Origin: Weeksellaceae bacterium
GTDB lineage: Bacteria; Bacteroidota; Bacteroidia; Flavobacteriales; Weeksellaceae
DNA: 64,000 bases
Direction: 5' to 3'
NCBI GenBank assembly: GCA_019459455.1
Contig: JAIBEX010000014.1
Location: forward strand, 124,001-188,000
How positions within the stretch are numbered: the stretch's first letter is position 1; each line of letters opens with the position of its first letter. This document shows, piece after piece, positions 1 through 64,000 of the stretch. Made by a program: the position numbers and the translations under genes. The notes below the pieces were generated by a model that was not told where the DNA came from, did not search any database, and saw only the letters and a list, made by a program, of their open reading frames with translations.

Positions 1-2
1 TC

Positions 3-1394
3 GTCGCCGCCTCCTCCATTATCCGCCCCGGCGTGGCCCAGAGCGGCATGATGCGCGAATACATCTTCCGCCACAACCACCCCGATAAGTTCGAATATTT
101 CCATCCCGTCTTCGAGGCGCACCTCGGTGACACCTACGGCATTATGGTCTATCAGGAAGACGTCATCAAGATCGCTCTGCATTACGGCGGGGTCTCGGCC
201 GCGGACGGTGACATCCTGAGGCGCGCCATGAGCGGCAAGACCCGTTCCCTGAAGAAACTTCAGGAAGTAAAGGACCATTTCTTCGAATGCTCGGCCAAAC
301 AGGGACACCCGGAGCAGCTTTCGCGGGAAGTCTACCGGCAGATTGAGTCCTTTGCCGGTTATTCCTTCTGCAAGGCGCACTCGGCGTCCTATGCGGTGGA
401 GAGTTACCAGAGCCTCTACCTTAAGGTGTACCACCCCATCGAGTTTATGGTGGCGGCCATCAACAATGGCGGAGGTTTTTACCGTACGGAGGTCTATGTG
501 CACGAATGCCGCATGGCCGGCGCCGAAATCCTGAATCCGTGTGTAAACCGGAGTGAGGTGGAAACCACGGTATACGGCAGACAGGTTTTTTTGGGACTGA
601 TGCATATCGAGAAGCTGGAGTCGCGGCTTACGCAGTTCATTCCGGAAGAGCGGAAGAAAAACGGCGGCTATACCTCGCTGGAGAACTTCATCCGCCGCGT
701 GCCCGTGGGTGTGGAAACCCTTCAGATCCTCATCTTCATCGGCGCCTTCCGTTTTACCGGAAAGCAGAAGAATGAGCTCCTTATCGAAGCGCGCATGCTG
801 ATGGTGAACTTCAGGCCCGAACACCGTTTCGCCTCTATCTTTGAGGAGCCTGTGCGGGAGTACAGTCTGCCCGAGCTGAAGAGGAGTCCTTTTGAGGATG
901 TCTTTGACGAGATTGAGATCCTGGGCTTCCCGGTCTCCTGTTCGCCCTTCGACCTCCTGCAGACGCGCTACCGGGGCGATGTGACGGCCTCCGGTTTACT
1001 GCCCCACCATAAGAAGCAGGTGAAGATGCTGGCTTACCTGATCTCGCGCAAGCAGGTGCCCACCAAAAAGGGCACCATGTATTTCGGGACGTGGATCGAT
1101 GCCGAAGGCGAATATTTTGATACGGCGCATTTCCCCGACAACCTGAGGCAGTATCCTTTCCAGGGCGGCGGCTGCTACCTGCTGCTCGGCACGGTGGAAG
1201 TGGATTTTCATTTCCCGACCCTTACCGTCCTGAAGATGGCGAAAATGCCCTTTATTCCCGACCCGCGTTACGCCGCCGACCAAAAGAAACAGTACGAGAT
1301 CCACCAGCAGCTCCGCGAAGACGTAAGCGCCACCCAGCGCCTGCCCTACCCGCAGGAACACGAGATTGGACTGCCGAGGGGGAAGATGGTATGA
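3..1394 (+). CDS. dnaE: DNA polymerase III alpha subunit, C-terminal part (cut by window start)
   Basis: Replicative or translesion C-family DNA polymerase that extends DNA in the cytoplasm. The frame is open from the first bases (SSIIRPGVAQSGMM), so the gene starts before the window. Visible parts are the fingers segment (MVYQEDVIKIALHYGG, then DGDILRRAMSGKTRS), the helix-hairpin-helix region (SFAGYSFCKAHSASYA), and a C-terminal OB-fold (about residues 340-425 of this part) ending RYAADQKK. The protein stops soon after the OB fold, with no tau-binding tail. This fits the short alpha subunits of Bacteroidetes that often sit beside a Y-family polymerase (DnaE2/ImuC-like). Which of the two alpha subunits it is cannot be told from this part. 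Confidence 0.93.
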   Translation, partial: VAASSIIRPGVAQSGMMREYIFRHNHPDKFEYFHPVFEAHLGDTYGIMVYQEDVIKIALHYGGVSAADGDILRRAMSGKTRSLKKLQEVKDHFFECSAKQGHPEQLSREVYRQIESFAGYSFCKAHSASYAVESYQSLYLKVYHPIEFMVAAINNGGGFYRTEVYVHECRMAGAEILNPCVNRSEVETTVYGRQVFLGLMHIEKLESRLTQFIPEERKKNGGYTSLENFIRRVPVGVETLQILIFIGAFRFTGKQKNELLIEARMLMVNFRPEHRFASIFEEPVREYSLPELKRSPFEDVFDEIEILGFPVSCSPFDLLQTRYRGDVTASGLLPHHKKQVKMLAYLISRKQVPTKKGTMYFGTWIDAEGEYFDTAHFPDNLRQYPFQGGGCYLLLGTVEVDFHFPTLTVLKMAKMPFIPDPRYAADQKKQYEIHQQLREDVSATQRLPYPQEHEIGLPRGKMV

Positions 1395-1685
1395 AGGCAG
1401 CCACTTCCTCATCCCTCCTGTTCCGTTGCACTGCATCATCAGTTTTTCCATGACTTTAATGTTCGGGGGTTTTTAACGGAACAAAGTTGGGAAATTTGCG
1501 AACCTGTTTTTAAAACGGGCAAAAACTTTCCAGAATTTTCCATTCTTTTCCATTAAAGGGAACAAAAAAGCATTTTTGGTCAAAACAGGGACTGGCAAGG
1601 CAGGTGCTTGATCATTTGCAAACGCCTTTTATCAGGCGGATTAAGAGCAGATTGGGCAGGTGGGAACGCAAAAATAAATTTGCAT

Positions 1686-1771
1686 TTCTATATCCCTTCT
1701 ATATCCTTTCTTCGATAGTTCTATATCCATTCTATATCCGTTCTATATCCACTGTTCGTATACTGTTCGAT
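1686..1771. repeat. 11-bp phased direct repeats (TTCTATATCC)
   Basis: TTCTATATCC occurs exactly at 1686, 1697, 1719, 1730 and 1741. The slot at 1708 is filled by a degenerate unit, so spacing is always a multiple of 11 bp. The same 11-bp period continues with two copies of CTGTTCG at 1752 and 1763. Eleven bases is close to one helical turn, so all units face the same side of DNA. No function is known. Confidence 0.85.
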
Positions 1772-1947
1772 GGTTGGGGCCGGAAAAGGGTCAGAATTGA
1801 AGGCAAATTTGTATGATTTGGATCATATTTCCGGATTTTTACCAGAATTGCTATGGGGCAGATCGCACGATGAGCCATCAAAATTATGAGCGAAATGGGC
1901 GGTGGGGAATTGCGATTTTTTATTTATTGCGTGTTTGGGGGCACGGA

Positions 1948-1992
1948 TTACAAATCCGCGACATCGGGGTTACAAATTCGCGATATCGAGCG
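1948..1992. repeat. 22-bp direct repeat (TTACAAATYCGCGAYATCG)
   Basis: TTACAAATCCGCGACATCG at 1948-1966 recurs as TTACAAATTCGCGATATCG at 1970-1988, exactly 22 bp apart with two transitions. It resembles short dispersed repeats common between genes in flavobacterial genomes. That resemblance is recalled, not tested. Confidence 0.7.
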
Positions 1993-2145
1993 CCGAAAGC
2001 GAAAATTTCTATACGGACCAAAGAGGAGCAGCCACATGATAATCTCTACTCTCTTTGTCCAGTGGTTAAGATTATGTATATTTGAGAATACGAGTACTAG
2101 CTTGAAAATACTCCAGAACGACTTCATTAATTAGTTTACAATTAT

Positions 2146-4005
2146 ATGATCCCAGGAAATATCACAAGAGAACATTTGTTAAAAGCAATTTCAAAGATCG
2201 ACGACGAGGGAATACCTAAAGACCGGGATTCGAAATACTATGATGTTATGTATAATGGACAAAAATATCCTCCTAAGCTAATAGTTTCATACGCTAATAT
2301 ATTTGCAAACGGTAAAGAGCTGGACAGAAATTCCTTTCGAGGTGGGAAAAACACACCAAGTTTTAATTTGCTTGAGGTAAACAAATTTACAATTGTGGAA
2401 AAAGCCAACGGAACAGATACAAACTTTTATCCTGAATTGCTTAAATTCTTGTCACAGGCGGGAAGTGAAAACCTAAAGACGAAACAATATAAGGCCGAAT
2501 TTTTGGGAACCAAGGTCGTTGTGAGTTTTGGAAAAGGAAACACAGCAAAAATTCCATGGATTTCGTTTTTACTCGGAACTAATACCACCAGCAAGGGTAT
2601 ATATCCTGTGTTACTCTTTTATAAAGATTTCAACTTATTAATCTTAGCACACGGAATAAGCGAAACAAATAAGCCAAATATTGAGTGGTCTCTACAGCAT
2701 CCAAAAACAATTAATGATTATTTTCAAGAAAATTACGGTCAGAAACCAGCACGATATGGAGCTTCTTACGTTTATAAAACATACAATGTAAACAACTTAC
2801 CATCAGAAGAAAAGCTCAATACGGATCTTGCATCAATAATTAATACATATAAGCAAACTTTAAAAGAGACAGTTGAAAATCCAAGCCCAATTATGGAATT
2901 TGATCTTCTCAGTTTTAAAGACAATTTAAGGATGTCTGGGTTAAGTTATTCAACTAACCTAAGTACTAGATTTGCTGCTTCCCTTCTCACTAAACCCTTC
3001 GTTATCCTCACCGGTTTATCTGGATCCGGAAAAACCAAACTGGCGCAGGCTTTTGTCCAGTGGATCAGCGAGGACGACAGTCAGTATAGAATAATTCCCG
3101 TAGGTGCAGACTGGACTAACCGTGAGCCGCTGTTAGGCTATCCCAACGCCCTGAAACCAGAAGAATATGTTAAACCGGATAGTGGCGTACTGGATCTGAT
3201 TATTCAGGCCAACAACAACCCTGAATTACCTCATTTCCTGATACTGGATGAAATGAATTTAAGTCATGTGGAACGGTATTTTGCTGATTTTTTGAGTGTG
3301 ATGGAGTCGAAAGAAGAAATTCCGCTCTATGCGGAAGGAATTGTTGAAAACGGAGTTCCGTCAAAACTCAAGGTGCCATCTAATCTGTTTGTTATCGGGA
3401 CGGTTAACATCGATGAGACGACCAACATGTTCAGCCCTAAAGTATTGGATAGGGCGAATACCATAGAGTTCTGCGTATCTCAGGAGGAAATGGCATCCTT
3501 TCTTGGTAACATCAAAGATATAGACATGGAAGCACTTTACGCGAAGGGAGCGGGAATGGCCAAAAGTTTTCTGGACATGGCAGGAAATAAATCATTTGCA
3601 GCAAAGGATACCGGTACCATAAACGGCACCCTTTTAAAATTCTTTGGTGAACTGAAGAAAACGGGAGCTGAATTTGGTTACCGAAGTGCCAGCGAAATAT
3701 TGAGATTAATACATCAGTTGGGTGCTTTGGATGCAACAATGGAAACCAATAAAAAAATAGACATTGCCATTATGCAAAAGCTGTTGCCCAAGCTGCATGG
3801 TTCCCGTAGAAAGTTGTGTCCGGTGCTTGAGACCCTTGGGGAGTTTTGCATTTCAGAAGATCTTAAAATTATCAAAGATGTTTTTGAAAACACGGATTTT
3901 GATTTCAACGGACCGAAAGTGATCTATCCGCTTTCACTTGAAAAAATAACCCGGATGTACCGCGGAGCTATTGACAACGGATTCGCCAGCTTTGCCGAAG
4001 CATAA
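2146..4005 (+). CDS. McrB-like AAA+ restriction NTPase
   Basis: Motor and recognition subunit of a McrBC-type modification-dependent restriction system. In this family an NTP-driven ring translocates on modified DNA and activates the partner nuclease. Residues 4-85 resemble the N-terminal head domain of ScoMcrA/McrB-type proteins (YNGQKYPPK, NSFRGG). Residues about 94-240 look like the MrcB N-terminal domain (DUF3578). The AAA+ core has Walker A GLSGSGKT (290-297), Walker B FLILDEMN (364-371), GTVNIDE (418-424) in the place of the McrB NTAD-type motif, and a finger-like PKVLDR. It is followed after 2 nt by the DUF2357 nuclease gene, so the two are surely co-transcribed. Codon use is more AT-rich than the neighbouring core genes, which hints at horizontal transfer. 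Confidence 0.88.
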   Translation: MIPGNITREHLLKAISKIDDEGIPKDRDSKYYDVMYNGQKYPPKLIVSYANIFANGKELDRNSFRGGKNTPSFNLLEVNKFTIVEKANGTDTNFYPELLKFLSQAGSENLKTKQYKAEFLGTKVVVSFGKGNTAKIPWISFLLGTNTTSKGIYPVLLFYKDFNLLILAHGISETNKPNIEWSLQHPKTINDYFQENYGQKPARYGASYVYKTYNVNNLPSEEKLNTDLASIINTYKQTLKETVENPSPIMEFDLLSFKDNLRMSGLSYSTNLSTRFAASLLTKPFVILTGLSGSGKTKLAQAFVQWISEDDSQYRIIPVGADWTNREPLLGYPNALKPEEYVKPDSGVLDLIIQANNNPELPHFLILDEMNLSHVERYFADFLSVMESKEEIPLYAEGIVENGVPSKLKVPSNLFVIGTVNIDETTNMFSPKVLDRANTIEFCVSQEEMASFLGNIKDIDMEALYAKGAGMAKSFLDMAGNKSFAAKDTGTINGTLLKFFGELKKTGAEFGYRSASEILRLIHQLGALDATMETNKKIDIAIMQKLLPKLHGSRRKLCPVLETLGEFCISEDLKIIKDVFENTDFDFNGPKVIYPLSLEKITRMYRGAIDNGFASFAEA

Positions 4006-4007
4006 CA

Positions 4008-6314
4008 ATGAATCCGCTCCCTAACATAGAAGTCAACCTGGACTCGGTAAAGGAGGGCCTGCGCCTTTGGATTGATGCGCGCAGCCCCGACTCTTTATTT
4101 GATGGCGGGGAAAATGCAGAGGAAAACAATGAAGCGAGATTTCAGCTGGTCGAAGGATGTTATTACGACTATCAAATCAGCGACGCCGACTATGTTCTGG
4201 GTGATGTAGGGGAAAATATAATTCAACGGCATAAACTAATTTACAATGCCGGTACGATTGCTCCTAATATTTTCGTAGGCACCCTATCCGTTCCCCTGAT
4301 TATAAAATCAACCTCAGAGGAATGCTGTAAAATAGAGTTGGAAGTTCAATCCATAAAATCCGGATATCGCGACGATTACCGGGACATGCTTGAATTCATT
4401 ACCGAAAAATGCACCGATTTATTACTGCAAACCAGTTCTCCGGTTTCACAACACTTTGAGATCGATTACGCAAGAGACAGTAAAACGCTCTATCAAAAAT
4501 TCTCGTTTATCAAATCCGTAATCGGAACAGACGAATTTGCAGAGGCGGTTCACCGCATAGTAACGGCACCAGTAACCAAATGGACGGAAATTACAATGGA
4601 GAAGGACATTCGAAATGCCAGGAGATTTACAAACATTAATATTAAAGAATTTCTGAAAGGAGGCCGGAGAACAAAACTACCTGAGGCACATTATTTAAGA
4701 GTCTATGGCTTGGCAACGCTGCCCGAACGAATAACTTCAATAAGAAAAACGGACTCCCTGGACACACCTGAGAATCGTTTTATCAAACATGCACTGGAGG
4801 GATTTTTGAAATTTTGCACCGATATCAACAGCCGGGCAAAAGAATTCAGGCATAAAAAATTGGAAAAAGAATCCGAGACTCTTATTCGGGAACTGGAGGG
4901 TCAGCTGCACCACAGTATTTTTAAGGATATTTCAAGACCCACTACATTAAAACTTAACAGTCCCGTTCTACAACGCAAGGAAGGTTACCGCGAAGTACTG
5001 CGAGTCTGGCTCATGTTTGATCTCGCAGCCAAACTAATCTGGACCGGTGGTGATGACATATACAGTGGAGGAAAAAAAGACATCGCAACACTTTACGAAT
5101 ATTGGCTCTTTTTCAAACTTCTGGATCTATTTGGATCCATCTTTGAAATTGAACCAAAGGATATTTCGGAGCTGATAAAGGAAACACCGGATGGTTTAAA
5201 TCTGCAAATAAGACAGGGCAAGTTCACTGCACTTCGTGGAGTTTATGACTCGGGAAGCCGAAAGTTAAATATTCGTTTCAACTACAACCGTTCCTTCAGT
5301 GGAAGAAAAAAGTATCCAGATTCAGGGAGCTGGACTACGACGCTTCGACCGGACTATACCCTTTCCTTTTGGCCTGTGGGCATTTCTGAAACCGAAGCGG
5401 AAATACAGGAACTCATCGTACATGTTCATTTTGACGCCAAGTATAAAATTGCCAATCTAACGGATTTTCTGCAGCAAAATACGGAAACTGATCTTGACGA
5501 CGAAAAAACAGAAAACCGGAAAGGCATTTATAAAAATGCGGACCTGCTAAAAATGCACGCATACAAAGATGCAATCAGAAGAACTGGTGGAGCCTATGTT
5601 TTGTATCCCGGAGACCAAGCGATTAATCAAAAAGGATTTCATGAAATTATTCCCGGACTCGGAGCTTTTCCGGTAAAACCATCCAAAACCGACAGCGGAA
5701 TCGGTGAGTTAAAAGGTTTCCTACTCGAAATTATTGAACATTTTATTAATCGCGCCTCACAAAGAGAGAAGATTGCTTACAGAGCATTTGATATATACAA
5801 AGAACCTCCGGAATCAGACAACACAATCAATGAAGCACTTCCGGAACCCTACAACACAAACAGGGCGCTGATACCTGACGACACTTTTGTATTGGTGGGC
5901 TATTATAATTCTACTGAACAATTTGAATGGATAACGAAGAACAGGCTGTACAATTTCAGAACGGGGTCAGGTACCGGTTCGCTTATTCTGGATAAGGAAA
6001 CCGTAAGTTCAAAATACCTCCTGCTACATACAAAGGGTGATACGGGCTCCGGTGAGTTGTGGAAAGTAGTTAGTAAAGGACCGAGAGTTTTTTCAAAGGA
6101 GGACATGATAAAAAAAGAATACTCCTCACCATCCCAGGATAATTATTTAGTTATAGAAATAGCACCTATTTCAGACTCGGAATTTCAAGAGGCAAGGTGG
6201 GATTTCCGGAAGCTTAAGAACTACAACGCTGGCAGAGCATCAGCATTTCCATTTACAACAAGTCTTGCAGAATTAAGTAAAAACACGATCAAAAAAATTA
6301 GAAGCAATCATTAA
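4008..6314 (+). CDS. McrC-like DUF2357/DUF524 PD-(D/E)XK nuclease
   Basis: Probable cleavage subunit of the McrBC-like system. The N-terminal half (to about 330) is the DUF2357 region. The C-terminal half has the DUF524-type nuclease landmarks LYEYWLFFKLL (362-372), RPDY (447-450), HFDAKYK (474-480, the D-x-K of the PD-(D/E)XK core) and LLKMHAYKDAI (513-523). At 768 residues it is longer than E. coli McrC (about 350), as usual for DUF2357 partners. It starts 2 nt after the AAA+ gene. The substrate (5-methylcytosine, hydroxymethylcytosine or other) cannot be read from the sequence. Confidence 0.87.
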   Translation: MNPLPNIEVNLDSVKEGLRLWIDARSPDSLFDGGENAEENNEARFQLVEGCYYDYQISDADYVLGDVGENIIQRHKLIYNAGTIAPNIFVGTLSVPLIIKSTSEECCKIELEVQSIKSGYRDDYRDMLEFITEKCTDLLLQTSSPVSQHFEIDYARDSKTLYQKFSFIKSVIGTDEFAEAVHRIVTAPVTKWTEITMEKDIRNARRFTNINIKEFLKGGRRTKLPEAHYLRVYGLATLPERITSIRKTDSLDTPENRFIKHALEGFLKFCTDINSRAKEFRHKKLEKESETLIRELEGQLHHSIFKDISRPTTLKLNSPVLQRKEGYREVLRVWLMFDLAAKLIWTGGDDIYSGGKKDIATLYEYWLFFKLLDLFGSIFEIEPKDISELIKETPDGLNLQIRQGKFTALRGVYDSGSRKLNIRFNYNRSFSGRKKYPDSGSWTTTLRPDYTLSFWPVGISETEAEIQELIVHVHFDAKYKIANLTDFLQQNTETDLDDEKTENRKGIYKNADLLKMHAYKDAIRRTGGAYVLYPGDQAINQKGFHEIIPGLGAFPVKPSKTDSGIGELKGFLLEIIEHFINRASQREKIAYRAFDIYKEPPESDNTINEALPEPYNTNRALIPDDTFVLVGYYNSTEQFEWITKNRLYNFRTGSGTGSLILDKETVSSKYLLLHTKGDTGSGELWKVVSKGPRVFSKEDMIKKEYSSPSQDNYLVIEIAPISDSEFQEARWDFRKLKNYNAGRASAFPFTTSLAELSKNTIKKIRSNH

Positions 6315-6425
6315 AAGACCGCAACGCGGCCACAATGCTCGAATACATCTGTCATTTTTATTTTTCAGTCCTAGGTAAATTTATATCAAAATGTTTAAAT
6401 TAGCATAACGAAGTACCATCTTGTT

Positions 6426-7133
6426 ATGATTACTTACGAGTATGCTACCACCGAGGACAATCAGATAATTTCTATCCAACATGTAACGAATGCTAATCGT
6501 TATAACAAATTTTATTGTTTAGGCTGCTCATCCCCATTGACGCCAGTCCTTGCTAAATTTAAAGCCAAACATTTTCGACACAGAAGCGACGTCTGCAGTA
6601 GGGAAACATACCTTCATAGACTAGGGAAATATGTCCTAAAATCTCGTTTCGAAAATCAAGAACATTTTACAATTGAGTTTCTTTCAGAAAACACTTGTAA
6701 CCTATTTTCTACTTGCGAACTCAAAAAACATGTAAATTGGAAGTATTGTAGAAAGAGGAATGATTGGCACAAAATTGACCTAAAAAAATACTATGACACC
6801 TGCTCAGTTGAGAGAAGCTACAACGGTTTTAAAGGCGATTTGGTTTTAACACATAGCAATTTTAAGGAGCAAAAACCAATATTTATAGAAATAGTGGTAT
6901 CACATAGTATAGGTGAAGAGAAATCAAATTCTGGAATTAACATAATAGAAATTTTTGTGCAAAATGAAAAAGATTTATTTGCGTCGATTTGTGAAAATGA
7001 CACTTCAACAGAAAAACCGTTAATCCATTTTTACAATTTTAAAAGAACGCATATGCCCATTTCTGAGCATAAATATTTTTATTTGGAGACCACAGTGAAT
7101 AACCTTATACCCCTGTTTCATCGGAACCTGTAA
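6426..7133 (+). CDS. CoiA-like nuclease family protein (N-terminal and nuclease parts)
   Basis: Resembles the competence protein CoiA family, predicted PD-(D/E)XK nucleases. Visible landmarks are a CxxC knuckle (C31, C34), the HFRHRSD block (49-55), ETYLHRLGKY (60-69), D138 in FKGDLVL, E155 in IFIEIVVSH with H160, and EK (165-166). These follow the family order of zinc-like head, H/E signature and nuclease core. It ends at 7133, and a Cys-rich frame starting at 7154 may be the detached C-terminal part. It sits 110 bp after the McrC-like gene with no competence genes nearby, so a defence or DNA-processing role is an inference. Function is unproven. Confidence 0.65.
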   Translation: MITYEYATTEDNQIISIQHVTNANRYNKFYCLGCSSPLTPVLAKFKAKHFRHRSDVCSRETYLHRLGKYVLKSRFENQEHFTIEFLSENTCNLFSTCELKKHVNWKYCRKRNDWHKIDLKKYYDTCSVERSYNGFKGDLVLTHSNFKEQKPIFIEIVVSHSIGEEKSNSGINIIEIFVQNEKDLFASICENDTSTEKPLIHFYNFKRTHMPISEHKYFYLETTVNNLIPLFHRNL

Positions 7134-7153
7134 AGTGTTCTGAGATCTCTCAA

Positions 7154-7480
7154 ATGGACTTATCTCAGAATCCTATAATTTTCCCTGACATAGGAAAAGA
7201 TAAAACTATTCTGTACAGGGGCGGAATTGACATTTCTCTAAGGAAAGGACACAGAATAAAGAACTGTTACCTCTGTTCACATTTTAGTTATTGCAAATTG
7301 AAAATTGGTGCACAGAGCGTTTTAAATAGTAGCTTATCAGATGCTGTAATAAACAGATTTGTAAAAGCTTCAGATTGCCCCCATTACCATATTAATTTCC
7401 TGCAAGTGGAACAGAACTTAAAGGAAATCCATAAGAAACAAATCCCCTATATAGTAATCAACGAGCCTCAAGATAAATAA
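7154..7480 (+). CDS. Cys-rich small protein, possibly the split C-terminus of the CoiA-like protein
   Basis: 108 residues, no firm family. The core is NCYLCSHFSYCK (CxxC-x5-C) with a later C-PHY, a possible zinc or Fe-S site. Similar CxxC-rich tails follow the nuclease core in longer CoiA-like proteins of Bacteroidetes (recalled, not checked). This frame is open back to 7103 and overlaps the last codons of the preceding gene, so a single indel near 7103-7133 would fuse the two. It could instead be an independent short gene with its own ATG. Confidence 0.5.
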   Translation: MDLSQNPIIFPDIGKDKTILYRGGIDISLRKGHRIKNCYLCSHFSYCKLKIGAQSVLNSSLSDAVINRFVKASDCPHYHINFLQVEQNLKEIHKKQIPYIVINEPQDK

Positions 7481-7573
7481 AGATGGCAAGGAAGTCGCTA
7501 ATAACATGTCCCTAGAGCATTTGACGAATTAATAATAGTGAAATAGACATTTAAAGTAAAAAATACACTTTCC

Positions 7574-8224
7574 ATGACCCTCTCACCAAAAGCACAAAAA
7601 ATATACTCCCAGATTAGCGCAGCGGACACCAAACTCGGGGACCTCCGCACGATCGCAAAGGAAATTAAGAAAGACCATACGATGGCTGTGGAACTGTGGG
7701 CCACGGGGAAGCTCTACCCGCGCCTCCTCGCAATCCTCATTTTGGATAAAAAGGAACTCACCGCGGAAGTTACGGACCAGCTGCTGGCGGATATGACCAA
7801 ACATCCCGCGGCCGAAAGCACCCAACTCGCCGACTGGCTTATGGCAAACCAACTGACGAAAGATAAAAAAACACTGGCCCTGCTGGAATCGTGGGAACAC
7901 CATCCTTCGGCCCTGCACCGCCGCCTCTTCTGGTATCACCAGGGACGCCTGAGGTGGGTGGGACAGCAACCGCCGGAAAATACAAAGGATTTGCTGGCGG
8001 CCATTGAAGAACGGATGGGAACCGAAGCACCCGAAGTGCAGTGGGCCATGAACTTCACGGCGGGCTGGATTGGCATCTTCGACGAACCCTACCGGGAGAA
8101 GTGCATTGAAATCGGCAAGAAACTGGGCCTTTACAAAGACAAACCCGTGGCCCGGAACTGCGCGCCGGACTACCTGCCGATGTTCATTGAAAGTGAACTT
8201 GAAAAACGCAGCCGTGTGAAATAA
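7574..8224 (+). CDS. DNA alkylation repair protein (AlkD-like HEAT-repeat glycosylase)
   Basis: 216 residues with the helical-repeat pattern of the AlkC/AlkD superfamily (PF08713 type): ELWATGKLYPRLLAILILDK near the N-terminus, DWLMANQ, then SWEHHPSALHRRLFWYHQGR and VQWAMNFTAGWIGI. Family members bind damaged DNA and remove positively charged alkylated bases without base flipping. Whether this one is catalytic is unknown. Composition returns to the higher-GC core type here, which marks the right edge of the defence-like block. Confidence 0.8.
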   Translation: MTLSPKAQKIYSQISAADTKLGDLRTIAKEIKKDHTMAVELWATGKLYPRLLAILILDKKELTAEVTDQLLADMTKHPAAESTQLADWLMANQLTKDKKTLALLESWEHHPSALHRRLFWYHQGRLRWVGQQPPENTKDLLAAIEERMGTEAPEVQWAMNFTAGWIGIFDEPYREKCIEIGKKLGLYKDKPVARNCAPDYLPMFIESELEKRSRVK

Positions 8225-8393
8225 CGTGAAAAAATGAAGTGATCGCAGCGTTCATGGTCCGGGGAATACTCCCCTGCCGAACCCCTGACAGCTGATTATT
8301 TTGTAACTTTATTCTGCTAAACAAACTCCCGACCGGTCGTCGAAACACCGGCGTGGTTAATCAATTTAAACCAGCCCAAATCACTAAAACTGA

Positions 8394-8996
8394 ATGAAAA
8401 AACTGATCCTGCTCCTCGCCTTTGCGGTATCACTCCCTTTATTTGCACAGCAAACCAAAGATGATGAACAGTTTATAGCACATCTTAAAAAAGACACCCG
8501 GACGGACAAAAATGACCGCGCGGTATGGAATCTGCTGAACGATTTTTACGAAGAGGCGCTGCAGTCCGATGCGGGGGAACTGAACAGGAAGACCGTAGAG
8601 AAAATGCAGAAGCTGTATGCAGACAAAAGGGCAAAGAACATGCAGATCCTCAATTTATTTATGGCCTATAACAACCACATCAGCCAGACCGCAGCGCAGG
8701 GGAAAACGCCGGACAGCGGATTGCAGGTGGATCTGATGCTTGAACTGGAAAAGGAAATGGCAGATACGTACGGTAAGGTGCCTGCAATCGTGCGGATTTA
8801 TAAAGCAGAAGCGCTGGTTTCTAACGGGCAGCATAAAGAATCCGCCGACGTCATATCGGCGGGACTCCTTGAATATCCCGGTTCCGTTCCGCTGAAGGTC
8901 TACCACTTTTTGGAAACCAATGATGAACGTTTAAAAACGGATCTGATCAAAAACCATCCGGATCACTGGATGGTGAAGCAGTTTGGAATCCGGTAA
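8394..8996 (+). CDS. Secreted hypothetical protein with TPR-like helices
   Basis: An N-terminal signal peptide (MKKLILLLAFAVSLPLFAQQ, cleavage after AQ) points to the periplasm. The rest is helical and charged, with a TPR-like part near 135-175 (AEALVSNGQHKESADVIS). No family recognised. Standing alone, downstream of the alkylation repair gene with a 169-bp gap, so probably its own transcript. Confidence 0.75.
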   Translation: MKKLILLLAFAVSLPLFAQQTKDDEQFIAHLKKDTRTDKNDRAVWNLLNDFYEEALQSDAGELNRKTVEKMQKLYADKRAKNMQILNLFMAYNNHISQTAAQGKTPDSGLQVDLMLELEKEMADTYGKVPAIVRIYKAEALVSNGQHKESADVISAGLLEYPGSVPLKVYHFLETNDERLKTDLIKNHPDHWMVKQFGIR

Positions 8997-9169
8997 AAAG
9001 GCAGAGCTTTATTACTGCAAACCTTTGCAGGACCGTCCGCCTCCAGCATTTAAGTCCGGACTGCATCACCCTGCTTAAAAATGCAGAGGCCATTATTGAG
9101 GTCAACCTTGTGGAAGGCCCCACCTATCTGGTGCCTGAGCAATCGTCATGTGTTGATTTTTATTTATAA
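8988..9169 (+). pseudogene. Possible gene remnant
   Basis: An open frame without a start codon overlaps the end of the preceding gene and runs to a TAA at 9167. Its middle (LLKNAEAIIEVNLVEGPTY, then LVPEQSS) reads like real protein, with amphipathic strands. No family is recognised. It may be the tail of a deleted gene. It occupies most of the 8997-9345 gap. Confidence 0.3.
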
Positions 9170-9290
9170 TCGCTAAAAAAACGTGAAACCCTTCTCTGTC
9201 TGCAGCTAAAACGAGGCTGACTCCCAGGTTGCTGTCTTTTTCGATAGGTCATTTAACCGCTTTACCGTCAGTACTTTAAAAAATATTTCC

Positions 9291-9298
9291 TAATTTTG
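9291..9298 (+). promoter_or_regulatory. -7 promoter box before the arginase-like gene
   Basis: TAATTTTG matches the Bacteroidetes -7 consensus TAnnTTTG. It places the transcript start near 9304 and therefore supports the ATG at 9346 over the GTG at 9301. Confidence 0.6.
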
Positions 9299-9345
9299 AG
9301 GTGTACCCATATTTTTTTCAATCGGTCTTCTTCATTTGTAAGCCT

Positions 9346-10287
9346 ATGGAATCAAGTCACCTCACCATCATCGAATTTCCGTCCAACCTTGGACTGAAAG
9401 AACCACATCCCGGTCATGAGCCGGGAGTCCGCAAATTGCCGGACTTCTTCAGGGAAAACGGTTTCCACTACGCGCTGAAGGCTGACAGCATTATACGCCT
9501 GGAGCCCCCACCGTATGCAATGAAATCGGACCCGGAGTCAGGAGTCAGGAATGCAGATGCCATTGCAGATTATGCAAAAAAACAGGCAGAAGTGCTGGAG
9601 GAGGTACTTGCGGAGGGTCAGTTTGCCGTGGTGTTAGGGGGTGACTGCAGTATTCTGATCGGCAATGCACTTGCTTTAAGAAATATGGGCGAGTTTGGGC
9701 TGTTCTACCTGGACGGTCACACGGATTTTATGCTGCCGGAGCAGTCGCAGACGGAGGGGGCAGCGGGCATGGACCTGGCTTTCATCACCGGTCACGGCCC
9801 TTCCAAACTGACGGACCTTGACGGCCGTAAACCCTACATCAGCGAAAAACACGTCTGGTGTGTGGGCAACCGCGATATGGAAGACTGGTATGTGGATGCC
9901 ATCGTGCGTTCAGATATCCAGTACACGGACCTGGTTACCCTGCGAAAAGAAGGCATCGCAAAGTGTGTGGAACGGTTTCTGGACATGGTGAAAAAGGAAA
10001 GACTCGCCGGCTTCTGGATTCATTTTGATGTGGATGTGCTGAACGATGAAATTATGCCGGCGGTGGACAGCCGGCAACCGGATGGGCTCCTGTATCCAGA
10101 ACTTCAACACCTGTTTGAGTTGCTGCTCGCCAGTCCGTGTGCCGTCGGTCTTGAAATCACCATCCTGGACCCGGACCTTGATCCTGAGGGCCGATACACG
10201 AAGGAACTGGTCAAAAGCCTGACAGCGGCATTTTCAGCGGCTGCAGCGCCAGAAAAGCATGACTGTGAAGAGGCTGCAGACAGATAA
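9346..10287 (+). CDS. Arginase/agmatinase/formiminoglutamase family protein
   Basis: Ureohydrolase-fold metal enzyme, normally hydrolysing a guanidino or formimino compound with two Mn ions. Motifs from ATG 9346: GGDCSIL (98-104), DGHTDF (123-128), WIHFDVDVLND, and a C-terminal GLEITILDPDLDPEG. The first motif has Cys where arginases carry His (GGDHS), and the second has Gly for Ala. Both occur in uncharacterised members of the family, so substrate should not be assumed to be arginine. The ATG is preferred over the upstream GTG because a -7 box lies at 9291-9298. It stands alone, convergent with the next gene. Confidence 0.82.
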   Translation: MESSHLTIIEFPSNLGLKEPHPGHEPGVRKLPDFFRENGFHYALKADSIIRLEPPPYAMKSDPESGVRNADAIADYAKKQAEVLEEVLAEGQFAVVLGGDCSILIGNALALRNMGEFGLFYLDGHTDFMLPEQSQTEGAAGMDLAFITGHGPSKLTDLDGRKPYISEKHVWCVGNRDMEDWYVDAIVRSDIQYTDLVTLRKEGIAKCVERFLDMVKKERLAGFWIHFDVDVLNDEIMPAVDSRQPDGLLYPELQHLFELLLASPCAVGLEITILDPDLDPEGRYTKELVKSLTAAFSAAAAPEKHDCEEAADR

Positions 10288-10299
10288 AATCCGTAAGTG

Positions 10300-10953
10300 T
10301 CAGGTGAGATAAGTTACAGAATGCCTGACACACACCTCCAGGTCTCCCCATACAAATCCGGCTTGCTCTGCTTCCGTACGGAACCGGAGTTCATCGTGTT
10401 CATAAAAATTAAGATGCAGGTTTCCGTCATCACAGAGGCGTAGCGACAGGGGAACTTCGTTCTCAGCGGAGATCAGGAAGATGACGGGTACGTCGTAGAC
10501 CCCGGAAAAAAGAAAAAGGGGAAGTGTACCGGAAAGGGTACCTGTATCCACCAGGTAGGCCGTTCCGTTTCTGTTCCTGCCTCCGGTCCTTTTAAAAAGG
10601 TTTCGCTTGCGGTAGTTTTCAAACTCAAAATCCATCAGGTTGCGGTCCGTAAAATCCATCAGGAAAAGGCTACGGATGTTCAGCGCGTTCAGGAAATCCT
10701 GCAGGACGCGGGGAAATTGTGCCGTGTAATCCGCACGGCTTTTCGCTGCCCAGCTCATCACCGCGTGCCCGCATATGGCTCTTGCAGTTGGATGCAGGGG
10801 CTGCAGGTGGTCATAAAAATTACGGATTACCGCGGCTTCATAAGGTACGGTCAGATCAGCGCAGCCGGCATAGCTCCGCTGAAAATCCGCGATCAACCGG
10901 TCTGCAAACACCGACTGCCTGAATATCACTTTCCTGGGAACAGGTTTGAACAT
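10300..10953 (-). CDS. Hypothetical protein
   Basis: 217 residues, no signal peptide or membrane segment, no recognised family. The N-terminal half is helical; the C-terminal half is beta-rich (LSGTLPLFLFSGVYDVPVIF and later strands). It ends 13 bp from the convergent arginase-like gene and lies 26 bp downstream of the next minus-strand gene, so it may share its transcript. Confidence 0.65.
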   Translation of the reverse strand: MFKPVPRKVIFRQSVFADRLIADFQRSYAGCADLTVPYEAAVIRNFYDHLQPLHPTARAICGHAVMSWAAKSRADYTAQFPRVLQDFLNALNIRSLFLMDFTDRNLMDFEFENYRKRNLFKRTGGRNRNGTAYLVDTGTLSGTLPLFLFSGVYDVPVIFLISAENEVPLSLRLCDDGNLHLNFYEHDELRFRTEAEQAGFVWGDLEVCVRHSVTYLT

Positions 10954-10979
10954 AAACCAGTAATCCGGATTATAGAATC

Positions 10980-11393
10980 CTACTCGTTTTTGTCCAGATA
11001 CGCAGCATATACCAGGAGCCCGCTGAGGATCAGGTTATCGGTATTTTTTGTGTTTTTTGCCTTGTACTCGTCGCCTGCAAACTCGAACATCTTCGTTTCC
11101 GGGTCATAGGTAAGGGTATTGCCGGTGCTTTCACTGGACCTGATGTTGAGGGTGGTTACGTTCTCCATAATCATGAGCGTGAATTTCTGGGCGGCCATTT
11201 CTCTGCCTCCTTTTTCAATCACGTAATTTCCGGTATGTTCCGTAATATGGTGGGTGCTTCCCAACATATCCACACTGTATTTTTCGCTTTTTGGGTTGCT
11301 GATGGAAACGGTAAATCCATCGGACACCATTTTTTGCGCAGATACGGAGATCATCATCAGGGAAAAGAAGAGGAAAAGTACTTGTTTTTTCAT
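10980..11393 (-). CDS. Secreted small protein, family Y (paralogous to two genes at 54.8-55.6 kb)
   Basis: 137 residues with signal peptide (ends VSAQK). The mature part shares the pattern ADGF-T-S-SN-KSEKY, ITEHTGNYVIEKGGR, AAQKFTLM, STGNTLTYDPETK and LILSGLLVYA with the proteins at 55233-55649 and 54781-55188. No known family. Probably a periplasmic beta-rich protein. The conserved TGNTL and LLSGLL blocks argue that all three are functional copies. Confidence 0.75.
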   Translation of the reverse strand: MKKQVLFLFFSLMMISVSAQKMVSDGFTVSISNPKSEKYSVDMLGSTHHITEHTGNYVIEKGGREMAAQKFTLMIMENVTTLNIRSSESTGNTLTYDPETKMFEFAGDEYKAKNTKNTDNLILSGLLVYAAYLDKNE

Positions 11394-11565
11394 AGGGTTT
11401 GTTTTATTTTTTTTGAGGTTTATTTAACCGGAAATCTGCAGCGAACAGGTCCTGCAAAAGGATCTTCAGTTTTATGTGCAGATGCCGGCCGCTAAAGATA
11501 TGAAATAATCACTTCCGAAGCGAAGGTATTTCTAAATCCGTAAAACTCACGGGCAAGCTCCAATG

Positions 11566-12003
11566 CTAAGTCCTGTTCTTCAGTCTGGTGATGAGCTTCA
11601 GCAGTCCTTCGCGGTTTTTTGCGTCGTGGTAAAAGCGGGGCAGTTTCTCCAGAAGGGTAAAATGCGTCCGGCCTTTGTGTTCGCGCAAGGTGGCGCCAAT
11701 GTAGCGTTCCAGATATTCCAGATGTCTGAAGTTGTAGGCATAGAACACGCCGTTGCGGAAGGGGGCCTGCAGCCAAAGGGGTTGCCCAAACCAGGAATGG
11801 GCCGCCAGATGTATGGTGCCATATGGAAGCACATCGGTTGTAGTTTCTTTGTGACAGCCGCAGGAGTCACAGAAAAGCCGTGCTGTTTTCCTCTCAGAAT
11901 CTAAAGTGGCAACTGCTTTTTTAGCACAGGCGGGGCAGACCACCCAGACTTCGCGTTCGAAATCGGAAAGCCGGAGGTTTTCATCCTGAAATCGGTTGTT
12001 CAT
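11566..12003 (-). CDS. Zinc-ribbon protein of unknown function
   Basis: 145 residues. The N-terminal half carries two knuckles, VCPACAKK and FCDSCGCHK, spaced like a zinc ribbon. The C-terminal half is helical (YNFRHLEYLERYIGATLREH). No family recognised. Closely follows the alpha/beta hydrolase gene (19 bp), so the two likely share a transcript. Confidence 0.7.
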   Translation of the reverse strand: MNNRFQDENLRLSDFEREVWVVCPACAKKAVATLDSERKTARLFCDSCGCHKETTTDVLPYGTIHLAAHSWFGQPLWLQAPFRNGVFYAYNFRHLEYLERYIGATLREHKGRTHFTLLEKLPRFYHDAKNREGLLKLITRLKNRT

Positions 12004-12022
12004 CGGATCCTGATTAAATGCA

Positions 12023-12823
12023 TTACCTGCCGTCCAGGAATTTTTCGATTAAGGGGACTGCCAGGTCACTTTCCCGGAAGTCAGGTTTCAGCGTGGTGAT
12101 CTCGCCGATATAATCGCCGTGACCGCCGGGGATAATGGCGAGGGAGGAGTGCTCCAAAAGCCGGTTCTGTTCCAGCCCATGTTCCGGCGTGATGACGTCA
12201 CGGTCGCCGATGATGATGAGTGCGGGAACTTTCACCGTTGCGATCTTTTCATCGGGGATGTCTTTAAAGTTCACCATGCGGGCGGCATCTTTGTCATGCA
12301 TGACCTGGAGACCCGCCGGGTCCTGCGCAACACTCCGATACGCCAGCTGCAGCGGTTCGGGCATGCGCTCAAGCCTGGCACTGTTCATGAATTCCCAGAA
12401 CCACGTTGGTACGCCTCTGCGGTTGGTAAGTGCAGAACCCAGAACCATTTTATGGACAAGCTGCGGATGCCGGATGGCGATATGAAGGACGGTGGTGCCG
12501 CCGTTACTGAATCCGAAAAAATCCGCATTGTGAATACCAAGATTTCGGAGCAGCGCGGCAGCATCATCTGCATCCTGTTCAAAGGTAACTCCGGTATCGC
12601 GGTCTCCGGTGCGTCCATGCGCCTGAAGTTCCACCGCAATGACCATTCTGTTTTCTGCGAAAAGCGGAATTACCTTTCCAAAGGTGGTCTGTATGGTAGA
12701 CCCGCCGCCGTGGAGCAGCACCAAAGGTTTGCCTTTTCCATAGATTTCATAATACATGTTCAGGCCGTTCACTTCGGAATAGCCGCTGCGGAACAGGGAA
12801 TGACGTGGCACCGGGTCGGTCAT
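12023..12823 (-). CDS. Alpha/beta hydrolase
   Basis: Serine hydrolase fold: LVLLHGGGST oxyanion loop, nucleophile elbow GFSNGG, acid in IIIGDRDVITPEH, and catalytic His in IPGGHGDYIG. The substrate cannot be told. I start it at the ATG at 12823 (MTDPVPRH). The longer TTG start at 12856 falls inside a clear -7 promoter box. No signal peptide, so cytoplasmic. First gene of a probable pair with the zinc-ribbon protein. Confidence 0.85.
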   Translation of the reverse strand: MTDPVPRHSLFRSGYSEVNGLNMYYEIYGKGKPLVLLHGGGSTIQTTFGKVIPLFAENRMVIAVELQAHGRTGDRDTGVTFEQDADDAAALLRNLGIHNADFFGFSNGGTTVLHIAIRHPQLVHKMVLGSALTNRRGVPTWFWEFMNSARLERMPEPLQLAYRSVAQDPAGLQVMHDKDAARMVNFKDIPDEKIATVKVPALIIIGDRDVITPEHGLEQNRLLEHSSLAIIPGGHGDYIGEITTLKPDFRESDLAVPLIEKFLDGR

Positions 12824-12853
12824 TTTACTAAGATTTTGGAGATCACTCCGAAC

Positions 12854-12885
12854 CAAAGTTAAAAAATTATTCGGTAACGCAGCAA
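12854..12885 (-). promoter_or_regulatory. Promoter of the hydrolase gene
   Basis: On the minus strand TAACTTTG (12861-12854) matches TAnnTTTG, with TTG at 12885-12883 about 21 nt upstream as the -33 element. Confidence 0.6.
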
Positions 12886-12992
12886 GAGAATTTACCTCTC
12901 CATACAGAAAACCCCCTCAGGATTTAGGCGCTGAAAGGGTCTTCTATACAGTACTTGCAGTCAGATTTCTTAAAGTCTCCCGGTGGTGGTTA

Positions 12993-13424
12993 TTAATGCG
13001 ATTCGTTATTCGTCACCGTTAGAACTACTTCCATGTTGTTCCTTGTCGCATTGGAATAAGGACAGATCTGGTGGGCCTTCTCCGTTAGTGAGCGGGCTTC
13101 CTCTGTCGGCACGCCGGGTATATTTACCGCGAGTTCGGCTGACAATCCGAAACCGCCGTTGTCCAGCTGGCCGATGCTGATTTTTGCCGTAACCGATGTT
13201 ACCCCGGTCTTCACGTTTGAGAGACTGATGACACGTTTAAGCGCACTGTCGAAGCAGGCAGCATATCCTGCGGCAAACAGCATTTCGGGATTTGTGTAAT
13301 CGTCATTCGCCCCGCCCAAGGCTTTGGGCATTCTTACCTCGAGGTCAATCAGGCCGTTTTCACTTTTCACATGGCCATCGCGGCCGCCGGTTGCGGTTAC
13401 ACTGGTGGTGTACAATGTTTTCAT
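12993..13424 (-). CDS. ohr: Organic hydroperoxide resistance protein Ohr
   Basis: Thiol peroxidase of the OsmC/Ohr family that reduces organic hydroperoxides in the cytoplasm. Typical length (143). Both reactive cysteines are present, in AACFDSAL and in QICPYSNATR. The N-terminal YTTSVTATGGRDGHV and NPEMLFAAGYAACF blocks are diagnostic. It lies 2 bp after ohrR, at the end of a nitroreductase-ohrR-ohr operon controlled by an OhrR-type operator. Confidence 0.95.
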   Translation of the reverse strand: MKTLYTTSVTATGGRDGHVKSENGLIDLEVRMPKALGGANDDYTNPEMLFAAGYAACFDSALKRVISLSNVKTGVTSVTAKISIGQLDNGGFGLSAELAVNIPGVPTEEARSLTEKAHQICPYSNATRNNMEVVLTVTNNESH

Positions 13425-13426
13425 AT

Positions 13427-13861
13427 TTATTTCTGTATTTTGTTAAGTATTTTATTTATAGACTCTTTCAGTTCCTGAAGTTCACCTGTTTCCAGATCGA
13501 TTTTTTCCAGGATCCTGGCGGGTAGGCCACCTGCTTTTTCGCGGAGGGCTTTACCGCTGTCGGTCAGGAAAATCTGCACCACCCGTTCATCCAGGGTGTT
13601 GCGCTTTCTGACGATAAAACCTTTCGCCTCCAGCCTTTTTAAAAGCGGGGTCAGGGTGCCACTGTCCAGGAAGAGTTTTCTGCCGATATCGCAAACGCCA
13701 GGGCCGTCCTCTTCCCAAAGTACCATCATGACGAGGTACTGCGGATAAGTCATGTCCAGTTCTTCCAGAAGCGGCCGGTAAAGGCCCGTAATTTCCCTGG
13801 AGAGGGCATAGAGCGGAAAGCAGATCTGCTGGCCGAGGTGCAGGGCGTCGGGATTTTCCAT
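13427..13861 (-). CDS. ohrR: MarR-family peroxide sensor OhrR
   Basis: Winged-helix repressor that releases DNA when its N-terminal cysteine is oxidised. The redox Cys is in LGQQICFPLYALSREI. The DNA-binding part includes LFLDSGTLTPLLKRLEAKGF and the wing KRNTLDERVVQIFLT. 144 residues, normal for the family. Located between a nitroreductase gene (21 bp upstream) and ohr (2 bp downstream). A consensus OhrR palindrome overlaps the operon promoter, so autoregulation is expected. Confidence 0.93.
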   Translation of the reverse strand: MENPDALHLGQQICFPLYALSREITGLYRPLLEELDMTYPQYLVMMVLWEEDGPGVCDIGRKLFLDSGTLTPLLKRLEAKGFIVRKRNTLDERVVQIFLTDSGKALREKAGGLPARILEKIDLETGELQELKESINKILNKIQK

Positions 13862-13882
13862 AAAACTGAAGGTTTTGATGAA

Positions 13883-14515
13883 TTATTTTCTGATGATGAA
13901 CTCTTCCATAGGCAAACGAACCTTTTTCATGGTGGACAGCCAGTCTTTTTCCGCATCACGGTAGCCCAGGTAGAGTAGCGTCACACTTTTAAGTCCCAGT
14001 TCGTGAAGCCCAAGGATCTCGTCCACCACCGCGTTGCTGAAGCCTTCGGCCGGGGTGCTGTCCACCTTAAGCTCTGCCGCCTGTGCCATGGCCAGTCCCA
14101 GCGCGATATAGGTCTGCCGGGCTGTATGGGCAAAGTGCTGGTGTGCGGTCTGCGCACCGTAAAGTTGCTTCAGCTGGTCGGTATAACTGCTGAAACGGCC
14201 GCGCGGGAGTTCGCGTACCTCGGTGTGATGGTCGTATACTTGATCGATTTTTTCAGCTGAATACTGATCCCAGGCGGCGAATACGAGCACATGCGAACAG
14301 TCGCGCATCACCTCCGGGTTCAGGGCACCGGCGACCATTTTTTCCTTCAGTTCCTGGGTCTCCACAACAATGACGCGGAAAGGCTGCAGACCCGATGAAG
14401 TAGGCGCTAGTCGGGCCGCTTCCAGTATGCTGTTTACATCCTGTTCTGAAACTTTTTTGGTTGGATCATAGGCTTTCACCGCATGTCTCCAGTTTAAATC
14501 CTGTAATAATGACAT
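13883..14515 (-). CDS. NAD(P)H-dependent nitroreductase-family oxidoreductase
   Basis: FMN enzyme of the NfsB/nitroreductase fold (210 residues): WRHAVKAYDPTKKVSE, ARLAPTSSGLQPFRVIVV, ARQTYIALGLAMAQAAEL and a C-terminal LGYRDAEKDW. It reduces nitro compounds or quinones in the cytoplasm. First gene of the ohrR-ohr operon, which suggests a role in electrophile or quinone defence under OhrR control. Confidence 0.88.
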   Translation of the reverse strand: MSLLQDLNWRHAVKAYDPTKKVSEQDVNSILEAARLAPTSSGLQPFRVIVVETQELKEKMVAGALNPEVMRDCSHVLVFAAWDQYSAEKIDQVYDHHTEVRELPRGRFSSYTDQLKQLYGAQTAHQHFAHTARQTYIALGLAMAQAAELKVDSTPAEGFSNAVVDEILGLHELGLKSVTLLYLGYRDAEKDWLSTMKKVRLPMEEFIIRK

Positions 14516-14585
14516 CTTTAAATTTTTGGTTGATAATAATTTTTCTGAAAATCCAGCCGAAATAACTGCGGCTGTTTTAACGGGA

Positions 14586-14616
14586 CAAAGGTAAACTCAA
14601 AATACATTGTGCACAA
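14586..14616 (-). promoter_or_regulatory. Promoter of the nitroreductase-ohrR-ohr operon
   Basis: Minus-strand TACCTTTG (14593-14586) is a perfect -7 box. TTG at 14616-14614, 20 nt upstream, serves as -33 and lies inside the OhrR operator. Confidence 0.75.
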
Positions 14617-14625
14617 TTAAATTGT
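14613..14625. promoter_or_regulatory. OhrR operator
   Basis: ACAATTAAATTGT is a perfect 6+1+6 palindrome and matches the core of the Bacillus OhrR operator TACAATTAAATTGTA. It covers the -33 element of the ohr operon, so bound repressor would block RNA polymerase. Confidence 0.75.
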
Positions 14626-14717
14626 AATAAACAAACATTAGACAGAATCTATCAACTTCTAAAGTCAAACGCTCGCTAAATTAGGTTCACAAGTATACCT
14701 CGCTCAAACATTGGCAT

Positions 14718-14745
14718 AAAAAAACCCTTTCACTGCTGAAAGGGT
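14718..14745 (-). terminator. Intrinsic terminator of katG
   Basis: On the minus strand ACCCTTTCA-loop-TGAAAGGGT (9-bp stem, 4-nt loop, plus-strand 14724-14745) is followed by seven T residues. It starts just after the katG stop codon. Confidence 0.9.
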
Positions 14746-14751
14746 CTCATC

Positions 14752-17094
<2,343 letters not shown>

Positions 17095-17098
17095 TTAT

Positions 17099-17106
17099 CA
17101 AAGTTA
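17099..17106 (-). promoter_or_regulatory. -7 box of katG
   Basis: Minus-strand TAACTTTG matches TAnnTTTG, 17 nt before the katG ATG. I see no clear -33 TTG. Confidence 0.55.
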
Positions 17107-17374
17107 TGAATTATGGTTCATTAAAAACCGACCGGTACCATCTATTATAATGAATTACATGATAGTTTAAATAAATAGAAAACGGCGAAACTGATTGTGT
17201 CTGTTTATCAATCTTGCTTTTTTCATCCTGTATTATCTGATTCCCGAAACACACAACCGTAGGAGCCAGGCACCGTTGTTTTGAAGTATTTAAAGGTGAT
17301 TTATAAGATGGCCGCCCTTTTATTTCAGAAAAAAATATGCAAATTTGCAGCCTGTTCATAGATGAAGCTGAAGT

Positions 17375-19498
17375 ATGAAATTATGCATTGCCGAGAAACC
17401 AAGCGTTGCCCGTGATATCGCCAAGGTCCTGGGGGCCGACATGCCTAAACAGGGCTATTTCGAAGGCAACGGCTATTGGGTCACATGGACCTTCGGTCAC
17501 CTCTGTACGCTTAAGGAACCTCATGACTACAGTGCACACTATAAATCCTGGGACCTCGTCTTCCTGCCCATTATTCCGCAGAACTTTGGCATCAAGCTTA
17601 TCCCGAACCCGGGAGTAGAAAAACAGTTCCGGGTGATTGAAAAACTGGTGCAGGAGTGCAATGAAGTCATCAACTGCGGGGATGCCGGCCAGGAAGGAGA
17701 AGTCATCCAGCGCTGGGTTCTCCAAAAGGCGAAATGCCGGAAACCGGTGAAAAGACTCTGGATTTCCTCACTGACCGAAGAAGCGATTAAAGAAGGCTTC
17801 GCCACGTTAAAACCTGCGGCTGATTATAAGAACCTCTATCTGGCTGGTAATGCCCGGGCGATAGGCGACTGGCTTCTGGGCATCAATGCTACCCGGCTTT
17901 TTACCCGCAAATTCGGCGGCAACAAAGGTGTGCTTTCCATTGGAAGGGTGCAGACCCCCACCCTTGCCATGATTGTGCAGCGGCAGAAGGAAATAGATGC
18001 TTTCAAGATGGAAGAATACTGGGAATTGAAAACTAAGTACCGGCATGTCCTTTTCAGTGCCACCATTGAACGTCTGAAATCAAAAGAGAAAGCCGAAAAA
18101 GGCCTCGATTATCTGAAGCAACACCCTTTTGAAATCGTGTCTTTCGAAATCAAGGAAGGAAAAGAGAAAAACCCACGGCTCTTCGACCTCACCGCGCTTC
18201 AGGTGGAAGCCAACCGGAAATACGGATTCTCTGCAGAGAACACGCTGAAGTACATCCAAAGCCTTTATGAAAAGAAACATACCACCTACCCGCGCGTAGA
18301 CACGACCTACCTTTCTGAGAACCTTCACCCGAAAGTGGCCGGTATCCTGGGAACGATGCATTTTTATGAAGAACTCACCGCGCCGGTGCTCGCCCAAGCC
18401 ATTCCCAAATCCAAAGCGGTTTTTGATGATGCGAAGATTACGGACCACCACGCCATCATCCCCACCGAAGTGCCGCCTTCCGGTCAGCTGACGAGGGAAG
18501 AAAAACTCGTCTACGATCTCGTGGCCAGGCGGTTCATTGCCGTTTTCTATCCCGAATGCAGGATTTCCAACACCCTCGTTGAAGGCCGTGCAGGTACCAT
18601 TCCTTTCAGGACCAGCGGGCGGCAGGTCCTGGAGCCGGGGTGGCGCGCCGTGTATGTAAATGACAAGGTGAGGGAAAAGGTTGAGGTTAAGGATGAGGTT
18701 AAGGATGAGGAGCAGGAGATTCCGGAATTTAAAGTGGGCGAAACCGGTCCGCATAAGCCGCTCGTCCATCAGGGAAAGACGAGTCCGCCGAAACCGTACA
18801 CCGAAGCCACCCTGCTCCGCGCCATGGAGACAGCGGGTAAGCAGGTGGAGGATGAAGAGCTGCGTGAAATGATGAAAAACAATGGCATCGGGCGGCCTTC
18901 TACGCGGGCGAACATTATTGAAACGCTGTTCAAAAGGAAATATATTGAACGGAAGAAGAAAAACCTGTTTGCGACGAGCACGGGCATGGATCTCATTGGT
19001 ATCATAGAGGACGAACTTCTTAAAAGCCCTGAACTGACGGGCGAATGGGAGTCCAAGCTGAGGAAGATTGAGCGAGGGGAATACGAAGCCCATCTCTTCA
19101 AAGAAGAACTCATCGCTATGGTGACCGCCCTCACAAAAAAAGTGATCAGCGAAAAAGGAAAGGTCATTTCATTTCACGAAGAGATCCTTGCTGCAGAGAA
19201 AAAGGTGAGAACACCGCGCATAAACACCGCGGTTGCCTGGGAAGAAATAAAGTGCCCGAAATGCAGCGGAAACTCCCTCATCAAAGGCAGGACCGCTGTA
19301 GGATGTACCCGTGACCGCGAATGCGGTTTTAAAATACCGTTTACCGTGTTTGGTAAGAAACTCACAGAAAAACAGATTCAGGATATCATCGTAAAAGGGA
19401 AATCCACGAAACTGAAAGGGTTTACCGGTCATCCTGCCAGGCTTACAGAAGGGGTTTTGCATTTGGGCGAAGGTGGGATGGTGGAACTTGTTCTTTAA
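17375..19498 (+). CDS. topB: DNA topoisomerase III
   Basis: Type IA topoisomerase that passes single strands and resolves replication and recombination intermediates. Toprim motifs are CIAEKPSVARD at the N-terminus and CGDAGQEGEVIQRW. The catalytic tyrosine is Y305 in TTYPRVDTTYL. A C-terminal four-Cys zinc finger (CPKCSGN with CTRDRECGF) completes the protein. 707 residues, normal for TopB. An acidic-lysine linker (KVEVKDEVKDEEQE) is encoded by a hexamer repeat at 18665-18718, and a related hexamer array begins exactly at the stop codon. Confidence 0.96.
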   Translation: MKLCIAEKPSVARDIAKVLGADMPKQGYFEGNGYWVTWTFGHLCTLKEPHDYSAHYKSWDLVFLPIIPQNFGIKLIPNPGVEKQFRVIEKLVQECNEVINCGDAGQEGEVIQRWVLQKAKCRKPVKRLWISSLTEEAIKEGFATLKPAADYKNLYLAGNARAIGDWLLGINATRLFTRKFGGNKGVLSIGRVQTPTLAMIVQRQKEIDAFKMEEYWELKTKYRHVLFSATIERLKSKEKAEKGLDYLKQHPFEIVSFEIKEGKEKNPRLFDLTALQVEANRKYGFSAENTLKYIQSLYEKKHTTYPRVDTTYLSENLHPKVAGILGTMHFYEELTAPVLAQAIPKSKAVFDDAKITDHHAIIPTEVPPSGQLTREEKLVYDLVARRFIAVFYPECRISNTLVEGRAGTIPFRTSGRQVLEPGWRAVYVNDKVREKVEVKDEVKDEEQEIPEFKVGETGPHKPLVHQGKTSPPKPYTEATLLRAMETAGKQVEDEELREMMKNNGIGRPSTRANIIETLFKRKYIERKKKNLFATSTGMDLIGIIEDELLKSPELTGEWESKLRKIERGEYEAHLFKEELIAMVTALTKKVISEKGKVISFHEEILAAEKKVRTPRINTAVAWEEIKCPKCSGNSLIKGRTAVGCTRDRECGFKIPFTVFGKKLTEKQIQDIIVKGKSTKLKGFTGHPARLTEGVLHLGEGGMVELVL
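18665..18718 (+). repeat. In-frame hexamer repeat inside topB
   Basis: Nine hexamers of the type RAGGTT/AAGGAT run through the topB linker. The unit is a multiple of three, so changes in copy number would lengthen or shorten the protein without a frameshift. Confidence 0.75.
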
Positions 19499-19545
19499 GG
19501 CTCAGGTTCAGGTTAAGGTTGAGGTTAAGGTTGAGGTTGAGGAGG
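19498..19545 (+). repeat. AGGTTR hexamer array after topB
   Basis: Eight hexamers (AGGCTC, AGGTTC, AGGTTA, AGGTTG, AGGTTA, AGGTTG, AGGTTG, AGGAGG). The first base is the last base of the topB stop codon. The unit resembles the one inside topB. Confidence 0.85.
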
Positions 19546-19632
19546 GACAGAAAATTCATCAGTTTTCTGTCCATTTTTTCATTAATTTAGTACTGGAGAT
19601 CCCTTGCTTCTACCAAAAAGACTTTTATATTC

Positions 19633-20382
19633 ATGATGAAGAAAACGATTTTTACCGTGCTTATTGGATTGGCAATGCTCTCCTTCACCGGTCCCGACGA
19701 ATTTCTGACCGCTCAGAAAAAGCATGAACGGGTGCGGGTGGCCCTAAAGGAAAAGCACGCTGCGGTGGAGAACATAGTAAAGAAACACGGCGGCGAACTG
19801 GATCAACTGAATTTGCTTTTGGTTGCTTATAAGGACAGCGATGTTCTGGTAGTTTACGGGAAACTGCCCAAAGACAAAGTGTACAGGAAGATCCATTCTT
19901 ATAAGGTCTGCTCCCGATCCGGCGAACTGGGGCCAAAAAGGAAAGAAGGGGACGGTCAGGTACCGGAAGGGTTTTATCATATTGACCGCTTCAACCCCAA
20001 CAGCCAGTTTTACCTTTCACTCGGAATCAATTACCCCAATCTTGCCGACCGGCGGAAAAGCAGGGAAGCACGTTTAGGTGGGGACATTTTCATTCATGGC
20101 TCCTGTGTAACCATTGGCTGCCTGCCCATGACCGATGACCTGATTAAAGAGGTGTATCTTCTGGCGGTTTATGCAAGAAACGGCGGACAAACGGAAATTC
20201 CGGTGTATCTGTTTCCCTTCCGGATGACCGATAAAAACATGACCGTGTACATGAGCAGATACCGCGACAACCCCCAACTCCTCGCCTTTTGGGAAAACCT
20301 GAAGATCGGACATGATAAATTTATGAAGTACGGCAGGAAACTGAAAGTGCAGGTAAACAGTAAAGGGGATTATGAATTTTAG
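19633..20382 (+). CDS. L,D-transpeptidase (YkuD-like) family protein
   Basis: Cell-wall cross-linking enzyme or relative, exported by an N-terminal signal segment (KKTIFTVLIGLAMLSFTG). The catalytic signature is FIHGSCVTIGCLPM, giving H155, G162 and the nucleophile C163. Upstream GQVPEGFYHI is the typical substrate-loop block. It is likely periplasmic and acts on meso-diaminopimelate peptides. Its own transcript; the next gene starts 69 bp downstream. Confidence 0.88.
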   Translation: MMKKTIFTVLIGLAMLSFTGPDEFLTAQKKHERVRVALKEKHAAVENIVKKHGGELDQLNLLLVAYKDSDVLVVYGKLPKDKVYRKIHSYKVCSRSGELGPKRKEGDGQVPEGFYHIDRFNPNSQFYLSLGINYPNLADRRKSREARLGGDIFIHGSCVTIGCLPMTDDLIKEVYLLAVYARNGGQTEIPVYLFPFRMTDKNMTVYMSRYRDNPQLLAFWENLKIGHDKFMKYGRKLKVQVNSKGDYEF

Positions 20383-20451
20383 ATAATGCTGAGTTCGGAT
20401 TTTATCCGGTTAAACCAAACAAATTCTGCTAGCAATTATATTCTAATTAAA

Positions 20452-21321
20452 ATGAGCATAAAATACCATCTTCGGTCAAGCCTTATAAGAATCTCAACCA
20501 TCATTCTTCTGTTCCTTTGTGCGTGCGCTGAGGCCCAAACACACCGGTTTATTTATGAGTACCGTTTTGTACCGGATTCTACTAAAACAGACCGCATCAT
20601 TACCGAAAACACCAGACTTGAAATCTTCCGTGATCATTCGGAATTTGTTAGTGATCTAAATGCACTACGTGATTCTGTAATTTTATCTTCAGCTAATAAA
20701 GGCAATAATTCTGACGATACTGCGCCATCGGGAAAATTCAACAGCAAAATATGGAAAGGCAAAATAAAGGTCTATACCACAGAGTCCATTGGCATTGAAA
20801 GATTTAAAGTAATTAATGACCGAGAACTTCGCTGGGAAATTTCAAGTGACATAGAGACCATTCAGGGTTATCAGTGTCAAAAAGCAACACTTACTCATGG
20901 AGCACGAAAGTGGATCGCCTGGTTTACCCATGAAATTGCCATCCCGGACGGGCCCCATATTTTCCGGCAACTTCCGGGCTTGATTGTTAAGGTGAGTGAC
21001 CTCCAGAACCATCACTCTTTTTTACTGATTGCCAACTATCAAACATCCCATCAAACTTCCTATTTTAAAGAAGAGCCGCTGCGCAAAACGTACGAAGTAA
21101 ACCGGCAACAGTTCAATAAAAAATGGAATGCCTTCCGGGCAAATCCCATTGGTGGCAGTGAACAGTTTAGGCTGATGAACCGCCAAATTTCAAGAATGCA
21201 GTCATACGATTCCCATGGAAATGAACGCAATATGGACCAGGTGCGTATGGAAGAGCGCAAACAGGCGCAAAAGAGGGTTAATGACTTTAATAATTTCATT
21301 GATTTGGAACTCTACCGTTAG
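20452..21321 (+). CDS. GLPGLI-family protein
   Basis: Secreted protein of a family found only in Bacteroidetes and named from its motif, seen here as FRQLPGLIVKV. Signal segment LIRISTIILLFLCACAEAQ (from ATG 20452). The start at 20386 would add 22 residues before the signal peptide and is not used. The mid region RFKVINDRELRWEISSD and GYQCQKAT is typical. Function unknown; the family is thought to be exported or periplasmic. Confidence 0.88.
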   Translation: MSIKYHLRSSLIRISTIILLFLCACAEAQTHRFIYEYRFVPDSTKTDRIITENTRLEIFRDHSEFVSDLNALRDSVILSSANKGNNSDDTAPSGKFNSKIWKGKIKVYTTESIGIERFKVINDRELRWEISSDIETIQGYQCQKATLTHGARKWIAWFTHEIAIPDGPHIFRQLPGLIVKVSDLQNHHSFLLIANYQTSHQTSYFKEEPLRKTYEVNRQQFNKKWNAFRANPIGGSEQFRLMNRQISRMQSYDSHGNERNMDQVRMEERKQAQKRVNDFNNFIDLELYR

Positions 21322-21496
21322 TTTAATATCTGCAAAATATCCACAGAAAGGTGGCTATTTTTGTTAATCTGAAACCGTTAACGAACAGCCAGAAGCCAAA
21401 GTCCCAAAGCCAATTGGCAGGAACGATGGGACCTCTTTCTGAAAAATCCTGAAAGCAGGTGTTCCGTTGCTTCTCGCCATCTTTAAAAGACCAATA

Positions 21497-22447
21497 ATGA
21501 CCGAAAAAGAAATTACTTCCTGGTTGCTTTCGGGCGATCCTTCCATCCAATACCAGGTTTGGCGTGACCTCCTCAACAATGAGAAGCCAGAACTTTGCAG
21601 GAAGATTGCTTCTGAAGGATGGGGCGCGGTATTTTTGAAAGAGAGGCAGGATGCCGGACACTGGGGACGCGGCTTTTACCAACCCAAATGGACCTCCACG
21701 CATTATACGCTGCTGGATCTGAAAAATCTCGGTATCAGTCCGGAAATTCGGGAAATACACCAGACCCTGCAGATGATCTTTAGTTCTGAAAAGGGACCTG
21801 ACGGCGGCATCAACCCCTCCGGAACCATAAAACAAAGCGACGTCTGCATCAACGGGATGGTCCTCAATTATTCGGCTTATTTCAATATCTCACAGGAAGA
21901 CCTCATCTCTGTTGTAGACTTTCTGCTCGGTCAGCTGATGCCCGACGGGGGTTTCAACTGCAGGTCCAACCGTACGGGTGCGCATCACAGTTCACTGCAC
22001 ACGACCCTTTCGGTGCTGGAAGGCATCCTGGAATATCAGCGTAATGGTTACCTGTACCGCGTGGATGAACTGATGAAAACCCGGCAGACGGGCGAGGAGT
22101 TTATCCTGATCCACCGTCTTTTCCGTTCCGACCATACCGGCGGGATTATCCATCCGGATTTCTTAAAACTCTACCACCCAACCCGCTGGCAGTACGACCT
22201 CCTGAAAGCACTGGACTATTTTCAATCAGCTAAATCTGCGTATGATCCCCGCATGAGGGAAGCGCTGCAATTCCTCGACAAAAAGAAGAATAAATCGGGG
22301 CTTTGGAGTGCCAGCCGGCATCCGGGCAAAACCCACTTCAATATGGAAGCGACACGGACCCCCAGCCGGTGGAATACCCTCCGGGCACTGCGGGTGCTGA
22401 AAAGATATGGAAATGAGGCTGAGGTTGGGGGATGCAGTGGAACGTGA
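21497..22447 (+). CDS. Prenyltransferase/squalene-oxidase-like alpha-toroid protein
   Basis: Alternating helices as in alpha/alpha-toroid repeats: HYTLLDLKNLGISPE, DGGINPSGTI, DGGFNCRSNRTGAHHSSLHTT (split motif), and a C-terminal ALDYFQSAKSAYDPR with LRALRVLKRYG. No catalytic DxDD motif seen, so it is not an obvious terpene cyclase. No signal peptide. I start it at ATG 21497 (MTEKEI). The last residues (GNEAEVGGCSGT) are encoded by an AGG/GGTT-rich stretch like the topB hexamers, so the natural C-terminus may have been altered. Confidence 0.7.
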   Translation: MTEKEITSWLLSGDPSIQYQVWRDLLNNEKPELCRKIASEGWGAVFLKERQDAGHWGRGFYQPKWTSTHYTLLDLKNLGISPEIREIHQTLQMIFSSEKGPDGGINPSGTIKQSDVCINGMVLNYSAYFNISQEDLISVVDFLLGQLMPDGGFNCRSNRTGAHHSSLHTTLSVLEGILEYQRNGYLYRVDELMKTRQTGEEFILIHRLFRSDHTGGIIHPDFLKLYHPTRWQYDLLKALDYFQSAKSAYDPRMREALQFLDKKKNKSGLWSASRHPGKTHFNMEATRTPSRWNTLRALRVLKRYGNEAEVGGCSGT

Positions 22448-22556
22448 TGGAGTGGAGGGTAGAATCCTAGAAAGGCACTGTGCTGGATAATGGACTAAAA
22501 TGCATTCCCGACAGCGATCTGAAAAGGTGCTGTGCGCGTTATAATTTATAAAATAT

Positions 22557-22564
22557 TACCTTTG
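22557..22564 (+). promoter_or_regulatory. -7 box of slyD-like gene
   Basis: TACCTTTG is a perfect TAnnTTTG match, 75 nt upstream of the ATG. An AAGGAG ribosome-binding sequence lies in the leader. Confidence 0.65.
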
Positions 22565-22639
22565 CACCGCACCGGCTAAACGCAGATATACAAAAGAAAC
22601 TTTAACAGAAGGAGTAAAGCCTTCGCTAACCCTACAATA

Positions 22640-23140
22640 ATGACAATAGAAAAAAACCACGTGGTAGCGCTTCATTATACGCTGAATGCCATTGAAGAAA
22701 ATGGAGAGCTCACCTTCATTGAAAAGACCGATGCCGAAAACCCGTTCACCTTCCTCTATGGAGTGGGCATGATGCTTCCAAAGTTCGAAGAGGAGCTTCA
22801 GGGAATGGTCGCAGGCGACAAAAAATCGTTCACCATATCGCCTGCAGAAGGCTATGGAGAAAAAGTGGAAACGGCTACTACGCAGCTGCCGGCTGATATG
22901 TTCGCCGAATCCGGCATGCCACCGGTAGGCGCGGTACTGCCTTTGCAGGACCAGGACGGAAACCACCTTACTGCGGTAGTGATGGAAGTCACTCCGGAAG
23001 CCGTAACGGTTGACCTGAACCACCCAATGGCAGGCAAAACCCTGAACTTCGACATTGAAGTGGTGGTAACGCGTCCGGCAACTGAGGAAGAAATCTCTCA
23101 TGGCCATGCGCACGGTGCTGATGGGCACTCGGGCCACTAG
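22640..23140 (+). CDS. slyD: SlyD-like FKBP peptidyl-prolyl isomerase
   Basis: Cytoplasmic folding helper and metal carrier. FKBP part: VALHYTL, PFTFLYGVGMMLPKFEEEL, FTISPAEGYGE; the inserted-in-flap domain follows and the fold closes with DLNHPMAGKTLNFDIEVV. The tail HGHAHGADGHSGH is His-rich and matches the nickel-binding tail of SlyD. 166 residues. Monocistronic with its own promoter and terminator. Confidence 0.92.
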   Translation: MTIEKNHVVALHYTLNAIEENGELTFIEKTDAENPFTFLYGVGMMLPKFEEELQGMVAGDKKSFTISPAEGYGEKVETATTQLPADMFAESGMPPVGAVLPLQDQDGNHLTAVVMEVTPEAVTVDLNHPMAGKTLNFDIEVVVTRPATEEEISHGHAHGADGHSGH

Positions 23141-23165
23141 TTGATCTCAGTGCAAAAAAGTTGAA

Positions 23166-23192
23166 GCTGCGACGAAGGTCGTGGCTTTTTTT
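23166..23192 (+). terminator. Intrinsic terminator of slyD-like gene
   Basis: 8-bp stem with two G-U pairs (GCTGCGAC/GTCGTGGC), loop GAAG, followed by seven T. Confidence 0.85.
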
Positions 23193-23283
23193 GTATATGA
23201 TGTTCCGGATTCCCGACTTATAAGACACTCTTAACAAATGAGGTCACGTTACGTTACCGATCGAAATGTTTATGGTGTTAAAA

Positions 23284-23895
23284 TCAGGGTCTCTTCATCA
23301 GTTCCTGATAAAAACGGCGGCCTTCCTCTGCCAGTTTTTTATTGCTGATCAAATGCGCTGGGGTATTAAGGTTCTTCATAATGAGTGCGGAGGTCGCTTC
23401 CATTCTTGCTTTGTACACAGCCGGACTTTCCGCACGCTTATACGGGAAGTCATCGTACACGGGAACTTCCGGGTCACGGAATTTATCCTGCAGCATGGTG
23501 TACCGCTGATTCACCTGGCTGAAAAGCCCGCCATAGGTTCCGGAACCGTATGCTTTCAGCCACGTGATTTCGCCAAGCATCCTCAAAGCATCCTGTTCCA
23601 AGAATGGATGCTTTTTCTGAAGTTCTAAAAAATCACGCTTATACTCTACTGCATTTCTCAGATCGTTCACTGCACGCAGGAATTCGTTGTAATACAGTTC
23701 GGCAGTTACGGTCACCACTTTGGTTTCCGTCTCCTCATCTCCGCTGAGCACTACCCTGCTTAAATCCAGGTCCGGACTTTCGGTAATTTCGTGCAGCAGG
23801 CTGTGATCAGTCACTGAAAAAGCACCTGCATCCCGGTTTTGGCTGTACCCGGAAATGCTGCAGCACACGAGGATCATCAACAGGTATAACTTCAT
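23284..23895 (-). CDS. Secreted protein, family X (paralog of the gene at 53.8-54.4 kb)
   Basis: Signal peptide (LLMILVCCSISGYSQN). The mature part shares AGAFSVTDHSLLHEIT, YYNEFLRAVNDLRN, VPVYDDFPYKR and the EEGRRFYQE end with the protein at 53786-54418 (SFSITDKNLLEEITASP, YYLNFLRAVNQLK, LPVYDDFHYKR). No known family; periplasmic by the signal peptide. It leads into the tandem family below, with 35 bp to the next gene's stop. Confidence 0.75.
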   Translation of the reverse strand: MKLYLLMILVCCSISGYSQNRDAGAFSVTDHSLLHEITESPDLDLSRVVLSGDEETETKVVTVTAELYYNEFLRAVNDLRNAVEYKRDFLELQKKHPFLEQDALRMLGEITWLKAYGSGTYGGLFSQVNQRYTMLQDKFRDPEVPVYDDFPYKRAESPAVYKARMEATSALIMKNLNTPAHLISNKKLAEEGRRFYQELMKRP

Positions 23896-23930
23896 AAAAT
23901 GGGTTTAACGGTTAGGATGACATATATGAC

Positions 23931-24473
23931 TTAGAGTTCCGACTTATGTTTGGCGCCAGCTTTCTTCAGCATGTCGTAATATCTTTTCAATGTTGGTTCT
24001 GCTGGTAAACCCTTGTTCCTTTCGATTTGACTTTGAACGTAATCCAAAACAGTCCTTCCATCAGTTTCATCAACTTTATTAAAGTTAACCTTCCATTGGG
24101 CCATATCAAGGATGAACTCATCAAACTTGAGATTTACGGCAAATTTTATTAGATTCCCATTGGTGACATCAAACTTTGTATTGTTACAAATTAATGTTCT
24201 TTCATTTTCTGCCCAAACTTTTGAAATTTTCTTGCCTATTTCTTCTTCGCTGTCTTTTTTCACGTCAACACATGCAGCCTCAAGGAATTTTCTTTGATAT
24301 TTCCAAACAAATCTTCCCTGTGGATTTGGATCTTTTTCAGCACTATCTACAAACATACACAACCCACGCAGTTTCTTCGGATTGGGGCAGGGCGTGGTTT
24401 CGGTGGTTTGGGCAAATACAGCAGACGCTGAAATGGTGACCGACAATAGGGTGAGCAATAAACGGTTTTTCAT
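23931..24473 (-). CDS. Secreted protein, tandem family copy 3
   Basis: 180 residues with signal peptide (…ASAVFAQ). Conserved with its two neighbours across the whole length: TPCPNPKKLRGLCMFVDS, GRFVWKYQRKFLEAAC, EEIGKKISKVWAEN, LICNNTKFDV, and the end DGRTVLDYVQSQIERNKG then AGAKHKSEL. The end is reminiscent of the last turn of an ankyrin repeat. Cysteines in the first and middle blocks are conserved, fit for disulfides in the periplasm. No function known. Confidence 0.8.
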   Translation of the reverse strand: MKNRLLLTLLSVTISASAVFAQTTETTPCPNPKKLRGLCMFVDSAEKDPNPQGRFVWKYQRKFLEAACVDVKKDSEEEIGKKISKVWAENERTLICNNTKFDVTNGNLIKFAVNLKFDEFILDMAQWKVNFNKVDETDGRTVLDYVQSQIERNKGLPAEPTLKRYYDMLKKAGAKHKSEL

Positions 24474-24491
24474 GTGGTGAGGAATTATTAG

Positions 24492-25034
24492 TTACAGTTC
24501 CGACTTATGTTTTGCGCCTGCATCTTTTAACATTTGATAGTATCTTTTCAAAACCGGCTCGGTGGCAAGACCTTTGTTGGCTTCAATCTGAGAGTGCACA
24601 TAATCCAGAACAGTTTTTGCGTCAGTTTCATCGACCTTGTTCAAATTAACTTTCCATTTGGTTACATCAATCAAGAATTCATCAAATTTTAGATTCACAG
24701 CAAACTTAATTATGCTTCCATTCGCTACATCAAATTTTGTGTTGTTGCATATCAACGTGCTTTCATTCTCTGCCCAAACTTTTGCTATTTTCTTTCCAAT
24801 CTCTTCTTCACTATCAATTTTGACATTAATACAAGCAGCCTCTAAAAGCTTTCTCTGGTACTTCCATACGAAACGTCCCTGTGGGAATGGATCTTCTTCC
24901 TTACTACTCACAAACATACACAATCCACGCAACTTCTTCGGATTTGGGCAGGGCGTGGTCTCGCTGGTTTGGGCCGATACAGCAGACGTTGAAATGGTAA
25001 GGGACAAAATGGTGAGTAGTAATAGATCTTTCAT
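24492..25034 (-). CDS. Secreted protein, tandem family copy 2
   Basis: Same family as its neighbours, 180 residues, signal peptide ending SAVSAQ. It differs most in the segment FLIDVTKWKVNLNKVDETD and in ANKGLATEP. Spacing of 18 bp to the copies on either side and co-orientation imply one transcript. Amplification with divergence suggests selection for variants, for example in surface or immunity roles; this is inference. Confidence 0.8.
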   Translation of the reverse strand: MKDLLLLTILSLTISTSAVSAQTSETTPCPNPKKLRGLCMFVSSKEEDPFPQGRFVWKYQRKLLEAACINVKIDSEEEIGKKIAKVWAENESTLICNNTKFDVANGSIIKFAVNLKFDEFLIDVTKWKVNLNKVDETDAKTVLDYVHSQIEANKGLATEPVLKRYYQMLKDAGAKHKSEL

Positions 25035-25052
25035 GACGTGATAATTAAATAT

Positions 25053-25601
25053 TTACAGTTCCGACTTATGTTTTGCGCCCGCTTTTTTGAGCATTTCATA
25101 ATACTGTTTTAGAGTAGGTTCTGCAGGAAGACCTTTATTTCGTTCGATTTGAGATTGAACATAATCAAGAACAGTCCTTCCATCCATCTCATCTACTTTA
25201 TTAAGATTGATTTTCCAATGTGCAACATCAATCACAAACTCATCAAACTTTAAATTTACTGCAAATTTTATGATGTTTCCATTCGCAACATCAAACTTGG
25301 TGTTATTACAAATCATGGACTTTTCGTTTTCCTGCCATACCTTCGCAATCTTTTTTCCAATCTCTTCTTCGCTGTCTTTTCTCACGTCAATACATGCAGC
25401 TTCTAATAATTTCCTCTGATATTTCCAGACGAAGCGACCTTGCGGCTTAGGATCCTTTTCTTTGCTATCCACAAACATACACAACCCACGCAACTTTTTC
25501 GGATTCGGGCAGGGCTCTGAAGAGGCCTCTGTAGTTTGGGAAGTTGCAGATGTAAAGAAAAACAGGAGAAATAAAATGAGCAGCTGGAAAGGGTTCTTCA
25601 T
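25053..25601 (-). CDS. Secreted protein, tandem family copy 1 (first in transcript)
   Basis: 182 residues, signal peptide ending FTSATSQ. The mature part again carries EPCPNPKKLRGLCMFVDSKE, KVWQENEKSMICNNTKFDV and DYVQSQIERNKGLPAEP. It is the most upstream copy, so it probably has the promoter for the three. No known family. Confidence 0.8.
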   Translation of the reverse strand: MKNPFQLLILFLLFFFTSATSQTTEASSEPCPNPKKLRGLCMFVDSKEKDPKPQGRFVWKYQRKLLEAACIDVRKDSEEEIGKKIAKVWQENEKSMICNNTKFDVANGNIIKFAVNLKFDEFVIDVAHWKINLNKVDEMDGRTVLDYVQSQIERNKGLPAEPTLKQYYEMLKKAGAKHKSEL

Positions 25602-25688
25602 GTGGTTTTATTTAAGATAAAAAACGAAATGGATAAAATGCGCAGAGTACCTCTAATAAAGTTCAAACGGTATACTTCCTTTTAAGCA

Positions 25689-26462
25689 TTACCATCCCTC
25701 ATCAGTTGCGGACACCGTCAGGCTGATGGAGGTCAGGTGATTGCCCGCGGCATAACAGGCGCCTTTGTACGCTCCGGTAGATTTCTGGTATATGCCGTAT
25801 TCCGTGGTCAAGGTGGCGTCATAATATTCACTTTTGAAATCATAGATCACAGTGTATACAGGTTCGTTATTGCTTGTGCAGGAATTCCAGGAGCTGGTAT
25901 ACTGCTTGTGGGTAAAGTTTCCGTAAGTACTCCGAAGATAATCTGTTGCGATGGCCAGCTGTTCATTGCTGTAGGGATATCCGCTGAAGATGGTATAATC
26001 ACGGGTGGTTTGAAGACTTGCAGACATTGACACAGGAAAACCATCGTCAAACCGATAGGTTACACTTCCCTTACCCATAATGCCGGTATTGGCCTGTGAC
26101 CAGCCGGGAATAAGAAGCGTGTATCCAATGATATCGCCCAGATATACCCGGTATTTGGTATAGGTATCCACCTCATCCCAGTGGTCCGATGCCTGCAGCA
26201 TTGCCCGCAGGTCTGCCTCCATCACCGTCAGGAAACCTTCGAGGTTTTTTCCTTTCACCTTAAGGTTTTTTTCTTTTCGAAGGGTGGTCTGAATCCCGCC
26301 TACATCATTCGTGAAGTAGGCACGGGCATTCTGAACCACCACGTCAATCGCTTTGCTTTTGGAAGTGCTCCAACCGATGCCTTTCACATATTCATAATTG
26401 AGTTTCTGGGCATTCATGCCCGCATACAGCAAGAGCAGTGCGAATAGTACAGATGCTTTCAT
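25689..26462 (-). CDS. Secreted hypothetical protein
   Basis: 257 residues with signal peptide (MKASVLFALLLLYAGMNAQ). The N-terminal part resembles LPP20/SPOR-adjacent proteins in the helix GWSTSKSKAIDVVVQNARAY; the rest has strands and a Cys pair (WNSCTSNNE, GACYAAG). Function unknown. A -7 box (TATCTTTG, minus strand, 26504-26497) lies 35 nt upstream. Confidence 0.7.
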   Translation of the reverse strand: MKASVLFALLLLYAGMNAQKLNYEYVKGIGWSTSKSKAIDVVVQNARAYFTNDVGGIQTTLRKEKNLKVKGKNLEGFLTVMEADLRAMLQASDHWDEVDTYTKYRVYLGDIIGYTLLIPGWSQANTGIMGKGSVTYRFDDGFPVSMSASLQTTRDYTIFSGYPYSNEQLAIATDYLRSTYGNFTHKQYTSSWNSCTSNNEPVYTVIYDFKSEYYDATLTTEYGIYQKSTGAYKGACYAAGNHLTSISLTVSATDEGW

Positions 26463-26496
26463 GGTTTAGCGGTTTATTGTTTTGAGTAGTTTAAAT

Positions 26497-26504
26497 CAAA
26501 GATA
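26497..26504 (-). promoter_or_regulatory. -7 box of the 25.7-kb secreted protein gene
   Basis: Minus-strand TATCTTTG matches TAnnTTTG. Confidence 0.5.
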
Positions 26505-26594
26505 GAAAAAACATGGAAGCGTCGCACGGGACTTTGTTTCCAAAAAAAAGTATTTTTCTTAATCACGAATTAGGAAGTTTGCGCGGAATATTCT

Positions 26595-26602
26595 TACTTT
26601 TG
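26595..26602 (+). promoter_or_regulatory. -7 box of tRNA-Leu
   Basis: TACTTTTG matches TAnnTTTG and sits 17 nt before the tRNA 5' end. Confidence 0.65.
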
Positions 26603-26619
26603 TGCCTCACAATTCCGAT

Positions 26620-26701
26620 GCCCGGATGGTGAAATTGGTAGACACGCTCGTTTCAGGTGCGGGTGCCCACAAGCTTGCAGGTTCGAGTCCTGTTCCGGGC
26701 A
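26620..26701 (+). tRNA. tRNA-Leu (anticodon CAG)
   Basis: Acceptor stem GCCCGGA/TCCGGGC with discriminator A. D-loop AATTGGTAGA, anticodon arm CTCGTTTCAGGTGCGGG with CAG, a long class II variable arm, and T-loop TTCGAGT. CCA is not encoded. Bounded by a -7 box and a terminator, so it is a single-gene transcript. Confidence 0.96.
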
Positions 26702-26704
26702 CAA

Positions 26705-26740
26705 CAGAAAGCCTTCTTGTAAAAGAGGGCTTTTCTGTTT
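26705..26740 (+). terminator. Terminator of tRNA-Leu
   Basis: CAGAAAGCC pairs with GGCTTTTCTG (one bulged T), followed by a T-rich stretch. Confidence 0.75.
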
Positions 26741-26910
26741 CGTCATGTAGTCCGAAGATGAACGTGTGCTTAACGGACTTTATTAAACATCCCGGAGGTC
26801 AGCGAAGAGTTTTAAAGATGATGCGCTGCAACCTTAACTGGAAAATAAAATATTTTCCATCATTTGCGTTTTTGTGTTTTTTTAAAAGGCATCACCGCAC
26901 CACTTGCCCT

Positions 26911-27075
26911 TTACTTAGGATTGGCGTAGCAAACCGTCTGTCCGTTTTCATTGTAGCAGTACGGTTTGATGATCTCCTCTGCTATGTTCTCTGCAGCCCG
27001 CTCGCAGGAGTTAAGACCTAACGCGGAGATGCCTAACAGCGCAGCTGCGATTGCAAAAGAGAATTTTTTCTTCAT
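26911..27075 (-). CDS. 54-residue lipoprotein
   Basis: Starts at ATG 27075 (MKKKFSFAIAAALLGISALG) with lipobox LNSC. After the lipid Cys only about 27 residues remain, ending YCYNENGQTVCYANPK with a Cys pair. Longer starts upstream would place the signal peptide internally and are rejected. It faces the LuxR regulator gene; a 22-bp palindrome and a promoter-like GACTTTTG (27181-27174) lie upstream with a 93-nt leader. Confidence 0.7.
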   Translation of the reverse strand: MKKKFSFAIAAALLGISALGLNSCERAAENIAEEIIKPYCYNENGQTVCYANPK

Positions 27076-27173
27076 GTTTTTGTTTTGATGTGTTTGCTCA
27101 ATTCTGGTTTTCATATGGTTAATATATTGGTTCGTATTTCCGGAGCCATCCGGTGGCTCTTCACTTGACTGTA

Positions 27174-27181
27174 CAAAAGTC
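27174..27181 (-). promoter_or_regulatory. Atypical -7 box toward the 54-residue lipoprotein
   Basis: Minus-strand GACTTTTG, a near match to TAnnTTTG. The same octamer lies at the same distance from the related palindrome at 52.6 kb. Confidence 0.45.
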
Positions 27182-27201
27182 CGTATAATACCAACAGCAT
27201 G

Positions 27202-27223
27202 AAATACCCCAAAAGGGGTATTT
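27202..27223. promoter_or_regulatory. 22-bp palindrome, candidate LuxR-family binding site
   Basis: AAATACCCC-AAAA-GGGGTATTT, perfect 9-bp arms. It lies between the lipoprotein and LuxR genes, centred about 44-45 bp upstream of the predicted lipoprotein transcript start and 53 bp before the regulator ATG. Confidence 0.65.
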
Positions 27224-27265
27224 ATTAACAAACTTTTAGTACTTTTACTTAATAAAAGTTAATAT

Positions 27266-28057
27266 ATGGAGTCAGACTTTGAGAATAATCCCGCCAAACA
27301 GCATCCACTTATAAAAGTATGGAACACCCATCCGGGATTTCTGCAAAGCGAAACCAAAATCTACAAAGTTCCCTCCATTGACAAAATCATCGCCGAAATC
27401 TTCTCCGTCGGTGAATATTACCACTACACCCTCCATCTGCCGGACAGTACCCTTAGCAACCACCATGAAAATGTACTGAAAATGCACGGCATAACTACCC
27501 AACCCCAGTACCTTGGAGACATCATTGACCTTATTCACCCGGACGATATGAACTTTGTGCAGGAAGCCGAACTGATGACTGTGGAAATGATGAAGGAAAT
27601 CGGTTTTGAACACCAGATGAACCTCAAATCCAGCTATTGTTTCCGCATGCGTATCGCATCCGGAAATTACGAAATGTTCCACCATCAGGCCATTCCCACC
27701 CTTAAGTCGGAATCGGGACAGCTGCTGGAAGCCGTGAATATCCATACGAACATCCAGCACCTGACGCCAAAAAACAACTATTATGTCGTGGTTTCCGGAA
27801 TTGGCGAGAGGGATGATTTCCGCCAGATGCAGTGGTCCCAACAGGAACTTTCGGCGGTAGACTCCAGCGGACTTTCCAAGCGGGAAATCGAAATCATCTC
27901 GCTCCTCGCAAAAGGCCTTACCACCGGCGATATTTCAGAAAAACTGCACATCTCCATCCACACCGTGCGAACCCACCGCAAGAACATCCTGGACAAGACC
28001 CGCTGCAGAAACAGTTCGGAATTGATCTCCAAAGCTTTTGAGCAGGGGTATCTGTGA
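27266..28057 (+). CDS. LuxR-family regulator with PAS-like sensor domain
   Basis: Cytoplasmic transcription factor, 263 residues. The N-terminal half is PAS-like (DIIDLIHPDDMNFV, YCFRMRIASGNYEMFHHQ). The C-terminal half is a GerE-type HTH: LSKREIEIISLLAKGLTTGD, then ISEKLHISIHTVRTHRKNIL. The type is common in Flavobacteria without assigned signals. The palindrome just upstream suggests it controls itself, the divergent lipoprotein and the 51.2-kb secreted protein. Confidence 0.88.
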   Translation: MESDFENNPAKQHPLIKVWNTHPGFLQSETKIYKVPSIDKIIAEIFSVGEYYHYTLHLPDSTLSNHHENVLKMHGITTQPQYLGDIIDLIHPDDMNFVQEAELMTVEMMKEIGFEHQMNLKSSYCFRMRIASGNYEMFHHQAIPTLKSESGQLLEAVNIHTNIQHLTPKNNYYVVVSGIGERDDFRQMQWSQQELSAVDSSGLSKREIEIISLLAKGLTTGDISEKLHISIHTVRTHRKNILDKTRCRNSSELISKAFEQGYL

Positions 28058-28337
28058 GGTGGTAATGTGGTGATGTGATCAGCGATCATGAACTGAATAG
28101 GATTTAAGCGCGTTCGCAGGAGCAAAGAAAACAAACCCTGCTGAGGTCTTCAGTCATCAGCCGGGAATCCAAGACATGGATGGGAGAAGACCCAGGAGGT
28201 AATTTGTGTGTTTTTTGTGCCGACTTCAGCATCCTGATCATTCGATAAAAATATACCCCGCAGACAACCATCTTTATATCATGGTAAACTATTTGCATCG
28301 GCCACTGTATTAATCGCTTCATCTTAATTTAAAGAAT

Positions 28338-28625
28338 ATGAATAAGACATTAACCATCACCCTGCTGTCCCTGTTTACTGCACTGTCCCTCAATTCGTGC
28401 AAGGAAAACGAGGTGGACCAGCTGAAAAAAGAGAATGAGGAACTAAAAGAACAGAAAGGCCTTACCAGGAGCGATTCCTTGGAAATCTACAATGCCATCC
28501 ATCAGGACGCGAAAAGACGGTTTACCGCTACATTTCTGGACAGTTTAAAAAAGAACGATGTCCAACTGTACAAAGTGATGATTGAAGAGGCCGAAGCCCG
28601 GAATACGCTGTTGCTGCGGGATTAG
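28338..28625 (+). CDS. Small coiled-coil lipoprotein
   Basis: 95 residues. Lipoprotein signal peptide with LNSC lipobox, then a short coiled coil (DQLKKENEELKEQKG) and a helical tail. Likely anchored in a membrane facing the periplasm. No family. Confidence 0.7.
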   Translation: MNKTLTITLLSLFTALSLNSCKENEVDQLKKENEELKEQKGLTRSDSLEIYNAIHQDAKRRFTATFLDSLKKNDVQLYKVMIEEAEARNTLLLRD

Positions 28626-28641
28626 CAAAGAGTCAGCTCTT

Positions 28642-29319
28642 TTAACTGTTATTTTTAATAAATTTAGCACTTATGATTTCCCAAACCATCGGCAAAAGTG
28701 AGATGATGATAATGCCGAAGATAACGGTCTCAAAGTTTTGCTGCACAATGGGAAGATTACCAAAAAAGTAACCCATAAGGGTAAGTCCCCACACCCAGAC
28801 AAACGCCCCAATAATGTTGTACTTTAGAAAAGTAGCGTAATTCATGGATCCGATTCCGGCCACAAAAGGCGCAAAAGTTCTTACAATGGGCACAAATCTG
28901 GCGATGATAATGGTTTTGGGACCATTTTTTTGGTAAAAATCCTGGGTCTGCCCTATGTATTTCGGATTTACCAGCTGCCTGTCCCCTATTTTCCAGCCCA
29001 GGATTTTCAGGCCCACATTCTTCCCCAGATAATAGTTCAGGGTATCTCCCAGAATCGCAGCCACTGTGAGCAGTGCCAAAACGAGCCAGAGGTTCAGGCT
29101 TGCCGTTTCACCAGTCGCGCCGATGACTCCCGCACAGAAGGTTCCGGCCGCAAAAAGCAGCGAATCCCCCGGAAGAAAAGGCATCACTACAAGACCGGTT
29201 TCCACGAAAATGATGAGGAAGAGAATCAGGTAAATCCAAAGTCCATAATCCACGATCATGGTGAAAAGGTGTTTATCCAGGTTTAAAAAGAAATCCAGCA
29301 CGGTTTGTAGAAAATCCAT
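28642..29319 (-). CDS. DedA-family membrane protein
   Basis: Inner-membrane protein (225 residues) of the DedA/SNARE-associated family, linked to lipid-carrier recycling and membrane potential. Hallmarks are FVETGLVVMPFLPGDSLLFA, GDTLNYYLGKNVG, FYQKNGPKTIIIARFVPIVR and AGIGSMNYATFLKYN. About five hydrophobic stretches. Convergent with the small lipoprotein gene (16 bp). Confidence 0.94.
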   Translation of the reverse strand: MDFLQTVLDFFLNLDKHLFTMIVDYGLWIYLILFLIIFVETGLVVMPFLPGDSLLFAAGTFCAGVIGATGETASLNLWLVLALLTVAAILGDTLNYYLGKNVGLKILGWKIGDRQLVNPKYIGQTQDFYQKNGPKTIIIARFVPIVRTFAPFVAGIGSMNYATFLKYNIIGAFVWVWGLTLMGYFFGNLPIVQQNFETVIFGIIIISLLPMVWEIISAKFIKNNS

Positions 29320-29560
29320 AATTCTGTTTGGGTTTAAGTGGCTGCAAAAATAAGGTAAAGTACAGACATAATCAGCAGTTTTTCAGCATGCAGCTGCCTA
29401 AACTTACCGACAATTCCGGAAGGCCGCATTCGGAATATGCATTAGAATTTTGAGACAGCTTTGTTTTTGGCGTTTTAAATTTGGAATAAAAGTTACCGTG
29501 TGTAATCCGGGAGAAAATGCCTGCACCTTCAGCGGGTTGCATTTATGTTCCTCTTATCTT

Positions 29561-29998
29561 TTAAAAATAGGGGAAAATGTAGGATATCAAGCAAAGTTTT
29601 ATGATAAATAGCTGCAAAGTTTGTGGCTTCGGAACACAACCGTCCTTGTTAAGTTTATCATCGCCAAGAGACGGGTCAATAAGTTGACCAGCGCTGAAAT
29701 CGGAATCCGGCCTGGTCTGTTCATGTAAGGCAATGCCTGCTGTAAGAATTACATTCTGACCGATTCCAAGAGACGGACCTATAAAGATGGAAATATTGCT
29801 GAAATCCGTACCTAAACCGGCAGTAAACCCAAAGTCAACATTACGCTGGAAATTCATGAACGTAAACATCAGCGCCGGCGTTACATCCAGTTGCATAAGA
29901 AGCCCTCCGGCAAAACACCCAATTTCAGTAGCAAAATAAAATTGAAGCGTATCAGAAGACAGGGTTTGTAAGAGGGAGATTGTATGATGACAGACCAA
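29561..29998 (-). pseudogene. Probable eroded membrane-protein gene
   Basis: Open frame without a proper signal peptide. The middle (LDVTPALMFTFMNFQ, DFGFTAGLGTDFSNI, SIFIGPSLGIG) has the alternating pattern of a porin-like barrel or a Bacteroidetes outer-membrane protein. The ends read as random sequence. Most likely a remnant. The rest of the gap between 29320 and 30109 shows nothing I can name. Confidence 0.35.
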
Positions 29999-30109
29999 TT
30001 ACTTTTCTCAGATGGCGGGAGGAACTCAGGATGGCTGAAGTTCCTATTGTACATCCCACCCTTTTTTACTATATTTAAAACTTAACCTAATAAACTAAAC
30101 ACTTAAACC

Positions 30110-31072
30110 ATGTCATTAACATTTTTACTTTTGGTTCTGATCGCGGTGGTGGTAACCATTGGCATCATTACAAAGAAACTCAACATCCTCACGTATTCCG
30201 AGCCGGACCGGAACGGGGTCCGCAAACCTAACGGTGTGCAGTGGCGGCCGGTGACTTTCATTATGCTGGCGTGCATCGCCGCACTCTTTCAGCCAATGAA
30301 CTATGACGTCATCAGTGTGGGTCATAAAGGCCTTCTGATCAACCTTCTGGGCGACAAAAGAGGCGCCTCCAACACGGAAGAGGTATCGGGTGTCGTTTTT
30401 TATAACAAATACACCCAGGAAATACAGGAAGTTCCGCTGGATCAGCGCCACATCGAATATCCAGAATCCATCATCGTGGCCAAAGGCGGTTTTCCGTGCC
30501 CCATTAAACCTTCATTCAACTATTCGGTTAAGGAATCCACCGCGGCGGATATGTTTACGAACCTCCGTTCCACCTATAAAAAGGGCGGTCTTGAAGCCAT
30601 TCAGGAAGGCTGGCTCAACAATGCGATTATCGGTGCGATCAACGATGTCGCCAACCGGCATTCCATCGATTATCTTTTCAACAACCGGGAAACCTATGAG
30701 GCCGAAATCCTGTCTGAAGTGAACAAAAGAATAGGCAAGTGGTTCCTCGTTTCGCAATTGAAGACCAATATCCAGCCACCTAAGGCCATCCGCCAGTCCA
30801 TTGAAGATAAAGCCACTGCGGATGCCGATGCGATTAAAGCAGAAGCCCAGGCAAGGGTAGCCCAGGCCGACGCCCAAAGAAAGATACAGCTTGCAAAAGG
30901 GGATTCGGCCTCGGTGGTGATTCGCGCGCAGGCAGAAGCAAAAGCGATCAGCCTGAAACAGCAGTCCATAACCCCAACCTATGTGGAATACCAGCGGGTC
31001 CTGAAGTGGGACGGTGTAATGCCGTCTACGGTTCTGGGCAGCGGGTCCAGCACCCTTCTGAACATTAAATAA
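30110..31072 (+). CDS. SPFH/band 7 (prohibitin-like) membrane protein
   Basis: 320 residues. Two hydrophobic stretches at the N-terminus, the second at about residues 48-62 (FIMLACIAALFQ), then the SPFH domain (VISVGHKGLLINLLG, PCPIKPSFNYSV) and an Ala/Glu-rich coiled coil (ATADADAIKAEAQARVAQAD). Flotillin and prohibitin relatives scaffold membrane microdomains or proteases. Starts a short operon with the 110-residue protein 11 bp downstream. Confidence 0.88.
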   Translation: MSLTFLLLVLIAVVVTIGIITKKLNILTYSEPDRNGVRKPNGVQWRPVTFIMLACIAALFQPMNYDVISVGHKGLLINLLGDKRGASNTEEVSGVVFYNKYTQEIQEVPLDQRHIEYPESIIVAKGGFPCPIKPSFNYSVKESTAADMFTNLRSTYKKGGLEAIQEGWLNNAIIGAINDVANRHSIDYLFNNRETYEAEILSEVNKRIGKWFLVSQLKTNIQPPKAIRQSIEDKATADADAIKAEAQARVAQADAQRKIQLAKGDSASVVIRAQAEAKAISLKQQSITPTYVEYQRVLKWDGVMPSTVLGSGSSTLLNIK

Positions 31073-31083
31073 TATATCTAAAT

Positions 31084-31416
31084 ATGAAAGTACAGTTTAT
31101 CTCCGAAGAGTTCAACGATGCGAAAATCACCTATGAGGTCCTGGAGTTTCCCTCGCCTCCGCTTTTCAATGATTATATTGACCTTCTTTCCTTCGGCACT
31201 CCCGAAACTAGATCGGCGCTGAAGAGTTACCTGACATCCTCCGGAAAGTTTCCAGTGGCTCGTATTGCAGGCCGGCAGTGGAAATCAGAAAAGGGCGAGG
31301 TCATCCTGCTTCTGCAGCTCACCTTTGAACCGCTGAACAAAAATACGGAACCCTTTAAGAAAAGGCCCCGAGTTAAAGGTACCGATGAACCCAAAAATTA
31401 CAGAAGGAATCCCTGA
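31084..31416 (+). CDS. Hypothetical protein after the SPFH gene
   Basis: 110 residues, mixed alpha/beta, no signal peptide, basic C-terminus (FKKRPRVKGTDEP). Follows the SPFH gene by 11 bp in the same direction and is probably co-transcribed. No family recognised. Confidence 0.65.
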   Translation: MKVQFISEEFNDAKITYEVLEFPSPPLFNDYIDLLSFGTPETRSALKSYLTSSGKFPVARIAGRQWKSEKGEVILLLQLTFEPLNKNTEPFKKRPRVKGTDEPKNYRRNP

Positions 31417-31512
31417 CCCGGAATTGGTGGAACCCATAATTTTCAGATCATAATGGCCGGGCGCAGGGATTTGCCCGACGGCCGAGTTTCAACCTATTTT
31501 TCATATTGCACT

Positions 31513-32331
31513 ATGACAAACAAATTAATATCACTTGCTTTTTTACTGATATCATACACGCTATTCAGTCAGGATATAAAGCTAACTGAGCAGGAAATGC
31601 AGATTAAACTGGACTCCATAAAGACGGAAGGAAATCTTTTGTATGAACTGGAAAATGCGTCGTGGCATTCCACCGACCTGGTAAAAGAGAACAGGAAAAT
31701 GAGAGATTCAACCGGTATCTTCTTAACCTACAAAAGCGGTGAAACTGTTAAGACCGTCTTTCTAAATAAACCTGCAAATAAAGTGATCGGCGAATACACG
31801 TTTGTAAACAACGCTAAAAAACCATCTAAAAAGGCTGAAACCGAAAGAGAATTATCTCCTTTGGAGCTGGAGCTGAAGACGGTCCGTGAAAAGGTAATTT
31901 CTCAGCTTTCTGATAAGAAATACGAAGTTGCCGTTCCTGAAGGTTTCAGTTTAAATATCATCATAATTCCTTTCGGGGAAAAATATAAAACGTACTTAAT
32001 CACAGGAGCATCCGAGCCGGGAGTGATCCCTTTTGGCAATGATTACCTTTTCATTTCGGATAAGGCCGGGAATATTGAGGGGTATAAAAAATTTCACTCC
32101 AGGCTGATACCAACGTATGTTGCCAATGCAAGCGGAGATTCAATAACGATGGCAACCCACAGTCATCTGAAAACAACTCCATACATTTCCGCTACCGATA
32201 TCTGTACCTTCAAACTATATGCACCCTTAACTAAAATGGAGCGGTTTTCGGTCTACTCACCAGCATTACAGACCTATTTTGAATATAATTACAAAAAGAA
32301 TACATTAGCAAAAACAAAATCTCCACTTTAA
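31513..32331 (+). CDS. Secreted hypothetical protein
   Basis: Starts at ATG 31513 (MTNKLISLAFLLISYTLFSQ) with a signal peptide ending SQD. 272 residues, largely beta-strand in the second half (YEVAVPEGFSLNIIIIPFG, FISDKAGNIEGYK). No family. The longer start at 31453 would put the signal peptide after 20 residues and is rejected. Confidence 0.7.
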   Translation: MTNKLISLAFLLISYTLFSQDIKLTEQEMQIKLDSIKTEGNLLYELENASWHSTDLVKENRKMRDSTGIFLTYKSGETVKTVFLNKPANKVIGEYTFVNNAKKPSKKAETERELSPLELELKTVREKVISQLSDKKYEVAVPEGFSLNIIIIPFGEKYKTYLITGASEPGVIPFGNDYLFISDKAGNIEGYKKFHSRLIPTYVANASGDSITMATHSHLKTTPYISATDICTFKLYAPLTKMERFSVYSPALQTYFEYNYKKNTLAKTKSPL

Positions 32332-32376
32332 ACAACACTGCATTATACCAGCCATATATACTTTAATTTAAATCCT

Positions 32377-33096
32377 ATGAGATCAAAACTTCACTTTTTA
32401 CTTTTATTCTTTTTTGTGTTTAACATTATCTATTCACAAAAGATATTCAAAGCAATAAATGACCAGGATATTGATAAAATAAGTAAAATACTGGAAAAGG
32501 GAGAAGATATTAATGTGAGGGGAGAAAATGGCATTACCCCCTTATTCACAGCAACGGGCACAGGTAATTTGAAAATAGTCAATCTATTGCTTTCGAAAGG
32601 GGCTGATGCCAATATTGAAATGAAAAGCAAAGGGACTGCACTGCATATGGCATCTCAGGAAGGTTTTACGCAGATTGCGAAGTCCCTGTTAGAGAATAAA
32701 GCCAATGCTAATAAACAGGATCTGAATGGTTGGACTCCTTTGATCTATGCTTCCAGAAACGGTAAATTGGATATTGTAAAATTATTGGTTGACAATGGAG
32801 CAGCGATTGATACGAAGGCTAATGACCGTGCTACGGCTCTTGCTATTGCAGTAGCAAAAAACAATACCCACATCGCCAGATACTTATTAGATAAGGGAGC
32901 AAATGTTAACAATCTGGATAAAGACAATGAAACGCCGGTAATGTATTGTGCATCTGGCGGCAAAGCCGAAATGCTTAATCTGCTGCTTAAATATAATCCG
33001 GACCTGACCATTACAAATAATGCAGGGAAATCTGTACTGGACATAGCTAAGGAGAGGAGTTATGATCAGATTACAATAATTCTGCAAGGCAAATAA
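32377..33096 (+). CDS. Secreted ankyrin-repeat protein
   Basis: Signal peptide then at least five ankyrin repeats (about 33 residues each): GITPLFTATGTGNLKIVNLL, GTALHMASQEGFTQIAKSLL, GWTPLIYASRNGKLDIVKLL, RATALAIAVAKNNTHIARYL and a fifth. Periplasmic ankyrin proteins often bind partner enzymes (for example catalases) or act as immunity factors; no partner can be read here. Its DNA is AT-rich relative to katE nearby. Confidence 0.88.
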   Translation: MRSKLHFLLLFFFVFNIIYSQKIFKAINDQDIDKISKILEKGEDINVRGENGITPLFTATGTGNLKIVNLLLSKGADANIEMKSKGTALHMASQEGFTQIAKSLLENKANANKQDLNGWTPLIYASRNGKLDIVKLLVDNGAAIDTKANDRATALAIAVAKNNTHIARYLLDKGANVNNLDKDNETPVMYCASGGKAEMLNLLLKYNPDLTITNNAGKSVLDIAKERSYDQITIILQGK

Positions 33097-33600
33097 GAGC
33101 GGCATTCGGCAGGTATTGAGCAACGGCGGCATTAATACTGTAAAGGATATGAACCTATGTTGTTCAACTTCCGGTTTTACTTATTCAATGCAATTGTCAT
33201 CCCCCGGGGGAAGGATGTCGCACAAAACTTCTTTGATTCTTTATGACATGGAAGCAATGCAATCCCATTTTAGCGTTCCTACGGAACGCATTTTTCCGTT
33301 AAACGCTGAGTTCGCTTTCTGTACCGTTGCAGAGATTTTAATACCTCCAGATTTCCCGGCTGTTTAAAGATTTTCAGTCGCTCCGTATTTTGGCGCACCC
33401 AATGCGGAATAATCACCAATTTAATGTAATCCTTGTGAAATCACATCAGCAGCCTGCCCATCATTCCCCATTCACGAATCTTGCGTCCCAACTTTGGTTT
33501 AAAAATTGATGCGGTGAAACACCGGTTCCCCGTAGGGATTCTCATTCCCTGCTCAGCTGAGCTTCCAGTAAAACACAAACATCAAACAAATATTAAAGAA
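33097..33600. other. Non-coding gap with one hairpin
   Basis: No credible gene; the 83-codon frame at 33116-33367 has no protein features. Contains the hairpin at 33273-33295 and the leader of the DUF892 gene. Confidence 0.5.
33273..33295 (+). repeat. Hairpin GCGTTCC-TAC-GGAACGC with T-run
   Basis: Perfect 7-bp stem, 3-nt loop, then A and five T. Could be a distant terminator of the ankyrin gene or a dispersed palindrome; I recall similar GCGTTCC palindromes as common repeats in related genomes. Confidence 0.5.
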
Positions 33601-34167
33601 ATGGACAAGAAAAAGAACACCACAGAAAAGAAACCGGCGAATGGCGAAGCCATGCAGCTTCGGGACCTGTTTAACGACGGACTGAAAGACATTTACTATG
33701 CTGAAAATGCCTTGTTAAAAGCGCTTCCGGATATGTATGAAAAGGCATCCAACCACAAACTGAAAACCGCCATCAAGGATCACCTCGCGCAAACCGAACA
33801 GCAGGTGCTGAGGCTGGAACAGGCCTTTCAATCAATGGGCATGAAAGCCGAGGGTAAGAAATGCCCGGCCATCGAGGGTATCCTGGAAGAAGGAAGGGAA
33901 ACGGTGTCAGGTGCTGCGGAAGGCCCGGTGCGCGACGCCGCGATCATTGGAAGTTCCCAGAAAGTGGAACATTACGAAATTGCTGCTTACGGTACCCTGT
34001 GTGCTTACGCAAAAGTACTGAACGAAAGGGAGGCGCTTGATTTGCTTCTACGGACATTAGGAGAGGAAAAGAAATCCGACTGCCTGCTCACCACCATTGC
34101 CGATACAAACCTGAATTCCCAGGCCGCCGCCGGCAAACATAAGTCAAAGGACCTGAACGCGGTTTAA
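33601..34167 (+). CDS. DUF892 ferritin-like protein (YciE/YciF type)
   Basis: Starts at ATG 33601 (MDKKKNTTEK). The four-helix bundle has the family landmarks LFNDGLKDIYYAENALLKAL, HLAQTEQQVLRLEQAF, KCPAIEGILEEG and VEHYEIAAYGTLCAYAK. These proteins are stress-induced and may bind iron or manganese. It is 30 bp upstream of katE and likely in one operon with it, which ties it to peroxide or desiccation stress. Confidence 0.9.
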   Translation: MDKKKNTTEKKPANGEAMQLRDLFNDGLKDIYYAENALLKALPDMYEKASNHKLKTAIKDHLAQTEQQVLRLEQAFQSMGMKAEGKKCPAIEGILEEGRETVSGAAEGPVRDAAIIGSSQKVEHYEIAAYGTLCAYAKVLNEREALDLLLRTLGEEKKSDCLLTTIADTNLNSQAAAGKHKSKDLNAV

Positions 34168-34197
34168 CAAAAACACAAATCCAATTCACAAAACATT

Positions 34198-36333
34198 ATG
34201 AAAGTAAACGAACAGGAACCATTTGAGAATGGTGCCAACCCCAAACTCGAACAGCTCGGTAAATATAAAGTCGATGACCACGGTGAATTTATGACCACCG
34301 ATCACGGCGTAAAGATTAACGACGACCAGAATACGCTGAAAGCAGGCGACCGCGGCCCTTCCCTTCTGGAAGACTTTATCTTCCGCGAAAAAATGACGCA
34401 TTTCGATCATGAGCGTATTCCGGAAAGAATCGTGCATGCAAGGGGATCCGGTGCACACGGCGAATTCCAGCTTTACAAACCGATAGGGAAATACACAAAG
34501 GCAAAATTTCTGAACGATACGGGCATAAAGACTCCCGTTTTCGTACGGTTTTCTACCGTACAGGGGAGCCGCGGGTCCACCGACCTGCCACGTGACATCC
34601 GTGGTTTTGCAGTGAAGTTCTACACCCAGGAAGGGAATTATGATCTCGTGGGCAACAATACGCCAGTGTTCTTCATTCAGGATGCCATGAAATTCCCGGA
34701 CCTCGTTCACGCAGTGAAACCTGAACCGGACAATGAAATACCGCAGGCCGCATCTGCACACGATACCTTCTGGGACTTTATCTCCCTTATGCCCGAAGCC
34801 ATGCACAACATCATGTGGCTGATGAGTGACCGCGGGATTCCAAGGACCCTGCGTTCTATGGAAGGTTTCGGAATCCATACCTTCAGATTTATCAATGACG
34901 AGGGCAAATCACATTTCGTGAAATTTCACTGGAAGCCGCTGCAGGGCGTACTTGGGCTTGCATGGGATGAAGCGCAGAGGCTGGCCGGGAAAGACACCGA
35001 CTACCACAGGCGTGATCTTTGGGAATCAATTGAGAAGGGAATGTATCCGGAATGGGAACTCGGCGTTCAGATCGTACCCCAGGAGGATGAGCATAAGTTT
35101 CCTTTTGACCTTCTGGATGCGACTAAAATGATACCTGAGGAACTGGTACCGGTAGAGATCATCGGAAAGATGACGCTGAACCGTAACCCCGACAACTTCT
35201 TTGCGGAGACCGAACAGGTGGCCTTCCACCCAGGACATATCGTTCCGGGCATCGACTTCACCAATGACCCGCTTCTGCAAGGCAGACTCTTCTCCTATAC
35301 CGATACCCAGCTCTCCAGACTCGGCGGACCGAATTTCCACGAAATACCTATTAACCGCTCGATTCCGGATGTAACGAATAACCAGCGTGACGGCATACAC
35401 CGCATGCAGATCCCGAAAGGGAAAGTGTCTTACCATCCGAATTCCATGGCGCAGGGATGTCCATTCCAGGCGATGATGAAAGAAGGTGGCTTCACTTCTT
35501 TTGAGGAGCGCATCGATTCCAGCAAAATCAGGAAGAGGAGCAAGAGCTTCTTTGACCATTTCAGTCAGCCAACGCTGTTCTACAACAGCATGAGTCCACA
35601 CGAAAAACGTCATATTCAGAATGCCTTCGCCTTTGAACTCGGCAAGCTGCAGCGCGTACCAATCCGGCAGCGCATGGTGAACATGCTTCTGGAAATCGAT
35701 GAGGACCTGGCAAAAAAAGTAGCCGATCAGTTGGGGTTGGTTCCGGAACGTCTGCCGCAACCCATCACCGGCAGCATTCCTGCGGACGGAGATCCGGCAG
35801 AGCATCATTCCATTAAGGTGGATCTTCCGATTTCGGAAGCGCCTTCCGTAAGTATGATAAATAAACTGCCGACCAACATCAAGGCCAGAAGGATTGCCAT
35901 CCTTACAGCCGATGGTGTGAACGATGAAGCCTTCTCCCGGGTGAAACTGGAACTTTGCGAGCACGATGCCATCGTGCAGATCATCGCTCCAAGACATGGG
36001 TTTGTAACCACGAAATCGGGCGACCAGTATCCGGTGGATGACAGTTTGCTCACTACCACCTCCGTTATTTTCGATGCGATCTACGTGGCCGGAGGCGACG
36101 GGGTGAAAACCTTACTCGAACATGCGGGCGCACTTCATTTCCTTTCCGAGGCGTACAAACACTGTAAACCCATCGCATCAGATGAAAACGGAGTTGAGTT
36201 GCTGAAGAAAGCAATTCCTCAGCTGAAGGATCCTGAAGACGGTGTCGTGACCAACGGCAGTGTGGATGAATTTGTAGCAGCTATTATCCTGCACCGTTTC
36301 TGGGATCGGGAACTCAACCCTATTCCAGCTTAA
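34198..36333 (+). CDS. katE: Large-subunit catalase HPII
   Basis: Monofunctional haem catalase, 711 residues. The catalytic His80 lies in [38 protein letters not shown] and [20 protein letters not shown] mark the core. The C-terminal part (about 570-711, [16 protein letters not shown]) is the extra DJ-1/PfpI-like flavodoxin-type domain of HPII. The gene is preceded by a DUF892 gene and followed by a terminator. With katG and ohr the window encodes three different peroxide-removal routes. Confidence 0.97.
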
Positions 36334-36354
36334 TCCATCATGATTGTAATACAG

Positions 36355-36381
36355 GAGGCTACCGAAAGGAGCCTCTTTTTT
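36355..36381 (+). terminator. Intrinsic terminator of katE
   Basis: GAGGCT/AGCCTC stem, 9-nt loop, then six T. Confidence 0.85.
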
Positions 36382-36512
36382 GTTTTCAATCTCTTTCTGT
36401 GATTACATTTCCGATAAACTAACTTCATATTGATTGGTGCTTGGTGCAGCACCTTCTACGGAGGGTTAACGATATAAATTACTTACTGGCTGTTAAGAAA
36501 TAAAAAAAACAG

Positions 36513-37760
36513 TTAACTGATTTTTTTAATTATAGAACGTAAAAGGAATCCGGTGAACAGAATAACAATACCCACCGCCATAACTTTGAACGGTAATGAA
36601 ACTGCCATAGCAAGACAGCCTGCTAAACCCAGGACCGCAACGAATTTGCCATACCTCTGTTGGTTTTTTGGCTGTTGGAGGGCTGCAATATTGGTGATAC
36701 CATAATACAGCAAAATAGTGAATGAGGCGGTGCGTACAATAAATTCGAAGTTTCCGGCAGTGGCCAAGACCAGGATTATTGCGCCGGTAAAACCTATACC
36801 TACATGGGGAACCTTATATTTTGGGTGAATTCTTTCAAAAAAAGAGGGCAGATCCCTGCGCCTGCCCATTGCAAACATCATACGGCTGATACCCAGAATC
36901 TGACTGAGCAAAACCCCAAGCATTGCCGCAGCGGCACCAATGATGATTATCCTGCTTACAAATGGGGAATTTAATGATTGGGCTGCCAATTGTAACGGAG
37001 ATTTACTGCCGGACATTTCCAATGTTCCGATTAAACCCACGGCAACAAATGAAACCAATGAATAAAGAACAATTGCGGAAATGATGGTGATAATAATTGC
37101 TTTGGGAATGGTTTTCTCCGGATTTCTCACTTCTTCCGCGAGGGTCGCAATCCTGGCGTAACCGGTAAATGCGAAAAATAAAATTGCTTCCGATTCCGCG
37201 ATTCCTGAAAAACCAAACGGTGCGAATGGTGTAAAATTAGCAGCCTGCACCTCCGGAAAACCACTAAATATAAAATACGACAAGGATATCAACGTAATGC
37301 TGACAATAAATAAATTGAGTTTCCCTGCCTTCCGGATGCCGAACATATTAGCAACAGTAAGCAAAATGACTGCAACAACCGCTATAACTGTGGGTGAACC
37401 AACGGGAAAAATCTGGTAAAAATAATTGCCGAAGCCAATCGCTACCACTCCCGCAGCAGACAGTTTACTTACCAAAAACATCCAGCCGGCAGAAAACCCA
37501 AAGACTGGATTGAGCAGTTGATAACCATACTCATAAGTTCCCCCGGACCTGGGATAGACAGCCGCCAGCTGTGCAGAACTCAGACCGTTGAAAGATGCTA
37601 CCAACCCCGCAACTAGAAGTCCCACAAGAAACGATGGACCGGAAACTCCCGCGGCAACACCAGTAACCACAAAAATTCCGGCACCTATGATTGCTCCCAG
37701 CCCTACACCCACAGCATCTGTCAGGCTTAACGCCCGGACCAATTCAGTTTTCCCTTTCAT
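36513..37760 (-). CDS. APC-family amino acid permease
   Basis: Inner-membrane transporter with about twelve hydrophobic segments. The first has GVGLGAIIGAGIFVVTGVAA. FFAFTGYARIATLAEEVRNP is the helix-6 block of amino-acid permeases. Start at ATG 37760 (MKGKTELV) overlaps the doxX stop by 17 nt, which points to translational coupling. The longer GTG start at 37805 lies further inside doxX. Substrate unknown. Confidence 0.85.
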   Translation of the reverse strand: MKGKTELVRALSLTDAVGVGLGAIIGAGIFVVTGVAAGVSGPSFLVGLLVAGLVASFNGLSSAQLAAVYPRSGGTYEYGYQLLNPVFGFSAGWMFLVSKLSAAGVVAIGFGNYFYQIFPVGSPTVIAVVAVILLTVANMFGIRKAGKLNLFIVSITLISLSYFIFSGFPEVQAANFTPFAPFGFSGIAESEAILFFAFTGYARIATLAEEVRNPEKTIPKAIIITIISAIVLYSLVSFVAVGLIGTLEMSGSKSPLQLAAQSLNSPFVSRIIIIGAAAAMLGVLLSQILGISRMMFAMGRRRDLPSFFERIHPKYKVPHVGIGFTGAIILVLATAGNFEFIVRTASFTILLYYGITNIAALQQPKNQQRYGKFVAVLGLAGCLAMAVSLPFKVMAVGIVILFTGFLLRSIIKKIS

Positions 37761-38187
37761 CTGTATTTCGGTAAATGTAGCGGTCTGATGAAAATGCACC
37801 GCCACCTTTAATCAAAAGAAATAGACTGCCTAAAAGCATCGCCAAGTCGTTTCTGCCTGCGTGCATCATTTTCCAGAAGCCTTCTTCAATGAAGATACCG
37901 TATTTAGTGACTGACATCGCGGCAAGCATGATGATAATTAACGGGATGCTGGCCAAACGGGTGAGCAGGCCGAGAAGAATCAGGGTTCCGCAGATTATTT
38001 CAGAAACACCTACCAGCGCTGCAAGATCATCCGGATTTGAAAATCCTATTTTTTCAAATCTGCCTGCGCCGACTTCTTCGGGAAATAAGAATTTCTGAAT
38101 TCCCTCAGACAAAAATACCACGCCCACCATACACCGGATAATAAGGGTTGACCTGTCTGTATCTGTTCTGATTAAGGATTTAAGCAT
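37744..38187 (-). CDS. DoxX-family membrane protein
   Basis: Four-helix inner-membrane protein (147 residues): IIRCMVGVVFLSEGIQKFLF, GVSEIICGTLILLGLLTRLA, and a last helix near GGGAFSSD. Family members are linked to thiol or quinone redox balance. It lies 45 bp after acr3 and may be the tail of the arsenic operon. Confidence 0.88.
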   Translation of the reverse strand: MLKSLIRTDTDRSTLIIRCMVGVVFLSEGIQKFLFPEEVGAGRFEKIGFSNPDDLAALVGVSEIICGTLILLGLLTRLASIPLIIIMLAAMSVTKYGIFIEEGFWKMMHAGRNDLAMLLGSLFLLIKGGGAFSSDRYIYRNTDEREN

Positions 38188-38232
38188 TATTTATGAGTCA
38201 ATTGGCGATGAAAATTGTAAAGTTATACATTT

Positions 38233-39300
38233 TCAGGCGTTTTCTGGATACCACTTCCTCTTCAGCCAGAAGGCCACATTCACCAGGGCGATGAGTGCCG
38301 GGACTTCCACCAGCGGCCCTATGACCCCGGCAAAAGCCTGTCCGGAATTGATGCCGTAGACACCAATTGCCACAGCAATGGCAAGTTCAAAATTATTGCC
38401 CGCTGCCGTAAAGGATACTGCGGCGTTTTTGGAATAGTCCGCGCCCAGTTTCTTACCCAGAAAGAAGCTCACCAGGAACATCAGGACAAAGTAAATGACC
38501 AGCGGCACGGCAATGCGAAAGACATCAAAAGGAATCTGAACGATCATTTCCCCCTTCAGGCTGAACATAATCACGATCGTGAAGAGCAGCGCAATCAGGG
38601 TTATCGGCGAAACCTTCGGGATGAAGACCGTAGTGTACCATTCTTCGCCTTTAGCCTTCAGCAAAAAATAGCGGGTAAGAAAACCCAGTACGAAGGGAAT
38701 ACCCAAATAGATGGCCACACTTTCGGCGATCTGTGCGATGGTAATGTCGACTTCGGAACCTGTGATTCCAAAGAGTGGTGGCAATACGGTGATGAAAAGG
38801 TAGGCATAGATGCTGTAGAAAATCACCTGGAAAATGCTGTTAATGGCTACCAGGCCGGCGGCATATTCGCGGTTACCTTCGGCAAGTTCGTTCCAGACCA
38901 TGACCATGGCAATACACCGGGCAAGACCGATCAGTATTAAGCCGATCATATATTCCGGCTTATCGTGCAGAAAGACAATTGCCAGAATAAACATGAGGAT
39001 GGGGCCAATCACCCAGTTCAGAAGCAGCGAGGTGCCCAGTATCTTCGTGTTTTTAAAAACCTTCGGCAATTCCCGGTACCGTACTTTCGTGAAAGGCGGA
39101 TACATCATGAGGATGAGTCCGATGGCCAGCGGAATGTTGGTCGTGCCGTAGGAAAATGTGTTGATGAGGTTTGATGAATTGGGATAGAAATAACCGATGG
39201 CCACTCCGAGGAACATGGCCAGGAAAATCCAGAGGGTAAGGTTTTTATCCAGGAAGGAGAGTTTTTTCCTTTTGTGCGGTGCACAGTTGTTTGCTGACAT
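38233..39300 (-). CDS. acr3: Arsenite efflux transporter ACR3
   Basis: Inner-membrane arsenite/antimonite extruder of the BASS superfamily, about ten membrane segments. The conserved [19 protein letters not shown] block has the Cys and Glu used in metalloid transport. [17 protein letters not shown] is the second family signature. 355 residues. Fourth gene of the arsR operon. Confidence 0.93.
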
Positions 39301-39350
39301 AAAGTTGGGGTTATAAATGCGTTGTTTTCGATGTTTGGAAAGTGCAGGCT

Positions 39351-39959
39351 CTATTTTATCAGGCTCATCACATAATACATTTCAGCGGCAATCTCCAGGC
39401 TCCTGTTGTGGTAAGTTAGTTCCATTTCCGGGCTTCCGTCGCTGGCTTTCGGATCCTCAAATTTAACGGCAAACCGCTTCTCGGCACCGGATATAAAGGG
39501 GCAGCCCGCATCAGCATTGGAGCAGGTCATGATCGCTGCAAAGTCTGAGACAGGATTAAACGCATCGTCATATGTCTTGGAAAAACAGATTACGGGGTGC
39601 GCATTTTGGGCATATTTAACGGTATAAACCGGATTTGCGCTATCCGACAATTGTCCGATTTCGAATCCCTGCTTTTCCAGCGTTTCCGCTACTTTTGGGA
39701 ACATGGCGGTGGCCTCGGTACCGCCGGAGTAACAGAACACCTCCCTGATTCCGAAATGCGCTGCCATCACCTGCGCCCAGATTTGGGAGAGATGACTTCT
39801 TCTCGAATTGTGGGTACAGATAAAGTTCAGGTTAATCCTTTCCCCGACGTTTGCTTTTCTCTGAATGAATTCCGCTAAGGGCTTCAAAATTTCCTTTCTT
39901 TCTTCCGCTACCCGCATACCGGCAATGGTGGAGATGCTTTCTTTTAAATCATTAAACAT
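39351..39959 (-). CDS. arsC: Arsenate reductase / low-MW phosphatase family protein
   Basis: Reduces arsenate to arsenite for export. CX5R loop CTHNSRRS (C48 to R54). A conserved [21 protein letters not shown] follows the AIMTCSNAD block. 202 residues, with an N-terminal extension not found in the shorter ArsC. Lies between DUF6428 and acr3, gaps of 50-57 bp. Confidence 0.9.
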
Positions 39960-40016
39960 GCTTCTTCAGTTAATTTATTGTTGAATGGTAAGTTTAGGCA
40001 AGGTTGAAGGTAACAG

Positions 40017-40481
40017 TTAGCAGCACCCGGATCCCGGAACACAGTTCCCGGCCTGTAGTGCAGACAGCTGAAGTTTTGGTTTCACCTGGGGAATACCACA
40101 GGCGTCCTCGGCCAGACAGGCGGTTGTTTTTGTGGTGAGTACAAAAGCGGTCCCGTTGAAGGCCAGTCCGAATTTCCCGATCGTGGACTGCTGGTATTCC
40201 ACTTCAATCTCTGCATCTTCCAGCCCCAGCGTAGCCTCGGAGAGGGCAATGATCTTTCTCAGTTTCTCAGCTTCCAGGCGGTGGTCACTGTCCGTAGAAA
40301 ACCAGAGCTGGAAATTGATGGCTTTCTCGTCGCGGATCACTCTCCCACAATCGATGAATTTCTTCGTGATCTGCCCTACTTCAGTCACATGGAAGTGCTC
40401 GGGTACTGTTTCGCCGTTCTCCAGAACGAAGTGAAGTTCGTCCAGTGTGTTCAGGATGGTCTTAATTTCAGAAAGTCTCAT
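40017..40481 (-). CDS. DUF6428-family protein of ars operons
   Basis: Found regularly in arsenic operons of Bacteroidetes; no defined activity. Landmarks are VPEHFHVTEVGQITKKFIDC and HRLEAEKLRKII. The C-terminus ends GNCVPGSGCC, a metalloid-type Cys cluster, and resembles the tail of the ArsR encoded just upstream (KGCC). Start at ATG 40481 (MRLSEIKT) is preferred over 40514, which overlaps arsR. Confidence 0.8.
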   Translation of the reverse strand: MRLSEIKTILNTLDELHFVLENGETVPEHFHVTEVGQITKKFIDCGRVIRDEKAINFQLWFSTDSDHRLEAEKLRKIIALSEATLGLEDAEIEVEYQQSTIGKFGLAFNGTAFVLTTKTTACLAEDACGIPQVKPKLQLSALQAGNCVPGSGCC

Positions 40482-40504
40482 AAGTAAATGATTTAGGTTA
40501 AGAA

Positions 40505-40837
40505 TTAACAGCACCCTTTTTCCAGTTTATCTATTTTATGGAAAATATGGTTGATGAAGGTTTCGAATTTTTTAATGGTTTCCTTGTTGATGCAGTAGTT
40601 GATGGCCTTTCCGTCTATGGTGCCCTGTATAATCCCTGCATTTTTGAGCTCCCTTAAATGCTGGGACACGGTGGCCTGTGCAAGCGGAAGTTCATCCACG
40701 ATATCATTGCAGATGCAGGTATCGGTGGTGAGCAGATAGTCAATGATGGCAATGCGGGCCGGGTGGGCCATCGCCTTCAGCAGTACTGCCATTTCATTCT
40801 GTTCTGCGGTGAAGTGTTCGGTCTTTGTAATTCCCAT
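40505..40837 (-). CDS. arsR: ArsR-family arsenic-responsive repressor
   Basis: Small winged-helix repressor (110 residues). The sensor block TDTCICNDIVDEL has a Cys pair like the ELCVCDL box of ArsR; the HTH is AQATVSQHLRELKNAG. The tail KLEKGCC adds a second Cys pair. First gene of arsR-DUF6428-arsC-acr3. A 10-bp palindrome in the upstream gap could be its operator. Confidence 0.92.
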   Translation of the reverse strand: MGITKTEHFTAEQNEMAVLLKAMAHPARIAIIDYLLTTDTCICNDIVDELPLAQATVSQHLRELKNAGIIQGTIDGKAINYCINKETIKKFETFINHIFHKIDKLEKGCC

Positions 40838-41161
40838 AATTGCTACTTATATTATTGTATTGCAATATTACGATATTAATCAGCAATGAGCAAAGGAAAA
40901 AATGGATTATTTTTATGTGCAGTAAAAATAGTAAGGTCGTTAAATCGCATGGCTGTAAAGTCGTGATCCTGCAAGCGGTCGCAGGCAGTTTTGAATAAAG
41001 TCCATTCAAGCGCCGCTGAACACTTCTAAAAAAATAACTAAAAGTTAATTAAGCCAAGGAAAGTTTTTTTCTCCCGTAAGGCGCTGCATTTTAAAGGCCT
41101 CAACACACAAAAAAGGAAGCGTGTCGGTGGTTTGCGATTATGCGGCGGCCAGATCCAAACC
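40838..41161. other. Gap upstream of arsR
   Basis: Contains the candidate ArsR operator at 40858-40867. Otherwise no gene, repeat or terminator that I can name. Confidence 0.5.
40858..40867. promoter_or_regulatory. Candidate ArsR operator
   Basis: TATTGCAATA is a perfect 10-bp palindrome 21 bp upstream of the arsR start, within a very AT-rich promoter stretch. Confidence 0.4.
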
Positions 41162-41359
41162 TCATGGAGTCTTCTTAATGGGCGCGAGTAAAAGGTAGAA
41201 GACCCACGCAAACCAGGAGATCAGGAGCACTGCCAGGATCCACGCTGCCTTTTCCCGTCCCGTGGTTTTATTGGAGGAAGCAATAGCTACTATTGGCAGG
41301 ATCCAAACAAAGAGGATGGTGCCTAAGACTAAAACGGTACTGAAATTTGCAGCGTCCAT
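41162..41359 (-). CDS. PLDc_N-type two-helix membrane protein
   Basis: 65 residues from ATG 41359 (MDAANFSTV). Two hydrophobic helices (VLVLGTILFVWILPIVAIA and KAAWILAVLLISWFAWVFYL) with GREKAAW between them match the phospholipase D N-terminal (PLDc_N) family. Small inner-membrane protein, role unknown. No promoter recognised. Confidence 0.75.
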   Translation of the reverse strand: MDAANFSTVLVLGTILFVWILPIVAIASSNKTTGREKAAWILAVLLISWFAWVFYLLLAPIKKTP

Positions 41360-41561
41360 AATTTTGTTTTTTAGGTTGAAAAAGTAAACAGCCCATCTGT
41401 TCAAGCGGACGAAAGTCCTTCCAAATATAAATAATTTTTCAAAAACATCCGCTTTTTAATGGCGGTAAAGTCGCTGAACCCGTTACTACAATGCCTGATG
41501 GAGATTCTCATTTCTAAATTCTCATTTCTAAATTCTAAATTAAAAAAGGGTGTTTTTCCTG

Positions 41562-41592
41562 TTGTTTTTTGCCAATCTCCGATGTAAATTTG
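41562..41592 (+). promoter_or_regulatory. Promoter of a candidate small RNA
   Basis: TTG at 41562-41564, 20 nt, then TAAATTTG at 41585-41592; both elements match the Bacteroidetes consensus. No protein gene follows on the plus strand. Confidence 0.7.
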
Positions 41593-41597
41593 TATAG

Positions 41598-41679
41598 GAT
41601 TAATAACCGTGCAAACAGAAAAAACGAACCAACCATGTATTAAGAATCCTGAGGTATCCCTTACTTCAGGGTTTTTTTT
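41598..41679 (+). ncRNA. Candidate small RNA (about 80 nt)
   Basis: Runs from the predicted start after the -7 box to an intrinsic terminator: stem CCTGAGGTA/TACTTCAGG (41648-41656 with 41662-41670, one G-U pair), loop TCCCT, then G and a run of T to 41679. Only a two-codon frame (ATGTATTAA) lies within. All flanking genes are on the minus strand, so this is not a leader of an adjacent gene. Whether it belongs to a known Rfam family (for example Flavo-1) cannot be told by eye. Confidence 0.5.
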
Positions 41680-41777
41680 GCTTAAACAGGGTAATGTACT
41701 AAAGACGGTTTTTTGCAGCAGCCGGCGGGAATCAATGAGCTGCGGAGGAAATCTCCAATCATACTGTACCGTCCAAC

Positions 41778-41805
41778 AAAAAAGGCCGCAACTGAATGCG
41801 GCCTT
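41778..41805 (-). terminator. Intrinsic terminator of the YceI gene
   Basis: Minus strand: AAGGCCGCA, 6-nt loop, TGCGGCCTT, then a T-run. It lies 22 nt after the stop codon. Confidence 0.9.
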
Positions 41806-41826
41806 CATAAATGATATGAAAAGGGA

Positions 41827-42501
41827 TTATTTGTTTGCAACAATGTTCAGTTCCAAATCCACTTCCTGGGAAATCATCCAGTCTTTCGGATCGCCTTCCG
41901 TTCCGTAGGCCAGTCCCCAATCCTGTCTGTTGATGGTGAAATTGGAAACAAGCGTTAAACCGGTTTCAGTAACTTCAACTTTTGCAGGGAAGGTTACATT
42001 TACCGTTTTATCCTTGATGGTCAGGTTTCCGCTAACGGTTTTGTTGGCGCCCTCCACTTTGCTTGCTGCTCCCGCGGCAAGGTCATCTACTTTTGTGATT
42101 TCGAATTTCACGCCTGGGTATTTAGCAGCGTCAAAGAAGTCGGCGGCTTTCAAATGCGCATCCAGGTCAGCGGAAGTTTTTCCGTCGCTCAGTTTAGGAT
42201 CTACAGCTGTCGGATCAGTGGTCAGGCTATTGATGTCGGAAGTCAGCGTTCCAGCAGTCAGGGCTCCGTTCTCTACAGTAAAGGTTCCTGTAGCTTGTGT
42301 GGTCCCGAATCTTGGGTTCAGTCCACCTTTGTGGTAGGCCGTCCATTTCACGGTGCTGGCTTCAGTGTTTACCGCAAAGCTTTCGCCTGCAGTTTCAGCA
42401 ACGGCCTGCTCAGTAGCGGTGCTCACCTGGTCTGTTTTAGATTCTTTACATGCAGCCAGGGTAAGGATTGCCGAAAGTGCGAGAATTGATAGTTTTTTCA
42501 T
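41827..42501 (-). CDS. YceI-family lipoprotein
   Basis: Lipocalin-like isoprenoid-binding protein of the periplasm. Lipobox LAACK, then TVKWTAYHKGGLNPRFG, HLKAADFFDAAKYPGVKFE and LTIKDKTVNVTFPAKVEV, ending in NFTINRQDWGLAYG. 224 residues. Bounded by its own terminator, so monocistronic. Confidence 0.93.
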   Translation of the reverse strand: MKKLSILALSAILTLAACKESKTDQVSTATEQAVAETAGESFAVNTEASTVKWTAYHKGGLNPRFGTTQATGTFTVENGALTAGTLTSDINSLTTDPTAVDPKLSDGKTSADLDAHLKAADFFDAAKYPGVKFEITKVDDLAAGAASKVEGANKTVSGNLTIKDKTVNVTFPAKVEVTETGLTLVSNFTINRQDWGLAYGTEGDPKDWMISQEVDLELNIVANK

Positions 42502-42639
42502 GTTTAAAATAATTAGGTGTTAAAATTTGACTGCAAAAATAGGGTACCTCCATTTGGGAGCACTTGACCTATGATAAGAAACTGAAAAAAATACCTGGGG
42601 GACAGCATGTATAGTTACAACCTTGCTAAATAACCAAAT

Positions 42640-42671
42640 AAAAAAACCTTACCGGAAAGACCCCGATAAGG
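42640..42671 (-). terminator. Terminator of the oxidase operon
   Basis: Minus strand: CCTTA/TAAGG with inner CGG/CCG pairs, followed by a T-run (A7 on plus, 42640-42646). Lies 25 nt after the last gene (stop at 42696). Confidence 0.7.
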
Positions 42672-42695
42672 CTAAAAAACAACAATTATAATGAA

Positions 42696-43097
42696 CTAAA
42701 GGGTAAAATTCGTCACCAGATAAAAAGCAGCCCACGCTACAAAAATCAGGGCGATGACCCAAACCCAGACCGGAATGGTTCGTGGGTTTTCGCTTCCTTT
42801 GATGATAAAGCTCTGGTTTCTTCCGGTATCGTACGCATTAAGCATCAGTGGTAAGGTTCCGCTCACGGTTTCGTTATCGGAAAGGCCTTCCATGTGGATA
42901 ATGGGGCCGTTCCGCACGGTAAAGCGGATGACCTTCAGACCTTCCTTCCGGTCGAACTTACTAACGATCCTAAGGGTGTGCTCACCGTCGGTGAGTTTCG
43001 TGGTGTCCAGATTAAAGACCACCGGAGTCTGCAGTTCGGCCACCGGATTAGGTTCATCGTCTATATAAAGCAGGACCAGTGCGTTGTGTTCAGGCAT
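42696..43097 (-). CDS. Membrane-anchored protein of the oxidase operon
   Basis: 133 residues. N-terminal beta-domain (LVLLYIDDEP, DTTKLTDGEHTLRIVSKFDR, IHMEGLSDNETVSGTLPL) and a C-terminal membrane helix (VWVWVIALIFVAWAAFYLV). Last gene of the operon. No family; a fit with a Cu-carrier or assembly role is only guessed from context. Confidence 0.7.
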   Translation of the reverse strand: MPEHNALVLLYIDDEPNPVAELQTPVVFNLDTTKLTDGEHTLRIVSKFDRKEGLKVIRFTVRNGPIIHMEGLSDNETVSGTLPLMLNAYDTGRNQSFIIKGSENPRTIPVWVWVIALIFVAWAAFYLVTNFTL

Positions 43098-43108
43098 TTC
43101 TTAGGTTT

Positions 43109-43369
43109 TTAAAAATCCAGTATGGTATTCTTGATGTGTTTGCTGCTCTTTTCACCGGGTTTAATCAGGTATTTAACCGAATAAAAAAGCGTAAGGAGGG
43201 TAATGACCGCAATAAGGGCCACAATCACCCAGTCCCAATTCGAGCTTGGACCAGTTCCATGCGTAAGTTCCTGCGTAACTTTGGGCTGCTGCAGTTTGCA
43301 GGCATCACACGCCCGGTACCACACAGAGCCCAGCAATACCAGTAACAGGGTATAACGTATTTTTTTCAT
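43109..43369 (-). CDS. Small membrane protein of the oxidase operon
   Basis: 86 residues with an N-terminal signal-like helix (YTLLLVLLGSVWYRACDACK, two Cys after it) and a second helix (WVIVALIAVITLLTLFYSV). Separated by 1-11 bp from its neighbours, so co-transcribed. Function unknown. Confidence 0.7.
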   Translation of the reverse strand: MKKIRYTLLLVLLGSVWYRACDACKLQQPKVTQELTHGTGPSSNWDWVIVALIAVITLLTLFYSVKYLIKPGEKSSKHIKNTILDF

Positions 43370-43370
43370 C

Positions 43371-44360
43371 TTATTTAATTTTATCCATGATGGCCTTCAC
43401 CTGTTCTGCGGTTACCGGTTCGGCTGTATTTCCCCAACTGCTGCGCTCATGATTGATGAGTGCCGCCACCTCCTCCGGTTTAAGCCCCGCATTGGTACCT
43501 ACCGCCGGCATTTCTGCAAATTCCGGCCTCGCGTTGTACCCTTTCATAATAATCGTTACAAAAAGCTCCAGATTCTCCCCAAGTACCACAGGGCTTCCTT
43601 TCAGCGGCGGAAAGGCACCGGGCAAACCCTCACCCCCCGCCTGATGGCAGCTGGCACAGTTGGCGGTAAACAGTACACCACCATCCGGAAGACTGCTTCC
43701 GCTGGCGCCCGCTGCCGGTTTCTTCGCCTTTTTATATAAAAATTCCCCCGGCTTAATGCTTGTAGGCAAGTCGGTTTGCTTCAGACTCAGAAGATACGCT
43801 ACCAAATCCTGTGCATCCTTTGAAGGAATGATTTTACCTTTAATTCCGGTTCTGAAAGCTGCCGGAACGCTCACCTCCACGTCGCCCGGTGCCGCGTCTT
43901 CCTTTACCAGAAAAAGCCACTTGTACGAAGGCATTATTGATTCGGGAACTACCGACCTGGGGTTATATAAATGGGCATACTGCCATTCTTTACTGGGCTG
44001 CCGGGTACCTATACTCGTCAGATCCGGTCCTGTTCTTTCCGTTCCCATCAGGGTGGCGGTATTCTGAAAGAGATTCAGCCTGCGGTTCCGCGCATAGTCC
44101 GCAGCCAGGCTTGGGCGGGATCCAAAGACCTCATCCATGTCCACATTCCTTACCTGCTGGGTGTGGCAGGCCACGCAGCCTTCCCTAATGTATACGGCCT
44201 TCCCGTTGTTCTCACTTTCAGTAAGTGCCACGCTGCCCGGTAAAGGCTGGTTGATTTTTTTATTATCCAGAGCAGGCAGGATACAAATGATCAGCGTTAG
44301 GACCAGAAAGAAAGCCAGTGCCGAGGAGAACAGTTTTTTATGGTTGTTGAAAAAATCCAT
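43371..44360 (-). CDS. ccoO: Cytochrome c oxidase CcoO-like subunit fused to a cytochrome c domain
   Basis: Membrane anchored at the N-terminus (LFSSALAFFLVLTLIICILP), then a mono-haem domain with CVACHTQQVRN and DPKxRxxxxx-like axial region (MPSYKWLF), and a second haem domain with CASCHQAGGEGLPGAFPPL and an axial Met in AEMPAVG. So the typical CcoO is joined to a CcoP-like domain. It overlaps the ccoN stop by 1 nt (TAATG). Confidence 0.88.
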   Translation of the reverse strand: MDFFNNHKKLFSSALAFFLVLTLIICILPALDNKKINQPLPGSVALTESENNGKAVYIREGCVACHTQQVRNVDMDEVFGSRPSLAADYARNRRLNLFQNTATLMGTERTGPDLTSIGTRQPSKEWQYAHLYNPRSVVPESIMPSYKWLFLVKEDAAPGDVEVSVPAAFRTGIKGKIIPSKDAQDLVAYLLSLKQTDLPTSIKPGEFLYKKAKKPAAGASGSSLPDGGVLFTANCASCHQAGGEGLPGAFPPLKGSPVVLGENLELFVTIIMKGYNARPEFAEMPAVGTNAGLKPEEVAALINHERSSWGNTAEPVTAEQVKAIMDKIK

Positions 44361-46093
44361 TACACGTTTGCTTTTTTATGGTGAATGATTTCCAGGAGAT
44401 CTCCCGGAGTTTGGGGCAGGCGGATTTCTCTCCGGGGTTTGATCATCCGGTAAAAGTTGTATGCAAATACGATATGCGAAATCCACATCATGGTGCCGCC
44501 AATGGCACGCCACAGCCAGTAGGGAACCATCGTAACCACACTTTCAATAAAAGGCTGTTTATCCATCCACTGTATGCCTTTCAATGTACTGCCGATCATA
44601 AGAGAAATGGTATAGACCAGTACACCGATCAGCGCCAGCCAGAAATGAAGCCCCACGGTGAGACTCGGCGGCTGGTAGGAAGTTATTCGCGGAACCAGCG
44701 TATAGGTAAACGAAAACAGCATAAAGGTGATGATGCCGTACATGGTAAGGTGGGAGTGTGCAACCGTAAAATCGGTAAAATGCCAAAGCAGGTTCGTCGT
44801 GCGGAAGGCCTCCACGGTCCCCTGCATGGAACCGGTAAAGTAAAAGATAATGGATACCACATAAAACGGAAGCACATAACTCAGTTTCAGGCGGTGCCAG
44901 GAGCCGGGTATGGTCATCATAAAATTCACACTTCCGGCGGCTACGGGAATCACCATCCCTACGCTGGCTACAATCGCGACGGTCTGCATCCACCACGGAA
45001 TGGCACTAAAGATGAAGTGATGGGTTCCGATCAGGGTATAGAAAAGAATCTGGGTCCAGAAGGCCAGGATACTCAGGCTGTAGGAATACACAGGGCTGTT
45101 GAGTTCCTGGGGAAGGAAATAGTACATAAGCCCGAGATTCAGGAACATAAACCACATCCCAACGCCCTGGTGCATAAAATAACCCTGAACAATGGTTTCG
45201 CCAAGGCCCTGCTGCCAAAAAGGAAGATAAGCCACTATCAGAATCGTGATCACGAACATCATGGCTGAAACGATGTACCAGTTGGATACATAGATCTCTT
45301 CCGTCTTCCGGAACGCGATGGTTTTAAAAAGATTATACACCGTGATGATGATGCCTGCAGCGAACAGGGCCATCACCGGCCAGATGTATTCCCGGTATTC
45401 ACCCCCACTGTTGTTGATCCCTGCCATGAGTAAGATGCTGCCCAACAGTACCGCAGAATTCATCAGGATCAACGTACTGTACGCGGACTTAAGGTTGAAG
45501 ATCCTGGTATTCCCAACCCTCGGAACTACGTAATAGGAAAACCCAACCATGGCCATGGACGCCCAGCCCCAAAAGACCATATTGGTATGCACGGGCCTTA
45601 ACCGGCCGAAACTGAGCCAGCTGATGTGGTCGGCATCCGGTGCCACGAATTTGATGCCGAGGTAGAACCCAACGGAGGTCCCCATAAAAAGCCAAAAGAT
45701 CGCACATCCCAGATACCACAGAATGAGTTGCTTTTCATTGGCAGGAATCTGTATCTTTCCCCTGGATTTCCTTTTGGTATGCAGAAAGCGGATATCATGA
45801 ACCTCCGTGGCCTGGTCAATCAAACCTTTAGGATCGTGTATATTCCTGTTAGGCGAAAGTTCATTTCCGGCCAGCTGGAATTCCAGTTCGTGACGTCGGG
45901 CCTCCAGCTGAGCAATTTCACCAGGTGGGAGGTTCCTGATCTTTTCGCTGATGTCTTTTAGTTCTTTCGTTTTTAGCGTATCCGAAATCATCCGGTTAAT
46001 TCGGACCAGAATAAGGATCAGCGCAAAGATAATGGGTACGGAAAGGAGAATGATGGTGAGCTGCAAACCGGGCTCGTTCAGAAGTTTGTCCAT
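44360..46093 (-). CDS. ccoN: cbb3-type cytochrome c oxidase subunit I (CcoN-like)
   Basis: Catalytic haem-copper oxidase subunit of the inner membrane. Low-spin haem ligand in RPVHTNMVFWGWASMAMVG, CuB ligands in YFMHQGVGMWFMFL and IGTHHFIFSAIP, haem ligands in DFTVAHSHLTMYG. A basic, charged N-terminal extension of about 125 residues precedes the first core helix. The operon has neither CcoP nor the CcoNO fusion that I recall as usual in flavobacteria, so it is a divergent, second type. Control is probably by the Crp/Fnr protein encoded upstream. Confidence 0.9.
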   Translation of the reverse strand: MDKLLNEPGLQLTIILLSVPIIFALILILVRINRMISDTLKTKELKDISEKIRNLPPGEIAQLEARRHELEFQLAGNELSPNRNIHDPKGLIDQATEVHDIRFLHTKRKSRGKIQIPANEKQLILWYLGCAIFWLFMGTSVGFYLGIKFVAPDADHISWLSFGRLRPVHTNMVFWGWASMAMVGFSYYVVPRVGNTRIFNLKSAYSTLILMNSAVLLGSILLMAGINNSGGEYREYIWPVMALFAAGIIITVYNLFKTIAFRKTEEIYVSNWYIVSAMMFVITILIVAYLPFWQQGLGETIVQGYFMHQGVGMWFMFLNLGLMYYFLPQELNSPVYSYSLSILAFWTQILFYTLIGTHHFIFSAIPWWMQTVAIVASVGMVIPVAAGSVNFMMTIPGSWHRLKLSYVLPFYVVSIIFYFTGSMQGTVEAFRTTNLLWHFTDFTVAHSHLTMYGIITFMLFSFTYTLVPRITSYQPPSLTVGLHFWLALIGVLVYTISLMIGSTLKGIQWMDKQPFIESVVTMVPYWLWRAIGGTMMWISHIVFAYNFYRMIKPRREIRLPQTPGDLLEIIHHKKANV

Positions 46094-46129
46094 GATGTAT
46101 TTTAAAAAGATCCGCTGCTTTGGGGTCTA

Positions 46130-46137
46130 TAAAATTA
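46130..46137 (-). promoter_or_regulatory. -7 box of the oxidase operon
   Basis: Minus-strand TAATTTTA (one mismatch to TAnnTTTG). Predicted start near 46124. Confidence 0.45.
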
Positions 46138-46155
46138 CACGGCCTACAGGTTAGG

Positions 46156-46177
46156 CTTTATGACCTCAATCATAAAG
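46156..46177. promoter_or_regulatory. Crp/Fnr-type operator
   Basis: CTTTATGA-N6-TCATAAAG, perfect 8-bp arms in the geometry of Crp sites (TGTGA-N6-TCACA). Centred about 42.5 bp upstream of the predicted oxidase start, the position of a class II activator site. It sits between the regulator gene and ccoN. Confidence 0.75.
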
Positions 46178-46188
46178 TCTCACCTGCA

Positions 46189-46796
46189 TTAGTAGTAAAT
46201 TTTACGCTCTTTTATTTGAAGCCGTCCTGCCTTTTCCATCATTTTAACGGTCCGGATCACGGTTTCCACCCGGAGGCCGGTGAGGTCGGCCATCTGTTGT
46301 CGGGTAAGCGGAATCTGATAAAGTCCGCCGGCGGCTGGGGTGTGGGTCTGTTTAAAATAATCCATTAAACCACTCAGGCGTACCCAGGGGTCCTTGGAAA
46401 AGAGATTCTGTGACATCAGCATCTTATAGTAAAGCCGCTGCGCCATATTCCTGTTGATTTCCAGTGCGTATTGGGGATGCTCCCGTAACAGTTTGAAAAA
46501 ATCATCCTTCGGAAGTTCCATCACGTACAGGGCGTAAGCGCGGTGGCATTGGCGGGAGAGGTCTTATTCAGAAAAAGTAACACTTCTCCAAAACACTGTC
46601 CGGCCTCAAAGATATGCTGTATAAACTCCCTGCCGTCGTCACTGGTGTTGCTCAGTTTTACCTTGCCGGAAACGATCTGAAAATAATGAAGTCCCAACGA
46701 ATGCTCTTCGTATATATAGTCCCCGGCATCGTAACAACGGACCGTACCTTCATATTTCTTTAGCATGTCAACAGGAATCATGCTTAAAGATAGCAA
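46189..46796 (-). pseudogene. Crp/Fnr-family regulator, split by a frameshift
   Basis: Two frames together form one Crp/Fnr protein. The first (46521-46796) is the cyclic-nucleotide-binding-like sensor (GDYIYEEHSLGLHYFQIVSG, FGEVLLFLNKTSPANATALT). The second (46189-46524) carries the end of the roll and the HTH: LPKDDFFKLLREHPQYALEI, then TRQQMADLTGLRVETVIRTV. They overlap as ATGA. The expected run ATALTP-LYVMELPKDD is restored by one missing base near 46521-46530. Residues E and R of VETVIR would contact the TGA half-site seen at 46156-46177. It may be a true inactivation, a sequencing error, or a translationally coupled pair. Confidence 0.8.
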
Positions 46797-46892
46797 ATTG
46801 TTTTCAAGACCGTACGAAAGACCAGTATAAAGGAGACGCTTGTTAAAGCCTTACACCGTAATTCCAACAGGTTTTGTATATTCAGTTAAATT

Positions 46893-47051
46893 TTACTGCG
46901 GTAGCCCCACCGAGATTTCTTCTGCATCATCATAAAAATAACCGGTCTCGATTTTTTTATCATGAACCTTGTCAGTGTACTCCCCTACCAGGTTTCCTAG
47001 TTGGGTTTTGATTCTGATTTCAGCGAAATAACAGGTACTGCAAAAATTTTC
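46893..47051 (-). pseudogene. Possible gene remnant
   Basis: A frame of 52 codons without a start, containing CYFAEIRIKTQLGNLVGEY and GYFYDDAEEISVGLPQ before a stop. It is balanced in composition and codes a plausible beta-rich segment. Not recognised; probably the end of a decayed gene. Confidence 0.3.
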
Positions 47052-47054
47052 TTA

Positions 47055-47080
47055 CAAAAAAAGCTTCCTTTCGGAAGCCT
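47055..47080 (-). terminator. Terminator of the PLP enzyme gene
   Basis: Minus strand: GCTTCC/GGAAGC stem with loop of 4 nt, then a T-run; 18 nt after the stop codon. Confidence 0.85.
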
Positions 47081-47097
47081 TATTGATTATATTTCTG

Positions 47098-48300
47098 TTA
47101 CAGAACGCCCGTCTTCAACATACATTCCTTCATCTTTTCGTAGGTTCTTTCAATATCGTGATCAAGGCCGATAGAAAAACGGATGAGTCCCGGTGAAAGA
47201 CCCATTTCCTTCTGTTCGTCTTCCGGAATTTCCGAGGAGGTTGATGTTCCTGAGGCGGAGAACAGCGTCTTATAGAAACCAAGACTTACCGCCAGATAGC
47301 CCAGGTTTTCATGCTGCATCATCTCCATCAGCTCATTGGCCTTTTCCACCGTCTGCACATCCAGCGCTATAAGTCCACCATAACCGTATTCTTTATGCAT
47401 CATGCCGGTAAAGAGTGTATGCTGCGGGTGGCTGGCCAGTCCCGGGTATTTCACCTTAAGGCCGTCTTTTTCCCACCGTTCAGCCAGGTACTGCGCATTT
47501 TCACTGTGTTTCTTCATGCGGATGTGCAGCGTCCGCAGGTTCTTCAGGATACTTGCAGCGCGCAGACTGTCCATGGTAGGTCCGAGCAGCATGCATGCAC
47601 CGCTGTTCACATTTTTAAGATCATCGATGAATGCGGAGGTACCACAGATCACCCCACCCAGCGTATCACTGCTGCCGTTGATGAACTTCGTCAGACTGTG
47701 TATGGTGACATTAGCACCCAGCAAAACGGGCGTAACGGTGAGGGGCGAAAAGGTATTGTCCACGACCAGCTGCAGGTTATGTCTTTTCGCGATTGCCGAA
47801 AGGGCCTCCAAATCTGCAATCTCCAGCAGCGGGTTGCTCACGGTTTCACAGTAGATCATTTTGGTGTTCTCCGTAATAGCGGCTTCCACTTTTTCCAGGT
47901 TCGTAATGTCCACGAAAGAGGTATCAATCCTTAATCCCGGTAAAAAGTTCTTCATAAAGGCATAAGTTCCGCCGTAAATGGTCCTGCTGGAAACGATATG
48001 GTCGCCCGATTTGCACAGCTGCAACAGCACAGAGGTGATGGCTCCCATTCCGGAGGCGGTGACGTTGGCAGTCTCGGTGCCTTCCATCTTGGACAGGGCC
48101 TCCGAAAGGTAGAGGTTACTCGGCGAGGAATGCCTGGAATAGAGGTAACAGCCGTCCGCATTCCCCTCGAAGGTATCGAACATCGTCTTTGCCGAAAGGA
48201 AGGTGTAGGTGGAGCTGTCGGATATGGAAGGATTCACCCCGCCAAATTCACCAAAATACTGAAGGTCCTGAATGTTGTTTGCTGCATCAAATTTTTTCAT
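47098..48300 (-). CDS. Cys/Met-metabolism PLP enzyme (methionine gamma-lyase / cystathionine gamma-synthase type)
   Basis: Fold type I PLP enzyme, 400 residues from ATG 48300. CYLYSRHSSPSNLYLSEALS matches the phosphate-binding block, VDNTFSPL the Asp region, and HSLTKFINGSSDTLGG holds the PLP lysine. Members split, or make, C-S bonds of sulfur amino acids in the cytoplasm. Methionine gamma-lyase is the best guess, given the divergent Lrp regulator. The ATG at 48390 would add about 30 basic residues and is rejected. Confidence 0.85.
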   Translation of the reverse strand: MKKFDAANNIQDLQYFGEFGGVNPSISDSSTYTFLSAKTMFDTFEGNADGCYLYSRHSSPSNLYLSEALSKMEGTETANVTASGMGAITSVLLQLCKSGDHIVSSRTIYGGTYAFMKNFLPGLRIDTSFVDITNLEKVEAAITENTKMIYCETVSNPLLEIADLEALSAIAKRHNLQLVVDNTFSPLTVTPVLLGANVTIHSLTKFINGSSDTLGGVICGTSAFIDDLKNVNSGACMLLGPTMDSLRAASILKNLRTLHIRMKKHSENAQYLAERWEKDGLKVKYPGLASHPQHTLFTGMMHKEYGYGGLIALDVQTVEKANELMEMMQHENLGYLAVSLGFYKTLFSASGTSTSSEIPEDEQKEMGLSPGLIRFSIGLDHDIERTYEKMKECMLKTGVL

Positions 48301-48401
48301 TGCACGTAATTTTTTATGTTCCTTAAAAGTCCGAATCTCAGGAGTGAAAGACAAGTAAAGACGGTATCTACAGAATATAAAACGGAACATTCTGCATTAT
48401 T

Positions 48402-48416
48402 TAGAATTAAATTCTA
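48402..48416. promoter_or_regulatory. Candidate Lrp operator
   Basis: TAGAATTAAATTCTA, a perfect palindrome about a central base. Further AGAAT/ATTCT half-sites lie at 48371-48376 and 48389-48394, in the gap between the PLP gene and the Lrp gene. It overlaps the Lrp -7 box. Confidence 0.6.
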
Positions 48417-48422
48417 TATTTG
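48415..48422 (+). promoter_or_regulatory. -7 box of the Lrp gene
   Basis: TATATTTG matches TAnnTTTG. A start near 48428 leaves the ATG at 48425 untranscribed, so the start at 48458 is used. Confidence 0.6.
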
Positions 48423-48457
48423 ATATGAACATTTACCCCACACCAAATAATTTTCAT

Positions 48458-48916
48458 ATGAACCTGGACGAAAAAGACCGGCGCCTCCTCACTCTGCTGC
48501 AGGAAGATTCCAAAAGAACGACTAAAGCTCTTGCCACCGCACTGGATCTCTCGGTAACCGCCGTTTTCGAGCGCATTAAAAAACTTGAAAAACAGAAGGT
48601 CATCGAAAAGTACGTGGCCATGGTGGACCGCAAACTGGTACACCGGGATTTTATGGTCCTCTGCCATGTGAAACTCATTCAGCACAGCAAGGAATACATT
48701 ACCAGGTTTGAAAGGGAAATAACGGCTTTTCCGGAGGTCCTGGAATGCTTTCACGTGAGCGGCGACTACGATTATATCCTTAAAATCAGTGTGGCCGACA
48801 TTCAGGAATACCGCGAATTCATGGTGACCAAACTGACCAACCTGCAGCATATCGCGAGCACCCAAAGTTCCTTTATGATCAAGGAGGTGAAAAGCACAAC
48901 GGCAGTTCCCCTGTAA
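48458..48916 (+). CDS. Lrp/AsnC-family transcription regulator
   Basis: 152 residues from ATG 48458 (MNLDEKDRRLLTLLQED). The N-terminal HTH (TKALATALDLSVTAVFERIKKLEKQ) is followed by the ligand-binding RAM domain (CHVKLIQHSKEYITRFEREI, VSGDYDYILKISVADIQEY). It probably controls the divergent PLP enzyme in response to an amino acid such as methionine. Confidence 0.92.
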   Translation: MNLDEKDRRLLTLLQEDSKRTTKALATALDLSVTAVFERIKKLEKQKVIEKYVAMVDRKLVHRDFMVLCHVKLIQHSKEYITRFEREITAFPEVLECFHVSGDYDYILKISVADIQEYREFMVTKLTNLQHIASTQSSFMIKEVKSTTAVPL

Positions 48917-48932
48917 TATAGTCCGCCACCGT

Positions 48933-49370
48933 TTAACGGAATTTCCCCAACGGAATTTCCTTTAACGGGTCGCCACCGTCGGTGTACAGACGTCCTTCTT
49001 TCATTAGAGCTGCAGCGATACGTGCCAGTACTTTTTCTTCCAGTTCAGGATGGCGGCCATCCAGGGCTCCCACGCGTACGGCAACCGCCAGATCAAAGGG
49101 TTGTTCTCCCGGAAGGAGTTCGAAATCTTCCACCGCGGTCTGCCGGAACATGAGACGGCCTGTCTTTACTGCGTTTTCCGAACCGCTTATCGCCTGGGCT
49201 ATTGCTTTTGGAGACCGGTCCACCCCCAGGACTTCGCCGTTACCGATGCGTGCACAGATCGCTCTGGCCATCGCCCCGGGCCCACAGCCAATTTCCAGGA
49301 CCCGCATCCCCTCCTTCAGCGGCAGTGCGTCTACAATATCCTGCAGCCGTTGAGAAATTTGGTTTTTCAT
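48933..49370 (-). CDS. Class I SAM-dependent methyltransferase
   Basis: 145 residues, short for the family. Motif I VLEIGCGPGAMARAI, then VLGVDRSPKAIAQA and FDLAVAVRVGAL. Substrate unknown. No neighbour in the same operon; convergent with the Lrp gene. Confidence 0.85.
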   Translation of the reverse strand: MKNQISQRLQDIVDALPLKEGMRVLEIGCGPGAMARAICARIGNGEVLGVDRSPKAIAQAISGSENAVKTGRLMFRQTAVEDFELLPGEQPFDLAVAVRVGALDGRHPELEEKVLARIAAALMKEGRLYTDGGDPLKEIPLGKFR

Positions 49371-49597
49371 CGCTTATCAAATTACATTCGTGTGTCCATT
49401 TCCCTGGCACTCACTGCTAAAATAATCATTTCATAAGAAAGAAGCCGCTGCTGTGCTTGCGACAGCACGAAATTGGACCGTCCGAAATCCGTTTTTCGAT
49501 ACTTTTTCATAAATTTATCCCACTTATCCTAAAAACAATGAGGAAAGAACCGGGATCTTTTCATAATTCCGTACCGATCAAGAGCACTTTTAACTGT

Positions 49598-50155
49598 ATG
49601 AAGGCAACTTTTTTTGAAACACCGGCGCAGTTCAGGGCATGGCTGGAACAGCACCACCACACCGAAAAGGAACTCCTTGTCGGCTTCTATAAAGTGGGCA
49701 GCGGGAAGCCCTCCATTACCTGGCCGCAGTCCGTGGACGAGGCCCTTTGTTTTGGCTGGATAGACGGCATCAGGAAATCAATTGACGCTGACAGCTACAG
49801 CATCCGTTTTACCCCGCGCCGGCCCACCAGCATCTGGAGCGCCATCAACATAAAGAAGGTGGGTGAACTCACTGCAGCAGGCCTTATGAAACCCGGCGGA
49901 CTGAAGGCCTTCAGTTTACGCAGAGAAGATAAGTCCGAAATCTACTCCCATGAAAAGGAGCCTGCCGTCCTTGCTTCCGCCTATGAAAAACAGTTCAGAA
50001 AGGACAAAGCGGCCTGGGACTTCTTCGGGAAGCAGCCGCCCTCCTACCGCAAGGTCATCATCCACTGGATCATGAGTGCCAAACAGGAAAAAACGAGAAA
50101 GTCCCGGCTGGACAAGGTCGTCGCCGTAAGCGGAAAGGGACAGCGCCTGACCTAA
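49598..50155 (+). CDS. YdeI/OmpD-associated-family protein
   Basis: 185 residues from ATG 49598 (MKATFFETPAQFRAW). Family landmarks are ELLVGFYKVGSGKPSITW, DEALCFGWIDGIRKSIDADS and RFTPRRPTSIWSAINIKK, with the C-terminal PPSYRKVIIHWIMSAKQEKT. Widespread, function poorly defined (linked to peptide resistance and stress). The ATG at 49457 would add 47 low-quality residues. Confidence 0.9.
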   Translation: MKATFFETPAQFRAWLEQHHHTEKELLVGFYKVGSGKPSITWPQSVDEALCFGWIDGIRKSIDADSYSIRFTPRRPTSIWSAINIKKVGELTAAGLMKPGGLKAFSLRREDKSEIYSHEKEPAVLASAYEKQFRKDKAAWDFFGKQPPSYRKVIIHWIMSAKQEKTRKSRLDKVVAVSGKGQRLT

Positions 50156-50202
50156 AGCCGGGTTCTGAATACCGCTGACTTTTAAGGCATCATTTAAACC
50201 CT

Positions 50203-50210
50203 TACCTTTG
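50203..50210 (+). promoter_or_regulatory. -7 box of the TSUP gene
   Basis: TACCTTTG, perfect match. The TTG at 50208 lies inside it, so translation starts downstream at GTG 50229 with a very short leader. Confidence 0.65.
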
Positions 50211-50228
50211 CCGGTTAAAATTCCCAAC

Positions 50229-51005
50229 GTGCCGGAAACTGAAATTCTGATCTATCTGTGCCTCGCCGCATTTGCTGCGGGCTTCATCGACGCGGTGGTG
50301 GGTGGCGGCGGCCTCATCCAGACCCCGCTCGCCTTGGCCTTCCTGCCCCACCTTCCGATAGCCACCGTGATAGGATCCCTGAAGGTTCCGGCGTTCAGCG
50401 GGACGGCGCTGGCCACCTCGCAATACCTCAGAAAAGTGAAAATCGACTGGAAGCTCCTTATTCTCATGGCGGTCCTTGCCTTTGCTTCGGCCTTTCTCGG
50501 ATCGCAGCTGCTCACGGTGGTCAGCAACGAGTTTATGAAACCGGTTCTCCTGGTGGTCCTGATCGCTCTGGCGCTGTATACCATCTTTAAAAAAGACTTT
50601 GGTAACGCCAAAGAGAAAACGGTTCCCTACCACATTGCCATCATCAACGGGTGCATTGCCAGCATTGCAGTGGGCTTCTACGACGGATTTATCGGGCCGG
50701 CTACGGGTACCTTTTTTATTCTCGCCTTTGTAACGCTGCTCGGGATGGATTTCCTGAAGGCGAATGCCAACGCAAAACTCATCAACCTCGCAACAAATGC
50801 GGGTTCCATTTGCCTTTTCCTACTAAAGGGGCAAATCATTTGGGCCATTGCCCTCCCTATGGCCGTCTGCAACGCGCTGGGTGGACTCGTAGGCGCCCGC
50901 CTGGCCATCCGGAAGGGGAACCGGTTTATCCGCTATCTTTTTATTTTCATCCTAATCCTGTCCATCGGGAGGTTTGGGTATGAGGTGCTTTTTGTTGAAT
51001 TTTAA
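50229..51005 (+). CDS. TSUP-family exporter (TauE/SafE type)
   Basis: Inner-membrane protein with about eight hydrophobic helices. The first has GFIDAVVGGGGLIQTPLALA, the second repeat FYDGFIGPATGTFFILAFV; both are the TauE/SafE internal repeat. The family exports organosulfur or sulfite-like anions. I use the GTG start at 50229. Monocistronic. Confidence 0.9.
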   Translation: MPETEILIYLCLAAFAAGFIDAVVGGGGLIQTPLALAFLPHLPIATVIGSLKVPAFSGTALATSQYLRKVKIDWKLLILMAVLAFASAFLGSQLLTVVSNEFMKPVLLVVLIALALYTIFKKDFGNAKEKTVPYHIAIINGCIASIAVGFYDGFIGPATGTFFILAFVTLLGMDFLKANANAKLINLATNAGSICLFLLKGQIIWAIALPMAVCNALGGLVGARLAIRKGNRFIRYLFIFILILSIGRFGYEVLFVEF

Positions 51006-51050
51006 AAAATGACCGGAAAGTTCAAGTTTGACAAAGTAACAGTTTGATTA

Positions 51051-51073
51051 GCTCAAAGTCAGAGACTTTGCGC
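51051..51073. repeat. REP hairpin, type C (single)
   Basis: CAAAGTC-AGA-GACTTTG (51054-51070), the same stem as the array beside the complete RAYT. It follows the TSUP gene by 46 bp. Confidence 0.75.
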
Positions 51074-51240
51074 AACAAGGGCTTAACTTTTTTCTACTGA
51101 AGCTGCCGGCTGTGGCTCCCTTTTGCTGAAACGCTGTTCGGGTGTTCCACAGGCAGCCGTCCACAAGAGCCATGTTTAAAACCGCGTTCAAAACTTCTGC
51201 TTCGCACCGTACGGCCTGCTGTTCAGCGGAGCGGCATTTC

Positions 51241-52548
51241 TTACCGGGGTTCCGGATCCCAAGCCATGTTGCGGTAAGCGATGGTGGTTCGGAACTGGGC
51301 CTTCTGTGCTGCGGTGAGCGTGGTTTGATAGATATTTTCAAACAAAAATACCGCTTCATCAAAATTGCGCAATCCTATATTGTGCAAATAGGCCATAAAC
51401 TGCGCAGGGTCGCCCGCCAGTCCCGAGAAGATTCCTTCTCCCTTCGCATTGCATACTACGGCTTCAACCAGAGCGGTGTGGGTGGCTTCGTCGTATTTAA
51501 TCAGATCCAGCATGTGGGTGGAGGGCAAGCCGCTTCTTTTCGCGGCATGGACCATCGCGTTGAATTTATGACCGATTTCCTCGGTGTCAGGCTCCGCCGT
51601 ATGTTCTTCATCGCCATAGTCGCCGGCAATATTATCGTAATAGGTCATGCCCGTATAAGGATTCAGGATATTCACATTTGCTTTCAGCCGGTATCCCAGG
51701 AACAGGAACACCCCGGTACTGTAGGTTACATCCTCTGCTGTTTCCATTAAGGTGGTCTCACTGTTCCAGATCTGTCCTATATGGCTTCTGTAACTGAAAC
51801 TGTACCCGTACCTGTTCCAGTATTCCGCAAGTAAATGCTGTTTCAGTTTCACCGCTTCCGACTGCATTGCTGCGATATCTACCCCCACCAGTTGGTAGAG
51901 GTCACACTGGTAAGACGGCCACCCTTCGGGCTGGCATTCCTCTCCCTCCGTCATATTGAAAAAAGTACGGAACACCTGATGCGCTGTGGGCGGAGGCACC
52001 TTCTCACAGTACGGTACTGACGGAAGGGTTTTAACGGCAGGAACGGGATTTCCCGCAGGCAGTCCGGCATCCAGGCGTTTCAGCTGCCTGCAGAGCTGGT
52101 GGAACCGGTCTATATCCTCTGTCCGGATGTTGATGAGGATGCTCCTCACGGTGCGACCGGTGCTGCTGTCTGTATGGTCTTTCCTGAAATAAGGCCCGTA
52201 AATGACCTCATGGGTTTGCGGGATCGGGCTACTGAAGAACACATAGATGCGCCTGCTTATTTTATCCTGACCCACGAAGTCGAAGTCCTTCCAGGGAATA
52301 CCGGTATAACGGTCTGTGGTCCGTGCAAACCTTTCTGTCCGGTCAAAGGCAACCGACAGGTAACTGTCGGATTCATGGGCAAAGGAATTAGCATCTGCAC
52401 TCATCTCATTCTTATGATGCTGGATGTCTGATGAGTAACTTGATCCGTTCACGATCGTACGCATCTGCTGCGCAATTTCATTTCTTGTTTGGGAGAATGA
52501 GTCCGCACACCAGAGCAGAAGCAGGAGTCCGAAAGTTTTTATGGTCAT
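51241..52548 (-). CDS. Large secreted protein, candidate LuxR target
   Basis: 435 residues with signal peptide (IKTFGLLLLLWCADSFSQ). Strand-rich, with Cys pairs (VPYCEKV; EGEECQPEGWPSYQCD). No family recognised; periplasmic or surface role presumed. Its promoter shares sequence and spacing with the 54-residue lipoprotein gene at 27 kb, including a 22-bp palindrome, so the two may be in one regulon. Confidence 0.75.
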   Translation of the reverse strand: MTIKTFGLLLLLWCADSFSQTRNEIAQQMRTIVNGSSYSSDIQHHKNEMSADANSFAHESDSYLSVAFDRTERFARTTDRYTGIPWKDFDFVGQDKISRRIYVFFSSPIPQTHEVIYGPYFRKDHTDSSTGRTVRSILINIRTEDIDRFHQLCRQLKRLDAGLPAGNPVPAVKTLPSVPYCEKVPPPTAHQVFRTFFNMTEGEECQPEGWPSYQCDLYQLVGVDIAAMQSEAVKLKQHLLAEYWNRYGYSFSYRSHIGQIWNSETTLMETAEDVTYSTGVFLFLGYRLKANVNILNPYTGMTYYDNIAGDYGDEEHTAEPDTEEIGHKFNAMVHAAKRSGLPSTHMLDLIKYDEATHTALVEAVVCNAKGEGIFSGLAGDPAQFMAYLHNIGLRNFDEAVFLFENIYQTTLTAAQKAQFRTTIAYRNMAWDPEPR

Positions 52549-52578
52549 GGTATCCGTATTTTAAAATCTCATATCCTG

Positions 52579-52586
52579 CAAAAGTC
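52579..52586 (-). promoter_or_regulatory. Atypical -7 box toward the 51.2-kb secreted protein
   Basis: Minus-strand GACTTTTG, identical to that at 27174-27181 and at the same distance from the palindrome. Confidence 0.45.
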
Positions 52587-52606
52587 CAATAAATACCAAA
52601 GCCAAC

Positions 52607-52628
52607 AAATACCCCAAAAGCAGTATTT
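52607..52628. promoter_or_regulatory. 22-bp palindrome related to the LuxR-adjacent site
   Basis: AAATACCCC-AAAA-GCAGTATTT, identical to the site at 27202-27223 except for two bases in one arm. Confidence 0.65.
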
Positions 52629-52760
52629 GATGGCCGTGGAGGATGACTGCCGGCTCCCTGAAGACGCAGGACAAAGAAAAACAGCCTTGTCATAATGAAA
52701 GACATAGACGGGCATGGGATCTGCGACGGGGTGGAAGAAAGATCTGCTGAACTTGCGGAA

Positions 52761-52806
52761 GCTTCCCCCGCTGCCGCGCGATTCATTCGCGCGGCAGCAT
52801 GGGAAG
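52761..52806. repeat. REP hairpin, type A (perfect stem)
   Basis: GCTGCCGCGCGA-TTCAT-TCGCGCGGCAGC, a perfect 12-bp stem, further extended by CTTCCC/GGGAAG across a 2x2 internal loop. Shares the CTGCCGCGCGA arm with the type A units at 55.9 and 59.0 kb. Lies downstream of the YwqK-like gene. Confidence 0.85.
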
Positions 52807-52860
52807 AGTTCCCTCTCGTTCCCTCTCTAAAAATTGCCTATTTGTTTCAGTTTTCCGTTT

Positions 52861-53511
52861 TCACCATGGATCTTCTTGTCCGTTTATATAATTGACACTC
52901 CCCGACATGCTCCCGTTCTCATGATAGAATTTCCAATTCCCTTCTGCCTTTCCTTCTATAAAATTTCCTATGGATTTCAGTTTTCCATTTTCATGATATT
53001 CCTTCCATTCTCCTTCCGCTTTTCCGTCTTTATTATTTCCGGTTTTTTGGAGATTTCCGCTTGCATAATAACCCTTAGCCTCTCCTTCTGCTTTTCCTTC
53101 TTTGAAATTTCCGGTTGATTTCAATTGTCCACTTGCATGATATTCTTTCCATTCTCCTTCCTCTATTCCGTCTTTAAAATTGACAACCTCACCCAGGTTT
53201 CCGTTTTCAAAATAACCCTTAAATTCTCCTTCTGGTTTTCCGTCTTTAAATTTTCCGATTGATTTCAGTTTCCCATTTTCATAATATCGCTTCCATTCCC
53301 CTACTTCCTGTCCTTTTATATAGCTGCCGATTATACCCAGTTTTCCATTTTCATGATAGAATTTCCATTCTCCTTCTTTTATATCCTCTTTAAGATGGCC
53401 GGTCTCCGACAGGTTCCCGTTTTTATGGTAACTTTTATGTTCTCTGGTTTGTGTGAAGAAAGAAACACTAAACAGCAAAAATGCTGCGGTAATAAATGTT
53501 TTTGTGATCAT
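52861..53511 (-). CDS. YwqK-type (MORN-like) repeat protein, secreted
   Basis: 217 residues from ATG 53511 (MITKTFITAAFLLFS) with signal peptide. Then a string of about eight 23-24-residue repeats of the type GEWKFYHENGKLGIIGS / WKRYYENGKLKSIGKFKDGK, as in YwqK antitoxins and MORN proteins. The DNA repeats are 69 bp long and close to each other in sequence, so recombination could change copy number. Annotated antitoxins of this type usually have unknown partners; none is visible here. Confidence 0.85.
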   Translation of the reverse strand: MITKTFITAAFLLFSVSFFTQTREHKSYHKNGNLSETGHLKEDIKEGEWKFYHENGKLGIIGSYIKGQEVGEWKRYYENGKLKSIGKFKDGKPEGEFKGYFENGNLGEVVNFKDGIEEGEWKEYHASGQLKSTGNFKEGKAEGEAKGYYASGNLQKTGNNKDGKAEGEWKEYHENGKLKSIGNFIEGKAEGNWKFYHENGSMSGSVNYINGQEDPW

Positions 53512-53785
53512 GACTTTTACATTTAATTTGTTTTTATGTTTTGATGTGGGTCTAATCTGCCTGTATATCATTCATTTGCAGTACTATTCAAAATTATAAT
53601 TTTTTTTTGATAATATAATGCTGTTTAAAAATCTTTGCTAAATATTCTGGCTTTAACTTTGTCTAATCTCTTCCGCGATTTGCTTGATGCATAAGAATGA
53701 AAAGATTTAAGGCCTTGAAGCCGGGCTAAAAAAAAGTTCTGACTAAAAATTTCTAAAAGTTTAATGTAGAAGCCGGCATTCTAAT
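53512..53785. other. AT-rich gap
   Basis: No gene or clear signal apart from the upstream region of the YwqK-like gene. Much more AT-rich than the neighbourhood. Confidence 0.4.
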
Positions 53786-54418
53786 TCAGTGGGCTGCCTC
53801 TTTTTGCCCCGCATATTCCTGATGATAGAAGCGCTGACCTTCTTTGGCGCCCGCGCGGTTTTTGTAAAGGTTGCGGTGACTTGAAAGATTCTGCATGATT
53901 TTTTTTGCCGTTGTCCACATCCGCTCTTTATATGCCAGGGCGGGTTCTTCTCTTTTATAATGAAAATCATCGTAAACGGGTAGCGCCGGATCGTCCCAGC
54001 GGGACCGCAGGAGCGCGTACCTTTCCAGTACTCTGCTGAATATGGTGTCGTAGTCTTCCGTATTCCAGGCTTTGTGATAAGTGAGTTCTGCCATCTGATT
54101 CAGTGCAGCTTTATTAAAATAGTGTTCGGAATAACTGTAGCGCAGGTCGGCGAGGTCATTTTTAAGGTTAACCACATCTTTCAGCTGGTTCACTGCACGC
54201 AGGAAGTTCAAATAGTACATTTCGAGGCTCAGCGCTACTGTTCTGGTTTCGGGCTCACCGTCCCCATTCCAAACGGCTACGCTCAGATCCACCCCGGGAC
54301 TTGCAGTAATTTCCTCCAAAAGGTTTTTATCGGTTATGGAGAAGGAGCCTGACCTGACATTCTGCGCGAAGGCCACAATGCTGCAGCATAGAAACAGAAG
54401 AAGTTGGAATGGTTTCAT
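53786..54418 (-). CDS. Secreted protein, family X (paralog of 23284-23895)
   Basis: 210 residues from ATG 54418 (MKPFQLLLFLCCSIVAFAQ). Shares GSFSITDKNLLEEITASP, YYLNFLRAVNQLKDVVN, LPVYDDFHYKREEPALAYKE and EGQRFYHQE with the gene at 23.3 kb. No known domain. Here it stands next to two family Y genes, whereas at 10.9 and 23.3 kb the two families are apart. Confidence 0.75.
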   Translation of the reverse strand: MKPFQLLLFLCCSIVAFAQNVRSGSFSITDKNLLEEITASPGVDLSVAVWNGDGEPETRTVALSLEMYYLNFLRAVNQLKDVVNLKNDLADLRYSYSEHYFNKAALNQMAELTYHKAWNTEDYDTIFSRVLERYALLRSRWDDPALPVYDDFHYKREEPALAYKERMWTTAKKIMQNLSSHRNLYKNRAGAKEGQRFYHQEYAGQKEAAH

Positions 54419-54780
54419 CGGGCAATTTAAGGTTTGTGTTGTGATAATTGAGAAGTTATATTGATTACCAATTGGCATGTGTCACGCACAGGCTCCCGTA
54501 ATTCAAAACCCTGTATTATTAGTAATTTTATAAGAAAAACGGATATAATCTTACCAGTTAACAGTATTCACCAGCGCTCCTATGTACTCTTCTGTTTATA
54601 ATCACGTTCTCCCTTTCCACATGTGACCGGCGATATACATACGAAGAAGACAAGCCTTACTGCTGTTGGAAAAACGGCCAGAAAACTGTTATGCCAAACC
54701 TAAATAATCCGTAGGTGGTTTAAAATTACGTTTTCTCACTAGGAAATGGCGGTTCTTATCACCAGCACTCTACATTAGCC
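54419..54780. other. Gap between the family X and family Y genes
   Basis: No recognisable gene, promoter or repeat. Confidence 0.4.
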
Positions 54781-55188
54781 TTAATTGTAGCTTTTTGCAT
54801 GAATTAGCAATGCACTCAGCATCAGTTTTTCCATTGTGCTGGCATCCCTCGGGATTTTGTCCATTTGCCTATTCAGGAACTCCTTGGTGAAGAAATCGTA
54901 AAGTAATGAATTACCGGTCTCATCGGATTCCCGAAAATTGATTCTGAAAACGCCTTCGCCCATCTGCAGGGTTGAAAACTTTTGGGCTTTTATCAGTTTG
55001 CCGTCTTTTTCAATCCGGTAATTTCCGGTGTATTCCTTCATCATTTTTGAAGTATCTTTATAAGTGACCATGCGCTGCGTATACTCGATGTCGCTTAGTG
55101 AAACCGTGTAACCGTCGGCAGACATTTTCTGCGCGGAAGCAGTGATCATAAAAAATGAAAACAGAAAAGTCAACAGGTGTTTTTTCAT
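54781..55188 (-). CDS. Secreted small protein, family Y, copy 2
   Basis: 135 residues, signal peptide (FSFFMITASAQK). Shares SADGYTVSLSDIEY, KEYTGNYRIEKDGK, AQKFSTLQMGEG, ETGNSLLYD and KLMLSALLIHAK with its paralogs. The C-terminus is diverged. Probably co-transcribed with the upstream copy (44-bp gap). Confidence 0.75.
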   Translation of the reverse strand: MKKHLLTFLFSFFMITASAQKMSADGYTVSLSDIEYTQRMVTYKDTSKMMKEYTGNYRIEKDGKLIKAQKFSTLQMGEGVFRINFRESDETGNSLLYDFFTKEFLNRQMDKIPRDASTMEKLMLSALLIHAKSYN

Positions 55189-55232
55189 TTGTATGTTTTA
55201 AGTCGTTATCAGTATTCGGTTGGTAAATCTGC

Positions 55233-55649
55233 TTATTCCCCATTATTTTCAAGATACTTTGCGTACACCAGCAAACCGCTGAGAATGAGATTTTCGGTGT
55301 TTGAAGTATTTCTGGCCTTGTGGTTTTCCCCCGCAAAATCGAAGGTTTTGGTTTCGGGTTGGTAGGATAGGGTGTTACCGGTGTCCTGAGCGGTTCTGAA
55401 GTTGAGGGTTGGGGAACCGTCCATATTCATCAGGGTGAATTTCTGAGTAGCGATCTGTCGGCCACCTTTTTGTATCCGGTAGGTGCCGGTATGCTCGGTA
55501 ATGTTCTGGACCCTCCCGAAGAATTCTGTTTTGTACTTTTCACTTTTTACGTCACTAATGGAAAGGATAAAGCCGTCGGCCTCCATTTTCTGGGCGGAAG
55601 CGGTGAAGAGGGCCATGGAGAAAAGAAAGATATAGAGTTGTTTTAGCAT
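55233..55649 (-). CDS. Secreted small protein, family Y, copy 3
   Basis: 138 residues, signal peptide (FSMALFTASAQK). Closest relative of the 10980-11393 protein: ADGFILSISDVKSEKYKTE, GRVQNITEHTGTYRIQKGGR, FTLMNMDGSPTLNFRTAQD, TGNTLSYQPETKTFDFAGE. First gene of the tandem pair with copy 2. Confidence 0.75.
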   Translation of the reverse strand: MLKQLYIFLFSMALFTASAQKMEADGFILSISDVKSEKYKTEFFGRVQNITEHTGTYRIQKGGRQIATQKFTLMNMDGSPTLNFRTAQDTGNTLSYQPETKTFDFAGENHKARNTSNTENLILSGLLVYAKYLENNGE

Positions 55650-55844
55650 TATATTACGTATTGGTGAGTTGTTAAAGGTTTTAAAAATAATTAAAGGTTA
55701 AGGAACGTGACCGCATTGGACCACACAGAATTTTTTAATTAAAAATAGAATCTGAGGAGTGAAATTATACAAAATTTATTTAAAACCAACAAAAAGATGA
55801 ATTATTTTTGGTATTTTAACTTTACTGGTAAATAAAAATTTAAA

Positions 55845-55922
55845 CGCCGCTGCCGCACGATTCCTATCGTGTGGCTACTACAACATTTTAAAACCTGTTA
55901 CAAATCAAATGTTCTTAATACA
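55845..55922. repeat. REP unit A1 (short loop)
   Basis: Hairpin GCCGCACGA-TTCCTA-TCGTGTGGC followed by a tail that, on the minus strand, encodes LRTFDL and a TAA stop (55898-55900), the same C-terminus as the truncated RAYT at 59.1 kb. Forms a direct dimer with A2, stems 80 bp apart. Confidence 0.85.
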
Positions 55923-56000
55923 ACCCCCGCTGCCGCGCGAAATCGAAGATTCGACGAAGTCAATCCTATCGCGTGGCCACCATATAGTAAAACCGGTTAC
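55923..56000. repeat. REP unit A2 (long loop)
   Basis: Stem GCCGCGCGA/TCGCGTGGC enclosing a 28-nt loop (AATCGAAGATTCGACGAAGT then CAATCCTA), followed by the shared ACCATATAGTAAAACCGGTTA tail. Similarity stops at 56000, before the codons for the RAYT C-terminus. Confidence 0.85.
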
Positions 56001-56270
56001 CTTTCATAGCTTCCGGCTTCGGTTCCAAAATCAAAATTACTGATTTTTCTCCATCAAAACGGTGCACCGTTGCACTACACCGTATCTAAAATGAAGCGGT
56101 GCGAATTTTGTTATTGATTTAAATGCCCGTGGGGCAATGGACAGATCAGCAGAAAACTGCACCAAAGTTCTGCATCGTCAGAAGGCCGGCACACGGTCCT
56201 TGCTGCGGTGATCAAACGCCCGCCCCTCCTTTGTAAACAGAAATATCTATCTTTATTTAAATATTTGAAT

Positions 56271-58310
56271 ATGAAAAGAACCAAAATTACGCTTCTTGTT
56301 CTCGCCACCGGACTGCTGTTTTCCTGCACGGTACAGCCAAATAGCAGTGGCACCGCCACTCCTCAGGAACAGACCGCCACGCAGGGACAGAACAGCATCG
56401 TCCGTTTTGCCGATATTGAGGTGCTGCGCTATGACGTGCCGGGTTGGGACAACCTGACGCTTAAAGAGAAAGAATATGTGTATTACCTCAGCCAGGCCGG
56501 CTATTCAGGCCGCGATATCACCGCGGACCAGAACTACAAAAACAACCTCACCATCCGCCGTGCCCTTGAGCACATTTACCAGAATTACAGCGGTAACAAA
56601 ACCACAGCGGACTGGCAGAATTTCGAAATCTACCTCAAACGGATCTGGTTTGCGAACGGCATTCACCACCACTACTCCAACGAAAAGATGAAGCCGGCTT
56701 TTTCGAGGGCCTATTTTGATCAGCTTTTAAAAGAGACCAACACCCCCCTGACCACCACCGTGGCCGATGTACTCTTTAACGATAAGGATAATAAAAAAGT
56801 AAACCTCGATCTGAGCAAGGGACTTCTGGAAGGTTCGGCCGTTAATTTCTACGGCGAAGGCGTCACGGCAGACGAAGCCCACGCGTTTTATGCCAACATG
56901 AAAAGCCCGGATCCACAGCGTAAACTTTCAACCGGACTCAACGCGAAGCTGGTGAAAGAAAACGGAAAACTGAAAGAAAAAGTCTGGAAAAGCGGCGGCA
57001 TGTACGGCGCGGCCATCGACCGGATTACCTACTGGCTCGAAAAAGCGCGTACGGTGACCGAAAACCAAAAGCAGGCAAACGCTTTGGCCTTACTGATCCG
57101 GTACTATAAAACCGGCGACCTTAAAACCTGGGACGATTACAACGTCGCGTGGGTGGGTGCCACCGAAGGCAATATCGATTATATCAACGGCTTTATCGAA
57201 GTGTACAGCGACCCGCTGGGCCACAAAGGCTCTTATGAAAGCATCGTGCAGATCAAAGACTTCGACATGTCCAAAAAGATGGAGGTGCTATCGAAGCAGG
57301 CACAGTGGTTTGAAGACAACACTCCCCTTCTGCCGCAACATAAGAAAAAGAATGTGGTTGGCGTTAGCTACAACACCGTAATCGTCGCTTCTGAATCCGG
57401 CGATGCCTCCCCAAGCACCCCCATTGGCGTTAACCTCCCAAATGCCGACTGGATCCGGGCTGAACACGGCTCCAAATCCATTTCGCTGGGTAACATCATC
57501 GATGCCTATAATAAAGCTGGCGGTTCGGGCCGCCTGAAGGAATTCGTAAATGACGACGAAGAACTCCGCCTGGCACAGAAATATGGCGATCTCGCGGGTA
57601 AACTGCACACTGCACTGCATGAGGTCATCGGTCATGCGTCGGGTCAGTTAAACCCGGGCGTGGGAACGCCGAAGGAAACGCTGAAAAGCTATGCTTCCAC
57701 CATGGAGGAAGGCCGCGCGGATCTTGTGGGACTCTACTTTCTCTACAACCCGAAACTGCAGGAACTCGGCCTTACCGATGACTGGAAAGGCGTTGGTAAA
57801 GCCGCGTACGACAACTACATCCGGAACGGACTCATGATGCAGCTCGTGCGGCTGGATCCCGGTGCCGATATCGAAGAATCGCACATGCGGAACCGCCAGT
57901 GGGTCAGCGCGTGGGTATTTGAAAAAGGTAAAAAGGACAATGTCATCGAAAAGGTGATACGCAAGGGGAAAACCTATTACAACATTACCGATTACGAAAA
58001 ACTTCACGGATTTTTCGGCCAGCTGCTGCGCGAAACCCAGCGCATCAAATCGGAAGGCGATTATAATGCCGCCAAAAACCTTGTCGAAAACTACGGCGTG
58101 AAGGTAGATCAGGCGATGCATAAAGAAGTGCTGGCGCGTAACGCCCAATATAAGGAGGCGCCGTACCGCGGTTTTGTGAATCCCTATATTACGCCCGTTA
58201 AAAACGCCGGCGGCCAGGTCACCGACTACGTATTACAATATCCCCGGACCTTTGCGGAGCAGATGCTGCGCTATTCGAAGGAATACGGTTTCCTGCCGGA
58301 TCAGAACTAA
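56271..58310 (+). CDS. Dipeptidyl peptidase III lipoprotein (M49 family)
   Basis: Zinc peptidase removing N-terminal dipeptides. The HEVIGH motif is at 450-455 and EEGRAD at 479-484, with the Zn ligands and catalytic Glu. ATG 56271 (MKRTKITLLVLATGLLFSC) gives a lipobox at LLFSC, so it is anchored outside the cytoplasm, unlike the cytosolic eukaryotic DPP III. 680 residues. An upstream ATG at 56208 is in frame but precedes the signal peptide by 21 residues. Confidence 0.94.
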   Translation: MKRTKITLLVLATGLLFSCTVQPNSSGTATPQEQTATQGQNSIVRFADIEVLRYDVPGWDNLTLKEKEYVYYLSQAGYSGRDITADQNYKNNLTIRRALEHIYQNYSGNKTTADWQNFEIYLKRIWFANGIHHHYSNEKMKPAFSRAYFDQLLKETNTPLTTTVADVLFNDKDNKKVNLDLSKGLLEGSAVNFYGEGVTADEAHAFYANMKSPDPQRKLSTGLNAKLVKENGKLKEKVWKSGGMYGAAIDRITYWLEKARTVTENQKQANALALLIRYYKTGDLKTWDDYNVAWVGATEGNIDYINGFIEVYSDPLGHKGSYESIVQIKDFDMSKKMEVLSKQAQWFEDNTPLLPQHKKKNVVGVSYNTVIVASESGDASPSTPIGVNLPNADWIRAEHGSKSISLGNIIDAYNKAGGSGRLKEFVNDDEELRLAQKYGDLAGKLHTALHEVIGHASGQLNPGVGTPKETLKSYASTMEEGRADLVGLYFLYNPKLQELGLTDDWKGVGKAAYDNYIRNGLMMQLVRLDPGADIEESHMRNRQWVSAWVFEKGKKDNVIEKVIRKGKTYYNITDYEKLHGFFGQLLRETQRIKSEGDYNAAKNLVENYGVKVDQAMHKEVLARNAQYKEAPYRGFVNPYITPVKNAGGQVTDYVLQYPRTFAEQMLRYSKEYGFLPDQN

Positions 58311-58440
58311 ACATAATCTTCCTACAGCAGCCGCCTCAACATGATGTTGGGGCGGTTTGGCTGCGGCTTCACTCAGCCACATGGTAGGACGTTGAAGGTG
58401 ATGCCAGGAGTTCTTTCGCATCGGGGCTGTTATTCGTATA

Positions 58441-58500
58441 CTCCGGCTCGAAGTGAGGAAATCGAAGATTCGGCGTAGCCACACTTCGCGCAGCTCGGAG
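58441..58500. repeat. REP hairpin, type B (long loop)
   Basis: CGAAGTG/CACTTCG stem (58449-58455 with 58482-58488) enclosing a 26-nt loop, AGGAAATCGAAGATTCGGCG then TAGCCA. The loop matches the loop of the type C element at 60235-60280 in 24 of 26 bases. Outer arms CTCCG/CGGAG also pair. Confidence 0.8.
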
Positions 58501-58561
58501 AAACTATTGCTATATCTGAACAACAAAGCCGGCCGATCGGCAGGCTTAACTTTCCTTGGTT

Positions 58562-58957
58562 TCATCCGTAATACCTGACTAAAAACACCCAGAAAAGGAT
58601 GCACAGTACTACAAAGCCTAATACGATTCTTTTGGATTCCCCAACGGTGTTCTTGTCTGCATAAAAACCGTTGATTTTTTCAACCATATCACCTTTACCT
58701 ACTACCCAAGAGGTTATATATATATGCATATAACAAAATAAAATTACTGATACATACATATAAGGCTTAAGATTTAATATTTTATCTAGCAAAATATAAG
58801 AAGGGAAATAAAATAACAAACCTATAACAAAGCCTAATGTGATATTTGCATTAATATTTTTATTATTACTATCTTTTACCAAAGAGTGTTCCTGTAAATA
58901 ACACTCATAATAAGCATATAGAAATGCAGATTTTAATTTAAAAATTATATTTTTCAT
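58562..58957 (-). CDS. Small membrane protein, unknown
   Basis: 131 residues, three hydrophobic segments (GFVIGLLFYFPSYIL, MYVSVILFCYMHIYI, VLGFVVLCILFWVFLV). AT-rich, between REP elements, so likely accessory. No family. Confidence 0.6.
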   Translation of the reverse strand: MKNIIFKLKSAFLYAYYECYLQEHSLVKDSNNKNINANITLGFVIGLLFYFPSYILLDKILNLKPYMYVSVILFCYMHIYITSWVVGKGDMVEKINGFYADKNTVGESKRIVLGFVVLCILFWVFLVRYYG

Positions 58958-58976
58958 TTAATCATAGGTCTAAATA

Positions 58977-59052
58977 ATCCCCCGCTGCCGCGCGAATCCT
59001 TTCGCGTGGCCACCATATAGTAAAACCGGTTACAAGTCAAATGTCCTAAATA
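58977..59052. repeat. REP unit A3 (short loop)
   Basis: Stem GCCGCGCGA/TCGCGTGGC (58987-58995 with 59002-59010), short loop. The tail encodes FRTFDL-stop on the minus strand (59030-59050), identical to the RAYT C-terminus at 59126. Direct dimer with A4, stems 75 bp apart. Confidence 0.9.
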
Positions 59053-59150
59053 CCCCCCGCTGCCGCGCGAAATCGAAGATTCGACGAAGTCAATCCTATC
59101 GCGTGGCCACCAATAGTAAAACCGGTTACAAATCAAATGTCCTAAATACA
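59053..59150. repeat. REP unit A4 (long loop), joined to the truncated RAYT
   Basis: Stem at 59062-59070 with 59099-59107, loop with the same GAAATCGAAGATTCGACGAA module as A2. Its tail is the 3' end of the RAYT gene itself, including codons FRTFDL and the stop at 59126. Confidence 0.9.
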
Positions 59151-59398
59151 ACTACATCATCCAACAGTCCTTTTTCATCCGCATAATCAACTGCACTGCT
59201 ATACCCGTAATCTTCTGCTCTGTAAACCAATCCCGCTTCAACAGGATTCTGATGCACATAATTGATTTTCTGCTTAATGACATGGTTGCTCCATAATTCG
59301 ATGGGTTTATTATCATGGTGCCAAAACTGATAATTCGTAACATTCGAACTCTTTTCTGCCTCTCTTCTAAATGCTTCCAATAAAAAATCTTTACGGCT
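59126..59398 (-). pseudogene. Truncated REP-associated tyrosine transposase (RAYT-1)
   Basis: Only the C-terminal part remains: SRKDFLLEAFRREAEKSS, then NYQFWHHDNKPIELWSNHVI and QNPVEAGLVYRAEDYGYSSA. Alignment with the complete RAYT-2 starts at its residue 99 or so, so the HUH-containing first half is missing. The break is immediately at a type C REP hairpin, suggesting replacement of the 5' half by the neighbouring REP array. The 3' end is also the tail of REP A. Confidence 0.85.
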
Positions 59399-59404
59399 TC
59401 TCGC

Positions 59405-59430
59405 TCAGCAAAGTCTCCTGACTTTGCGTT
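59405..59430. repeat. REP unit C, copy 1
   Basis: GCAAAGTC-TCCT-GACTTTGC (59408-59427). Preceded on the minus strand by codons QFFRFRNYEE and stop (59440-59472), a copy of the RAYT-2 C-terminus. Confidence 0.9.
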
Positions 59431-59477
59431 AAAAAATACTCATTCTTCATAATTACGAAATCTAAAAAATTGCCGCG

Positions 59478-59505
59478 CTCCGCAAAGTCTCCTGACTTTG
59501 CGCTA
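59478..59505. repeat. REP unit C, copy 2
   Basis: CGCAAAGTC-TCCT-GACTTTGCG (59481-59502). Preceded by codons FRNYEE and stop (59514-59534). Confidence 0.9.
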
Positions 59506-59540
59506 AAAAATATTCATTCTTCATAATTACGAAACCTCGC

Positions 59541-59566
59541 TCCGCAAAGTCTCCTGACTTTGCGCT
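59541..59566. repeat. REP unit C, copy 3 (adjacent to RAYT-2)
   Basis: GCAAAGTC-TCCT-GACTTTGC (59544-59563), 14 nt after the RAYT-2 stop codon. Stem-to-stem distances in the array are 74 and 62 bp. Confidence 0.9.
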
Positions 59567-59577
59567 TTAACAAAAAC

Positions 59578-60186
59578 TCATTCTTCATAATCACGAAATC
59601 TAAAAAATTGTGAAGTTTTTGAAGTGTCAATCACAGGATTGTCAGCAAGTTCTACATCGATAATTCCTTTGCCCAAAACGTAATTGGAAGCCGATGAATA
59701 GATAAAATGCTGTGGCTTTTCCACAAGGCCTGCACGCACAGGATTAAGATGAATATAATTGAGTTTGTCCCAAAGAAAATGAAGTGAATACACTTCCTCC
59801 GCATGATTTCCATATTGCCAAAACTGAAAATTTTTATTCCTTGAATGGCTTTCCGTCGCATTTCTAAAGCGTTCGAGCATCCATTCTCTGCGGCTTTCGG
59901 GTTCGTTTTGGATGGCATGCAAAATACGTGTTGCAGTAAATTTCTTAAAATCGCGGACAAGGTCTGACAGTTTTCCATCCTGCGACTGAATAATCAAATG
60001 AATATGATTGCTCATGATAACATAACCATAAAGGATCATCCCTTTATCCTGAATACAAAATTTCAGACAGTTGATGACAATATCCCGGTAACCAAGCCTG
60101 GTGAAAATATCAATCCAATCGACCACCGTACAAGTGATGAAATGCGCTTTGGTTTGGTCTCGGATCACGTATCCTTCTTTCATCAT
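59578..60186 (-). CDS. REP-associated tyrosine transposase (RAYT-2)
   Basis: Y1-type HUH single-strand transposase domain. YGYVIMSNHIHLII carries the HUH-like pair H61/H63. DFKKFTATRILHAIQ, WMLERFRNATESHSRNK, NYIHLNPVRAGLVEKP and FIYSSASNYVLGKG follow the RAYT order. The catalytic Tyr cannot be assigned with certainty. 202 residues, complete. It is flanked by type C REP hairpins on both sides (59405-59566 and 60235-60280), the arrangement expected for a RAYT and its cognate REPs. RAYTs cut and move REP hairpins, and are usually single-copy and domesticated. Confidence 0.92.
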   Translation of the reverse strand: MMKEGYVIRDQTKAHFITCTVVDWIDIFTRLGYRDIVINCLKFCIQDKGMILYGYVIMSNHIHLIIQSQDGKLSDLVRDFKKFTATRILHAIQNEPESRREWMLERFRNATESHSRNKNFQFWQYGNHAEEVYSLHFLWDKLNYIHLNPVRAGLVEKPQHFIYSSASNYVLGKGIIDVELADNPVIDTSKTSQFFRFRDYEE

Positions 60187-60234
60187 TTAAAGATAGGATT
60201 ATCTGGGACAATATTGTTAAATATGACCGACAGT

Positions 60235-60280
60235 GCTCAAAGTCAGGAAATCACAGATTCGGCGTAGCCAGACTTTGAGC
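60235..60280. repeat. REP hairpin, type C with long loop
   Basis: GCTCAAAGTC/GACTTTGAGC perfect 10-bp stem around a 26-nt loop (AGGAAATCACAGATTCGGCG then TAGCCA). 48 bp upstream of the RAYT-2 start codon. Confidence 0.9.
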
Positions 60281-60298
60281 AGCAGGTAATATACGCTC

Positions 60299-60323
60299 AA
60301 AAAAGGGCTATGACAGCAAGCCC
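60299..60323 (-). terminator. Terminator of the PLD gene
   Basis: Minus strand: GGGCT/AGCCC hairpin followed by six T; 13 nt after the stop codon. Confidence 0.75.
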
Positions 60324-60336
60324 TGCTTAAGTGTAA

Positions 60337-61983
60337 TTATTTGCGAATAATCTTTGACTGGTATTTTAAATCGCCCACGGAGATATTGATGAAGTAAAGC
60401 CCCTTTGGATAATTACTCAAATCAATTGAAGAATTCTGCATGTTGTTAAAGCCTTTCTCCAGAATTTTACTTCCTGCCACATTATAAACAGTAACCGTTC
60501 CTTTTAAACCACCAAGGCTGCCATCCACTTTAAAATAGACCGTACCGGCCGTTGGATTGGGATAAAGAATGATATTTTTCGTATTAGAAGCGAGCGCTGC
60601 CGTGGCTAAGGTGCCGCCCCCCTGAAGGTATAGATTGTGGAAAGCCTGATAAAACTGGTCGACCACCACAGGATCATGAATCATTAAAGTATTTTCGTCA
60701 TTCTTTGTTTCGGCAGATGTGCTCCAGTTATGTGATCCGGTTAAGACAATGGGATCGGAAGCAGCATTGAAATTATCAACCAGCATAAACTTGTGATGCA
60801 TAATTCCGGAGCCGGAATACTGCACCATTTTGCTTGCACCAATTGCACTTTGAAGGGCAGGGAAATCGTTACCGGTGGGATTCTGTGTATCAAATACGCC
60901 CTGAACCATATTTAGCCCGGAATTGTACTTATTTATCAGTGCATCCCTTATATCATCTCTTGTAATAAGCATTGTAGAAATCTCCAAATCACTGTTTGCT
61001 GAATTGATAACATTAATTATCTGAGCAGTCACGCCATCAGAAGGACTGAAATAATTTTTTACCACCTTGCCTCCAATCAAAAAAAGATGAGGGGTATTGT
61101 TTGTCTTGTAAGGGCCGAATTTGGCCATGGAAGCATTGGGAAGCAGGACTGATGAACCCCACATTTCCTCAAATTCCGTTCTGTATGCCTGCGCTAAAGC
61201 CTGATCCTGTATAACTATCGCGTGGTTTTTATCAGGACCGTCAATCTGAGCGGCAGTCCAGTTGGTTGAACCTGACCACACCCAGGGCATATTTGGATTA
61301 GCACTGTCTGCATCAAATACCACAAATTTATTGTGCATAATGCCATATTCTGAAAAAGTAGGACTTGGCAACACGGGGATTGCGGGATTAAGGAGCGGGA
61401 TCATCTGGCTGCCGGTACTGCCGTCATAAACCACCCTTACCCTTACCCCTCTGCCATAGGCATTGTTTATCGCACCTGCTATGCCAGTGGTGCCACTGGG
61501 CGAATAGCTGTTGTAAATGGCAATGTCAAGGGTACTCTGACAGGCATCGATATAGGTGATCAGCATGTCATCTAAGGTAGAGCCCAGATTTTGAGCCGGT
61601 TGATACTGCGCTACGGAAGTATTTACCGTATGATTGAAATAGACATTCATGACGCCGGTAGAAAGCGATTGGGCCGCAATGGACGCTGACATGAAATTTT
61701 TATATTGGGAATCAGCCAAAGAATACCGGAACGTAATAAACTCAGATGGGTCAACATCCGTAAGGATATAGGTATACTGTTTTGCACTGTCAATTCTTAC
61801 GTTTTTTTCAACAAGAGATTCTGAATTGAATGCGCTGAAGGAAACATTTTTATCAAACGATATTGCGATGTTATCCGGATGGTAGGTTACGGTATAATCG
61901 TTTTCCTTTATGGTTGTTTGGGAGAAAACAAGCGTAGAAAAAAAGCTGAATAAGCACAGAAAAAAGATGGTTTTTGAATTCAT
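60337..61983 (-). CDS. Secreted phospholipase D-like protein with T9SS sorting domain
   Basis: Two PLD half-sites: HNK at 217-219 with ACQSTLDIAIYNSY ahead and WSGSTNWT behind, and HHK at 396-398 with LTGSHNWS behind. Signal peptide ends FSQ. Residues about 470-548 form a T9SS type A C-terminal domain (ILYPNPTAGTVYFKVDG, YPKGLYFINISVGDLKYQSK), so it is exported through the Bacteroidetes type IX system to the surface or medium. Could cleave phospholipid or nucleic acid; the HKD order is fit for either. Neighbour of the RAYT region, not part of it. Confidence 0.92.
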   Translation of the reverse strand: MNSKTIFFLCLFSFFSTLVFSQTTIKENDYTVTYHPDNIAISFDKNVSFSAFNSESLVEKNVRIDSAKQYTYILTDVDPSEFITFRYSLADSQYKNFMSASIAAQSLSTGVMNVYFNHTVNTSVAQYQPAQNLGSTLDDMLITYIDACQSTLDIAIYNSYSPSGTTGIAGAINNAYGRGVRVRVVYDGSTGSQMIPLLNPAIPVLPSPTFSEYGIMHNKFVVFDADSANPNMPWVWSGSTNWTAAQIDGPDKNHAIVIQDQALAQAYRTEFEEMWGSSVLLPNASMAKFGPYKTNNTPHLFLIGGKVVKNYFSPSDGVTAQIINVINSANSDLEISTMLITRDDIRDALINKYNSGLNMVQGVFDTQNPTGNDFPALQSAIGASKMVQYSGSGIMHHKFMLVDNFNAASDPIVLTGSHNWSTSAETKNDENTLMIHDPVVVDQFYQAFHNLYLQGGGTLATAALASNTKNIILYPNPTAGTVYFKVDGSLGGLKGTVTVYNVAGSKILEKGFNNMQNSSIDLSNYPKGLYFINISVGDLKYQSKIIRK

Positions 61984-62428
61984 AAGTATCTTACCTCAAG
62001 GTGAAAATTTTGTCGGGCCAAAGATAGGTTGAACTTCCGCATTATCGCTGAAGTTTATCTATGATTTATGTTGCATTTACCTAATCACCCAAAGGTTATT
62101 CCCAAATACTGCTAACGCAACGGTCATCAGGGGGTGCGCAAAATGAGGAAATGGAAGATGCTCCGAAGTCAGACTTTACCAGGCGGAGGCCGCCATTACA
62201 TCCTTCGCGGGCCGCAGGCAATGGGTGTGGGAGTCGGTGAATTGTTGAGTTGTGAAAGCGGGACACTCCGCTGGCTGAGCAGGGAACCCTGGTGGCTGAG
62301 CGGAGCCGAAGCCAAAAACAGGAAAAACACCCTTTAAAAAACAGGAAAAACACCCATAATTATTTCAAAGGTTTGTTTTAATTTAGCTTTCCGATTTTGA
62401 AAAAACACAACCATTAAAACACAAAGCG
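61984..62428. other. Non-coding gap
   Basis: No gene. Holds the hairpin at 62293-62314 and a direct repeat AACAGGAAAAACACCC at about 62317 and 62340, 23 bp apart. The short frame at 62134-62337 is not protein-like. Confidence 0.5.
62293..62314. repeat. Palindromic element TGGCT...AGCCA
   Basis: TGGCT-GAGCGGAGCCGA-AGCCA. Similar TGGCTGAGCGNAGNCGAAGCCA elements are, as I recall, widely dispersed in flavobacterial genomes. A GGCTGAGC copy also precedes it. Confidence 0.5.
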
Positions 62429-62695
62429 ATGAAAACAAACGACTTCTCCCACCTCAACTACAGCGAAATGGAACATGAGTTCAGGAAAATCGCTGCTGCC
62501 TGTCCGGATATTTTCGACCTGCAGAAAACCGACATACTTCTGGACCAGGACATCTGCGATTATCTGAAGATCTCCGTCAGGACCCTTCGGAAATTCTGCC
62601 GCCAGAACAAAATCCATTACCTGCGCCTCGGCGGGCGGTATTACTACATCCGGCAGATCTTCGTGATGAACCTGATGAAAATCTGCAACGATTGA
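62429..62695 (+). CDS. HTH excisionase-like protein
   Basis: 88 residues. The C-terminal half has the MerR/excisionase-type HTH: LLDQDICDYLKISVRTLRKF, then KIHYLRLGGRYYYIRQ. Such proteins are common on mobile elements of Bacteroidetes, but no integrase is present here. Confidence 0.75.
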   Translation: MKTNDFSHLNYSEMEHEFRKIAAACPDIFDLQKTDILLDQDICDYLKISVRTLRKFCRQNKIHYLRLGGRYYYIRQIFVMNLMKICND

Positions 62696-62932
62696 ATCAA
62701 AGGACCGTTTGCCTGCGGCCCGCCCCTGCTACTCCCGGCAGCGAAGCAAAATACGCAGCCTATTCGTAATGAGCTTACAATACCTTTTGAGGCGAATGGG
62801 ACCATTATTCGCATATTAAATGGAATTTCCCTAAGAATATTGCAGTTTTTTACGCTAACTTGTATCACTTTAAAAAGCCTTACCGGAATCATTTAAAAAA
62901 AACAACCATAACCTAACCTTAAAAACCTGAAC

Positions 62933-63448
62933 ATGATTAAATTCAAACTATTGGCAATCCTGTTGGTGGCATGCACCTTCAACCTTTCTGCGCAAAGCAG
63001 ATCAGAAATTATTGCAGACATCAACGGCCTGCTTCAGAATGTGAAAAACGTACGCATAAAGACCAGCGACAGCCGGCCCACGCACATCACGCATCCCTAC
63101 ATCAGTTTTACCGAGCACAGCAGTAAAAAGGGGTGGGTTTCCTTTACCAGCGTAACCTCCTGGGGAGGCGATTATGCAGACCTTACCCTTACCTATTCCT
63201 TTGATCCGAAGAATATTGAAGAAGTAAGCCTGAACGATGAGCTGGACAAGGAACGGGGCAACAAAGCGTTTCTGTTCGCTCTCACCCTCGACGACAATGA
63301 AGTGGAGGTCACCAGTGTGCAGGACGGCACCACGAAGCACAACAAGGAAAACATGGTGGTCATGTATATCATGATGAAAGGCAGCGATGGCTATGAGATC
63401 TATGACGACCTGGAAGAGCTCTTTGCTGAACTTGCGAAAGCATCTTAA
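62933..63448 (+). CDS. Secreted hypothetical protein
   Basis: 171 residues, signal peptide (KLLAILLVACTFNLSAQ). Mature part with strands (HPYISFTEHSSKKGWVSF, DYADLTLTYSFD). No family. Its own transcript. Confidence 0.7.
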   Translation: MIKFKLLAILLVACTFNLSAQSRSEIIADINGLLQNVKNVRIKTSDSRPTHITHPYISFTEHSSKKGWVSFTSVTSWGGDYADLTLTYSFDPKNIEEVSLNDELDKERGNKAFLFALTLDDNEVEVTSVQDGTTKHNKENMVVMYIMMKGSDGYEIYDDLEELFAELAKAS

Positions 63449-63583
63449 CCTGTTTGCTTTTCCGCAGGGATCCGTGAACTCTAAGTACGGGACCGTATAA
63501 AAATTGATTATGCCGCACCATCACTTACGTGCGGGTTTTTAAGTCCGGACGGTAATGGCTGTAGAGAAACTCCCGGAAATTCC

Positions 63584-63862
63584 TCACATCATCTGCAAGA
63601 GCATAACCGCCATCCAGTGGGTGTACCGGTTATAAAGCAGTGCTTTCAGGGAATTGGGAATACCGTCATCCTCATTAAAAAGTGGCAGTACATCAGTTAC
63701 ATATTCCTGCATGCGCGGATGGTCATTACTTCTCTCCTCTTCATTTTCTGTCCACCGTTGCTCATACTCCCAGATCAGGCGTTGATTATTTGCGTTATCC
63801 AGCGGTTCGGTACCGGGGCCTTTGTAATAGCGGGTGAAGGTGTAAAGAGGGTTTGTACTCAT
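63584..63862 (-). CDS. Hypothetical protein
   Basis: 92 residues from ATG 63862 (MSTNPLYTFTRYYKG), preceded by an AGGAG ribosome-binding sequence. Charged, with WEYEQRWTENEEERSNDH; no family. The frame continues to 63973 but without a credible start. Confidence 0.6.
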   Translation of the reverse strand: MSTNPLYTFTRYYKGPGTEPLDNANNQRLIWEYEQRWTENEEERSNDHPRMQEYVTDVLPLFNEDDGIPNSLKALLYNRYTHWMAVMLLQMM

Positions 63863-64000
63863 GTTCTCCTGTCTTATAATCGTGCCTATAATACAGACAC
63901 GGGTGTCAGGCAAAGGAATAGTGAAGCGTTTTAAAAAAATAGACCCAGCAGGATTTTTAACAGATTTTAACATTTATCACAAATTTACAGGTGTTTTTTT

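Follow-up and report, generated by a model that had tools for sequence, protein, structure and literature searches.

Why do short hairpin repeats beside a REP-associated tyrosine transposase (RAYT) gene carry the last codons of that gene? The question arises in a 64,000-nucleotide stretch of a Weeksellaceae genome, here called the window, where a sequence-only reading had proposed that three consecutive REP units beside the gene RAYT-2 repeat its C-terminus and that a second set of REPs, family A, repeats the C-terminus of RAYT-1. We found that the observation is real, and that it is largely a new instance of a described phenomenon, to which an anchoring rule, junctions between REP families and mobility of the element are added. 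On the minus strand, the order is left REP, RAYT-2, right REP, unit 1, unit 2, the RAYT-1 remnant, a family-A REP and a further family-A unit (Table 1).

Table 1. Features of the RAYT locus and of the second family-A array, in coordinates of the window
Position	Strand	Feature	Basis or remark
55847..56003	-	Second family-A array, two units, one with a RAYT-1-type tail (LRTFDL-stop)	
58979..59053	-	Truncated family-A unit: tail codons, stop, spacer and family-A REP	
59054..59125	-	Spacer following the RAYT-1 remnant, then a long-loop family-A REP	ends in GCAGCGGGGG
59126..59399	-	RAYT-1 remnant, a 274-nt fragment from the coding 3' end, lacking the HUH part	
59400..59472	-	Truncated unit 2: last 11 codons including stop (from CAATTT), spacer and REP	
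59473..59534	-	Truncated unit 1: last 7 codons including stop (from TTTCG), spacer and REP	
59535..59565	-	Right REP of RAYT-2, GCGCAAAGTCAGGAGACTTTGCGGAGCGAGG	12 nt past the stop
59578..60186	-	RAYT-2 coding sequence, predicted 202-aa REP-associated tyrosine (HUH, Y1) transposase	NCBIfam, Pfam
60235..60285	-	Long-loop left REP, inverted, of the RAYT-2 element	sequence, fold, relatives

RAYT-2 matched the curated RAYT model NF047646 at 94.1 bits (cutoff 80) and the Pfam model Y1_Tnp at 29.9 bits (cutoff 23), and it fell below the cutoff of the IS200 transposase equivalog model NF033573 (22.3 bits, cutoff 55). Its core contains SNHIH (HUH), WQ and the tyrosine motif YIHLNP, and residues N60, H61, H63, W123, Y144, N148 and P149 are invariant in an alignment of 39 sequences. 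The best PDB match of the predicted structure was 4er8, a RAYT bound to its REP hairpin (E 1.7e-4, probability 1.00), which was also the sole structural match at E <= 0.001; the sequence-profile match to 4er8 was weak (E 0.036). We regard the evidence for the fold as moderate, because the mean pLDDT of the model is 72, with stretches below 50 at residues 1-4, 23-25, 115-133 and 183-202. From these matches, RAYT-2 appears to be a REP-associated tyrosine transposase with the RAYT fold. Matches to it at E <= 0.001 were present in 81 of 197 genomes of the same family.

Both in the window and in close relatives, the gene is bracketed by inverted REPs. The left REP lies about 48 nt ahead of the RAYT-2 start codon and has a single-strand fold z of -4.65. 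The outer motif of the RAYT-2 REPs is GCAGCGGGG / CCCCGCTGC, and the REP foot has no GTAG-type guide tetranucleotide. A missing guide was also noted by Quentin et al. (2018) for TnpA-Y1 subclass 2.6, which they describe as having a YIH[QN]NP motif and atypical hairpins without GT[AG]G, mainly in Bacteroidetes. The YIHLNP of RAYT-2 is nearer to the subclass 2.1 motif, and the RAYT-1 remnant has YVHQNP.

With up to three mismatches, the RAYT-2 tail TTTCGTGATTATGAAGAATGA was found three times, at 59578-59598 (the gene), 59514-59534 and 59440-59460, and it had no match in 100 dinucleotide shuffles. Each of the three copies is followed by the perfect hairpin GCAAAGTC-AGGA-GACTTTGC, and the spacer between stop and hairpin is AT-rich in units 1 and 2. 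As single-stranded DNA, the three hairpins of this family, called B, folded with z of -5.1, -6.0 and -5.1 against shuffles. The tail matches and hairpins confirm that REP units beside RAYT-2 carry its last codons; the extra units are two and not three, because one of the three hairpins, the first, belongs to the end of the gene itself. Unit 1 begins at the outer end of the right REP of RAYT-2, and unit 2 begins at the outer end of the REP of unit 1. It had also been suggested that the duplicated unit spans the stop codon and the hairpin, and that the moved unit has one end inside the gene. Both suggestions are supported, the other, outer end being the REP edge. The locus thus has the rayt 3' end and the stop-to-REP spacer repeated between REPs, that is, a BIME-type array with a captured rayt 3' end.

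The RAYT-1 tail with its spacer also gave three matches, at 59117-59146, 59021-59050 and 55889-55918, and none in shuffles. The shuffles therefore rule out a chance origin of the repeated tails in both families, in agreement with what the sequence-only reading had argued. Its statement that family-A REPs carry the RAYT-1 C-terminus stands for three tails, of which one is the remnant's own end. RAYT-1 itself, previously treated as a gene, is a 5'-truncated remnant. It starts exactly at the outer end of the REP of unit 2, which places a family-A sequence on a family-B REP. Nor are the two families unrelated, as had been supposed: both match NF047646, the 89-aa RAYT-1 fragment at 32.7 bits, which is below the whole-protein cutoff of 80. 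Several intact RAYT-1 relatives (about 190 aa, same family) are bracketed by family-A REPs. The family-A hairpin folds marginally better than shuffles (z -2.0), and the REPs of both families end in a common motif, GCAGCGGGG or near it.

REPs of either family can also contain much the same insert in the loop, about 22 nt long (AAATCGAAGATTCGRCGNAGNC), as seen at 58446-58494, 60235-60283, 55924-55982 and 59054-59112 of the window; loop inserts resembling it occur in genome G048 and at loci L196 and L203. It looks as if a loop module had been exchanged between unrelated REP stems. Elsewhere in the window we noted a six-copy 72-nt tandem repeat (52907-53410) and a three-copy repeat spaced 561 nt (23925-25346).

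Across genomes, the truncated units have one fixed and one variable edge. Units with a whole hairpin stop at the outer end of the REP, and on the inner side, where the units are broken, they often lie directly against the outer end of another REP. The inner start points differ: in G118 two lie at codon 151 and one about 11 codons before the gene end, the truncated unit at L136 has 29 nt of coding sequence, and the fragments in G167 and G163 start within the hairpin itself.

A wide blastn scan yielded 96 raw truncated matches, many of them AT-rich chance matches. After those with less than 15 nt of coding sequence, less than 75% identity or a distance of 60 nt or less from the locus edge were dropped, 57 truncated tails were left. 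By a fixed criterion, a REP end lies directly upstream of 8 of the 57, compared with 95 of 20,000 random and 5 of 798 shifted positions. Among the 49 tails that fail, most are weak matches or adjoin other DNA or, as in the MITE type, RAYT 5' sequence or left REPs; about ten truncated tails are joined to other DNA, for example at L138, L145, L158 and L204. The fixed criterion misses junctions of the window type that were accepted by eye, such as that of unit 1. By eye, abutment on a REP end was accepted at 14 junctions: five in the window, including the unit at 55.9 kb, three in G118, and one each in G053 (contig C7), G117, G177, L136, G048 (one event, two loci) and L203. Eleven of these come from the blastn list, and the 55.9-kb unit, G048 and L203 were added from the sequence.

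The right edge is a whole REP at 11 of the 14 junctions; the hairpin is disrupted in G053 C7 and G117, and G048 keeps little beyond the end motif. Four junctions of the set cross families, namely the RAYT-1 remnant on a RAYT-2 (B) REP in the window, a family-A tail on a B REP in G048, and RAYT-2-type (B) tails on family-A REPs in G053 C7 and G117. At the break, the REP edge and the gene had no base in common in nine of ten junctions and one base in the tenth; these ten include two identical neighbours, and an eleventh row is internal to a unit. A mirror image was observed at the gene 5' end in G143 and G035, where stacked left REPs carry the first codons and the broken ends abut the outer edge of the next REP. 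The C-terminus is therefore not special. Two larger duplications, one in G048 (2.1 kb) and one in G117 (1.5 kb), likewise end at a REP edge. Taken together, the short repeats seem to carry the last codons because the end hairpin lies just past the stop and incomplete tail copies pile up at the hairpin edge.

There are signs that the REP-RAYT-REP element itself moves. Close RAYT-2 relatives are bracketed by inverted REPs (CCCCGCTGC...GCAGCGGGG): an inverted left REP (CCCCGCTGCGCAAAGTCTCC.GACTTTGAGC) precedes the start codon, and a right REP follows the stop at a distance of 3-12 nt wherever the REP pattern gave a match. G056 has two 692-nt copies, running from CCCCCGCTGC to GCAGCGGG, which are identical at 691 positions and are cut at exactly those ends. 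The sequence to their right differs, and over the 45 nt to their left the likeness (22 of 48 aligned columns) is about what chance would give. The left flanks still have something in common, since an older REP-like motif stands some 65-95 nt ahead of each copy, and the BLAST match therefore extends to 790 nt. In G129, five miniature copies with common exact ends occur in one stretch and a sixth on contig C8. This MITE-like element joins the left REP and about 10 codons to the last 30 or so codons and the right REP, an internal deletion. Similar fusions were found elsewhere, three of them at L147 and one in G053 C5, among others.

The older REP-like motif stands just upstream of each G056 copy (L113, 2455-2550 and 4287-4374), and beside the second copy a short RAYT-tail-like string follows it. 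It is as if REP remnants attracted insertion.

The number of units at a corresponding locus varies among related species (L154, L156 and L165; L168 versus L153). Compared with L188, L185 has about 330 nt of extra DNA (L185 3719-4048) exactly at the right REP edge. The first 260 nt duplicate the 3' end of the gene immediately preceding the element; from its translation we take this gene to be of MATE type, and the duplicated stretch would be host DNA captured beside a RAYT element. The copy matches its own upstream source at 253 of 260 positions and that of L188 at 246 of 260, with informative sites divided 11 to 4; this closer likeness to its own upstream copy favours a gain at L185. No empty site was found for the window, nor any synteny, in four genomes of its genus, its own included, and none for L185/L188 at the eight diverged loci inspected. 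Nor was an empty site found for G118, whose flanks, taken alone, have homologues in 21 of 23 genomes, its own included.

Is the tail then a general feature of REPs? We surveyed 20 genomes picked for RAYT-2 homologues, accepting sites with up to three mismatches. REPs were few, 0-20 sites per genome and 86 in all, so that in these 20 genomes they do not reach a high genome-wide copy number. The source genome has six such sites and one with four mismatches; three of these seven are at the RAYT-2 locus and one is at C14:425532. The inner side of 85 sites adjoined a RAYT 3' tail in 26 (intact genes included), the RAYT 5' side in 23 and neither in 36. None of the other three, the dispersed family-B hairpins inspected in the source genome, has a RAYT tail. 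By the sequence-only reading, the tail would be incidental if most genomic hairpin copies lacked it, and the dispersed copies inspected do lack it. We therefore rejected the tail as a general REP feature; it is a local by-product.

A diverged relic at C14:375.5 kb of the source genome (L014, about 1400-1530) resembles a RAYT-2 tail, stop, spacer and long-loop REP, and may be an exception among its dispersed REPs. At L138, the last 126 coding nt plus REP recur with 100% identity in a dispersed copy about 1.4 kb upstream of the RAYT, and this copy does not abut a hairpin. One long sequence (CCTTTACTTTGAATTC...) lies inside the REP hairpin at three places in G117 (L073, L099 and L100), which suggests an insertion element targeting REPs.

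We propose that the extra units are 5'-truncated copies of the element's 3' terminus, stacked at a REP outer end by RAYT-made joining, and we put the probability of this reading at roughly 0.55. The earlier idea that the units are abortive copies of the RAYT 3' end agrees well with it. As part of the same explanation, the RAYT-1 remnant and its unit would stem from the same process in a second RAYT family, and RAYT-2 with its two inverted REPs would be a transposon-like element. The RAYT would nick single-stranded DNA at the REP outer end, immediately after GCAGCGGGG, so that the REP would end in a 3'-OH and the flank would carry a 5'-phosphotyrosine. The nicked site would then be joined by a donor strand of which one end is a REP 3'-OH and the other is broken, and from such a donor one would expect a precise outer end and an inner end joined to the target REP without sequence specificity. 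We place the cut at the REP outer edge on the basis of the observed junctions and of the published TnpA-REP chemistry, in which a nick gives a 5'-phosphotyrosine and a free 3'-OH (PMC8266576).

The same junctions, those between families included, would also result from an adjacent deletion, running from a REP end and removing everything up to a point inside the next full RAYT element downstream. Transposase-linked deletions typically start at a transposon end, as this one would, and at least two RAYT copies lie close together in G056, L140, L154 and L170. Since no empty site was found for the window, for L185/L188 or for G118, adjacent deletion stays a live rival, although we consider it rather unlikely. 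It needs several closely spaced full copies, and those of G056 are more than 1 kb apart; the lengths carried are skewed short (20, 33, 33, 34, 48, 156, 156 and 274 nt of about 606; KS p 0.002 from eight values, of which two are identical neighbours); L185 looks like a gain; and the G167 and G163 fragments start inside the hairpin. We favour RAYT-made joining at REP ends over adjacent deletion.

A tandem duplication in which replication slips at the hairpin and unequal recombination follows, the RAYT playing no part, seems less probable still. Replication stalls at hairpins, and the identical units of G118 and those of Myroides L127 (period about 54) look like recombinational amplification; identical units can indeed come from ordinary unequal recombination. 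The lack of microhomology at nine of ten junctions, the coincidence of the outer edge with the transposon end and the cross-family junctions speak against slippage, and slippage by microhomology in particular appears disfavoured. That the tail is a functional part of the REP, such as a binding determinant for the RAYT, might be read from its recurrence in two families within the window; with REP sites lacking adjoining RAYT sequence in the survey and tail-less dispersed hairpins in the source genome, we find this hardly credible.

Known REPs can no longer be said to lie outside the RAYT frame, as Nunvar et al. (2010, PMC2817692) described four cases in which a BIME includes a rayt 3' end together with its stop-to-REP spacer, and proposed an amplification driven by RAYT nicks. 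As in those BIMEs, the rayt 3' end and spacer here lie in a REP array beside the gene; theirs are gammaproteobacterial, with GTAG-type REPs mostly at high copy number, unlike here. The fixed-edge rule, the cross-family junctions and the element mobility add to their account. The Y1 HUH gene bracketed by hairpins recalls REPtrons with TnpA-REP, such as the E. coli RAYT (Corneloup et al., 2021, PMC8266576), which differ from the present elements in that these have no GTAG, few REPs per genome and duplicates with exact ends. Corneloup et al. report no evidence of tnpAREP mobility, and the sections of PMC2817692 and PMC8266576 available to us give no sign of RAYT mobility. REPINs likewise combine two inverted REPs in a miniature mobile element and form tandem clusters beside RAYT genes (Bertels and Rainey, 2011, PMC3116915), whereas in the miniatures here RAYT codons can still be recognised at one end or at both. 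TIRtrons (Di Nocera et al., 2013, PMC3733652) also have tyrosine transposase genes between inverted repeats, with repeat copies elsewhere in some genomes and REP clusters that recur together with stretches of flanking DNA differing in length; their common motif is GGGGWSAS, and truncated coding tails are no part of their description in the accessible text. In the titles and abstract openings of open-access papers, we found no fixed-edge rule, one-ended RAYT insertion or mobile Flavobacteria RAYTs, and the anchoring rule, the cross-family junctions and the element mobility look new.

These findings touch on how REPs spread and whether RAYTs still move. Exact-ended duplicates, miniatures with gene ends, and units with one precise and one variable edge are natural products that show the reaction, and they predict a cleavage point testable in vitro. 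More tentatively, it is possible that RAYTs of Flavobacteriia perform one-ended, REP-targeted insertion, with a precise REP 3' end, a random 5' end and the outer end of a REP of any family, own or foreign, as target. If so, this would be a single-strand DNA counterpart of 5'-truncated LINE insertion, and REP arrays, RAYT tails and captured host DNA would be what failed transposition of a REP-RAYT-REP element that still moves has left behind.
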